NCBI GenBank assembly: GCA_019261985.1
Contig: JAFAQY010000038.1
Coordinates: 1 to 39,285 of the forward strand
DNA length: 39,285 bases
Reading direction: 5' to 3'
From: Bryobacterales bacterium
GTDB lineage: Bacteria > Acidobacteriota > Terriglobia > Bryobacterales > Bryobacteraceae
Positions within the stretch are counted from its first letter, which is position 1; each line of letters opens with the position of its first letter. The translations under genes were made by a program, and so were the position numbers. Shown here piece after piece: positions 1 through 39,285 of this stretch. A model generated the notes under the pieces. It made no database searches, was not told the DNA's origin, and saw only the letters and a list, made by a program, of their open reading frames with translations.

Positions 1-122
1 GGTCTCGGCCACACCTGCTCCAGCTCGACCTTGCCCCGCTGGTGAGCGAGGACCAGGTTCATTCCCTCGATCAGGTCTTCGCCGAAATTCCCTTCCTTCT
101 TCGCTGTTGCTTTCCTCGGCAC
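1..122 (-). CDS. HigA/Xre-type antitoxin, N-terminal part (runs off window)
   Basis: Forty codons are visible on the minus strand from a GTG at 122, and the frame stays open to the window edge. The peptide begins VPRKATAKKEGNFGEDLIEG and continues with a stretch typical of the start of HTH (Xre-like) antitoxins paired with RelE/HigB toxins. AGGAG lies about 10 bases upstream, inside the end of the toxin gene, which supports the GTG start. The toxin stop ends at 126, so the two genes are 3 bp apart and surely co-transcribed in toxin-first (HigBA-like) order. The family role is to neutralise the toxin and repress the shared promoter. The DNA-binding domain is outside the window, so the assignment rests on context and the N-terminal sequence. 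Confidence 0.65.
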   Translation of the reverse strand, partial: MPRKATAKKEGNFGEDLIEGMNLVLAHQRGKVELEQVWPR

Positions 123-125
123 TCT

Positions 126-467
126 CTATTGCGCTCCTTTCAGATGGGCTGCGATCTGTCGCAGTTGCTTCTTCTCATCGGCGGTCAGATCCGTCTTGAC
201 GTTCTTGGCGTAGCAACGAATCAGGTAAACTCGCGCCGCAATTACAACGTATAGGTAGATGATCCGGGCGCCGCCGCGCTTTCCTTTGCCCTTCGCCGCC
301 CATCGGAGCTTCCGGACTCCGCCCGATCCCGGTATCACATCGCCGGCATCCGGATGTTCAATCAGGTAGACCGCCAACGCCTCAATGCCGTCCGTCCCGA
401 TCAGCTCCGTCGCCTCGGCCTTGAACTTCGGCAGTTGCAGGACCGTGATCTCGGGCGCATCGTCCAC
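126..467 (-). CDS. RelE/HigB-family toxin (COG4737-like mRNA interferase)
   Basis: This 113-residue protein has the hallmarks of the COG4737 branch of RelE/HigB toxins: a central IPGSGGVRKLRWAAKGKGKR segment, then GGARIIYLY, and a C-terminal YAKNVKTDLTADEKKQLRQI helix. Family members cleave mRNA at the ribosome when the antitoxin is lost. The start is GTG at 467. It sits 10 bp downstream of a perfect 19-bp palindrome that is probably the autoregulatory operator. The antitoxin follows immediately, in the toxin-first order typical of higBA. The pair lies beside a tRNA-Val 3' fragment, consistent with carriage on an integrative element. The family is clear; the exact subfamily name is less so. 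Confidence 0.85.
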   Translation of the reverse strand: MDDAPEITVLQLPKFKAEATELIGTDGIEALAVYLIEHPDAGDVIPGSGGVRKLRWAAKGKGKRGGARIIYLYVVIAARVYLIRCYAKNVKTDLTADEKKQLRQIAAHLKGAQ

Positions 468-477
468 TACTCAGTAG

Positions 478-496
478 TATACCGCAATGCGGTATA
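478..496. promoter_or_regulatory. Palindromic operator of the toxin-antitoxin module
   Basis: TATACCGCAATGCGGTATA is a perfect 19-bp inverted repeat with 9-bp arms around a central A:T pair. It lies 10 bp upstream of the toxin GTG. Each arm also contains a -10-like TATAC, so repressor binding would cover the promoter. Type II antitoxins commonly bind such sites to autorepress. The operator role is inferred from position and symmetry. Confidence 0.6.
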
Positions 497-606
497 ACGG
501 ATTTTGTGACGTGGATTGTGACGTAACCCTACTCGCATTGGCGAAAATGACCGATTTTGCGCCGGTGCTCGCGAGTTCGTAGGGAAGCTCAGCACAAACG
601 CGGACA

Positions 607-638
607 CCGCGAAGCCACCAATTTCAAGGGCTTCGCGG
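607..638. repeat. 10-bp perfect inverted repeat (hairpin) near the tRNA fragment
   Basis: CCGCGAAGCC (607-616) and GGCTTCGCGG (629-638) are exact reverse complements separated by 12 bases. The hairpin lies in the 354-bp stretch without a protein gene between the toxin start and the amidase end (468-821). It could be a terminator stem, though there is no T-tract, or a recombinase arm site near the attachment scar. Apart from the operator at 478-496, this hairpin and the tRNA fragment at 687-731, I see nothing else in that stretch. Confidence 0.4.
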
Positions 639-686
639 ACTCTCGCGATCGTCGCCGCTTGCCGCGTCACACACTACCCGGCCAAT

Positions 687-731
687 TTCACACGCAGGAG
701 GTCACAGGTTCGAGTCCTGTCGCGCCCACCA
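687..731 (+). other. tRNA-Val(CAC) 3'-half fragment, probable attachment-site scar
   Basis: The 45 bases match the 3' half of a tRNA: anticodon loop TTCACAC (687-693, anticodon CAC), 3' anticodon strand GCAGG (694-698), variable loop AGGTC, T stem-loop ACAGG-TTCGAGT-CCTGT (704-720), acceptor strand CGCGCCC, discriminator A728 and CCA (729-731). The 5' half is missing: the bases before 687 do not supply CCTGC for the anticodon stem, and no GGGCGCG acceptor strand is found upstream. Integrases that use tRNA genes leave exactly such 3' fragments at the distal element end. By that geometry the intact tRNA and the element lie to the left, with the toxin-antitoxin module inside the element and the amidase region outside. 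Confidence 0.65.
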
Positions 732-821
732 TTTCACGCAGGCGTCGCCGGGTTAGTTGACGGCGTTCGTGTGTTTCAGAGTGCAGTGCTCGGGAGGCGA
801 AAACGCGCAGTTCGCGTCGTG

Positions 822-2225
822 CTACGGCAATGTGCTCGGCTGCCATCCGCCAAACAGGCTTTCTAGGCGCGCGGCGATACATAGCGCCACATCTTCACGC
901 CACGGGCGAGCCGCTATCTGGACTGCTATCGGCAATCGATCGGCGGTCTGGCCACATCGGACCACGGCGGCGGGCCACCCCGTGACGTTATAGGTCATCG
1001 TGTAGCTGAATCCGCGAAAGGTTTCGTCTTTAATTGAGGCGCCGTGCGGCAGAGCTGCGTGCGCGCAGGCCGGCGAGAGAATCGCATCGTGGTGTTGGAG
1101 AAATTCAAGCATGCCGGCGCGGAATCGATCGAGCGCGGACCAATATTCGGCGAAGCCGGCGAGCGTGGTGCGATACGGTTCAAGCTTCCGCAGCCAGCCT
1201 TCCAGCAGCGGATGAGTGCGCGTGCTGCCGATTGCGGCGAGATATGCTCGCAACGCGTCACCACCGTCTGGCCCAATAAGCCGCATCTCGTGATCGAAAC
1301 TTTCTTCGATGCAAGGCGGGCGGCGTTCCTCGACCAAACGCACTTCCGCCGAGAGAGCGCGGGCAGCGTTTTGAACCATGGCAACGGTTTCAGGATCGGC
1401 CGGAACAATGCCGTTATCCGTGAAGAACGCAATGCGCAGATGTTCTAGCTGAACCGCGGCGGGATCCCGATTGCAAACCGGAATAACCGTATGATCGCGC
1501 CCGTCAGGTTGGGCGAGAAGCGGCATGACAGCGCTGAGATCCTCGACGCGGCGGGCCATGGGGCCAATCTGCCACAGAGTTTCGATCCAGCTTCCAGCCG
1601 GAGGAACGTGACCGGTGCGAGGAAGGCGTCCGGAGGTGGGCTTAATGCTCGCGATGCCGCAGAAGTGCGCGGGCAGACGCACGCTGCCGGCAGCATCGCT
1701 GCCGAGGCCGAAGGGCGATCCGCAGGCGGCGATGACCGCGGCTTCTCCTCCGCTCGAGCCTCCAGAGGTGCGGGAGAAATCATAAGGATTATTCGTGCGG
1801 CCCCGGATTAGGTTATCGCTTTCGAAGGCGAACAGAAGGTCGGGCAGGTTCGTGCGGGCGAGCGGGATCGCGCCAGCCTCGCGAAGCCGCCGGACAAGGG
1901 TCGCGTCCTCGGTGGAGGGCGGTGCGTTCTGCAATCCCAGCGTGCCGGCGCTGCAGACTGTGCCTTCGACCTCAATGGAGTCCTTGATGGAAAATGGAAC
2001 GCCTGCAAGAGCCGGCAGAACCTCGCCCCGCGCGCGCTGCCGGTCGACACGGCCCGCAGCTTCCCGAGCCGATTTCTCCAGCACTTCGACGACGGCGTTG
2101 AGGCACGGGTTTATTTCGGCGATGCGCTCGATATGAGCTTCGATCAACTCCTTGGCGGAGATCTCGCCATCGCGAATCAGGCGAGCCTGGGCGGTGGCGG
2201 ATACGGTCAGGACATCTCTCATCAT
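822..2225 (-). CDS. Amidase-signature (AS) family amidase
   Basis: A 467-residue amidase-signature enzyme, related to GatA and other amidases that hydrolyse C-N amide bonds. The Ser-cisSer-Lys triad is recognisable: Lys in GVPFSIKDSIE, the cis-Ser within TSGGSSGGEAA, and the nucleophile in GLGSDAAGSVRLPA. The start is ATG at 2225, overlapping the upstream FG-GAP gene stop as ATGA; the frame stays open upstream only through that gene. No signal peptide is seen, so a cytoplasmic location is likely, although the other four genes in the operon are exported or membrane proteins. It is the last gene of a five-gene coupled operon. The substrate cannot be read from sequence. GatA itself is less likely because no gatB or gatC is adjacent. 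Confidence 0.88.
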   Translation of the reverse strand: MMRDVLTVSATAQARLIRDGEISAKELIEAHIERIAEINPCLNAVVEVLEKSAREAAGRVDRQRARGEVLPALAGVPFSIKDSIEVEGTVCSAGTLGLQNAPPSTEDATLVRRLREAGAIPLARTNLPDLLFAFESDNLIRGRTNNPYDFSRTSGGSSGGEAAVIAACGSPFGLGSDAAGSVRLPAHFCGIASIKPTSGRLPRTGHVPPAGSWIETLWQIGPMARRVEDLSAVMPLLAQPDGRDHTVIPVCNRDPAAVQLEHLRIAFFTDNGIVPADPETVAMVQNAARALSAEVRLVEERRPPCIEESFDHEMRLIGPDGGDALRAYLAAIGSTRTHPLLEGWLRKLEPYRTTLAGFAEYWSALDRFRAGMLEFLQHHDAILSPACAHAALPHGASIKDETFRGFSYTMTYNVTGWPAAVVRCGQTADRLPIAVQIAARPWREDVALCIAARLESLFGGWQPSTLP

Positions 2226-3886
2226 GGTTGTCGTATTAATAGATTCTGTCCGGCATGGACATCCCTTAGAGTCTCGCGCTCGCCGCCCGGCCAGTCCACT
2301 TCTATGCTCGACGCTTTGTCGTCGGGACCGAGGCCGAAGGTCAGTTGAAGCTGGCTCGATGAACAGTAGCTGGAACCGCTGTGAACCGCCTGCCACTGCG
2401 CGCCGCCGGGGCTGTTAACACGAACCACAGCGCCAATGCCGTCGCGGTTCGAGCGCGTTCCTTCGAGCTTCACGGTGAGCCAGTGGTTGGTGTTACCACC
2501 ATCGTTGCGATAAAGAAAAGCCGGGCCATTATTCGTAGCAATTAGCACATCCAGATCGCCGTCGCGATCATAATCGCCATAAGCCATGCCCCGACCCACC
2601 ATCGGCGTTGTGAAGGCGTTCGCAATTTCCTCGAAACTGCGTCCGCCGCGATTGCGGAGCAGCAATGGGGTTTGACGGTAACGAACCTTGGGCTGGATAT
2701 GCTCAATTTCCGGATCAAGGTGGCCGTTGGCGGTAAGGATATCGGCGAAGCCGTCGAGATCGTAATCGAAGAAGAACAGTCCGAAGGTTAGCTTCAGCAG
2801 GCTCGCGCGGCCGACCTCGGATTTGGGCGCCTCATCGAGGAACAGACCATGGCCTTCGTTGTGATACAGGCTCAGCATTTGGTTCGAAAAATTGCCCACG
2901 AGCAGATGCGGGCGGCCGGAACGATCATAGTCGGCGGCATCCACTCCCATTGCGGCACGGGCTACGCCATCCTCGCCGAAGGCAACTCCGGCAGCAAGCC
3001 CAACCTCTTCGAACCGGCCGTTCTTCAGGTTGTGATACAGCTTGTTCGGCTGCGTGTCGTTCGCGACAAACAGGTCCGTCCAGCCGTCGCCGTCATAGTC
3101 GAATGCCGCAACACCGAGCGATTTGCCGTTGGGGTCGCCAAGACCGGCGGTTTCGGTGACGTCGGCGAATTGCCCGTTGCCAATATTGCGATAAAGGCGC
3201 GACGACGTGCCTTTGTAGGATTCCGGAGTGCAGTACGATTTGGTCGTGCCATCCATCGAGCACCACAGATCTGCCTGAGGCGTCCACTGGACGTAGTTGG
3301 CGACGAACAGATCGAGCTTGCCATCATTGTCGTAATCGAGCCACGCCGCGCTTGTGGCGAAGTTCGCATTATGGATACCGGCCACGGCGGTGACGTCGCG
3401 AAAATGGCCGCCGCCCTCGTTGTGGAATAGCCTGTCGCCTTCAAGAGCTGTGATGTAAACGTCGTCGCGGCCGTCGTTGTCATAATCGCCTATGGCAACG
3501 CCGAGCGAATAAGCTTCGAAATCAAGCCCGCTGCCTTTGGTGATGTCTTCGAAGGTACCGTCGTGTTTGTTGCGATAGAGCGCCGCGGTAGTGTGGCGGT
3601 TCTTATCCGACCAATTTCTTCCATTCACGATCAGGATGTCGAGCCAGCCGTCGCCGTCGGCGTCGAAAAAGGCGCAGCCAGGGCCCAACGTTTCCGGCAG
3701 CCACTTCTTTCCCTCGGCGCCGGAGTTGTGCTCAAAGTGGATGCCGGCCTGCGCCGTCACATCGCTGAATCTGACGGATGCTGCGGCGGAATTCTCTCGT
3801 GTGGGCGAAATGCTGCCGCAACCCGGGAGACATGACAGGCTCGTGACGATCAGCCCTAGCCCCGCCGCGTAAATCAGGGAGTTCAT
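2222..3886 (-). CDS. FG-GAP/VCBS repeat lipoprotein with ASPIC/UnbV C-terminus (CRTAC1-like)
   Basis: A 554-residue exported protein. The N-terminus has a hydrophobic segment ending in a lipobox-like LPGC, so it is probably a lipoprotein. At least six Ca2+-binding-type motifs follow (FDADGDGWLD, GDYDNDGRDD, LDYDNDGKLD, FDYDGDGWTD, FDYDLDGFAD, GDYDRDGDLD), indicating a seven-bladed FG-GAP/integrin-like propeller. The last 90 residues, from NHWLTVKLEGTRSNRDGIGA to the end, are a typical ASPIC/UnbV domain. Such proteins occur in many Acidobacteriota and Planctomycetes, and no biochemical role is established. ATGA overlaps join it to the cytochrome gene upstream and the amidase downstream. A second homologue is encoded divergently at 10962. 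Confidence 0.9.
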   Translation of the reverse strand: MNSLIYAAGLGLIVTSLSCLPGCGSISPTRENSAAASVRFSDVTAQAGIHFEHNSGAEGKKWLPETLGPGCAFFDADGDGWLDILIVNGRNWSDKNRHTTAALYRNKHDGTFEDITKGSGLDFEAYSLGVAIGDYDNDGRDDVYITALEGDRLFHNEGGGHFRDVTAVAGIHNANFATSAAWLDYDNDGKLDLFVANYVQWTPQADLWCSMDGTTKSYCTPESYKGTSSRLYRNIGNGQFADVTETAGLGDPNGKSLGVAAFDYDGDGWTDLFVANDTQPNKLYHNLKNGRFEEVGLAAGVAFGEDGVARAAMGVDAADYDRSGRPHLLVGNFSNQMLSLYHNEGHGLFLDEAPKSEVGRASLLKLTFGLFFFDYDLDGFADILTANGHLDPEIEHIQPKVRYRQTPLLLRNRGGRSFEEIANAFTTPMVGRGMAYGDYDRDGDLDVLIATNNGPAFLYRNDGGNTNHWLTVKLEGTRSNRDGIGAVVRVNSPGGAQWQAVHSGSSYCSSSQLQLTFGLGPDDKASSIEVDWPGGERETLRDVHAGQNLLIRQP

Positions 3887-6573
3887 CGGAAAGGTTCGTC
3901 AAGCGCCGATGAGCCTGTCTGCCTGGGCAGCGGCCGTTTTGAAAGGCTCGCTTCCGGAACGTGGTCGTGAATTGGCTGGCGTTCATTGTTATCTTCGGGG
4001 CTCAACTGCCGAACGCGAGCCGTCAACTGCTGCGAAGTCTCATCGGCTTTGAACCGCCGGAAGAGGGCCTCTTCGTGAGCGGCCTTTTCGGTTTGCCCCA
4101 AGCCGCGATAGCTCAGCATTAAATCGTAGTGCGCCTGAACATCTTCGGGGTCCACCGCCACGGCCTGCTCCAGCACGCGGACTGCGTCCGCATACCGGCG
4201 CTCTAGAAACAAGATACGCCCGATTTGATTTAATACGACGCGATCGCGCGGGTATTGTACCCGTACTTTGTCGAGGCTGCGGAGAGCGGCGCCGTAATCC
4301 CCGTCTGTTTTCTGTATCGACGCTAGGAAAAAATGCGCACGCGCCAGAGTAGGACTGAGTTTGAGCGCGCGATCGATAAAACCGCGGGCAGCGGCGGTTT
4401 CGCCTTCCTGAATCAAAGCCCGCGCGACGTTCACCCATCCGTCGGGATATTCAGGTTCGATTTCGGTTACGCGGCGGAAGGCGTACTCGGCCCCTTTGAG
4501 GTCGCCTTGCAACAGCAGCCCAATGCCCCAATCGTTCCAGCGCTCGCGATCCTGCCTACGCGGGATGGATTGCCAAACCGGCGCTGGGCCGACAGCGACG
4601 TTCACGGTGGATGATGCCAATGTCACGATCGGAAGCTCGGGGACGGGCGCCGAGTCGAAAGCATATTCGCGGCTATCGAATCCGATGCCCGCGCGGCCGG
4701 ATTTGGCGACGCCCGCATACGCATATTTTGTATAGTATTCACTGAATTTTCGATAATTCAGGCGCGCCTGGAGTGTCACCGGGCCATGCACGTCCGCCGG
4801 AATCGGCAAGCGGAAATGGACCGTGTCGGCTGCGCCTGGCGGGATCAGGCGTACGTAGAGAACGCTGCGCGTCTGCCATGCGTTGCGCTTATCAATCGGA
4901 TTGCCCTCGGCATCGAGCTGGAAAGAACGATAAAAATGCGCGCCCTTTTCGACCGGCCCGCGGCCATTGTCTTCCACCCGACCGCTCCAGGCGAGCACGC
5001 GGCCGTTGGCGTCGGTTGCCTTGAACTCCAGCCACACGTCGAAAACGTCCACAGTACCGGCTGGGAAGAAGTGGCCGATTTTCCGGGTGCGGACGACCGC
5101 GTCCACGCGCACTGTCGACCCGGGTGCGAAGCGAACCGCTGGCGCATCGAGCGGCGCGGCGATCCGGCCCACCTCGCGAATCACCGCGGGCGCGGGGGAC
5201 TCCGCCTCTTCGCCCACCGCGAACGTGGATGCCAGCGTGGGGGTGTCCGACGCGCGCCGCAGCATTTCCATGTCGCCTTTGTTTGTGCCGGCCTCGGAAG
5301 CCGCGAAAAGATCCACGGTAATGAATCCGGACTGGAGAAAGTCCTTGGTGGCCTTGAGTTGAACGTCGTCTCTATTTACTGACGCCACGGCGGTGTTTGC
5401 CGCCGCGAACCGGTGCGAATGCACCATGCCTCCGCGATTTCCAGGATCTTGCGATGCAACCATTGGCATGTGGCAGCTGCCGCACGTGGCGGATTGAGCT
5501 GGGTAATAAAAGGAGCGCGCGCCCTCGCCGGAGACGCCGCTGGCCTGCCAGTTGTCGTATTCATTGAAGCCGCGAAACCAGCGGTAATGATTCACGGGCT
5601 CATCCAGATGCACTTTGTGGCAGGCCGAGCAGAACTCGGCTGAATCCTCGCGCATGAACGGCTTCAGGAACGTACGCCGGTGCGGTTCAGGATTGAGATA
5701 CGTTACAAACCGGTCGACTCTCCTGATCCACGGATTTTGCGTGGAAGCCAAACGATGCAGCGGCGGATACACGATCGTGAACCCTCCGTTGCCCACCGAG
5801 CCGTTCACATGCGCGATCGAATGGCAGGACACACAACCCAAGCCGTTTTGCGCCTCCGGAGTATCCACCTGTTCCTTTATCGGCCGGTCGAAACGGCCGT
5901 TGAAGAACACCGCGTGGTCATGACAGCCGGCGCACCACTTGCTCCCCTGAGTTCCACTCAGCTCCTGCATGTGTTCGATGGACCGGCCGTAGAACCGGTT
6001 GTTGAACGATGCGAAGTGATGCATGGAGCTTTTCCATTGCTGGTAGATATCGCGATGGCATTCGCCGCACACGGCGGATTCCATGAAGAAATCGGACGGG
6101 ATGAGGCCGCCGGTATTGGTGGTCGCGGCCGATGGCCAGAACGGCGATTGCGTGCCCGCGCCTTCACCGGCCATCGATTCGGCGACAGTCTGAGAATTGC
6201 GGATGCGCTCCGCGGGCCAGCCGAAACGGAGTGCAATCGACGTGAGTCCGAGCGCCGCGATAGCGACACGCCAGCGGTTCGACGGAAGCAGAATGGCCAC
6301 ACCGGCGGCGGCGAGCGTTATATGCGCCCACAGCGCCGGGAAATGATCGTGGGTCGCTCCCTTAACCATCAGCAAGCCGCCCAAAACCGCGCCGGCGATC
6401 AGCAGCACGATTTTCGGGCTGCGCCGCCATTGCCAGCACAGCACAATCGCCCCAGCCGTGCCGAGCGCCAGATGCAGCAGTACGTTGCCGATATAGAACA
6501 GGTTGGCCGCGGGAAGAGCCGCAATGTAGGCGGCATTTGCGAGGACGAGAGCGATCAGCCACCTGGTTTTCAT
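3883..6573 (-). CDS. Membrane-anchored pentahaem c-type cytochrome with C-terminal TPRs
   Basis: 896 residues. The first 115 or so contain about four hydrophobic segments. Five CxxCH haem sites follow: CGECH (about 169), CAGCH (214), CVSCH (247), CSACH (315) and CGSCH (364), in an arrangement resembling the cytochrome c554/multihaem family. Residues of roughly 420-650 form a beta-rich region of unknown fold. From about 680 there are tetratricopeptide repeats (GLLLQGDLKGAEYAFRRVTE and four or five following units). The haem domain should lie on the periplasmic side and transfer electrons; the partner is unknown. It overlaps both neighbours by ATGA, so it is produced with the TPR/UnbV proteins. 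The fusion of a multihaem cytochrome to TPRs suggests a protein-docking redox module. Confidence 0.88.
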   Translation of the reverse strand: MKTRWLIALVLANAAYIAALPAANLFYIGNVLLHLALGTAGAIVLCWQWRRSPKIVLLIAGAVLGGLLMVKGATHDHFPALWAHITLAAAGVAILLPSNRWRVAIAALGLTSIALRFGWPAERIRNSQTVAESMAGEGAGTQSPFWPSAATTNTGGLIPSDFFMESAVCGECHRDIYQQWKSSMHHFASFNNRFYGRSIEHMQELSGTQGSKWCAGCHDHAVFFNGRFDRPIKEQVDTPEAQNGLGCVSCHSIAHVNGSVGNGGFTIVYPPLHRLASTQNPWIRRVDRFVTYLNPEPHRRTFLKPFMREDSAEFCSACHKVHLDEPVNHYRWFRGFNEYDNWQASGVSGEGARSFYYPAQSATCGSCHMPMVASQDPGNRGGMVHSHRFAAANTAVASVNRDDVQLKATKDFLQSGFITVDLFAASEAGTNKGDMEMLRRASDTPTLASTFAVGEEAESPAPAVIREVGRIAAPLDAPAVRFAPGSTVRVDAVVRTRKIGHFFPAGTVDVFDVWLEFKATDANGRVLAWSGRVEDNGRGPVEKGAHFYRSFQLDAEGNPIDKRNAWQTRSVLYVRLIPPGAADTVHFRLPIPADVHGPVTLQARLNYRKFSEYYTKYAYAGVAKSGRAGIGFDSREYAFDSAPVPELPIVTLASSTVNVAVGPAPVWQSIPRRQDRERWNDWGIGLLLQGDLKGAEYAFRRVTEIEPEYPDGWVNVARALIQEGETAAARGFIDRALKLSPTLARAHFFLASIQKTDGDYGAALRSLDKVRVQYPRDRVVLNQIGRILFLERRYADAVRVLEQAVAVDPEDVQAHYDLMLSYRGLGQTEKAAHEEALFRRFKADETSQQLTARVRQLSPEDNNERQPIHDHVPEASLSKRPLPRQTGSSALDEPFR

Positions 6574-9509
6574 CGCGGCTCCAGTGCGCCGATCAATTGC
6601 GCAGGCGTCCTGGTGTTGTAGGTACGCTGATATTCGTCGTGCGCCGCATCGCGCGGGAAATGCTCATTGGGCGGATAAGGATAGCGGGACATCGAGTGGA
6701 AAGGCAGCGGCGCCACGGTTTGAGAGAACGCCGTATTCGGATCGCGATCCTTGGCCCACCCGTCGACTTTCAGAAGAAAATCGCGGGTCCAGCCCGGCGG
6801 CGGAGGGGATAAAGCGGGCCCGAATTGCATCGCTACTTCATCGCCCGAGCCCATCACCACCAGCCGGTCGTCGACATCGCGGAGCAATTCACCGACATCG
6901 CCGAACCGGGTGTAGAGCCCTGGCGTAGGATTCCAGAACGAATTGCTGGAAACGCGGTTATAGATGAATGTGTCCGGTTGCATGCGTGACGGATCGATGC
7001 GGGTTTCGGAAAACCCGCGAAAATGGAGACCGGCGGAAGTAAGCGGAATGGGTTGCGGATTCACGCCCGCCTCGGAGGGGCCTTCGCTGAGGAAGATTTC
7101 GTCCCAGTAGATGCACAGATTCGTGACGATGCGAACCTTGCGGCTTGCCGACAAGAACTTCACGGGAACCGCGATGGTTTTAGGTTTGCCGGCGGGCATG
7201 CCCATGTCCTGCTCGATCGTGACCCAGCGCCCGGCGGAGTCCTGCACTTGCAGATAGGGCGTGATCAATCCATCCTTGGATTCCTGAGAAGCGCGGCGAA
7301 ACGTGCTACCGTCGGGCCAGTCGACCCAGCCATTCAGCAGCAGGGTCGCGCGGCCCGAAGGGTTGGAAGAACCGAAATCGAGCTCCAGCGTATGCAGATC
7401 CGCGATTCCGGTTTCCGAGCGGCGGAACCGATCCGGATAGCGCTGGTCTTTCGCGGCCAGTTCCGGGAGGACGTCGCGGCCCTGATCGTCCCGCGCGGAT
7501 TTCGGATAAATTCGCCGTTCCACGCCGAACAGCTTGAATTCGGGATATGGCGGCCCTTTGAATTTTTCGTTGGTGAAGATCTCTGTGCCGCCGGCGTGAT
7601 CCACCGCGAGCAACTGCATCTGATCGATGTAGGAAACCTCGCTTAATTCTTCGGTGACGTGGATGTTGTAATTGCCGTCCTGAACCTTAAGCGCGGAGCC
7701 CGGGATGAAAACATACTCGACGTGATTTACCGGGAAGAAACTGCCGTCGCCATCGCTTGCGCCCAGCGGCGCCACTCCCAGTACGTCTGTAATGAATTCG
7801 AACTCGCGCCCGTTCCAGGTCCAGATCATCGGGCAGGAGCCGGATAAGCGCTGTGCTTCCGTGTATGCGTGCGTCTGATTGGAGGCCTGCTGAATTTCGT
7901 TCTGGATCAGGCCGTTGGGCCAAGTGATGCGCACGGTGTCGATGGTGGCGTGGTCGCCGGCATCGAGCAGCAGCGGCACGCCATCATAAAAATCGCGGCG
8001 ATAAACGCTGCCCGCCTTGATTTCGACCAGAGCGTCTTGCGCGAGCTTCAAGCTGCGCACCCCGGTCAGGCGGACGCGAATCCAGTGCCGGCCCGAGTTC
8101 GCGGTGTTGCGCAAAAGATGTACGGTGCCGCCGGTCTCGATCCGGGCCCGATCCATGCGGCCGTCGCCGTCGAAATCGGCGTCGATTTGCGTGCGCGGCG
8201 GCGGATTGCCCTGAAACGGCTGCACTGTGTAACGCCCGCCCAGTTCGTCGCGATAGAGCACGGGGCCGCGATCGCGATAGAACACCGCCAGATCGAACGC
8301 TTTGCTGTCGGGTATGACCCGCAGCTTCTCCGCGCCCGCAATTGAGCCTGTTACGAACGGAAAATCGGACGTTCGATCGGCCCATCCCGCCGCGCCCTGA
8401 TTACGCATCAGCAGGGGATGGTCGCCGAGCAGCACCAGGTCAAGATCGTAATCGTGATCGTAATCGAGCCATTCGGCGCGCTCGAACCGGCGCATCGGAA
8501 GGCGGGCTTGAACACGTGTGAATTTTCCGCCGGTGTTGCGATACAACGCCGGACCCGCGTCTGTCAGGACGCACAAATCCATCAGGCCGTCGTTATCGAA
8601 ATCGCCGGGGACCATGTCGATCACACCGCTCAGGCCCTCCAAGCCGATTCCGGCCGCAAGCTGCTGCCCGCGCCGGTACAACTTAGCCCCCTGCGCGGAC
8701 CACGCCAAAAGATCGGTTTCTCCCCTGCCGGTAGAATCGATCAGCGCCATCCCCGCCGTTGCAAAATCTACGGCGCCGTCGAGTACTGTATCCGCAAACG
8801 CCGGCTCCGGCACAGCCGGCGGCGCGGCGGGCGCCTCCGGCGGATCGTAGATCTCGGCGTACCGGCACCACTCGACATCTTCCGGCATTACCCAGGTTTT
8901 TTGCACAGCCTGGATGCGCTGGAAGTCGGCCAAGTAGCGATTCGCCTCCAGTGTGTTGCCGGCCAGACGGTACAAGTTGTAAAGCTGAAAAGGCGCGGCG
9001 GCGAGCTGCGGGTCCAGAGCGGCCGCTCGCTGCAGTTGCGTCTGGGCGTCTGCATTCCGGCCGATTTGACGGTAAAGCGCACCGAGTTGATAATGGCCGA
9101 CCGGCTCATCGGGCGCACGCGCGATCATGCCTTCGAATTGCCGGATGGCCCCGTTTACGTCGCCTTGGCGCTTGTAGTAGATCCCCAGATTGAACCAAGT
9201 GTGTGGAAGCGAAGCATCCTGCGTTTGGGCTTGCGTCAGCAGCCGCACGGCTTCCGGGTCGCGGCCGCCGGCCCGCAGCAACGCAAGCGCGTAATTGATT
9301 TTCTCGCGCGGCGAATTGGGCGCTAGCCGCAGAGCCGCCTGAAATTCCCGCACTGCTTCCTGCTGTGTGGCAGGATTCTCGTAATATGCCTTACCGAGAT
9401 TGCGATGCTGCGTCAGCAGTTCTTGCGGATTCCGGCGCGCGCAGCCAAACTGCCAGCCAAACTGAAGGAGAACCAGCGCCAGCACACAATTTCCCTTTGG
9501 AACAATCAT
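6570..9509 (-). CDS. TPR / FG-GAP / UnbV multidomain exported protein
   Basis: 979 residues. The N-terminus has a hydrophobic stretch followed by Cys23 in QFGC, a weak lipobox, so it is exported and possibly lipidated. Residues of about 30-215 hold four to five TPR units. Residues 240-470 contain FG-GAP motifs (DFDNDGLMD near 303, DYDHDYDLD near 349, DADFDGDGRMD near 443). An ASPIC/UnbV-like stretch spans about 475-550. The C-terminal 430 residues, from SGSCPMIWTWNGREFEF on, form a large region that I recognise only as recurring in similar acidobacterial proteins. ATGA overlaps link it to the TPR gene before it and the cytochrome gene after it. No catalytic residues are recognised. Confidence 0.85.
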   Translation of the reverse strand: MIVPKGNCVLALVLLQFGWQFGCARRNPQELLTQHRNLGKAYYENPATQQEAVREFQAALRLAPNSPREKINYALALLRAGGRDPEAVRLLTQAQTQDASLPHTWFNLGIYYKRQGDVNGAIRQFEGMIARAPDEPVGHYQLGALYRQIGRNADAQTQLQRAAALDPQLAAAPFQLYNLYRLAGNTLEANRYLADFQRIQAVQKTWVMPEDVEWCRYAEIYDPPEAPAAPPAVPEPAFADTVLDGAVDFATAGMALIDSTGRGETDLLAWSAQGAKLYRRGQQLAAGIGLEGLSGVIDMVPGDFDNDGLMDLCVLTDAGPALYRNTGGKFTRVQARLPMRRFERAEWLDYDHDYDLDLVLLGDHPLLMRNQGAAGWADRTSDFPFVTGSIAGAEKLRVIPDSKAFDLAVFYRDRGPVLYRDELGGRYTVQPFQGNPPPRTQIDADFDGDGRMDRARIETGGTVHLLRNTANSGRHWIRVRLTGVRSLKLAQDALVEIKAGSVYRRDFYDGVPLLLDAGDHATIDTVRITWPNGLIQNEIQQASNQTHAYTEAQRLSGSCPMIWTWNGREFEFITDVLGVAPLGASDGDGSFFPVNHVEYVFIPGSALKVQDGNYNIHVTEELSEVSYIDQMQLLAVDHAGGTEIFTNEKFKGPPYPEFKLFGVERRIYPKSARDDQGRDVLPELAAKDQRYPDRFRRSETGIADLHTLELDFGSSNPSGRATLLLNGWVDWPDGSTFRRASQESKDGLITPYLQVQDSAGRWVTIEQDMGMPAGKPKTIAVPVKFLSASRKVRIVTNLCIYWDEIFLSEGPSEAGVNPQPIPLTSAGLHFRGFSETRIDPSRMQPDTFIYNRVSSNSFWNPTPGLYTRFGDVGELLRDVDDRLVVMGSGDEVAMQFGPALSPPPPGWTRDFLLKVDGWAKDRDPNTAFSQTVAPLPFHSMSRYPYPPNEHFPRDAAHDEYQRTYNTRTPAQLIGALEPR

Positions 9510-10951
9510 CGCCGCGCGATCTGCGCCAATTCCTGATCGATCTGCGCGGCGAGATCCGCGGGACCGTCGCTGCGCGCTCGCCCGCGCGCCTGTTCCAGAT
9601 ATTTTCGAGCCTCGGCCATCTCGCCCGTCGTCAGAAACGCTTCTCCTAAAACCACCAGCCTTAGCGCGGAGTACGAATCGTTAACCTGGAGCGTGGGAAG
9701 GATTTGCTGAATTGCCTCCCGGCCGCGGCCTTGAAGAATCAGCAGGCGCCATAATTTCATTTGAATTTTCGCATCCGAGGATTGCGACGCCAGCGCCCGC
9801 TGATACTGCTCGATGGCTTCGGCGGGACTATTTTGCCGCTCCAGAATTTCGCCCAGAATATCGTGCGCCTCGCCATAATCCGGACGCAACTCGATGGCTT
9901 TTCGTACGGCTGCGGCCGCTGCATCGTACTTTCCCTGATGCGCCAGCGCCGCCCCGTAATAGCCGTAAATCACGGGCACCTGCGGATTGATCTCGACGGC
10001 CCTGGCGTAGAAGGCATCGACCTTATCGCTCAGGCGGTCCACGAAGCGCGAAAGATACAGCAGGTTGAGAAGCGCGGTGAGATTTTTCGAATCGCGCTCC
10101 AAAAGATTTTCGTTCAGGCGCGCGGCTTCATCCATTTGTCCCTTTTGCGCGAGCCGGTCGCCTTGGCCCAGGTGATAGTAGATTCCCGTGGCCATCGCCC
10201 CCATTTCCGTGGCGAGCGGGTCCGGCGTGATGGGATGTTGGTTGGCGAAGCGCTGGGCGAGGTTGAAATGCTTCTCCGAATCGGCCGCTTGCCCCAGCCC
10301 GCGTTCGATGGTGGCCAATCCGAAGTAAGCTGCTCCATAGGAGGGGAATGCCCGGCAAGCGCGCCCGTAAAAATCCTGCGCGCCGCCAATATCGTTCTGC
10401 GCGGATTTCACGCGCCCCATATCATAAAGCGCTTCGGGCGAGCCTGGGTCCGCGTCCAGCACCTCCTTATAGCTCCGCTCGCTTTCCGCGAAGCGTCCCA
10501 GTTGGAACAGCAGGTCGCCTTTCTTGAGCAGCGCGGGCGCATAGTCCGGACGGATGCGCAGGGCGTCATTCAAAGGGACCAGAGCTTTCTCCGGTCCCGA
10601 CAACTGCTGCACCGCGATCGCCAGATAATAATGCCACCGGAACTCGTTAGGCTCCAGCCGGATCGCGCGTTCGTAGGCCAGCACGGCGGGCTGATAAAGC
10701 GCGTGCGCGTGCAGCACCATTCCAAGGCGTCCGGAAGCGGCGCCGCTGGAAGGATCGTCCGCCGCTTGGCGCCGAGCTGTCTCAATGGCGTCGCGCACCT
10801 CGGGATCGACGCCCTGCAGGGCTACGGTGGGAACCGGCGGAACTGAGCGGCCGCAGGAACAGGCCAAGCCTAGCCAGAAAATCGAAACAAGTGCAGCGCT
10901 GCGCTCCAACACGGTCGCCAAGATTCTTGACAGTCTATCATGTGTATGCAA
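9506..10951 (-). CDS. Tetratricopeptide-repeat lipoprotein, first gene of the five-gene operon
   Basis: Up to 481 residues. A hydrophobic segment SAALVSIFWLGLACSCG contains two candidate lipobox cysteines. From about residue 70 to the end there are roughly ten TPR units, for example AVLAYERAIRLEPNEFRWHY and EAIEQYQRALASQSSDAKIQ. Its role is most likely a protein-binding scaffold at the membrane. The start is uncertain: the TTG at 10951 gives the longest form, while the GTG at 10912 gives a more ordinary signal peptide (468 residues) and a 49-bp gap to the divergent gene. I see no convincing ribosome binding site for either. Its end overlaps the next gene by ATGA. Nothing enzymatic is visible. 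Confidence 0.82.
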   Translation of the reverse strand: MHTHDRLSRILATVLERSAALVSIFWLGLACSCGRSVPPVPTVALQGVDPEVRDAIETARRQAADDPSSGAASGRLGMVLHAHALYQPAVLAYERAIRLEPNEFRWHYYLAIAVQQLSGPEKALVPLNDALRIRPDYAPALLKKGDLLFQLGRFAESERSYKEVLDADPGSPEALYDMGRVKSAQNDIGGAQDFYGRACRAFPSYGAAYFGLATIERGLGQAADSEKHFNLAQRFANQHPITPDPLATEMGAMATGIYYHLGQGDRLAQKGQMDEAARLNENLLERDSKNLTALLNLLYLSRFVDRLSDKVDAFYARAVEINPQVPVIYGYYGAALAHQGKYDAAAAAVRKAIELRPDYGEAHDILGEILERQNSPAEAIEQYQRALASQSSDAKIQMKLWRLLILQGRGREAIQQILPTLQVNDSYSALRLVVLGEAFLTTGEMAEARKYLEQARGRARSDGPADLAAQIDQELAQIARR

Positions 10952-10955
10952 TTCT
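10927..10955 (+). promoter_or_regulatory. Candidate promoter of the divergent FG-GAP gene
   Basis: A perfect -35 box TTGACA (10927-10932) is followed after 17 bp by AATTCT (10950-10955), a weak -10 with three of six matches. A transcript from here would start at or next to the GTG at 10962, implying a leaderless or near-leaderless message. That fits the lack of a clear Shine-Dalgarno sequence. The short divergent spacer must also hold the promoter for the minus-strand operon. Confidence 0.35.
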
Positions 10956-10961
10956 GATCCG

Positions 10962-12689
10962 GTGAAACTTGGGGTCTTGCTGCTGTGGTGTGGCCTGTTT
11001 ACAGTCGCGTGTAAGTCTTCGCAGCATGCGAATTACCCCGTCGAGGACGTTGCTCAACAGACCGGACTCGATTTTTTTCATTCTTCCGGCGCGATGGGCG
11101 AATACCTTTTGCCGGAGATCACCGGATCCGGAGGCGCTCTCTTCGATTACGACAACGACGGGGATCTCGATGTTTACCTGGTGCAAGGCACGCCAACCGA
11201 GGCGCAAAATAACGGAAAGCTGAAAGTTGCCGTGCCGCCCGGCTGGAAACCGGGGAATCGCCTGTTACGCAATAATCTGGCGCGGACCGGCAAGCTTTCC
11301 TTTACCGATGTCACCGATGCGGCTGGAGTGGGTCATCGCGGCATGGGAATGGGCGTCGCGGCGGGCGACTACGATAACGACGGCTACGCGGATCTCTACG
11401 TGACCAATTACGGCGGCAACGTTCTGTATCACAACAACGGAAACGGGACGTTTACGGATGTGACTGCGACGGCGGGCGTCGCGTCTTCGGGTTGGTCGAC
11501 CAGCGCCGGATTTATCGATTTCGATCGCGATGGTCTGCTCGATCTGGTGGTGGTGCATTACGTGGAATTCGATCCGAAGCCATGTTATTTGCCCTCAGGC
11601 CGGCGAGACTACTGCGGACCTCAGGACTTCGCGCGAACCGTTACGCAGGTCTATCGCAATATGGGAAATGGCCGTTTTGAAGATGCTACGGCGCGGGTTG
11701 GACTGAATGCGAAGCGCGGACCGGGGCTCGGAATCCTGACCGGCGATTTTGGAGCGAACGGGTGGCCCAGTTTCATGGTCGCCAACGATGGCGCTGCAAA
11801 TCACCTCTGGCTGAATGAACCGCGGAATGCAGGCAGCTCTAACGATCGGGTCTTTCGGGAAGCAGGTCTCACGCAAGGACTGGCGTATGCATCCGATGGA
11901 CGCGCCCGCGCGGGAATGGGCCTCGCGACCGGCGATATCTACGGGGATGGCGCGGAATCGGTGGTCGTCACCAATCTTCCGAATGAGGCGTTTACTTTAT
12001 TCAGCCGGCAGCCCCATGGCGATTTCATGGATTCGACGGCACAGTCCGGCGTGTTGCGTCCTTCGCTGCCTTATACGGGTTTCGGGGTCGGCCTGATAGA
12101 TATCGAAAATCGCGGCCTCTTGGACATGTTCAGCGCCAACGGCGCGGTGCTGGCGACTCCCGGAGCGCGGCCCGACGATCCCTACCCGTATGGCGAGCGG
12201 AATCTATTGCTGCGGAATCTTGGAAAAGGCAAAGGGTTTCAGGATGTAACCGCTTCCGCCGGTCCGGCCTTCGAACATAACGAGGTCGGGCGCGCTGCGA
12301 TCTTCGGGGATGTAAATAACGATGGTGGAGTCGATATCCTCGTAGCGAATAATAATGGTCCGGCTCGATTGCTTCTGAATACAGCGCCGGAGCGCGGCCA
12401 TTGGATAACCGTTGTACTTGAAGGAGTCAAATCCAATCGCTCCGGCTATGGAAGCTCCGTCGAGTTGATTCGTAAAAATGGCACGGCCGTCAAGCGCTGG
12501 GTGAGAGCCGATGGGAGTTACCTGGCATCCAACGATCCCCGCGTCCATTTCGGATTGGGAAAATCGCCCGACATCGAGCGGATTAAGGTCCGCTGGCCGG
12601 CTGGTGGCTGTGAGTGGTGGAACCAGAGCGTGGCGGACCGAATCGTTACGCTGCGAGAGGGTGCCGGAATGCCCTGTGGGGTGGAGTGA
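10962..12689 (+). CDS. FG-GAP repeat / ASPIC-UnbV lipoprotein (CRTAC1-like), divergent from the operon
   Basis: 575 residues from the GTG at 10962. This start directly precedes a lipoprotein signal peptide, VKLGVLLLWCGLFTVACKSS, with lipobox TVAC. FG-GAP/VCBS motifs recur through the mature chain: FDYDNDGDLDVYLVQG, GDYDNDGYADLYVTNYG, FDRDGLLDLVVVHY, GDIYGDGAESVVVTN and GDVNNDGGVDILVANNNG. The C-terminus (GHWITVVLEGVKSNRSGYGS onward) is an ASPIC/UnbV domain. The architecture matches the gene at 2222-3886, so the two are likely paralogues in one envelope system. The open frame extends upstream to 10785 but would there overlap the divergent TPR gene and bury the signal peptide. The molecular function of the family is unknown. 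Confidence 0.88.
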   Translation: MKLGVLLLWCGLFTVACKSSQHANYPVEDVAQQTGLDFFHSSGAMGEYLLPEITGSGGALFDYDNDGDLDVYLVQGTPTEAQNNGKLKVAVPPGWKPGNRLLRNNLARTGKLSFTDVTDAAGVGHRGMGMGVAAGDYDNDGYADLYVTNYGGNVLYHNNGNGTFTDVTATAGVASSGWSTSAGFIDFDRDGLLDLVVVHYVEFDPKPCYLPSGRRDYCGPQDFARTVTQVYRNMGNGRFEDATARVGLNAKRGPGLGILTGDFGANGWPSFMVANDGAANHLWLNEPRNAGSSNDRVFREAGLTQGLAYASDGRARAGMGLATGDIYGDGAESVVVTNLPNEAFTLFSRQPHGDFMDSTAQSGVLRPSLPYTGFGVGLIDIENRGLLDMFSANGAVLATPGARPDDPYPYGERNLLLRNLGKGKGFQDVTASAGPAFEHNEVGRAAIFGDVNNDGGVDILVANNNGPARLLLNTAPERGHWITVVLEGVKSNRSGYGSSVELIRKNGTAVKRWVRADGSYLASNDPRVHFGLGKSPDIERIKVRWPAGGCEWWNQSVADRIVTLREGAGMPCGVE

Positions 12690-12705
12690 CGCTCGACCGG
12701 CGCGA

Positions 12706-12723
12706 GGCGGGCTGAAGCCCGCC
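12706..12723. repeat. Intergenic hairpin repeat between convergent genes
   Basis: GGCGGGC-TGAA-GCCCGCC is a perfect 7-bp stem with a four-base loop. It is followed by the half-related CGCAGGCTGAAGGCCGCC. It lies 17 bp past the FG-GAP gene stop, between convergent genes, so it may also end transcription; no T-tract follows. A similar element occurs at 31131-31180, suggesting a dispersed repeat family. Confidence 0.5.
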
Positions 12724-12790
12724 GCAGGCTGAAGGCCGCCCCACAGCTTACCAACTTCGCAATTGGGTTAGTGGCTAAGCTCGTTGCCCT

Positions 12791-13213
12791 CTATGCCCGT
12801 TGACCCGTGTTCAGGAGGCGCCTTACCAGCGGCCCAAGTTTCATGAATTCCGTGTAATCGGAGGGCTTTTTGAAGTATCCGGCTATGCCAAGCGACGCAA
12901 CCGCGCTCTGGTCGCGCGGCGCGTCGGAAGAGGAAACGATGAGCACGGTCGCGTCCCTGCATCGTGTGCCGGCGCGCAGGTGCCTGAGCACGTCGTCACC
13001 GTTTTTCTTCGGAAGGTTCATGTCCAGCAACACGAGATTCGGCGATGGGGCAGCCGGGTCCGCGTCGATGGCGTCGAAAAACTCCATAGCGGCTTTGCCG
13101 TCATGGATGATATGCAGATCGGCGTTCGTGCCCGCGGCGTCAATCGCCTTGCGGATGATCACAACATCGGCCTCGTTGTCTTCGACGAGTAAGATTTGAT
13201 GGCGTTGTTGCAT
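12791..13213 (-). CDS. Single-domain response regulator (CheY/Rcp1-like)
   Basis: 140 residues forming a receiver domain only. Visible features are the acidic pocket (LLVEDNEAD), phospho-acceptor Asp64 in NLVLLDMNLPKKNG, the switch region LIVSSSDAP and the conserved Lys in GYFKKPSDYTEF. The start is the ATG at 13213 (MQQRHQILL), 8 bp after the kinase stop; a longer open frame upstream would overlap the kinase. The length and the LPKKNG motif resemble Rcp1-type regulators that pair with phytochrome-like kinases. It is likely a phosphorelay partner of the upstream kinase. With no output domain, it must act through protein contacts. Confidence 0.88.
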   Translation of the reverse strand: MQQRHQILLVEDNEADVVIIRKAIDAAGTNADLHIIHDGKAAMEFFDAIDADPAAPSPNLVLLDMNLPKKNGDDVLRHLRAGTRCRDATVLIVSSSDAPRDQSAVASLGIAGYFKKPSDYTEFMKLGPLVRRLLNTGQRA

Positions 13214-13221
13214 TTTGGTTT

Positions 13222-16200
13222 TTAATCCGGAAGCGTGAAATGGAATGTTGAGCCTTCCCCTGGCTGCGACTCGACCCAGATCCGGCCGCGGTAATGCTCC
13301 ACAATGCGATAACAAAGCGCGAGCCCGATGCCGGTGCCGGTATATTCGCTGCTTGTGTGGAGCCGCTTGAATAATCCGAAAATGCGTTCCGTGTACTCCG
13401 GTTCGATGCCGATACCGTTATCCTTCACGGAAAAGCGCCACCAGCCATCCTGGCGTTCCGCCCACACGCGCACACAGGGACTTACCTCGGGTTTGCAGTA
13501 TTTGATCGCGTTGCCAATAAGATTCTGGAAAAGCTGCTGAAGCTGCGCCGGATGCACCCGGACGGGCGGCAACGCGCCGGCATCGATTTTAGCTCCGGTT
13601 TCGGAGATCGCTACGCAGAGATTGTCCAGCGCGGCCTGAAGGCATTGCCGGGCATCGACTGGTTCGGCAAGATCGTCTACGCGCGACGCTCGTGTGTAGG
13701 TGAGCAGATCGCGCAATAGCTGCTCCATGCGCGTCGCGCCCGTCCGCACGAAATCGAGCGCCTGAAGAGCTTCCCCGTCGAGCCTCTCTCTTGCCGCTAA
13801 CGTGAGCACTTCGCTGTAGATCTTGATGCTCCGAAGCGGTTCCTGCAGATCGTGGCTCACGGAATACGCGAATTGCTCAAGGTCTTTATTTGCACGCCCC
13901 AGTTGTTCGTTGGTGGTCATCAGCGCGTTTTGGAGCTGCTTCTGCTCACTCATATTGACAATAAAGGATATCCAGGTGAGTTCGGGATATCCGGGCAGAG
14001 CCGCAGCGCCGATCAGGACGGGAACTCGGCTTCCGTCGGGGCGGTAGTACTCCTTCTCATAAGGAACGCAGACGCCGTCCTCGCGAAGCTGGCGTATTGC
14101 GTTGAGGTCCTTTTGATACGAACCCAGAGGCGTCGCTTTGGCCCAATCGACGCGGCCGGCAAACAGATCCTCACGCGAATACCCGAGCAGGCCCAGATAC
14201 ACGTTGTTCGCATCGATGACGCGTTTCTCATTCGCGATCACAATGCCGACGATGTTGGATTCGACGAGGCGCTTGAATTGCGCCTCGCTGGCCTTGAGCC
14301 GTTCTTCCCATTCCTTGCGCGCGGATATATCGGCCATCGCGGCAATGGCGCCTCGCGGCCGGCCCGCGGCGTCTTTCAGCGGAACGGCGCCGCCATAGAG
14401 AACGATGCGGCGCCCGCCTGGAGCATGAATTTCGAGCTCCTGATCCACCTGCGGCTCGCCTGTTGCGATCGCCCTCTGAATGGGATGTTCCTCCGGCTTC
14501 AGCTCCCGGCCGTCGCGGAAGTGCTCGAGATGCGCGGCCTCGCCCGCAAAGGCCGACTGCGATACGTTCTGGCTGACGGAGAAACCGTACAGCGCCGAGG
14601 CCGCCGGGTTGCCATAAATCTCGCGGCACTCCGCGTCCCGCGCAATCCAGACCGGCACAGGTACAAGTTGAAGGATGGTTTCGAGTTCCTCCGTCCGCCT
14701 GCGCAGCGCGGTTTCTGTATTTCGCAGTTCCGTTGAATCGTAGTAGTAGCAGATGACGCCGGGCCGGCCATCCGGCAGCGTCATCCGGTGCAGCTCCCAT
14801 TCATAAGCCTCTATTGCGCCGACGTCCTGCCGCGGATTAACGAACCGCGGCGAATGGTAGGCTTCTCCGGTTTGCAGCGTGTGGCGGAACACCGCGATGA
14901 TTTCGGCAGCAACGGGTTCGGGCCACAGGATGCCCATAGCTTCGCTCAAATCGCGCCCGATCACAGGCCGCACATTCCGGAACGCGCCGTTCTGGGACAC
15001 CGCGTTCATTTTTGCAATGCGGAACTGCGAATCGACAATATACATCCCATAAGGGGCGCGCTCGACCAGCTCGAAAAGCGTCCTTTCACTCCTGGCCAGC
15101 CTGGCCTCGGCTGCTTTCCGGTCGGAGATATCAAGGCAGATCATCACAATCGAGCGCAACCGGCCTCCGGGGTCGGACACGGGCGAAACGCTGTTATGAA
15201 CCCAAACCGGTGAACCGTCCTTTGTTACGTAACGTTTTTCGATGTCGAAGGCCTCGCCACGCTCCACGCAGCGACGGAACAACTCCATATTCCGCGGCCG
15301 GTCTTCGGGGTGTGTGATGTCCTCCTTGCGCCGGCTCAACAATTCTTCGCGCGTAAAACCGGTTATTTTGCAGAAGTGATCGTTGACGCTGATGAACCTC
15401 CCATCCGGATTGCATTCCGCAATGCCGGCGACGGATTGACTGATGAGACTGCGAAACCGCTCTTCTTCCCGCTTTCGCGCCGTAACGTCACGCGCTACGA
15501 CGACGGATCCGCCAATGCCGCCGTCCTTGTCGCGAATCGGGCCAAAACTGTAGCTTCCCACCCACCTTTCGCCTGTGTCTTTCCGTTCGAGCGTATACTC
15601 GACATTCGTGGCGGCTTCGCCGCGGAGCGCGCGTGGCACGGCCCACATCTCCCTCGGCGCCTCGGCGCCGTCGGGCAGGAAGGCCCTAAGCAAGCTTGCA
15701 CAATCATCGATGTTTTTGCTGATGTCCTGGTCTTTTTTAAACCGGTGGTAAGTTGCGAACGTATCATTCGCATGAAGGAAGCGTCCTTGCGCGTCCGAAA
15801 TGAACACCGCGTCGGTCATGCTGGCCAGCGCGGTTACGAGTGTGGCCCGGCTTTCCCGCAGCTCCTGGTCAGCCAGGCTGCGCTCGATCAGATCGGCGGT
15901 CTGACGAGCCAAAAGATCGATGACGCGGAGGTCGCGTTCCCTGGGCCGCTGCGGCGTCGAATAGTGCGTCGAAAACATGCCGAGCAGCCGGCCGGAACGG
16001 TCGAAGAGGGGAGTCGACTGCACGGCGCGCACTCCGGCCCCGAGCAAGACCTTCAGAGCCGGAGTGCCGGTAAAAATGCGATCGGTCGCGACGTTTTCGA
16101 CGATGACGCGCTCCTTGCGTTCCAGAGCCGTGCCGCAGGCTGCCGTCCCATGCTGCACGTTGTTGAAAAAGTCCAGGAATGCCGCATCGAACCCGCGATG

Positions 16201-16824
16201 CTCGACAATCCGAAGCGCGCCGTCGCGGAACAATTGCATGTTGCCCTTATCGGCGCGCGTGAGGTCGAGAGCGGTTTCAAGGATTTCCCCGAGCAGCAGG
16301 TTCAGCTCGCCGGCTTGAATCAGCCGCGTGCTGAGCTGTTGCAGTCGCGTCATGATGTGCAGATCGGAAGCGAGTTCCCCGTTGGCGCCGGCGAGGTCGT
16401 TTTGTGAACGCTTCCGTTCGAGGTCCGCGCCTTCTTCGGTATCCAAAACCGCACCGATCCACTCCCGCACTACGCCGTCCTGGTCCATCATGGGAACGGC
16501 GGAGGTAACACACCGCCGCCAGCACCGGCTACGGCCGTGCCAGCAACGCCACGCGATTTGAAACCAGCACTTAGATTCCACCGCCTGCTTCCATATTTCG
16601 GCCACATGCGCGCGGTCATCCGGGTGCACATCGGACATCCAGCCCGTCCCTCCATGCCGTTCAAACCCGTGGCCGGTGTATTTTTCCCATCCTGGCTGGG
16701 GCACGGTGAATTGGCCGGTTGGATCCGCGGCCCAAACGAATGTGCTGAGGCTTTGCAGAAGCGCGCGGTAGCGCTCCTCGTTGCCGGCTTCCAGGCTCGC
16801 CCGGCGCGTACTCCCGGCGGGCAT
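13222..16824 (-). CDS. Multi-PAS/GAF sensor histidine kinase
   Basis: A 1200-residue kinase. Approximate layout: PAS 16-135, GAF 165-315, five further PAS domains (322-450, 455-570, 578-700, 712-835, 843-960), HisKA 975-1045 with His991 in SVSHDLQEPLRSI, and HATPase 1090-1200 with N-box NLIGNAIKYC, G1 DNGIGIEP and G2 GTGIGLAL. No transmembrane segment is seen, so it should be a soluble, cytoplasmic sensor. The H-box SHDLQEPLR is characteristic of phytochrome-like kinases, but the GAF domain shows no obvious bilin-binding Cys context. The ATG at 16824 overlaps the preceding regulator stop as TAATG. The signal sensed cannot be deduced. Confidence 0.9.
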   Translation of the reverse strand: MPAGSTRRASLEAGNEERYRALLQSLSTFVWAADPTGQFTVPQPGWEKYTGHGFERHGGTGWMSDVHPDDRAHVAEIWKQAVESKCWFQIAWRCWHGRSRCWRRCVTSAVPMMDQDGVVREWIGAVLDTEEGADLERKRSQNDLAGANGELASDLHIMTRLQQLSTRLIQAGELNLLLGEILETALDLTRADKGNMQLFRDGALRIVEHRGFDAAFLDFFNNVQHGTAACGTALERKERVIVENVATDRIFTGTPALKVLLGAGVRAVQSTPLFDRSGRLLGMFSTHYSTPQRPRERDLRVIDLLARQTADLIERSLADQELRESRATLVTALASMTDAVFISDAQGRFLHANDTFATYHRFKKDQDISKNIDDCASLLRAFLPDGAEAPREMWAVPRALRGEAATNVEYTLERKDTGERWVGSYSFGPIRDKDGGIGGSVVVARDVTARKREEERFRSLISQSVAGIAECNPDGRFISVNDHFCKITGFTREELLSRRKEDITHPEDRPRNMELFRRCVERGEAFDIEKRYVTKDGSPVWVHNSVSPVSDPGGRLRSIVMICLDISDRKAAEARLARSERTLFELVERAPYGMYIVDSQFRIAKMNAVSQNGAFRNVRPVIGRDLSEAMGILWPEPVAAEIIAVFRHTLQTGEAYHSPRFVNPRQDVGAIEAYEWELHRMTLPDGRPGVICYYYDSTELRNTETALRRRTEELETILQLVPVPVWIARDAECREIYGNPAASALYGFSVSQNVSQSAFAGEAAHLEHFRDGRELKPEEHPIQRAIATGEPQVDQELEIHAPGGRRIVLYGGAVPLKDAAGRPRGAIAAMADISARKEWEERLKASEAQFKRLVESNIVGIVIANEKRVIDANNVYLGLLGYSREDLFAGRVDWAKATPLGSYQKDLNAIRQLREDGVCVPYEKEYYRPDGSRVPVLIGAAALPGYPELTWISFIVNMSEQKQLQNALMTTNEQLGRANKDLEQFAYSVSHDLQEPLRSIKIYSEVLTLAARERLDGEALQALDFVRTGATRMEQLLRDLLTYTRASRVDDLAEPVDARQCLQAALDNLCVAISETGAKIDAGALPPVRVHPAQLQQLFQNLIGNAIKYCKPEVSPCVRVWAERQDGWWRFSVKDNGIGIEPEYTERIFGLFKRLHTSSEYTGTGIGLALCYRIVEHYRGRIWVESQPGEGSTFHFTLPD

Positions 16825-17299
16825 TACGCGGCTCCTCCGTCAGCGTTTGGCATGGCGCTTTCATTCGCCTCCGCCGCCTTGCCCGTCAGCACGTCGCGCA
16901 CAATGATGCCGAGCTGCATGTATTCGGCTAGCGACGCGGATTTTCGGAAATAGTGAATTGCGGCGTGTTTCTGAGCCGTTGCATGGTCGTCCGGCGCGTC
17001 GGAGCCGTCATTACAATCACGGGCGCTTGGGCATTGCGCTCTGTGGAACGAAGGCGCCGCAGGATATCCTCTCCGTCCCGCTTCGGCAGATGCAGATCGA
17101 GCAGCAGCAGGTCGATCTTCGGGGCTTTCGTGTTTTCGTCCAGTTGCTCGATCAGGGTGATCGCTTTGGCGCCGTCTTCCAGGACGGTGAGGGCGCAACT
17201 CAGTCCGGCATCACGAAGGGCCATACGGACGAGCATGATGTCCCCGGGGTTGTCCTCAGCAAGGACAATCTGCCAAAGCGGGGTAGCGGCGGTCGACAT
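16824..17299 (-). pseudogene. Response regulator receiver gene with a one-base frameshift
   Basis: The N-terminal 88 or so codons, from the ATG at 17299 (MSTAATPLWQIVLAEDNPGD), encode most of a receiver domain with phospho-acceptor Asp68 in LLLLDLHLPKRDG. At VIVMTA, near 17008-17012, the frame diverges into a non-homologous tail that stops at 16928. The expected continuation (SDAPDDHATAQKHAAIHYFR, with the conserved Lys) is in the adjacent frame and ends at 16824, overlapping the kinase start as TAATG. Adding one base in GGC|TCC would restore an ordinary regulator of about 158 residues. Either a recent mutation or an assembly error is possible; the intact coupling to the kinase argues for an error or a very recent event. 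Confidence 0.75.
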
Positions 17300-17528
17300 T
17301 GCGCAACATTCTCGAAGAGTTCACTGGTCTTTTTAGTGGGTTAGTTTTATCCGCTTTCCGCACGACGCGCTGGTACCGCCTGGCGCAGGCATAAGGCCAA
17401 ATGTCCTCTTTCCCTCAGGTCCGGGTCGTCGCGGATGAGTGATCTGATACATTCGGTGGGCGTTGATTGGTGCCACTGGTTTTCCAGCCTAGCATGTTTG
17501 CGGACCGGTGCAAATATGCGCTGCGAAG

Positions 17529-17636
17529 TGGGGCAGGATGCCATCCTGCGCGCGGTTGCCAACCGCGCTGTTCGGGTTGGAAAAACGTCGGGAGGCGGAT
17601 TGGCAACCCGCGGCGGGTTGGCAACCCGCCCCACGA
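17529..17636. repeat. Cluster of intergenic palindromic repeats
   Basis: Several back-to-back perfect inverted repeats: GCAGGATG-c-CATCCTGC (17533-17549), GCGCGGTT-gcc-AACCGCGC (17550-17568) and GGCGGGTT-ggc-AACCCGCC (17612-17630), with a degenerate further copy between. They lie just past the MBL-fold gene end, in the 337-bp stretch (17300-17636) between it and the response regulator. The remainder of that stretch shows no convincing gene. They look like dispersed REP-type intergenic repeats and could also act as a terminator. Confidence 0.55.
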
Positions 17637-18434
17637 TTACTGCTCCGGCACTGTCCACTTCTCCCCCACGCGAAAAACGCGAAACCGCTGCTCGGGGCGG
17701 TGTCCGAGCATGTGCGCGACGAACGCGCTTTCGCGATCTTCCTCGAAAGTTCCGTAATGCATCGGTATGGCCCAGGCTGCGCCGATGTCTTCAGCCAGTT
17801 GGGCCGCTTCCGTCACCGAGAAATTCTTTCCGCCGACCGGCAGCAGCGCGATGCTGACATTGAAAGGCCGCAGCCGCGCGGCAAGATCGCTATACATGGC
17901 GCAGTCGCCGGCGTGGTAGATGGTCCAGCGGCCAAAACGGATCAGGTACCCGAGGTATGGGTAGCCGCGACCGGCAGTCCAGTCAAGCTGGGGGTGCGCG
18001 GATGGAATGGCGTAAATGCGGCCGTAAAGATTGTCCTTGAAGTACTCGATTCGGAGAGCGCTATCCGTCGGCGTGGTGCGCTCGTAGGGAATACCGCGAT
18101 CGCGCGCTGCATCGCCCGCGCTTCGCGGAACCACCAGTTTCGATCGTGGCGAGGCGGCGAGGATCTGCACGACGGACGGCGCGTCCAAGTGTCCCGGATG
18201 GGCGTGCGTCGCCAGTACCATATCCGCGTGGCGCACTAGGTCGCCGGATAAAGGCGCGGCACATAGGCGCGGCCGTCCCGGCAAATCTGAAAAGCACGGG
18301 TCGATATAGAACGTAATGTTCGCGAAACGAACGATGAACCCGCTGTGCCCCAACCACCAGAGTGTTGGCGTGGCGGTGAGGGTCAGGTCGATTTCGCGAA
18401 TCAGGTCCGCGCCGCATTTGACGGGAGCAAGCAT
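17637..18434 (-). CDS. MBL-fold metal-dependent hydrolase (UPF0173/UlaG-like) with altered metal motif
   Basis: 265 residues from the ATG at 18434 (MLAPVKCGADLI). Metallo-beta-lactamase-fold features: WWLGHSGFIVRF, YIDPCFSD, the THAHPGHLD loop, GDCAMYSDL and MHYGTFEED. In UlaG/UPF0173-like members the loop reads HxHxDH, but here the Asp is Gly (GGA codon), so one metal ligand appears to be lost. The other ligands (His, Asp in HAGDC, His in MHYG) remain. It follows the Sua5-type gene by 13 bp, in one minus-strand operon with prfB. The longer upstream frame overlaps that gene and is not used. The substrate is unknown; one-metal or impaired catalysis is possible. Confidence 0.82.
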   Translation of the reverse strand: MLAPVKCGADLIREIDLTLTATPTLWWLGHSGFIVRFANITFYIDPCFSDLPGRPRLCAAPLSGDLVRHADMVLATHAHPGHLDAPSVVQILAASPRSKLVVPRSAGDAARDRGIPYERTTPTDSALRIEYFKDNLYGRIYAIPSAHPQLDWTAGRGYPYLGYLIRFGRWTIYHAGDCAMYSDLAARLRPFNVSIALLPVGGKNFSVTEAAQLAEDIGAAWAIPMHYGTFEEDRESAFVAHMLGHRPEQRFRVFRVGEKWTVPEQ

Positions 18435-18447
18435 GTGCCTCGGTATT

Positions 18448-19476
18448 CTATCCTTCGCGGCCGTCCACGCGTGTGCTGGCCCGCCGGAGGCGGTCGTGAA
18501 TCGCGGCCCATTCCGGGGTATCGGGCGGCAGCTCGACGGCGATCCAAGGCCGGTTCTCCGCGTCCAAATCGTGCAATACGGAATAGAACCGGGCGGCATA
18601 CGCCGCGGCATCTTCAGGCATCCGGATAGTTCGTGCGGCCGAGGCGGGCTTGAGGCGCCAGACGTAAGCTCCCCGGCAATCGGGCAAAGCTTCCGGACCC
18701 GCGACAAGCAATACCGGGGTTCGCGGACTGTAGTGTCGCGCGCTCATGCCGGGAGCGGGATGGGCTTCGCCGGACGGCGCGGTCTGTGGTTCTAAATCGC
18801 CCAGCGACAGCATGCCCGGACGCAGCAGTTTTAACTGACCGTTTTGTATAGCGACTACCGTCGACTCGATGCCGACCTGACAAGGCCCGCCGTCGAGCAC
18901 GTCCACGGCATCGCCGAACGCGGCGCGCACGTGTTCGGCTGTGGTCGGCGAAACGCCCGTGAACCGGTTGGCGCTGGGCGCGGCAACCGGCACTCCGGCG
19001 GCTTCGATTAACTCGAGCGCAACCGGATGCGAGGGCATCCGCACTCCCACTGTGGGCAGCCCTGCCGTGACAATGTCCGGGATTTCCGATCGCTTGGGCA
19101 GTACCAGCGTGAGCGGACCAGGCCACCATCGCCGCGCAAGCTCTTCAGCGAGAGCGGGCCATTCCGCAACGATGCCGCGCGCCATGTCGATCGAAGCCAC
19201 GTGGACGATGAGCGGACTCGTAGCGGGCCGTCCTTTCAAGTCGTAAATCTTTTGTACGGCGGATTCATCCAGAGCGTTCGCGCCCAACCCGTAAACGGTT
19301 TCCGTGGGAAAAGCCACCAATCCGCCCCGGCGGATCTTCTCCGCCGCCGCCTGAACCGCTCGAGCCCCTGGCCCCTCGCTACTGGCCGCTAGCCGCCGGC
19401 TCCAGGCGTCTGGCGTCTGGCCCCAGGCGTCTGGCCCCTGGCCCCTGGCCCCTGGCCGCTTACTCCAGAGGCTCAT
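18448..19476 (-). CDS. L-threonylcarbamoyladenylate synthase (Sua5/YrdC/TsaC)
   Basis: 342 residues. From about residue 38, AVQAAAEKIRRGGLVAFPTE begins a YrdC domain with the KGRPATSPL ATP/threonine-binding motif and APSANRFTGVSPTT. A Sua5-type C-terminal domain (PGMSARHYSPRTPVLLVAGP) completes it. The enzyme makes threonylcarbamoyl-AMP from threonine, bicarbonate and ATP for t6A37 modification of tRNA. The only start is the ATG at 19476, which overlaps the prfB end by 17 bp. Residues 8-37 are encoded by a tandem repeat (CAGGGGC/CAGACGC units), giving an unusual Gly/Ala/Arg-rich extension absent from the family. The upstream context, a translation termination gene, suits a translation-quality role. 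Confidence 0.92.
   Translation of the reverse strand: MSLWSKRPGARGQGPDAWGQTPDAWSRRLAASSEGPGARAVQAAAEKIRRGGLVAFPTETVYGLGANALDESAVQKIYDLKGRPATSPLIVHVASIDMARGIVAEWPALAEELARRWWPGPLTLVLPKRSEIPDIVTAGLPTVGVRMPSHPVALELIEAAGVPVAAPSANRFTGVSPTTAEHVRAAFGDAVDVLDGGPCQVGIESTVVAIQNGQLKLLRPGMLSLGDLEPQTAPSGEAHPAPGMSARHYSPRTPVLLVAGPEALPDCRGAYVWRLKPASAARTIRMPEDAAAYAARFYSVLHDLDAENRPWIAVELPPDTPEWAAIHDRLRRASTRVDGREG
19398..19457. repeat. Short tandem repeat (7-bp unit) inside the Sua5-type gene
   Basis: CTGGCCC repeats nearly four times without change at 19431-19457. Related units (CTGGCGT, CAGGCGT) continue to about 19398. The tract lies within the first 30 codons of the Sua5-type gene and starts immediately after the prfB stop. 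It looks like an intergenic repeat that has been captured in frame as coding sequence. Confidence 0.7.
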
Positions 19477-20591
19477 CTTTATCGGAGGCCGTCTTCCCCG
19501 TCTTCCGGAACACCAGGTATGCGTGGATCAATTCATCCAAGTCGCCGTCCAGCACGCGATCCACGTCCCCGATTGCCAGCTTGGTGCGGTGGTCCTTGAT
19601 CAACCGGTAGGGAGCGAGGACATAGCTGCGGATCTGGCTGCCGAAGTTGATGTCGAGCTTGGAATCCTCCAGTTTCCGGTCCTCCGCTCGCTTCTTGTCC
19701 ATTTCGTATTCATATAACTTGGCCCGAAGCTGTTTCATTGCGCTGGCGCGATTCTTATGCTGGCTGCGCTCGTTCTGGCATTGCACCACGATGCCTGTCG
19801 GCAGGTGCGTCATGCGGATAGCGGAATCGGTGCGATTTACGTGCTGGCCTCCGGCGCCGGAGGCACGGAACGTATCCACGCGAAGATCCTCGGGACGGAT
19901 ATCGATCTTGATTTCGTCTTCGATCTGCGGGTACACAAAGACCGAAGCGAAAGAGGTATGGCGCCGCGCGTTGGCGTCAAAGGGCGAGATGCGCACCAAA
20001 CGGTGCACCCCCACCTCGCTTTGCAGCAAGCCGTAGGCGTTTTCACCGTTTACTTCAAATGTAACCGATTTTATGCCCGCGCCTTCGCCTTCCAGCCGGT
20101 CGGTGACTACCGTTTCGAATCCATGGCGCTCCGCCCAACGCAGGTAAAGACGCAGCAGCATCTCCGCCCAGTCCTGGCTTTCGGTGCCGCCCGCGCCGGG
20201 ATGGATGGTAACAATGGCGTTGCGGGCATCGTTGTCGCCCGAGAGGAGCATCTGGGTCTCCAGCCCTTCGAGATCCGTTTTCAGCCCGTGTATTTCGCGC
20301 TCAAGATCGCCATTGACGTTCTCCCCTTCGCGGGCGAGCTCAAACAGCGTATCGAGATCTGAAGTCTGGCCGGCGATTTTGCGGTCGTGCGCAATCTGCT
20401 CCTCGAGTCGCTTGCGCTCCTGCATCACCTTCTGGCTCTTTTCCGGCTGCGCCCAGAAGTCGGGATTATTAATTTCTTGTTCGAGCTTGTCTAATTGAGT
20501 TTTTCGGGCGGAGGCGTCAAAGATAGCTCCGCACAGCGTCGGCCTGCTGGCGGAGCGAGATGTATTCGCGTTCGAGTTCGTCGAGGGTCAT
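19460..20591 (-). CDS. prfB: Peptide chain release factor 2, programmed +1 frameshift
   Basis: RF2 recognises UGA and UAA stop codons and triggers peptide release. The ATG at 20591 opens a 24-codon frame (MTLDELEREYISLRQQADAV...) ending CTT TGA at 20519-20517. A +1 shift there gives DASARKTQLDKLEQEI and the full factor, about 376 residues ending at 19460. The site reads GGAGC TAT CTT TGA C, the conserved prfB autoregulatory frameshift signal with an internal Shine-Dalgarno-like GGAG. The main frame carries the RF2-type anticodon mimic SPF (RISPFDANARRHTSF) and the catalytic GGQ (GAGGQHVNRTDSAIR). The gene is followed by the Sua5-type gene with a 17-bp overlap and preceded by an HD-domain gene 32 bp away. 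Confidence 0.96.
20516..20530 (-). promoter_or_regulatory. prfB: prfB programmed +1 frameshift site
   Basis: On the minus strand this reads GCGGAGCTATCTTTGAC. GGAG acts as an internal Shine-Dalgarno three bases before the CUU slippery codon, and UGA at 20519-20517 is the in-frame stop. When RF2 is scarce the ribosome shifts +1 onto GAC. This feedback is well established for prfB in many bacteria, and the signal is intact here. Confidence 0.93.
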
Positions 20592-20623
20592 TTCAAAATC
20601 ATTTTAACAGCAGAAGCTACAGA

Positions 20624-21205
20624 CTACTCCGATAATGCCTTCGATTGTACTCCCGCGAGACCCAACTCATCCGCCCGCGCCTGCATCGCCCGGATGCAAA
20701 ACGCGATGTGCTCGTCCAGTTCGATTCCCAATTCGGCGGCGCCATGCACGATGTCGTCGCGGTTGACGGATCTCGCGAAGGCTTTGTCCTTCAGCTTCTT
20801 TTTAACGCTCGGGAGCTCGACCTCGTGGATGCTGCGTGAAGGTTTCACATAGCTGACAGCCGTCAGAAATCCGGCGAGCTCGTCGCAAGCGAAGAGAGTC
20901 TTTTCCAGCAATGAAACGCGCGGCACGCCACTATAGTTGGCGTGGGAAAGAATGGCGCGGCGAATCTCTTCCGATACGCCGCGCCCGGCGAGGATCGGCT
21001 CGCCCTTCGTGGGGTGATCCGGAGCCTCGGGATGCATCTCGTAATCGAAGTCGTGGAGCAGCGCGGTTACGGACCAGGTGGCGCGATCCTCGCCAAATTT
21101 TTCCGCATATGCCACCACGCAGGCTTCCACGGCAAGCGCGTGCCGGCGCAGGCTATCCGACTTCGTGAACTCGCACAATATTTCCCAAGCTTTGTCGCGG
21201 TCCAT
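20624..21205 (-). CDS. HD-domain phosphohydrolase
   Basis: 193 residues with the HD-superfamily metal pattern: His in LRRHALAVEACV, the HD doublet in ALLHDFDYEMHP, a His in AILSHANYSG and a distal Asp in LFACDELAGF. It resembles small HDIG-type hydrolases (often annotated as HD family or putative hydrolase) that act on phosphorylated nucleotides or similar substrates. The ATG at 21205 begins MDRDKAWEILCEF. It is cytoplasmic, with no signal peptide. It lies 32 bp upstream of prfB and may share its operon. The substrate is unknown. Confidence 0.85.
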   Translation of the reverse strand: MDRDKAWEILCEFTKSDSLRRHALAVEACVVAYAEKFGEDRATWSVTALLHDFDYEMHPEAPDHPTKGEPILAGRGVSEEIRRAILSHANYSGVPRVSLLEKTLFACDELAGFLTAVSYVKPSRSIHEVELPSVKKKLKDKAFARSVNRDDIVHGAAELGIELDEHIAFCIRAMQARADELGLAGVQSKALSE

Positions 21206-21210
21206 ACACC

Positions 21211-21255
21211 GTATCAGTGTAGAGCGTATCCGTGTAGATCATGTCAGTGTAGATC
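21211..21255. repeat. Three 15-bp tandem repeats between HD and DUF3300 genes
   Basis: Copies: GTATCAGTGTAGAGC (21211-21225), GTATCCGTGTAGATC (21226-21240), ATGTCAGTGTAGATC (21241-21255). They fill most of the 54-bp gap upstream of the HD-domain gene. They may be a regulator-binding array or simple slippage; nothing shows which. Confidence 0.55.
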
Positions 21256-21259
21256 GAAG

Positions 21260-22132
21260 TTAACGGCGTTCGCGGTGCTCTTCCACGCGGCGCTCCCCTC
21301 GCGCCGGGGCGGCCCGTTCCCGCTCCGAGCGTTCATGCAGTTCATGCCGTTCCGGCGCCCGCGGACCCTCGTACCTGCGAACCTCATACGGATGGACGTA
21401 CGTTGCTCTATTCACCCACGTACGACGCCAGGGCGCGTTGTTAACGAACACTACGTGGGTTCCCCAATCGAAGCGGCTATAACCCCAGCCCCACGGGCGG
21501 AACCAGGCGCCGATCGATACACCGAATCCGAAGCGAATTGCGCCGCCTACGACAATGCCCGGGCGAGGAGGAAAGAAAACAATTGCCGGATCATAGTACG
21601 GAACCACGATGAAGTTCGGGTCCACGGGAAGAATTGTGATATACGGGCCACCCGCTACCACGATCTGTCCGTTCGTCCGCAAGTAACCGTAATCTTTCGC
21701 CCTTTGGCGCTGGCGCTGCACGACGTCCATGACGTCTTGCTGCTGCGTCAAAAACGCGTTCCCGATCTGGTTGGTCCAGTTGGGGTCGCGCGCCATCATG
21801 TCCAGGACGGATGGAAAGGGTAGCAATGCCTGGACGGACGGATCCCACGGAAGCTGGTCCGCCTGAATCGCATTGGCAAGGGCCTGCCCGGTCAGATAAT
21901 GATGCTGATCTCCCCAGCGAGCCGCGTCAGGAATTTGGTCGGGGAACGTCGCGGCTGCGAAGATTTGCGCCAGGAGCGGGTCTGGATACAACGCCACTCG
22001 ATCTACTAACCGGTCCAATTCCTGCGGCGGAAGCGTCGAGGGCGGCGGTGGCCCCTGCGAGAATGCCGGCAACGCCGCAAAAACGAGTGCTGCACAAACT
22101 GCGATTCGAACTTCTTTTCTAGCAATCGACAT
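21260..22132 (-). CDS. DUF3300-domain secreted protein
   Basis: 290 residues. An N-terminal signal peptide (VRIAVCAALVFAALPAFSQG) precedes a DUF3300 domain: LDRLVDRVALYPDPLLAQIF, WDPSVQALLPFPSVLDMMA, then a proline- and aromatic-rich repeat region (PVDPNFIVVPYYDPAIVFFP). The last 50 residues are strongly charged (Arg/Glu/His). The start ATG at 22132 has GGAGGG 6 bp upstream. The protein is probably periplasmic or attached to the outer membrane. The function of DUF3300 is unknown. It is divergent from the oxidoreductase gene at 22239, with a 106-bp promoter region between them. Confidence 0.88.
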   Translation of the reverse strand: MSIARKEVRIAVCAALVFAALPAFSQGPPPPSTLPPQELDRLVDRVALYPDPLLAQIFAAATFPDQIPDAARWGDQHHYLTGQALANAIQADQLPWDPSVQALLPFPSVLDMMARDPNWTNQIGNAFLTQQQDVMDVVQRQRQRAKDYGYLRTNGQIVVAGGPYITILPVDPNFIVVPYYDPAIVFFPPRPGIVVGGAIRFGFGVSIGAWFRPWGWGYSRFDWGTHVVFVNNAPWRRTWVNRATYVHPYEVRRYEGPRAPERHELHERSERERAAPARGERRVEEHRERR

Positions 22133-22238
22133 CGAATCCCTCCAACCTTCAAGACGGACGGCCCCTTTTGCGAGTTACGCTCAGCATACGCAAGTTAAAG
22201 TATTCTAAGGTTCACTTTATTTAACCAAGGAGCGGAAT

Positions 22239-23216
22239 GTGAGACAGGTCCAGGTTTCGCAGCCGGGCGGTCCTGAAGTTTTGAAAATCGCGGAAGCGCC
22301 AGTCCCGACGCCGGGCGAAGGGGAGGTTCTCATTAAAGTGCAAGCCGCGGGGGTGAACCGCGCCGACATCTCTCAGCGCCAGGGGCGTTACGCTCTCCGT
22401 CCGGGCATGCCGTCGATCCTCGGATTGGAAGTGGCTGGAACGATCGCCGGACTCGGCCCGGGTGTCACCCGCTGGAAAGAAGGCGATGACATCTGCGCTC
22501 TACTGACGGGCGGCGGCTACGCGGAATATGTGGTTACGCCCGCGCCTCAATGCCTGCCCGTTCCTAAAGGCGTTTCGGTCATCGAAGCGGCGTCGCTACC
22601 CGAGACATTCTTCACCGTATGGCTGGACGTTTTCGATTTGTGCCATCTTCGATCCGGCGAGTCGCTGCTGGTGCACGGCGGATCGAGCGGGATCGGGATT
22701 ACCGCGATCCAGCTTGCTCACACCTTGGGCTCGCGCGTGTTCGTCACGGCAGGCTCGCAGGCAAAGTGCGAGGCCTGCACCGCCCTCGGCGCCGAGGCAG
22801 CGATCGATTACCGCAGCACTGATTTTGAAGAGGCGATTCAAAACCTGACAACCGGCCGCGGGGTGGATGTCATCCTGGACATGGTCGGCGGGTCGTATAC
22901 GATAAAAAACATTCGCTCCCTGGCGCCGCTCGGACGGCTCGTGTTCATCAATTTCATGGAGTCGAGCCGGGGCGAAATCGACATCGCTCTAGTAATGGGA
23001 CGGCAACTCACGATTACCGGCTCCGGCCTGCGCCCTCAAACGGTGGAGCGTAAGGGGCAGATCGCGGAGAAGCTCGAAAAAATCGCATGGCCGCTGATTG
23101 AAGGCGCCAAAATCAAGCCCGTCATTGACACCGTGTATACGCTGGAGCAAGTTGCCGAGGCTCACCGCCGCATGGAATCGAGCGCGCATATCGGCAAGAT
23201 TCTGCTTCGCATGTGA
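22239..23216 (+). CDS. NAD(P)H quinone oxidoreductase, PIG3-type (zinc-independent MDR)
   Basis: 325 residues of the medium-chain dehydrogenase/reductase family. Visible: the GroES-like N-terminal half (PTPGEGEVLIKVQAAGVNRA), GLEVAGTIAGLGPGVTRWK, and the Rossmann motif LVHGGSSGIGITAIQLA. The zinc-ligand Cys/His set is absent, as in quinone oxidoreductases of the PIG3/QOR group, which reduce quinones with NADPH. The start is GTG at 22239 with AAGGAG (22227-22232) six bases before it; an ATG at 22237 meets a stop at once, confirming the GTG. It appears to be a single-gene unit. Confidence 0.92.
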   Translation: MRQVQVSQPGGPEVLKIAEAPVPTPGEGEVLIKVQAAGVNRADISQRQGRYALRPGMPSILGLEVAGTIAGLGPGVTRWKEGDDICALLTGGGYAEYVVTPAPQCLPVPKGVSVIEAASLPETFFTVWLDVFDLCHLRSGESLLVHGGSSGIGITAIQLAHTLGSRVFVTAGSQAKCEACTALGAEAAIDYRSTDFEEAIQNLTTGRGVDVILDMVGGSYTIKNIRSLAPLGRLVFINFMESSRGEIDIALVMGRQLTITGSGLRPQTVERKGQIAEKLEKIAWPLIEGAKIKPVIDTVYTLEQVAEAHRRMESSAHIGKILLRM

Positions 23217-23293
23217 ACGCAAATGCGCCCCGCAAGGCCATTGTTAGCCTGTAAAGGTATGGCAACAGTCCCCGCTGCGTCTGCCGGCCGCAA

Positions 23294-24805
23294 ATGAAAC
23301 CCGGCACGAAATACATCAACCTCCTACTTGCTTTCCTGCTTGCCGCATGTGTAGCGCGATTCTGGCTGGTTCCGCTATCGACGAGCTTCTGGGTGGATGA
23401 GATGGTGACCGCATTCGTGGTTCACTACGGCCCGTCGCATCCTTCGCTGTCTGTGGCTCCGCAAGTAACCGAAACCATCTATTACGCGCTTCCGCAAGCC
23501 GCCGAGCGGCTGTTTGGGTTTTCCGAAATTGCCTACCGCGTTCCGTCCGTAATTTGCATGGCGATTTCGTTATTTCTGATCTCACGCCTGGCGGCGCGAT
23601 TGATCCATCCGAATGCGGGGTGGTTTGTGGCATTTGCATGTTTGTCGCTGCGTGGGTTCAACTATGAAGCCGCGGATGCGCGGCCTTACGGGTTGGGCAC
23701 AGCCGTGTTCGCCGCTTCTTTGCTGTTTCTGATCCGGTGGATGGATAAAGACCGCTGGCTCGACGGGCTGTTGTTCGCCGGATTGGGCTCCGTGGTGTGG
23801 CGTGTTCACCTCATATACTGGCCGTTCTACGCGATTTTTGTGGCGTACGGCCTCTGGCGATTAGCCGCGCGGCAAACCCCGGTGAGCTGGGTCCGAGCCG
23901 GCGTGATCTTCGCGCTCATAGGCTTGGCCTTAATTCCGGTAGCGCTACACGCGCTTGCATTGGATCGCGAAGCACTGGCGCATGTGATCGTTCCGCTCCC
24001 CAAGCTCCGGGATTTAAGGAATTCGTATCACTTCAACTTGGTCCTGATTTGCGGATGGGGAGCCTGGTTATTGGGCAGCCTTCTGCGCTGGCCGCGCGAC
24101 AAGAGCGCATGGCGGTCAGCCCCCGCGCTGCTTTTGAGCTTGGGATGGTGGCTCTGGCATCCCCTCGCGCTATTCGTCTATTCCTGGCTCACGCGGAATA
24201 GTGTTTTCGTGCCGCGTTACTTGTCCCTTGAATTGCCCGGTACGGCACTGGCCGCGGCTCTGGCTGCCGCGGCCTTCGTTCCAGCGCATGCATGGAAGCC
24301 GCTGGCGGCGGTCTTTGGCGCGGGAGTGCTGCTCTATGTCGGCAACTGGAAAACGCCGCACCCTCGCCATGATAATTCCAACTGGAAAGATGCCGCCCGC
24401 CGGATCGAGTCTCTGCATCTCCCGCCTGAAACGCCCATAATATTTCCGAGCGTTTTCATCGAAGCGAAGCCTCCGGTGTGGAAGCCCGATTACCCTCTGC
24501 CTGGATTTCTGTACTGCCATTTGCTGGTGTACCCGATCGGCGGCAAACCGTATTTGTTTCCTTTCGAGCGTTCTGCTGAAGCGGACGTGTACGCCGCCGA
24601 ACTGGCCGCACATACGCTCCCAGCCGCGGGGCGCTTTTTGATCTACGGAGGGGACCGCAATGTCTGGACGTGGCAGCGCTGGTTCGCGAATCGCCCGGAA
24701 CTAGCCGGGTGGCGCAGCAGCCGGCTGGGCCCTTTTGGGGATGTAGAAGTCGCGATATTTGAAAATATTGACACGAATTTCGCGTTAGCATCAACACATC
24801 ATTAA
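23294..24805 (+). CDS. GT-C-type polytopic membrane protein (GT39/ArnT-like glycosyltransferase)
   Basis: 503 residues with about nine or ten predicted transmembrane helices in the first 350 positions and a soluble C-terminal region. STSFWVDEMVT in the first loop matches the acidic D-E motif of GT-C transferases, and EAADARPYGLGTA resembles the next conserved loop motif of that group. Such enzymes transfer sugars from polyprenyl-phosphate donors on the outer face of the membrane. The acceptor is unknown. The ATG at 23294 starts the first hydrophobic segment directly. No other glycan genes are nearby. Confidence 0.75.
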   Translation: MKPGTKYINLLLAFLLAACVARFWLVPLSTSFWVDEMVTAFVVHYGPSHPSLSVAPQVTETIYYALPQAAERLFGFSEIAYRVPSVICMAISLFLISRLAARLIHPNAGWFVAFACLSLRGFNYEAADARPYGLGTAVFAASLLFLIRWMDKDRWLDGLLFAGLGSVVWRVHLIYWPFYAIFVAYGLWRLAARQTPVSWVRAGVIFALIGLALIPVALHALALDREALAHVIVPLPKLRDLRNSYHFNLVLICGWGAWLLGSLLRWPRDKSAWRSAPALLLSLGWWLWHPLALFVYSWLTRNSVFVPRYLSLELPGTALAAALAAAAFVPAHAWKPLAAVFGAGVLLYVGNWKTPHPRHDNSNWKDAARRIESLHLPPETPIIFPSVFIEAKPPVWKPDYPLPGFLYCHLLVYPIGGKPYLFPFERSAEADVYAAELAAHTLPAAGRFLIYGGDRNVWTWQRWFANRPELAGWRSSRLGPFGDVEVAIFENIDTNFALASTHH

Positions 24806-24821
24806 TGTTATGCTGTGAAGT

Positions 24822-25070
24822 ATGCGGACGACTTTAACCCTGGAAGACGACGTCGCAGCGATGCTGGAACGAGTTCAACGTGAACGGAAAAGCTCACTGA
24901 AGGAGGTTGTGAATACCGCACTTCGCCAGGGTCTTTCGGCGATGCAGGCGCGCCCCAAGCACAACACGCGATTTCGCACACAGCCGATACATCTCGGCAA
25001 GTGTTATTTGCCGAATTTGGACAATATTGCGGAAGTCCTCGCGATCGCGGAGGGGGAGGACCACAAGTGA
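24822..25070 (+). CDS. VapB-type antitoxin
   Basis: 82 residues. The N-terminus MRTTLTLEDDVAAMLERVQR is a typical ribbon-helix-helix fold of VapB/DUF2191 antitoxins. The C-terminal tail would bind the toxin. The stop overlaps the PIN toxin start as GTGA. A CATTAATG palindrome and TATGCT lie just upstream (24798-24814), a plausible promoter and operator. The pair should be autoregulated. Confidence 0.85.
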   Translation: MRTTLTLEDDVAAMLERVQRERKSSLKEVVNTALRQGLSAMQARPKHNTRFRTQPIHLGKCYLPNLDNIAEVLAIAEGEDHK

Positions 25071-25522
25071 TTTTAGTAGACGCGAATATATTCATCTACT
25101 CCGTAGCCGAATCTTATCCGCATCACGTAGCCGCACGCGAGTGGCTGGATTCGCGGCTTTCCGAGCATGGGCGGGTCGGCCTACCGTGGCCCAGTTTGCT
25201 TGCATTCGTCCGCATTATTACTAACGCCCGTATCTTCGAGAAGCCCGCATCCATTCTGGCGGCGTGGCGGCGAGTCGAGCAATGGCTTGAACGTCCGAAC
25301 GTCTGGGTTCCCTTGCCCACGGATCAACATCGCCAAATCCTTGCGGGTTTGCTGAAAGCGCTTGATCGCGGAGCGAATCTCATCCCCGATGCCGATTTGG
25401 CGGCGCTCGCGATTGGGCATGGGCTCACGTTGTGCTCGGCCGACTCGGGATTTAGCAGATTTCCCGCACTGCGCTGGAAAAATCCTTTGGCCATCGCCGG
25501 ACAAGCTGACACAAAGCATTAA
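25067..25522 (+). CDS. VapC-type PIN-domain toxin
   Basis: 151 residues from the GTG at 25067, preceded by GGGGGAGGA (25052-25060). PIN-domain acidic residues are visible: Asp5 in ILVDANIFIY, a Glu near EWLDSR, Asp in LIPDADLAALAIGHG and Asp in LCSADSGFSRF. PIN toxins are Mg2+-dependent RNases that cut tRNA or rRNA. The 4-bp overlap with the antitoxin gene ensures coupled synthesis. The family assignment is firm; the RNA target is unknown. Confidence 0.9.
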   Translation: MILVDANIFIYSVAESYPHHVAAREWLDSRLSEHGRVGLPWPSLLAFVRIITNARIFEKPASILAAWRRVEQWLERPNVWVPLPTDQHRQILAGLLKALDRGANLIPDADLAALAIGHGLTLCSADSGFSRFPALRWKNPLAIAGQADTKH

Positions 25523-25615
25523 TTTCGGCTTTTCCCTGAAACATCCACGCCCCGCTTGCTTCTACTTACGAGGAGCGCACCGAAGCGCGGGGTGGTCCTC
25601 GCGTGCCTCGATGAA

Positions 25616-25629
25616 CACCGCCGGCGGTG
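25616..25629. repeat. Perfect 14-bp palindrome in the leader of the ThDP-enzyme gene
   Basis: CACCGCC-GGCGGTG lies 28 bp before the GTG start. It could be a regulator site or a leader hairpin. Nothing in the sequence distinguishes these, and no ThDP riboswitch motif is visible. Confidence 0.35.
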
Positions 25630-25657
25630 CGTGCACGTTTCGCTCAAGGAGATTTCC

Positions 25658-27418
25658 GTGACCACAACCGCATCGGATGTTTTGCTCGATACGATTCATG
25701 CTTGGGGCATCGAGGTGATCTTCGGATTACCGGGTGACGGCATTAACGGCATCATGGAGTCGCTCCGGAAGAAGCAAGACAAGATACGGTTTATTCAGGT
25801 GCGGCATGAGGAAGCGGCGGCTTTTATGGCCTGCGGCTATGCCAAGCATACCGGCAAGCTCGGCTGCTGCCTTGCGACCTCCGGGCCCGGCGGCATTCAC
25901 CTTTTGAATGGGCTGTACGACGCGAAGCTGGATGGCCAACCGGTGCTCGCGATCACAGGATTGCAATTTCACGATCTCATGTACACGCACACGCAGCAGG
26001 ACGTGGAGCTCGACAAGCTCTTCGCGAACGTTTGCGTTTACAACGTTCGCTGCATGGGGCCCGAGCACATGGAGAACATCGCGGAACTGGCCTGCCGCAC
26101 GTCGCTTGCCTATCGCGGCGTTTCGCATATTTCCGTTCCGGTGGACTTTCAGGAATTGCCGGTGAAAGCGCGAGGCAACGGACGGAGCGAGCGTAACATT
26201 CCCAACCACGTGTCCGACGTTCCGGCGCACGGCGGCGGCGTTCCCCCCGAGGACGATCTTCGGAAAGCCGCGGACATTCTGAACAGTTGCAAACGTACGG
26301 TGATACTTGCGGGCCGTGGCGCCCTTGATGCTTCCGGCGAACTCGAAAGAACCGCCGACCGGCTCGCCGCTCCCATTGTCAAAGCCTTGCTCGGCAAAGC
26401 CGCCGTGCCCGACGACAGTCCTTTTACAACCGGCAGCATCGGACTGCTCGGCACGCGGCCATCCCAGGAAGCGATGGAAGACTGCGATAGCATCTTAATT
26501 GCCGGCAGTTCCTTTCCATACATTGAGTTCATGCCGAAGCCGGGCCAGGCGCGGGGCGTGCAAATCGATCGCGACCCGGCGCGCATCGGCCTGCGTTATC
26601 CGGTGGAGGTTGGTTTAGTCGGAGATACGCGACGCACGCTGCGACTGTTATTGCCTCAATTGAAGCAGCGCTCCAAACGCGGATTCCTCGAGCGGGCGCA
26701 GAACGGCATGAAGGAATGGAATAAATCGATGGACCGGCTCGCAAGCGCGAGTTCGATGCCGATGAAGCCGCAGGTGGTGGCGGCGGAATTGGGCAAACGG
26801 CTTCCCGAGAATGCAATCGTTAACTGCGACTCGGGCACGATAGCCACGTGGTGGGCTCGACACATTCCCGTAAAGCGCGGCCAGAAACACACGATTTCCG
26901 GAAATCTGGCCACGATGGCCTGCGGCCTGCCCTACACGATCGCTTCGCAAATTGCTTATCCCGGGCGTCTCTGCGTCGGTTTCGTGGGCGACGGCGGGTT
27001 CACCATGTTGATGGGCGAGTTCGCGACGGCCGTGAAGTACAAGCTGCCGATCAAAATCGTCGTCGCCAAAAACAACAGCCTGGGCCAGATCCGCTGGGAA
27101 CAGATGGTGTTTCTCGGCAACCCCGAATTCGGATGCGACCTCATGCCCATTGACTTCGCCGCTTTCGCCCGCGCCTGCGGCGGCTCCGGTTTTACGATCA
27201 CCGACCCAGGCGAGTGCGGCTATATCCTTGACCGCGCCCTCTCTACCGCCGGTCCGGTAGTCATCGAAGCGGTTATCGACCCGAACGAGCCGCCGTCGCC
27301 GGCCAAGGTCAACGCCAAACAAGCCGCGCACCTTGCGGAAGCGCTCGCACGAGGGACCAACGACGGTAAGAAGATCATCATGGATGTGCTCGAGGACGAA
27401 GTTCGCGAGCTGGTTTGA
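25658..27418 (+). CDS. ThDP-dependent enzyme, pyruvate oxidase (PoxB) / acetolactate synthase-like
   Basis: 586 residues. Three domains: PYR domain at the start (Glu in RHEEAAAFMACGYAKHTGK), a central FAD/structural domain and a PP domain with GDGGFTMLMGEF followed by NN (Mg-ThDP motif). The nearest types are PoxB (pyruvate:quinone oxidoreductase, forming acetate and CO2) and acetolactate synthase-like enzymes. The charged C-terminal helix KKIIMDVLEDEVRELV recalls the membrane-binding end of PoxB. The start is GTG at 25658 with AAGGAG 8 bp upstream; the frame extends 34 codons further 5', but without support. The preceding 135 bp hold a perfect CACCGCC-GGCGGTG palindrome (25616-25629). The exact substrate is uncertain. 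Confidence 0.85.
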   Translation: MTTTASDVLLDTIHAWGIEVIFGLPGDGINGIMESLRKKQDKIRFIQVRHEEAAAFMACGYAKHTGKLGCCLATSGPGGIHLLNGLYDAKLDGQPVLAITGLQFHDLMYTHTQQDVELDKLFANVCVYNVRCMGPEHMENIAELACRTSLAYRGVSHISVPVDFQELPVKARGNGRSERNIPNHVSDVPAHGGGVPPEDDLRKAADILNSCKRTVILAGRGALDASGELERTADRLAAPIVKALLGKAAVPDDSPFTTGSIGLLGTRPSQEAMEDCDSILIAGSSFPYIEFMPKPGQARGVQIDRDPARIGLRYPVEVGLVGDTRRTLRLLLPQLKQRSKRGFLERAQNGMKEWNKSMDRLASASSMPMKPQVVAAELGKRLPENAIVNCDSGTIATWWARHIPVKRGQKHTISGNLATMACGLPYTIASQIAYPGRLCVGFVGDGGFTMLMGEFATAVKYKLPIKIVVAKNNSLGQIRWEQMVFLGNPEFGCDLMPIDFAAFARACGGSGFTITDPGECGYILDRALSTAGPVVIEAVIDPNEPPSPAKVNAKQAAHLAEALARGTNDGKKIIMDVLEDEVRELV

Positions 27419-27582
27419 CGATAATTAGCACCTAAGGATATAGCGCGGGTGCGCCAGACTGCGCTACTCAACCATTTCGCGTTGGGTATTTAAGACCTCC
27501 CGCAAGTCACCGAAAGTTCATTCCTCTTTAATCCGCCCGACATTCCGCTAAGTTACGCTGAATTCCGTTTTTTACAACTTTT

Positions 27583-29967
27583 ATGAAAATGACGTTCAGC
27601 TCCGTGGTTATGGCGATGGCGATGACTGGCGCGTTAAGCGCGCAGACTGTCACTTACCTGCCCTATATTCAACCCGGCGATTCCGGTCCATTCGGGGCCA
27701 CGGATCAAATGGTTGTCGCCTGGCAAACAAATGAGACCTCCGCGAATCCCGGGCCCTATTCGGTGTCGGTTTCCGACGACCCAGCGTATGGAGATGCAAT
27801 ACAGTTCCCGGTCACCGGCAGAGTAGTTGACAATTATCTGAGCGCAGATCCGGCGGTTTTCGGCGGTCTGTCTATCCCCACAGCATACGGCGCGCATGTG
27901 AATTATTACGCGGTCTTGAGCGGGCTCAAATACGATCGCCAATATTATTATCAAGTCACCGGGCCAGGCATGCCCGCAGGAGGATTCACGGCTTCTTTTC
28001 ATACGCGCACCCAGGGCAACCATTTTTCGTTTGAGGTGCAGGGCGATGAAGGCTACTACCCCGGAATTCCCAACACCAGTCCTGTGCTTGTGGCCAACTA
28101 CGAGGCGCGGATCATCCATACGATGTTCGACGTCGACAAGCTTCCCCTTGCCGGCGAGCCGCGTTTACCTCATCCCGATTTTGCATTGAATACCGGGGAC
28201 AACGTGTATATCGATGGCAGCGACAGCAATTATCACGACGTGTGGTTCCCAACGTGGAACAGCAACACCGATTCCAACGAGCTCGGGGCGCCATTCATTC
28301 GCAGCATTCCGCTTTACATCGTCGCCGGCAACCACGATGTCGGCAGCACGGGTGCAACCGCAAATCTTCTTGCGGCCGATCCTCCTACAGTTCCAGGAAC
28401 TTCCGGACCAGGGCCGTTCGGGGGAAATATCAGCGGCGGCGACGCGATGGCATATTTTAATAACTATTATTTCCCGTTGAACGGACCTTCAGGCGTCGAC
28501 ATCCAGCACCATTTCACGGGCGATACATCTACCGAAAGCAATTTTTTATTCTCATATAAAGGCAATTCGTATACATCGCCTCTCGCGATTGATGCGCTAC
28601 GGGCGAGCACTACCGTAAATACCGGACAGGGATCCAAGCGTCAAATCGATCATCAGAGCAACTATTCTTTCGATTACGGCAACGCGCACGTCGTCTTCCT
28701 GGATGCCAACCCGCACCTGTTCGATAACCAATTGCCCAGCCCCGCGACATATCAAGCGCCGCCGTCGTTCCCATTTACCGCGTATCCCTCGGTTCTAAGC
28801 ACCTGGCTGATGAACGATCTCGATTCCAGCAGTCAAATCTGGAAAGTAGTTGTGTTTCACCAGCCCGCATTCTCTTCGGGAAACGCGACGCTCCGCAACG
28901 ATCAGATGCGAACGATTGCGAAACTGCTTGAAGATCACGCAGTAAATATGGTGTTCAACGGCCATGAGCACAATTATCAACGCAGCCTTCCGATTCGCGC
29001 TCTTTCGACGGTCGCGGCGTCGCCAAATCCAACTGGTCCCGCCGCGGTTGCGGTGGATCAGAATTTCGATGGGATCACTCAAACGGTGCCGGACGGAGTG
29101 CTCTATTTTGTCGACGGGGCGGGAGGCAACCGCGATTTTGACGATGCGCTCGGGAATCCCCGCGGAAGCAGCTCCCAAACGATCGATCAAGAGGACTCGG
29201 CCACCGGCAATTCCATCCCTCTCGGGACACCGGCGACTTCTTATCCAAATGGCCCCAACTCATGGCTCGATACGCACCTGACGAACACCGCTATGACCGG
29301 CTTCTTCCCAACAGCGGGCAGTGGAACGAAAATTACCGCGCGTTTCAAATCTAAAGTGTTTTCGTTTTCCGATGTCGTTGTGAACAATAACCAGCTCGCG
29401 TTGTATCAGATCTCCGAACCTCTTACGAACACTTCGTCGGCGACGTCCTCGAATCCTTATCCGTTTGGGACCGACATTTACGGAAACCGTCTGAAAGATC
29501 CAATCCCGGACACTGTTGTCGACCCGGCGACGGGATATGTAGTCTCTGCTCCGGCGGCCGGCGCCCCGGCGCTGCTCGACAAGATCACAGTTACCAAACC
29601 AGACCTGAGCAATGGCATCTCGGTTAATTTTTCAGCGCCCCGGGACGTGAGTGGCGGCGGACAGTTCGCCTACATCTTTGAAGCCTCGAACAGCAGCGGT
29701 GTCCCGCTGAACGGCACCCAGGCGATTATTACGCTCCCAGCTGGCGTCACATTCGTTAGCGCGACCGGTGGAACCGCGACAGTCAACGGATCCACTGTGG
29801 TAGTTACGATCGGGCGATTCCTGACCGGCTCGACAGCCATGGTGCAGGTTACTGTCCAAGCTCCTCCAGCCGGATCAACGCCCCAACCTCTACTTGCTCG
29901 TGGTACGCTCCGCTCCGCGACGGCGCTTCCTCTGGACGGAGGAACAGTACAAACAAAAGTCGACTGA
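27583..29967 (+). CDS. Secreted purple-acid-phosphatase-like metallophosphoesterase
   Basis: 794 residues with a signal peptide ending GALSA-Q. An N-terminal fibronectin-like PAP domain (TDQMVVAWQTNE; LKYDRQYYYQV) precedes a calcineurin-like catalytic domain. Metal motifs: GDEG, NTGDNVY, AGNHD, VVFHQPAF and FNGHEHNYQR. The C-terminal 120 residues form a DUF11/CARDB-like beta domain (AYIFEASNSSGVPLNGTQA). It should act outside the cytoplasm on phosphoester substrates. The first metal motif is GDEG rather than the GDxG spacing with preceding Asp seen in plant enzymes, but the remaining motifs are complete. The gene stands alone, 164 bp after the preceding gene; I see nothing notable in that gap. 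Confidence 0.88.
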   Translation: MKMTFSSVVMAMAMTGALSAQTVTYLPYIQPGDSGPFGATDQMVVAWQTNETSANPGPYSVSVSDDPAYGDAIQFPVTGRVVDNYLSADPAVFGGLSIPTAYGAHVNYYAVLSGLKYDRQYYYQVTGPGMPAGGFTASFHTRTQGNHFSFEVQGDEGYYPGIPNTSPVLVANYEARIIHTMFDVDKLPLAGEPRLPHPDFALNTGDNVYIDGSDSNYHDVWFPTWNSNTDSNELGAPFIRSIPLYIVAGNHDVGSTGATANLLAADPPTVPGTSGPGPFGGNISGGDAMAYFNNYYFPLNGPSGVDIQHHFTGDTSTESNFLFSYKGNSYTSPLAIDALRASTTVNTGQGSKRQIDHQSNYSFDYGNAHVVFLDANPHLFDNQLPSPATYQAPPSFPFTAYPSVLSTWLMNDLDSSSQIWKVVVFHQPAFSSGNATLRNDQMRTIAKLLEDHAVNMVFNGHEHNYQRSLPIRALSTVAASPNPTGPAAVAVDQNFDGITQTVPDGVLYFVDGAGGNRDFDDALGNPRGSSSQTIDQEDSATGNSIPLGTPATSYPNGPNSWLDTHLTNTAMTGFFPTAGSGTKITARFKSKVFSFSDVVVNNNQLALYQISEPLTNTSSATSSNPYPFGTDIYGNRLKDPIPDTVVDPATGYVVSAPAAGAPALLDKITVTKPDLSNGISVNFSAPRDVSGGGQFAYIFEASNSSGVPLNGTQAIITLPAGVTFVSATGGTATVNGSTVVVTIGRFLTGSTAMVQVTVQAPPAGSTPQPLLARGTLRSATALPLDGGTVQTKVD

Positions 29968-29978
29968 GAGTTTTCGCC

Positions 29979-29999
29979 GCTGTCTAATGTGTTAGCAGC
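29979..29999. terminator. Hairpin between convergent genes, possible bidirectional terminator
   Basis: GCTGTCTAA-tgtg-TTAGCAGC forms an eight-pair stem with one bulged T. It occupies the 36-bp gap between the convergent phosphoesterase and cytochrome genes. No strong T-tract follows on either strand, so the termination role is inferred from position only. Confidence 0.35.
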
Positions 30000-30003
30000 A
30001 CGA

Positions 30004-30984
30004 TTACGGCATTCGGGAAGCCGTGTACGCCACGATATCCATCATGTCGTCGCTCGACAAATTGGCGACCACCGGTTTCATCAGTTCCGTCCAAGTCCCT
30101 TTACGAAGGCCCTGCTGCATGTCAAACATTTGGCGCATCAAGTAGCTGGGCGACCGGCCGGCGAGACCAGGCACCGGGCCCAGGCCCTTTAGGTCGGCGC
30201 CGTGGCAATTGCCGCAGGCAATGGTCTTGCCGCCGCCCTTGGTGACAAGCAACTCGCCCTTCTTCACGGAGCCCACGGGCACATACGCGGTAAAGCCGGA
30301 GTGCGGGTCGCGCAGCACTTCTGTCGCCTCCGCATTTAGAGGTGTTTCCAGAATGCGGTTGCCGAGCGGCTCCATCTCGCTGCCTTCCACCAGGAACAAC
30401 CCATTCGATGGCTTAGCCTTGGGTACCGTTTTGGCTTCGACGACCTTGATCCAAGGCGTCCACTTTATAGCGCCAAAGTATTCCGCGGCGGCTTTAATCT
30501 CATCGTCAGACATGTTCTTGGCGAACTGGATCATGAGATTCGTGTTGTTCTTCCGCGGATCGGAGCTCTTGCGGTTGCCGTTCTTGAAGTCATTCATCGT
30601 GTGAATGAAATATTCGGTGGAAAGGCCGCTTACTCCGGCGTTTTCCGCGCGTCCCTTGCCGTTAGGGTAGTGGCACAGGCCGCACGCCCACACGTTTGGC
30701 TGCTTGCCGTGGGCGACGACGTCGGGCATCTGCGGGTGATCGCCCGGGAACCAATCGGCCGGACCGAAGCGGTTGGCGATCTGCGCGCGGGAGAATTTCG
30801 CCGTAACCCCCGGAAGGCTATGCAGGGTTTGATCTGTATTGGCCGGAGCCGGTTGAGCAGGCGCCGCTCCAGCTTGCGGCGGACCATCGAAGCCGTAGGC
30901 CCACGGCGGCGGATCTGCGGCAAACAGTGTGCCTGCGCTTACGACGAACGTGAGCGCGAATATCGCGGTGCTGGAAATCTTCAT
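30004..30984 (-). CDS. Secreted dihaem cytochrome c
   Basis: 326 residues with a cleavable signal peptide (MKISSTAIFALTFVVSAGTL, cut after LFA). Two haem sites, CGLCH (101-105) and CGNCH (257-261), each start a cytochrome c class I-like domain; candidate Met ligands follow each, in FAKNMSDDE and later in the second domain. The ATG at 30984 has AAAGGAGG seven bases upstream, which decides the start over a longer open frame. The protein probably carries electrons in the periplasm. No oxidase or dehydrogenase gene is adjacent, so the partner is unknown. Confidence 0.9.
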   Translation of the reverse strand: MKISSTAIFALTFVVSAGTLFAADPPPWAYGFDGPPQAGAAPAQPAPANTDQTLHSLPGVTAKFSRAQIANRFGPADWFPGDHPQMPDVVAHGKQPNVWACGLCHYPNGKGRAENAGVSGLSTEYFIHTMNDFKNGNRKSSDPRKNNTNLMIQFAKNMSDDEIKAAAEYFGAIKWTPWIKVVEAKTVPKAKPSNGLFLVEGSEMEPLGNRILETPLNAEATEVLRDPHSGFTAYVPVGSVKKGELLVTKGGGKTIACGNCHGADLKGLGPVPGLAGRSPSYLMRQMFDMQQGLRKGTWTELMKPVVANLSSDDMMDIVAYTASRMP

Positions 30985-31130
30985 GGGTGCCTCCTTTGCG
31001 TACGATGCTCCAAAACCTGCCGGTGCTGAGGGAACATTGTATCGCTTATCGACTCGCACTAACGGCCCCATGGCCCGTAATCCGGAAGGGGCGATGGGAT
31101 CGTGGAGCACGCTTTTAGCGGCAACCCGGG

Positions 31131-31180
31131 TTTCAGCCGCGTGCTGAAGCACCCGTCGCAGGCTAACGCCCGCTCCACCC
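31131..31180. repeat. Dispersed hairpin repeat upstream of the M29 aminopeptidase
   Basis: TTTCAGCCGCGTGCTGAA followed by GCACCCGTCGCAGGCTAACG and CCCGCTCCACCC. It aligns with the element at 12706-12743, which shares GCTGAAGC, CGCAGGCT and GC-CCAC. It is likely another copy of the same intergenic repeat family. It ends about 15 bp before the aminopeptidase start. Confidence 0.45.
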
Positions 31181-31194
31181 AGACCGGGGTGATA

Positions 31195-32479
31195 ATGCTA
31201 TCCATGAGTTTGTCTGGTGTGTTCGAGCGAGGATTACCGGCCACGGAACAAAACGAATTCGAATATAAGCTCGACCGTTTGGCCGAGGTCGCTATCCGCT
31301 CCGGACTTGGACTTGCGTCCGGCCAGGAGGTCGTGGTCACCGCCACCCTCGACGGCATTCCCTTGGTTCGGCGGATTACGGAGCATGCCTACCCGGGCCG
31401 GAGCATCGCTGGTCACGACGCTACTTACGGATGAGCCGGCGGCGCTGCTCCGCTTTCGCTACGGGACCGAACCCAGCTTTGATGCGGCTCCTTCGTGGCT
31501 TTACGAGGGCATGGCGGAAGCGTTTCGCAGGGGCGCGGCGCGCCTGGCCGTTGCCGGCGACGATCCTTGGTTGCTCTCGCATGAAGACCAGGAAAAGGTG
31601 AGCCGCGTCAATCGCGCTACTTCGAAAGCCTACCGTCCGGCGCTTGAGTTGATTGCGCGCTTCGAGACAAACTGGACCATTGTGCCAAGCGCGACTCCCG
31701 CGTGGGCGGCCGCGGTTTTCCCCAATTTGCCGAAAGACGAGGCCCTTGCCCGCCTTTGGGAGCATATCTTTTCGGCATCGCGCATCAACCATGTGGACCC
31801 GGTAACTGCGTGGAAGGAACACGACGCGAATTTGCACCGGCGCGCCAATCACTTAAATGAAAGGCGCTATTCAGCCTTGCACTTCCGAGGACCGGAAACC
31901 GATCTGCGAGTCGGCCTGGCGGACGATCATCTCTGGTTGGGCGGAGGCATGACCGCGCGAAATGGACTGTACTGCATTGCCAACATTCCGACCGAGGAGG
32001 TCTTCACGACGCCACATAAAGACCGCGTCGAAGGATACGTAACCAGCACCAAGCCGCTATCGTATAAGGGCACCATGATCGAGAATATTCGCGTGAAGTT
32101 TGAGGGCGGACGAATTGTACAAGCCGGTGCTTCGCGAGGCGGCGAAGTGTTGCAGCGCATGATCGAAACTGACGAAGGCGCGCGCCGGCTCGGCGAAGTC
32201 GCTTTGGTCCCGCACTCGTCGCCGATTGCATCAAGCGGATTGCTGTTTCTCAACACACTATTCGATGAGAACGCGGCCTGTCATATTGCCCTGGGTCACT
32301 CGTATAGTTCATGCTTCCGGGGCGGAGCCGGCCTGACTCAGGACCAGCTGGCGTCGCAAGGCGCGAATAGCAGTCTGATTCACGTGGACTGGATGATTGG
32401 ATCGAATCGCATGGATGTAGACGCCATCACCGCGGCCGGCGATTCCGTTCCGCTAATGCGCGCCGGCGAGTGGGTCTAG
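31195..32479 (+). pseudogene. M29-family aminopeptidase (AmpS-like) with a one-base frameshift
   Basis: The first 66 or so codons from ATG 31195 encode the M29 N-terminus (FEYKLDRLAEVAIRSGLGLA; EVVVTATLDGIPLVRRITEH). At HAY, near 31391, the frame is lost. The continuation RAGASLVTTLLTDEP lies in the next frame and runs to 32479. Removing one C from CCC at 31392-31394 gives a continuous protein of about 427 residues. The second part holds the M29 motifs EVFTTPHKDRVEG, EVALVPHSSPI, FLNTLFDENAACHIALGHSY and HVDWMIGS, which supply the metal ligands. All catalytic parts are intact, so this is either a very recent mutation or an assembly or sequencing error. M29 enzymes are cytoplasmic metallo-aminopeptidases. 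Confidence 0.82.
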
Positions 32480-32694
32480 TAAACGCCCGGCCTCTTCCGG
32501 CTGCCACAAACCCGGCTCAATCTGCATCCCCTCTGAACGGGATTGGAACAGAAGCCGAGTCTTGCTATCCAGGAAAGAGCGCACTCGAAGATTGAAAATC
32601 AAGTTGTGTTGAATCGTGAGTTTCCGGTGAAGCTGCGTGACGGGAGCTGCAAGGGGCTGGTAGGGTGTGCTGAGGGCGGGAGGAGGCCCGCGGC

Positions 32695-33099
32695 ATGGCT
32701 ACACCAACGACACGTCAGGAAAATGTAGAGCTGTTACGGCGGAGATTTGCGGAGTTCCGCCAGACGCACGCTGTGCGGTCTCGGTTGCCGGAGGAGTTGT
32801 GGGCGGCGGCGGCGAAGCTGACGCAGCGGGATGGCATCGAGGCGACCGCGCAGGCGCTCGAGGTGGACCGGCCGAGTTTGAAGAAGTGGGCCGAGCGATT
32901 CGAGCCCTCCGCGAAGCGGCGTGTGCGCAGGAGACAGACCGCACCGGCGTTTGTGGAACTACTCACCGCGCCTGTAGCGCCAGCAGCCGGGTGCCGGGTG
33001 GAGGTGGAATCGGCGCGGGGAGCCAAGCTCCGGTTGGAGTTCGCGAGCCTAGCGCCGGAGCAGTTGGTGGAGTTGATCCGCACGTTTGCGGCCCATTGA
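32695..33099 (+). CDS. tnpA: IS66-family accessory protein TnpA
   Basis: 134 residues. The N-terminal half is a helix-turn-helix-like region (LPEELWAAAAKLTQRDGIEA; ALEVDRPSLKKW). The C-terminal half ends VELIRTFAAH, a pattern seen in IS66 OrfA proteins (SLAPEQLVELIR). The start ATG at 32695 follows GGGAGGAGG. The IS66 mechanism needs TnpA and TnpB alongside the TnpC transposase. tnpB starts 4 bp after the stop. Confidence 0.82.
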   Translation: MATPTTRQENVELLRRRFAEFRQTHAVRSRLPEELWAAAAKLTQRDGIEATAQALEVDRPSLKKWAERFEPSAKRRVRRRQTAPAFVELLTAPVAPAAGCRVEVESARGAKLRLEFASLAPEQLVELIRTFAAH

Positions 33100-33103
33100 A
33101 ACC

Positions 33104-33451
33104 ATGCTGCAGATCACGCCGCAGATGCGGATTCTGGTGGCCGTGGAGGCGGTCGATTTTCGCAAGGGCATCGATTCGCTGGCAGAGGTGTGCCGCGCCA
33201 AACTCAATGCCGATCCGTTTTCGGGCAGTGTGTTTGTGTTTCGCAGCCGGCGCGCCACGTCGATCAAGATTCTGGTGTACGACGGGCAAGGCTTCTGGCT
33301 GGCGACCAAGCGTTTATCGAAAGGCCGGTTTCGTTGGTGGCCGCAGAGTGAGGAATCCGCAAAGGTATTGCGCGTGCATCAAGCGCAGGTGTTGCTGGCC
33401 GCGGGCAATCCGGAGACCGACGCGCCGCCGGTGTGGCGCAAGGTGAGTTGA
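33104..33451 (+). CDS. tnpB: IS66-family TnpB (Orf2)
   Basis: 115 residues. The highly conserved TnpB pattern is visible: VDFRKGIDSLAEVCRAKLN, DPFSGSVFVFRSRRATSIKI, LVYDGQGFWLATKRLSKGRF and WWP. The start is the ATG at 33104, 4 bp after the tnpA stop. TnpB is required for IS66 transposition, but its biochemical role is undefined. It appears intact. Confidence 0.95.
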   Translation: MLQITPQMRILVAVEAVDFRKGIDSLAEVCRAKLNADPFSGSVFVFRSRRATSIKILVYDGQGFWLATKRLSKGRFRWWPQSEESAKVLRVHQAQVLLAAGNPETDAPPVWRKVS

Positions 33452-33459
33452 AAAAGTAC

Positions 33460-33488
33460 TTGCGTTCCGAAACAGTTTCCTGCATACT
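33460..33488 (+). promoter_or_regulatory. Candidate promoter for the IS66 passenger gene
   Basis: TTGCGT (33460-33465) and CATACT (33483-33488) are 17 bp apart in the gap between tnpB and the passenger gene. The expected start point falls at or beside the GTG at 33495, so the message may be leaderless. The boxes match the consensus only partly. Confidence 0.3.
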
Positions 33489-33494
33489 TGTGCT

Positions 33495-34355
33495 GTGATC
33501 TATCGCGGACGTAGCGTGACGAACGAAGACATCGCGCTGATTCGAAGATGGATTCAGGAACGTCCGCACCTAAGCCGCTGGAAGCTGTCGCGAGAGCTGT
33601 GCGAAGTCTGGCAGTGGAAGCAGGCCAACGGCGCGCTACGTGACATGCTGTGCCGCGGATTGTTGCTCCAGCTTCATCGCACGGGTGAGATCGAGTTGCC
33701 GCCGATCAAGCGCACGGTACGGAATCGCATTGCCGAGCGAGGGCGACCCGAGCACGTGGCGATCGAAGAGCGTCCCTTCGCAGGATCGTTCAGCGAGTTG
33801 CCGCCGCTGGAGTTCGTGCAGGTGCGGCGCACTTCGGAAGAAGCACTGTTCCACAGCTTGCTCGAGCAGCATCATTATCTGGGCTACGAGCGGCCGGTGG
33901 GTGAACATCTGAAGTATCTGGTGAAAGCACGCGGGCAAGCCATCGCGTGTCTAGCCTGGTCCAGCGCACCGCGGCACTTGAAGCTGCGCGACCGCTATCT
34001 GGGCTGGAGCGATCAGGCTCGCGAGCGCAATGTACATCTGCTGGCCTATAACACGCGCTTCCTGATTCTGCCGTGGATTCGCGTGCCGCACTTGGCTTCG
34101 CACATTTTGGGACGCATGGGGAAGATCGTCTCCGAAGATTGGCAACGGATCTACGCGCATCCGATTTATTGGTTGGAAACGTTCGTCGATACCTCGCGCT
34201 TCGCCGGCACGTGCTACCGCGCGGCCAACTGGATCGAGATCGGAGTGACGCAAGGGCGCGGGCATCGTGCGCCGACGTTCGAGCAGACCCGTCCGGTGAA
34301 AAAGATGCTGGGATTGCCCTTGCATCGCCGCTACCGAGAGATCCTCTGCGCATGA
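33495..34355 (+). CDS. DUF4338 (DruA-like) passenger protein in an IS66 element
   Basis: 286 residues. Recognisable DUF4338 features: an N-terminal helical region (VTNEDIALIRRWIQERPHLS), FHSLLEQHHYLGYERPVGEH, CLAWSSAPRHLKLRDRYLGW, NTRFLILPWIRVPHLASHIL and YWLETFVDTSRFAGTCYRAANW. DUF4338 also defines DruA, a component of the Druantia anti-phage system, but none of the other Druantia genes is present. Shorter DUF4338 proteins like this one occur in transposable elements. It sits between tnpB and tnpC, and its stop overlaps the tnpC start as ATGA, so it is an integral part of the element. Its function in transposition or defence is unknown. Confidence 0.8.
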   Translation: MIYRGRSVTNEDIALIRRWIQERPHLSRWKLSRELCEVWQWKQANGALRDMLCRGLLLQLHRTGEIELPPIKRTVRNRIAERGRPEHVAIEERPFAGSFSELPPLEFVQVRRTSEEALFHSLLEQHHYLGYERPVGEHLKYLVKARGQAIACLAWSSAPRHLKLRDRYLGWSDQARERNVHLLAYNTRFLILPWIRVPHLASHILGRMGKIVSEDWQRIYAHPIYWLETFVDTSRFAGTCYRAANWIEIGVTQGRGHRAPTFEQTRPVKKMLGLPLHRRYREILCA

Positions 34356-35620
34356 AACGGCCACGGCTGGAAGTCAACCTGGAAGAGCTGGATCGCGTCC
34401 TGGATCATGCGCGCGAAGCTCCGCTGAACGAATCGGATTACGAAAAACTGAGAAATACCCTACACGCCCTGGCCGGTATGCTGCCGCCACCGCGTTCCAC
34501 GGAAAAGACCAAGAACGTTTTGGGGCAGCCCGAAACGCCGGAACCGAAATCTGATCCGGAGAAACAGCCGGGCCACGGCCGCAACGGCGCTTCGTCTTAC
34601 ACGGGCGCGAAGCAAGTCGCCGTGCCGCATCCCACCCTGAAGCCCGGCGAGCCGTGTCCCGGATGTCGGAAGGGGAAAATCTATCCCCAGAAAGAACCTC
34701 GCGTGCTGGTGCGCCTCATCGGACAAGCTCCGCTGGCCGCCACGGTGTATTCGCTCGACCGGTTACGCTGCAATCTATGCGGCGAGGTGTTCACGGCACC
34801 GGAACCGGAAGGCGTGGGTCCGGAAAAATACGACGAAACCACGGCTGCCATGATTGCTTTGCTCAAGTACGGCAGCGGGATGCCGTTTTACCGCCTGGAA
34901 AAGCTGGAACATTTACTGGGCATTCCGTTGCCGGCCTCGACACAGTGGGAGATCGTCGAAGAAACCGCCGAAGTCATTAAAGCGGCCCGCGATGAGTTGC
35001 TCCGGCAAGCGGCGCAGGGCGAAGTGTTGCACAACGACGATACTTCGATGCGCGTGTTGGCCATGGCGCGCGAACCATCGGATGATCGCACAGGTGTGTT
35101 TACTTCCGGCATCGTATCCACCCAACAAGGACAAAAAATCGCGCTGTACTTCACCGGCCGCCAGCACGCCGGCGAAAACCTGCGCGACGTGCTCGCTCAT
35201 CGCGCCAAGGGACTCGCCGCGCCCGTGCAGATGTCCGATGCGCTTTCGCGCAACACCTCGGCTCTGCCGGACGGCGTGGAGATTCTGCTGGCCAACTGCC
35301 TGGCCCACGGACGCCGCCAGTTCGTGGAAGTCGCGGACAGTTTCCCGGAGGCCTGCCGCTACGTTCTAGAAACCTTGGGCCGAATATATAAATACGATGC
35401 GGAAGCCCGCGAGCAGAAGCTTTCCCCGGCGGAGCGGCTGGCCTTTCACCAGCAGCATAGTAAACCGGTGATGGAGCACCTGCAACAGTGGATGGAACGC
35501 CAGTTCGCCGAGCATCTGGTGGAGCCCAACTCGGGCTTGGGCAAAGCCATCACTTACTTCTTGCGCCATTGGAAAGGGCTCACCGCGTTTTTGCGCGACG
35601 CGGGCGCCCCGCTCGATAAC

Positions 35621-35656
35621 AATCTCTGGAATGCCGCTAGCGGCATTCCAGAGATT
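35621..35656. repeat. 36-bp perfect palindrome at the left RIT junction
   Basis: Two exact 18-bp arms: AATCTCTGGAATGCCGCT (35621-35638) and its reverse complement (35639-35656). The outer 8 bp at the left are tnpC/direct-repeat sequence. The inner 20 bp (35629-35648) are palindromic alone and absent from the right end. The right side then merges into the 35-bp terminal inverted repeat. It can form a cruciform. Confidence 0.9.
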
Positions 35657-35683
35657 ATGCCGACTTCCGGATTATGCCGCGTG
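35649..35683 (+). repeat. RIT left terminal inverted repeat
   Basis: The 35-bp repeat begins CAGAGATTATGCCGACTTCC and ends GCCGCGTG. It matches the reverse complement of 39017-39051 at 34 of 35 positions, the mismatch being C/T at the sixteenth base. An inward-facing copy of its 13-bp core, ACGCGGCATAATC, follows at 35726-35738. Confidence 0.9.
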
Positions 35684-35785
35684 CGCCAGATTCAGTGGTT
35701 CTTTGTTGGTTTAGGATGATGACCAACGCGGCATAATCATGATCGCCTCTCCCGACTGGCATTCATGCCAACCAGGAGAGGGGAA

Positions 35786-37015
35786 ATGACAACAGCCACT
35801 ACATTTGAAAAGCGCCTGTTCGAGGACGAAATCGAACCTTTCATCGAACAGCTTCGCGCTGCTCGTTATGCTGATAAAACGCTGCGGCGAAAGCGGTCCA
35901 TCGCCAGGGAGTTTGCGCAATGGACACAGCAACAGCGGATTACTTCTGACCATCTCAACCGGAATAGCGCCGCCGAATTCGTAGCCCGCATGCCTCAAAG
36001 GGCCAAGACCCGCGTAGCGCTGGAACGCGGGACCGTCCGTCTGTTTTTGGAACACCTGTGCACGCAAGGCCCGCTCCAGCGTCCCTGCCCGAGGGAGACC
36101 GATTTCGGCCGCAACAGCTATTTGCAGCGATACGAGGATTATCTGCGCAGAAACCGCGGACTCGCAAATAACTCGGTGCTCGTCTACTTACCATTCATTC
36201 GTAATTTCGTCAGCGTTCAGACCATCCAGACTGGCTGTCTGAGCCGGGACGCGTTTGATACGTTGAAGATCCAGAACTTCCTCCTGGCACAAACCAAAGG
36301 CCGGTCGGGCGAGTATGCCCGGCTTCTGGCCACATCGCTCCGGTCGTTCTTGCGTTTTCTGTTTTTCGCGGGCGAGACAACACAGGACTTCTCCAGCGCC
36401 GTTCCGATGGTCCGGAAGTACCGCATGTCGGCGCCGCCATCATTTCTTTCACCCGAGCAAACTGAGCGTGTTCTGGCCATAACGGAGAGGTCCACATCGA
36501 CGGGACGCCGCGATTATGCCGTGCTGCTGCTGCTTGCCCGGCTGGGCCTCAGGGCGGGAGAAGTGGTCTCGCTCGAATTGGACGATATTCGGTGGCGCTC
36601 CGGCGAGATCGTCATCCGCGGTAAAGGCCGCGTGCTGGATCCGTTGCCTTTGGTCTGCGATGTTGGCGAAGGTCTTGCCGCCTACATTCGCAACGACCGA
36701 GGCGTCAGTTCCTCCAGGCGCGTGTTCCTTCGGACCCTGGCGCCTCGTATCGGCCTGACGGGTCCGGCTGCGGTTGGGCATATCGTACGGCGTGCCCTCG
36801 CCCGAGCCGGGATTAGACGCTCAGGCCGCGGCGCAGCCCATCTCTTCCGGCACGGTTTAGGGGCCAAGATGATTCGGCATGGCGCTTCGCTCTCAGAGAT
36901 TGCTGAAGTCCTCCGGCATCGTTCCCAGAACACCACTGCGATTTACAGCCAAGTGTCCTTCGAAGCCCTGCGTACGGTTGCTCTCCCGTGGCCCCTGACG
37001 GGAGGTGTCCAATGA
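35786..37015 (+). CDS. RIT tyrosine recombinase, first gene (RitA-like)
   Basis: 409 residues from the ATG at 35786, chosen because AGGAG (35774-35778) lies seven bases before it; an in-frame ATG at 35765 lacks such a site. A SAM-like N-terminal DNA-binding region (residues of about 15-230) precedes the catalytic domain. Active-site residues: Arg in LGLRAGEVV, Lys in GKGRVLD, His and Arg in HLFRHGLG, His in LRHRS and Tyr in AIYSQV. All appear present. It probably acts with the next two recombinases. Overlap with the second gene is ATGA. Confidence 0.92.
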   Translation: MTTATTFEKRLFEDEIEPFIEQLRAARYADKTLRRKRSIAREFAQWTQQQRITSDHLNRNSAAEFVARMPQRAKTRVALERGTVRLFLEHLCTQGPLQRPCPRETDFGRNSYLQRYEDYLRRNRGLANNSVLVYLPFIRNFVSVQTIQTGCLSRDAFDTLKIQNFLLAQTKGRSGEYARLLATSLRSFLRFLFFAGETTQDFSSAVPMVRKYRMSAPPSFLSPEQTERVLAITERSTSTGRRDYAVLLLLARLGLRAGEVVSLELDDIRWRSGEIVIRGKGRVLDPLPLVCDVGEGLAAYIRNDRGVSSSRRVFLRTLAPRIGLTGPAAVGHIVRRALARAGIRRSGRGAAHLFRHGLGAKMIRHGASLSEIAEVLRHRSQNTTAIYSQVSFEALRTVALPWPLTGGVQ

Positions 37016-37959
37016 GCGCCCTCCGCGATGCTCTCCCACAATATATATCGCTCCGCCGGGCGCTTGGTACGAAGCTTCAGGAGCCCGCCACGACACTGGA
37101 GCACTTTGTGGAATTCCTCGAACGTGAAGGAGTGGAGTTCATCACTTCGGAACTGGCGCTCCGCTGGGCCATGCAACCACAAGATGTCCAGCGCGCCACA
37201 TGGGCGCGTCGACTCGGAATGGTGAGAAGGTTTGCCGCTTGGTTCAGCACGATTGACGCCCGCACCGAGGTGCCGCCGCACCGGCTCCTCGCTCCACGCC
37301 GAAAACGGAACAAGCCACATATTTTCACTGCGCAGGAAATCGGCCAGTTGATGGCTGAAGCTGCCCGACTCGCCTCACCAACGGGACTGCGGGCACTGAC
37401 TTATACAACGCTGATAGGGCTGCTCACCGCCACAGGTCTGCGACCGGGGGAAGCGCTGACGCTCGACCGATCCGATGTGGATCTCGAAAATGGCATCCTC
37501 GCGATTCGCCAGTCCAAGTTCGGAAAATCCCGTTTCGTGCCCATCTCAGATTCCACGCGCGAGGCTCTTCGGGAATATGCGAAGCAGCGCGACGTCATCT
37601 GCCGGCACCCTCGCACTGACGCTTTTCTTGTTTCGGAGCGTGGCGGTCGGCTGCGGGGGTGTACTGCCCGCCGCACCTTTGCCAGGATTTCATGCATTAT
37701 CGGTCTGCGCACCGTCACGGGAAGCCGCCGGATCGGTCGCGGACCGCGGCTCCAGGACTTCCGCCATTGCTTTGCAACGCGCAAACTTATCGAGTGGTAT
37801 CGAGCCGGCGTCGATGTTGCTCGGGAGCTGCCGAAGCTAACAACCTATCTCGGACACGTCGATGTTGCCCACACCTACTGGTATCTGGAAGCTGTTCCGG
37901 AACTCCTTCAACTGGCCACCGAGCGCATGGCGGAGCGCCGGACTGGAGGCGGACAGTGA
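37012..37959 (+). CDS. RIT tyrosine recombinase, second gene (RitB-like)
   Basis: 315 residues. The N-terminal core-binding domain spans about 1-95. The catalytic domain has Arg in TGLRPGEAL, Lys in FGKSRFVPI, box II LQDFRHCFAT, His in YLGHVDVAHTY and Tyr in the following TYWYLEAV. Box II has Gln where most family members have His (QxxR in place of HxxR); the codon is CAG. The start ATG at 37012 overlaps the first gene stop. The stop overlaps the next gene as GTGA. Confidence 0.9.
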   Translation: MSALRDALPQYISLRRALGTKLQEPATTLEHFVEFLEREGVEFITSELALRWAMQPQDVQRATWARRLGMVRRFAAWFSTIDARTEVPPHRLLAPRRKRNKPHIFTAQEIGQLMAEAARLASPTGLRALTYTTLIGLLTATGLRPGEALTLDRSDVDLENGILAIRQSKFGKSRFVPISDSTREALREYAKQRDVICRHPRTDAFLVSERGGRLRGCTARRTFARISCIIGLRTVTGSRRIGRGPRLQDFRHCFATRKLIEWYRAGVDVARELPKLTTYLGHVDVAHTYWYLEAVPELLQLATERMAERRTGGGQ

Positions 37960-38951
37960 AAGGCTCCACCTTGCAATCCCTCATTCAGCTTTTCTTCGCC
38001 GATCGACTGCAAAAGCAACTCGGCGTGAGTCCGCACACCGTAGCCGCTTACCGTGACGCCTTCCGCCTATTGCTCAAGTTCGCGTCGGAACGTCTGAGCC
38101 GCGGACCTTCCGAGCTGCGGATCGAAGATCTCGATGCGCCCTTTCTGGGGAAATTCCTGGACTATCTGGAAGAGGTTCGCGGCAACTGTATTCGGACCCG
38201 AAATAACCGCTTGGCGGCCTTCCATGCGTTCTTCCAATATGTGTCCATCAGCGAACCGGCACTGGCGCTGCACTGTCAACGCGTCCTGGCGATCCCTTCG
38301 AAGCGGCATGAACGCGGTCCGGTCGCGTTCCTCACTGAAGAAGAGAGCGCCGCTCTGGTAGCAGCACCCAGTCTCGACGCATGGGTCGGAAGGCGCGATA
38401 GAGCGCTTTTGCTTCTGGCCATTCAAACGGGCCTCCGCAATACGGAACTCACATCGCTCCGGCGCCAGGATGTGGAGTTTGGCGCCGTCGCCCACGTCCG
38501 CTGTTTCGGAAAGGGCCGCAAGATGAGATGCACACCGCTGCGCCAGGATGTCGCTGCGGTGCTCAAGGAATGGCTGTCCCGACAAGAAGGCAAGCCAGAT
38601 GATCCTGTGTTTCCAAGTTCAAAAGGAGGACGGCTAAGCGCCGATGCCCTGCAGCGGCTGGTGGCGAAACATGCCGCCACCGCTCGAAAAATCTACCCAT
38701 CTCTGGCGACCAAGAAGGTCACGCCCCACACGCTGCGCCACGGGGCCGCTATGGCCATGCTTCGCCGGGGCGTGGATCTCACTGTCATTGCCCTTTGGCT
38801 CGGCCACGAATCGACTGAAACGACCCAGATCTACCTTCATGCAGATATGCAACTCAAAGAGAAAGCGCTGGCGCACGCCGCACCATCGGGAGCGCCGCCC
38901 GACCGCTTCCGGCCAACCGACTCGTTGCTCGCTTTTCTGGAGCGTCTGTGA
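37956..38951 (+). CDS. RIT tyrosine recombinase, third gene (RitC-like)
   Basis: 331 residues from the GTG at 37956, preceded by GGAGGCGG and overlapping the second gene stop. The long open frame upstream is a shadow of the second gene. The N-terminal SAM-like domain (LIQLFFADRLQKQLGVSPHT) is typical of XerC/D-type recombinases. The catalytic residues are complete: Arg in TGLRNTEL, Lys in FGKGRKMRC, HTLRHGAAM, His in WLGHESTE and Tyr in IYLHADM. The element-end motif at 38950 begins at the last bases of this gene. Confidence 0.92.
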   Translation: MKGSTLQSLIQLFFADRLQKQLGVSPHTVAAYRDAFRLLLKFASERLSRGPSELRIEDLDAPFLGKFLDYLEEVRGNCIRTRNNRLAAFHAFFQYVSISEPALALHCQRVLAIPSKRHERGPVAFLTEEESAALVAAPSLDAWVGRRDRALLLLAIQTGLRNTELTSLRRQDVEFGAVAHVRCFGKGRKMRCTPLRQDVAAVLKEWLSRQEGKPDDPVFPSSKGGRLSADALQRLVAKHAATARKIYPSLATKKVTPHTLRHGAAMAMLRRGVDLTVIALWLGHESTETTQIYLHADMQLKEKALAHAAPSGAPPDRFRPTDSLLAFLERL

Positions 38952-39016
38952 TTATGCCGCGTCTCGGAATCACCAGAATCAGAGATCCTTCCGAAACGGA
39001 GCATCCGCGAAATCTC

Positions 39017-39051
39017 CACGCGGCATAATCCGGAAATCGGCATAATCTCTG
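39017..39051 (-). repeat. RIT right terminal inverted repeat
   Basis: Reverse complement of the left terminal repeat with one mismatch. A partner motif, GATTATGCCGCGT, lies inward at 38950-38962, so each end carries a convergent pair of the 13-bp motif: left at 35670-35682 and 35726-35738, right at 38950-38962 and 39018-39030. These are likely recombinase-binding sites. Confidence 0.9.
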
Positions 39052-39285
39052 CGAGCGCGCCCTCAAGCGTGCCGTGCTGCATCGCAAGAACGCTCTGTTC
39101 TATCGCACGCTGCACGGCTCCGAGGTGGGCGACCTGTTCATGAGCCTGATCCACACCTGTGAACTAGCGGGCGCCGATGCCTTCGACTACTTGAGCCAGT
39201 TGCAGCGCCATGCCGCCGAACTTATGGCGAATCCCGCCGCGTGGATGCCATGGAATTATCAAGAGCAGTCTGGCCTAAAACCATC
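39052..39285 (+). pseudogene. tnpC: IS66 transposase TnpC, 3' portion (runs off window)
   Basis: After the right direct repeat, the frame reads C-ERALKRAVLHRKNALFYRT, then LHGSEVGDLFMSLIHTCELA and NPAAWMPWNYQEQSGLKP to the window end, with no stop. This is the C-terminus of IS66 TnpC including the conserved ER of LDNN..ER. Joined at AATCTCTG it continues the 5' portion without loss. It has no start codon or promoter of its own. Confidence 0.92.

Follow-up and report, generated by a model that had tools for sequence, protein, structure and literature searches.

Positions 35621-39051 of the window (the whole stretch of 39,285 nucleotides that was analysed) hold an intact RIT element, ritABC, within the tnpC gene of an IS66 element. 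We consider it probable that this member of the RIT family was inserted by site-specific recombination into the D-N/N-x-x/E-R codons of an IS66 transposase, through the mechanism proposed below. Its anatomy, the repeated use of the same codons, a one-sided palindrome, a fixed polarity relative to IS66, and a 2+6 split of the border repeat are established at the level of sequence comparison. The same comparisons tilt us slightly towards a wider rule, in which RITs would be specialists on the catalytic-motif codons of other mobile elements, with clades tending to one motif each, a symmetric double core site, and 6-bp fossils of past targets beside the palindrome. If this rule is true, RITs put other mobile elements out of action by hitting their active sites; this would bear on how transposases and integrases are held in check, and the Rit recombinases would become candidate tools for site-specific work, their targets being known.

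RITs were named in 2009 and, including one in IS66, are already known. In the portion of PMC2864759 available to us, gene inactivation by RITs is reported for an IS66 tnpA, hit by rit1 (ritA1B1C1) of CH34 (C. metallidurans), and for a radC gene, hit by a different RIT. Like the window element, the CH34 and pHG1 RITs have three overlapping tyrosine recombinase genes, a length of about 3,500 bp, and inverted terminal repeats. The repeat copies in the window are spaced 3,423 bp apart, in agreement with the published length of about 3,500 bp (PMC3414803), and the 35-nt repeats agree with the 34 bp given in the available part of PMC10214605, which tabulates RIT movement as not tested. The literature covered, a set that excludes the main RIT papers (Ricker 2013, Van Houdt 2009), yielded no target codon or hexamer rule for RITs and no tested integration mechanism; in contrast to the present analysis, the partial CH34 and pHG1 texts within that set contain no statement on target codon, hexamer rule, or catalytic motif.

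RitA, RitB, and RitC are the only gene-like ORFs between the terminal repeats (Table 1). They follow the order A-B-C with overlaps of 4 bp each, and all contain PF00589, which bears out the three overlapping tyrosine recombinase genes recognized in the sequence-only reading; its 35-nt terminal inverted repeats with one mismatch were likewise recovered. RitA is 50.8% alike to that of a pHG1 RIT, where a RitB match and then a partial RitC match adjoin. The element is present in one copy in the host genome.

Table 1. Features of the RIT element and of the IS66 element that it interrupts
Feature	Position	Strand	Details
tnpB of host IS66	33086-33451	+	PF05717 TnpB_IS66, E 1.2e-29
DruA-like ORF between tnpB and tnpC	33495-34355	+	PF14236 DruA, E 2.5e-31
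5' part of interrupted IS66 tnpC	34352-35628	+	ends in codons L-D-N plus 8-mer AATCTCTG; PF03050 profile 4-257 of 284
36-bp perfect palindrome	35621-35656		outer 8-mer AATCTCTG (AA + hexamer TCTCTG), 20-bp palindrome GAATGCCGCTAGCGGCATTC (35629-35648), inner 8-mer CAGAGATT
Left terminal inverted repeat (as first counted)	35649-35683, core 35657-35683	+	34/35 pairs
Subterminal 14-nt box ACGCGGCATAATCA	35726-35739		perfect inverted repeat with 38949-38962
ritA	35786-37015	+	409 aa; PF00589 9.3e-24, PF02899 1e-06; no internal stop
ritB	37012-37959	+	315 aa; PF00589 2.7e-21; ATGA overlap with ritA
ritC	37956-38951	+	331 aa; PF00589 4.4e-34; GTGA overlap with ritB
Subterminal 14-nt box TGATTATGCCGCGT	38949-38962		inverted partner of 35726-35739
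Right terminal inverted repeat	39017-39051, core 39017-39043	-	terminal 8-mer AATCTCTG (39044-39051) common to target
3' part of IS66 tnpC (codons ..C-E-R..)	39044-39285	+	85% identical to uninterrupted C113 copy

The TnpC frame continues once one repeat and the insert are removed, in line with the precise, frame-restoring nesting claimed from the sequence. The insertion point lies directly before the Glu of DNNxxER, which we take to be a catalytic residue, and IS66 activity has presumably been lost through the insertion. The 5' part of tnpC scores 172.7 bits against NF033517, below the cut-off of 180, and the 3' part reaches the contig end (39285 bp). The DruA-like ORF is probably a passenger gene of the host IS66. 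An uninterrupted homologue, on whose existence the earlier reading hinged, is present in the host genome and in relatives: the host copy (C113:15278-15845) reads GATAACAACATCTGTGAGCG, with frame damage just upstream (by-eye reading), and the corresponding site is AACATCTG, AATGTTTG, and AACCTCTG in copies from three further genomes.

RIT loci were surveyed in two rounds. The first (L039-L063) kept 12 loci and the window; duplicates (L039=L064, L041=L065, L049=L082), loci in which no terminal repeat was found (L042, L045, L051, L054, L056), L062, and truncated trios (L040, L052, L055, L063) were left out. The second (L064-L144) gave 74 trios, 55 with a terminal repeat, bringing the candidates to 68 overall. 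Seventeen were set aside, either for want of a core (n=7: the first RIT of L067, L079, L085, L087, L117, L128, L138) or for cut or unclear ends (n=10: L077, L083, L086, L091, L101, L103, L119, L129, L135, L140), leaving 51 parsed RITs. Cores were placed by hand in L044, L090, L096, L098, L106, and L110. For some of these, targets were assigned by junction-peptide reading, not Pfam, as recombinase (L046, L047, L048, L096, L111, L114, L141, L143), IS66 (L060, L071, L072), ArdC (L109), reverse transcriptase (L102), or IstA (L120), and the target class was left unnamed for 5 of the 51. The RitC tree carries by-eye DDE labels for L043 and L120; L043 has no named target in the target count.

The 8-bp repeat described at the borders is indeed present at 35621-35628 and 39044-39051, the second of these copies forming the end of the right inverted repeat. 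With the reverse complement at 35649-35656, AATCTCTG occurs threefold, and not as a simple target duplication, because a perfect palindrome of 36 bp makes up the left end, a feature that had been overlooked. The DNA fold of 35621-35683 has z = -6.9, with 0 of 200 shuffles as good. In 42/51 parsed RITs, a palindrome of about 20 bp stands outside one of the terminal repeats, some 8 bp away (the one counted in L110 being unlike the consensus), and 31 of the 42 palindromes are perfect; random positions satisfied the same criterion in 40 of 20000 cases. Among the 42 elements with both flanks, the palindrome is on the left in 20, on the right in 15, on both sides in 0, and on neither in 7, and these last count against the proposed mechanism.

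Relatives indicate that the first 2 of the 8 bp are terminal repeat and that the remaining 6 act as a spacer (TCTCTG in the window): at positions 1-2, the far 8-mer agrees with the inner 8-mer in 33/35 and with the outer 8-mer in 11/35. All three window hexamers are TCTCTG, and the site therefore resembles a clean 8-bp repeat. Four IS66 cases, of which one is strong, have the target's own hexamer at the plain end. In L058, the far AACGTGAT equals the uninterrupted copy of the same strain (L178, 94.8% identical), and the outer AATGTGTG is foreign. L057, L061, and L064 show the same direction on weaker homologue evidence: position 3 of L061 mismatches its 85% homologue, and L057 was compared with a 78% homologue because its closer one (L196, 84.5%) lacks DNN codons in the stretch examined.

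This putative handoff resembles that of SE elements, which in the available part of PMC10214605 have a 6-bp spacer between inverted motifs, a target hexamer at one end, and an element-borne 'fingerprint' hexamer at the other. According to the same partial source, SE elements differ in having four genes (intA, tfp, intB, srap), a set that the window element lacks, and other termini; a double palindromic att unit is absent from the description examined. In GInts and Tn554, too, several tyrosine recombinase-type genes work jointly (PMC10214605), but as four-gene islands and tnpABC, respectively, these systems have gene sets unlike that of RITs.

We propose as the substrate of the three Rit recombinases a joined form of the element, probably a circle, whose junction would be a two-fold symmetric att site, CGGCAT-2-hexamer-2-ATGCCG-NNNN-CGGCAT-2-hexamer'-2-ATGCCG, made of two back-to-back core sites, in each of which inverted boxes flank a 6-bp spacer. 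Recombination with a target core, in IS66 GAYAAYAA-hexamer-NGAR, would involve one of these core sites. The asymmetry of the target would set which flank receives the palindrome, the rit genes may point either way, and the target hexamer would go to the plain end and the element-borne hexamer to the palindrome end, as in the informative cases. The circular intermediate, the roles of the three proteins, and the order of strand exchange are conjectural parts of this scheme; exact terminal overlaps of 15-399 bp, as a sign of circular forms, occurred in 0 of 20 contigs under 4 kb.

The strength of the fold and the number of perfect palindromes would also be expected if the palindromic junction folded and a single strand were recombined and then replicated, as with integron cassettes, and unidirectional hexamer movement in the four informative cases is expected where one strand is used. 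However, the same data are compatible with an exchange of double strands and later segregation or repair, and two back-to-back core sites account for the symmetry without folding, which leads us to regard this hairpin route as unlikely. Ordinary transposition, with AATCTCTG as 8 bp of target DNA copied on both sides, is less likely still. The two window copies are identical and frame-restoring, and outer and far hexamers (positions 3-8) are equal in 19 of the 37 elements in which both of these ends are complete, but they differ in the other 18, positions 1-2 track the terminal repeat, AATCTCTG recurs inverted within the element to give the perfect palindrome, and the genes encode tyrosine recombinases, not DDE enzymes. 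Under our preferred reading of site-specific recombination, the 19/37 equal pairs are above expectation for an element hexamer that is always unrelated to the target, and spacer homology or mismatch repair must therefore join the model.

The exactly defined target proposed for the window extends more widely than could have been known from it alone, the same codons having been read in 22 more RITs, some of which are not independent of one another. RITs of the window's clade go into IS66 at DN/Nxx/E: the site was found in 13/51 parsed RITs and, by eye, in 10 more (7/12 unclassified clade loci, L151, L198, and L199). PF03050 matches of nine junction-cut left fragments end at profile position 256 (eight) or 257 (the window), and that of the sole right fragment searched begins at 260. 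In the RitC tree, the 13 IS66 RITs fall within one 25-row clade (100/99) that contains no other classified target. In 15/15 readable IS66 cases, the palindrome occupies the flank nearer the 5' end of tnpC, with rit genes in the same direction as tnpC in 8 and opposite in 7.

One plasmid carries two RIT copies with 2 differences in 3,386 bp, inserted at the same codons and in opposite rit orientation in IS66 genes that are 68.5% alike over 416 bp, an indirect sign of mobility. Caballeronia zhejiangensis A33_M4_a and Desulfopila sp. IMCC35006 hold RIT copies that are near-identical or repeated. RitC is near-identical among the IS66-borne L059, L060, L061, and L072, and the right flank is the same in L071 and L073; some IS66 cases are therefore non-independent. 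These resemblances are what a single ancient insertion inherited with IS66 would leave, with common codons reflecting descent and not target choice, but near-identical RITs in such divergent IS66 genes, both rit orientations, different hexamers, and empty sites in homologues make that account scarcely credible. Since relatives are repeatedly found at the same codons, RIT site choice is readable from sequence.

Other RITs target the Arg-His box of tyrosine recombinases, including those of other RITs, the HExxH region in ArdC-like proteins, or domains of the reverse transcriptase or rve type. Hexamers inside the recombinase-targeting elements still encode Arg-His, as though they had been taken over from previous targets. 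By way of analogy only, homing endonucleases and inteins also target highly conserved active-site codons, but RITs interrupt the gene without splicing or a homing nuclease. Together, the window element and its relatives define an att site and a spacer of 6 bp and predict the target codons, and integration is therefore testable on plasmids.

In viral contigs, the exact palindrome pattern had no match, and RitC alignment gave 4 relatives, of which the one examined (L144) has the trio. Searching plasmids with the left-end sequence from the window returned 10 records; among the three examined, L198 and L199 are RITs in IS66, and the third is L200 (Rhizobium lusitanum).

The window, which is contig C3 of the host assembly in full, carries a recombinase-in-trio (RIT) element within an IS66 tnpC gene. 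The three rit genes overlap by 4 bp (ATGA and GTGA), their products RitA, RitB, and RitC alike match PF00589 in a Pfam search, and they lie between inverted repeats of 35 nt that differ by a single mismatch. Exactly 8 bp, AATCTCTG, are present at both borders. The sequence-only reading had reported the trio, the inverted repeats, and the border repeat, all of which are seen in the window; its description of the borders, however, overlooked a palindrome at the left end, the inverted 8-mer of which doubles as the tip of the left inverted repeat. The 14-nt subterminal boxes are possible additional recombinase binding sites. When the TnpC portion 5' of the insert is truncated at the junction, its PF03050 match reaches profile position 257 of 284, and the frame to the right continues E-R-A-L-K-R. 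The host IS66 also has a DruA-like gene (PF14236) between tnpB and tnpC, apparently as a passenger; this protein family is one of those in the Druantia defence system.

Coordinates of features in the window
Feature	Position	Remarks
DruA-like gene	33495-34355	
RIT element	35621-39051	
Left palindrome	35621-35656	perfect, 36 bp: 8-mer, 20-bp palindrome, inverted 8-mer
Outer 8-mer (o)	35621-35628	
Inner 8-mer (i)	35649-35656	
Far 8-mer (f)	39044-39051	
Folding left end	35621-35683	as single-stranded DNA, far better than shuffles (z -6.9)
Subterminal box, left	35726-35739	14 nt, perfect inverted repeat; same box as terminal repeat
Subterminal box, right	38949-38962	14 nt, perfect inverted repeat; same box as terminal repeat

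A genome search found no second copy of the element in the host, other matches to RitC being only recombinases at most 31% identical. The sequence-only reading had proposed to look for an uninterrupted IS66 copy; an uninterrupted relative lies in host contig C113 and reads GATAAC-AACATCTG-TGAGCG, with one extra base directly before the site. In other genomes the uninterrupted site is AACATCTG at L149 (same genus), AATGTTTG at L150, and AACCTCTG at L152. At L151, another RIT occupies the equivalent position.

Of 201 genomes searched, 200 had a match to RitA, as did 536 plasmid records, 229 of them over 80% or more of the protein; most of these matches may be to other tyrosine recombinases. Relatives were collected with a RitC alignment, from which the top 80 among 582 loci of GTDB genomes were taken, and 51 elements parsed to the base form the basis of the anatomy and target counts. 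RITs, including one in IS66 and one in radC, and a palindrome near their ends are described in passages of PMC3414803, PMC2864759, PMC10214605, and PMC8138268, and these passages name no target codon; the titles searched, which cover a part of the RIT literature, include none on a target-codon rule.

The parsed elements interrupt 13 IS66 transposases, 24 tyrosine recombinases, 4 ArdC-like proteins, 2 reverse transcriptases, 2 rve transposases, and 1 IstA-like protein; five (L043, L053, L122, L132, L133) were assigned no class. Support comes from Pfam searches of each flank separately, the remaining assignments being based on junction peptides. Pfam backs 10 of the 13 IS66 targets, 16 of the 24 recombinases (L092 and L094 below the curated cut-off; no match for L111), 3 of the 4 ArdC targets (PF18818 matches that all stop at position 51 of 126, L136 below cut-off; no match for L109), L107 as a reverse transcriptase, and L082 and L123 as rve targets. 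We take the IS66 Glu, the recombinase H-x-x-R, and the reverse transcriptase Asp at these sites to be catalytic, and the IstA site (L120) to be conserved and, as far as we know, not catalytic. By eye, three Pontibacter RIT junctions in the L119 genome (L192, L194, L195) lie in ArdC-like HELIH codons; some may be two ends of one insertion.

Outside one terminal repeat, 42 of the 51 elements have a palindrome of roughly 20 bp. Its distance from the repeat is 8 bp in 40 of them, 7 bp in another, and 9 bp in the last (L110, where the palindrome is doubtful). Its commonest bases are TTATGCCGNNNNCGGCATAA, with TCATGCCGCTAGCGGCATGA across much of the IS66 clade. In the 42 elements that have both flanks, it stands on the left in 20, on the right in 15, on both sides in none, and on neither in 7; of 20000 random positions, 40 pass the same test. 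Outer and inner 8-mers flank the palindrome, and the far 8-mer marks the plain end. At positions 1-2, f equals i in 33/35 elements, whereas o does so in 11/35; the first two bases thus belong with the terminal repeat, leaving a spacer of six.

Since o, i, and f are identical in the window, it has no power to tell the target hexamer from that of the element, and other loci are informative. The strain with L058 has an uninterrupted copy, 94.8% identical, on a different plasmid; there the hexamer is AACGTGAT, equal to f (o is AATGTGTG). The 78% homologue used for L057 has AATGCGGC, against AACGCGGC at f and AACCCGTG at o, a closer one (L196, 84.5%) yielding no DNN reading; the 85% homologue for L061 has AACTGGGT, against AATTGGGT at f (mismatched at position 3) and AACTGGTG at o; and among ten family homologues for L064, one reads AACCTTTG, equal to f, and none the o sequence AACGCCGC. 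All four agree in direction, suggesting f as the target's own hexamer, the strong case being L058 only. That o equals f at positions 3-8 in 19/37 elements calls for a further assumption, for example spacer homology or repair.

In recombinase-targeting RITs the hexamer, in gene sense, is n-codon-CA. Among palindrome-bearing elements the codon is Arg in 16/16 at f (partly circular for 8 elements classed by eye), 17/19 at o, and 15/18 at i (chance 6/64; at i, p = 2.4e-13, taking elements as independent, though they are not fully so), and Arg plus CA occurs in 16, 17, and 14 of the same totals. In the Pfam-supported subset, i encodes Arg in 11/13. Among elements with an inner distance of 8 whose i and f differ (omitting L110, which lacks Arg), Arg is retained in 8/9, six of these with another Arg codon. 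Because i sits within the element, between terminal repeat and palindrome, it resembles a sequence copied from a previous target. The alternative is that the recombinases prefer TGNCG-like spacers; AGG variants argue against this, but there are few of them.

Matches to PF03050 run up to 256-257 in nine left IS66 fragments and begin at 260 in one right fragment. Within the IS66 RitC clade, 7 of 12 unclassified loci have DNNxxE codons at a border, which is probable for L079 and was not seen, or the ends are cut, in L077, L078, L083, and L088; IS66 insertions thereby total 23, including L151, L198, and pHG1 (L199), not all independent. The palindrome lies on the tnpC 5' side in all 15 readable cases, with rit genes running either way (8 and 7). 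The RitC tree (93 rows) places the 13 then-classified IS66 elements in one 25-row clade (100/99) with no other class inside. Target labels, counted together with unclassified rows as one label, change 26 times; shuffling gives 42.8 on average, and not one of 200 shuffles is as low. Two observations argue against a strict one-clade-one-target rule. By the same count the ArdC label shows no clustering (5 changes versus a mean of 4.9 after shuffling), although its five rows all fall within one 26-row clade (99/96) with 20 unclassified rows and L120; and L043 and L082 are nested among recombinase-targeting rows.

With respect to mobility, none of 20 short contigs examined was circular. In Desulfopila sp., a single element (L129, on a contig whose name states coverage 461) recurs on other contigs (L184-L188), which hold three of its left junctions and two of its right ones. 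Plasmid p3 of Caballeronia zhejiangensis carries two copies (L198, L059) with 2 differences over 3,386 bp, in opposite rit orientation, with differing 8-mers, and in IS66 genes that are 68.5% alike across 416 bp. The C. necator pSym plasmid has a second RIT, distinct from the first (L067, near position 213), with a flank reading LLIDEAQE, by eye a Walker B-like motif of an ATPase.
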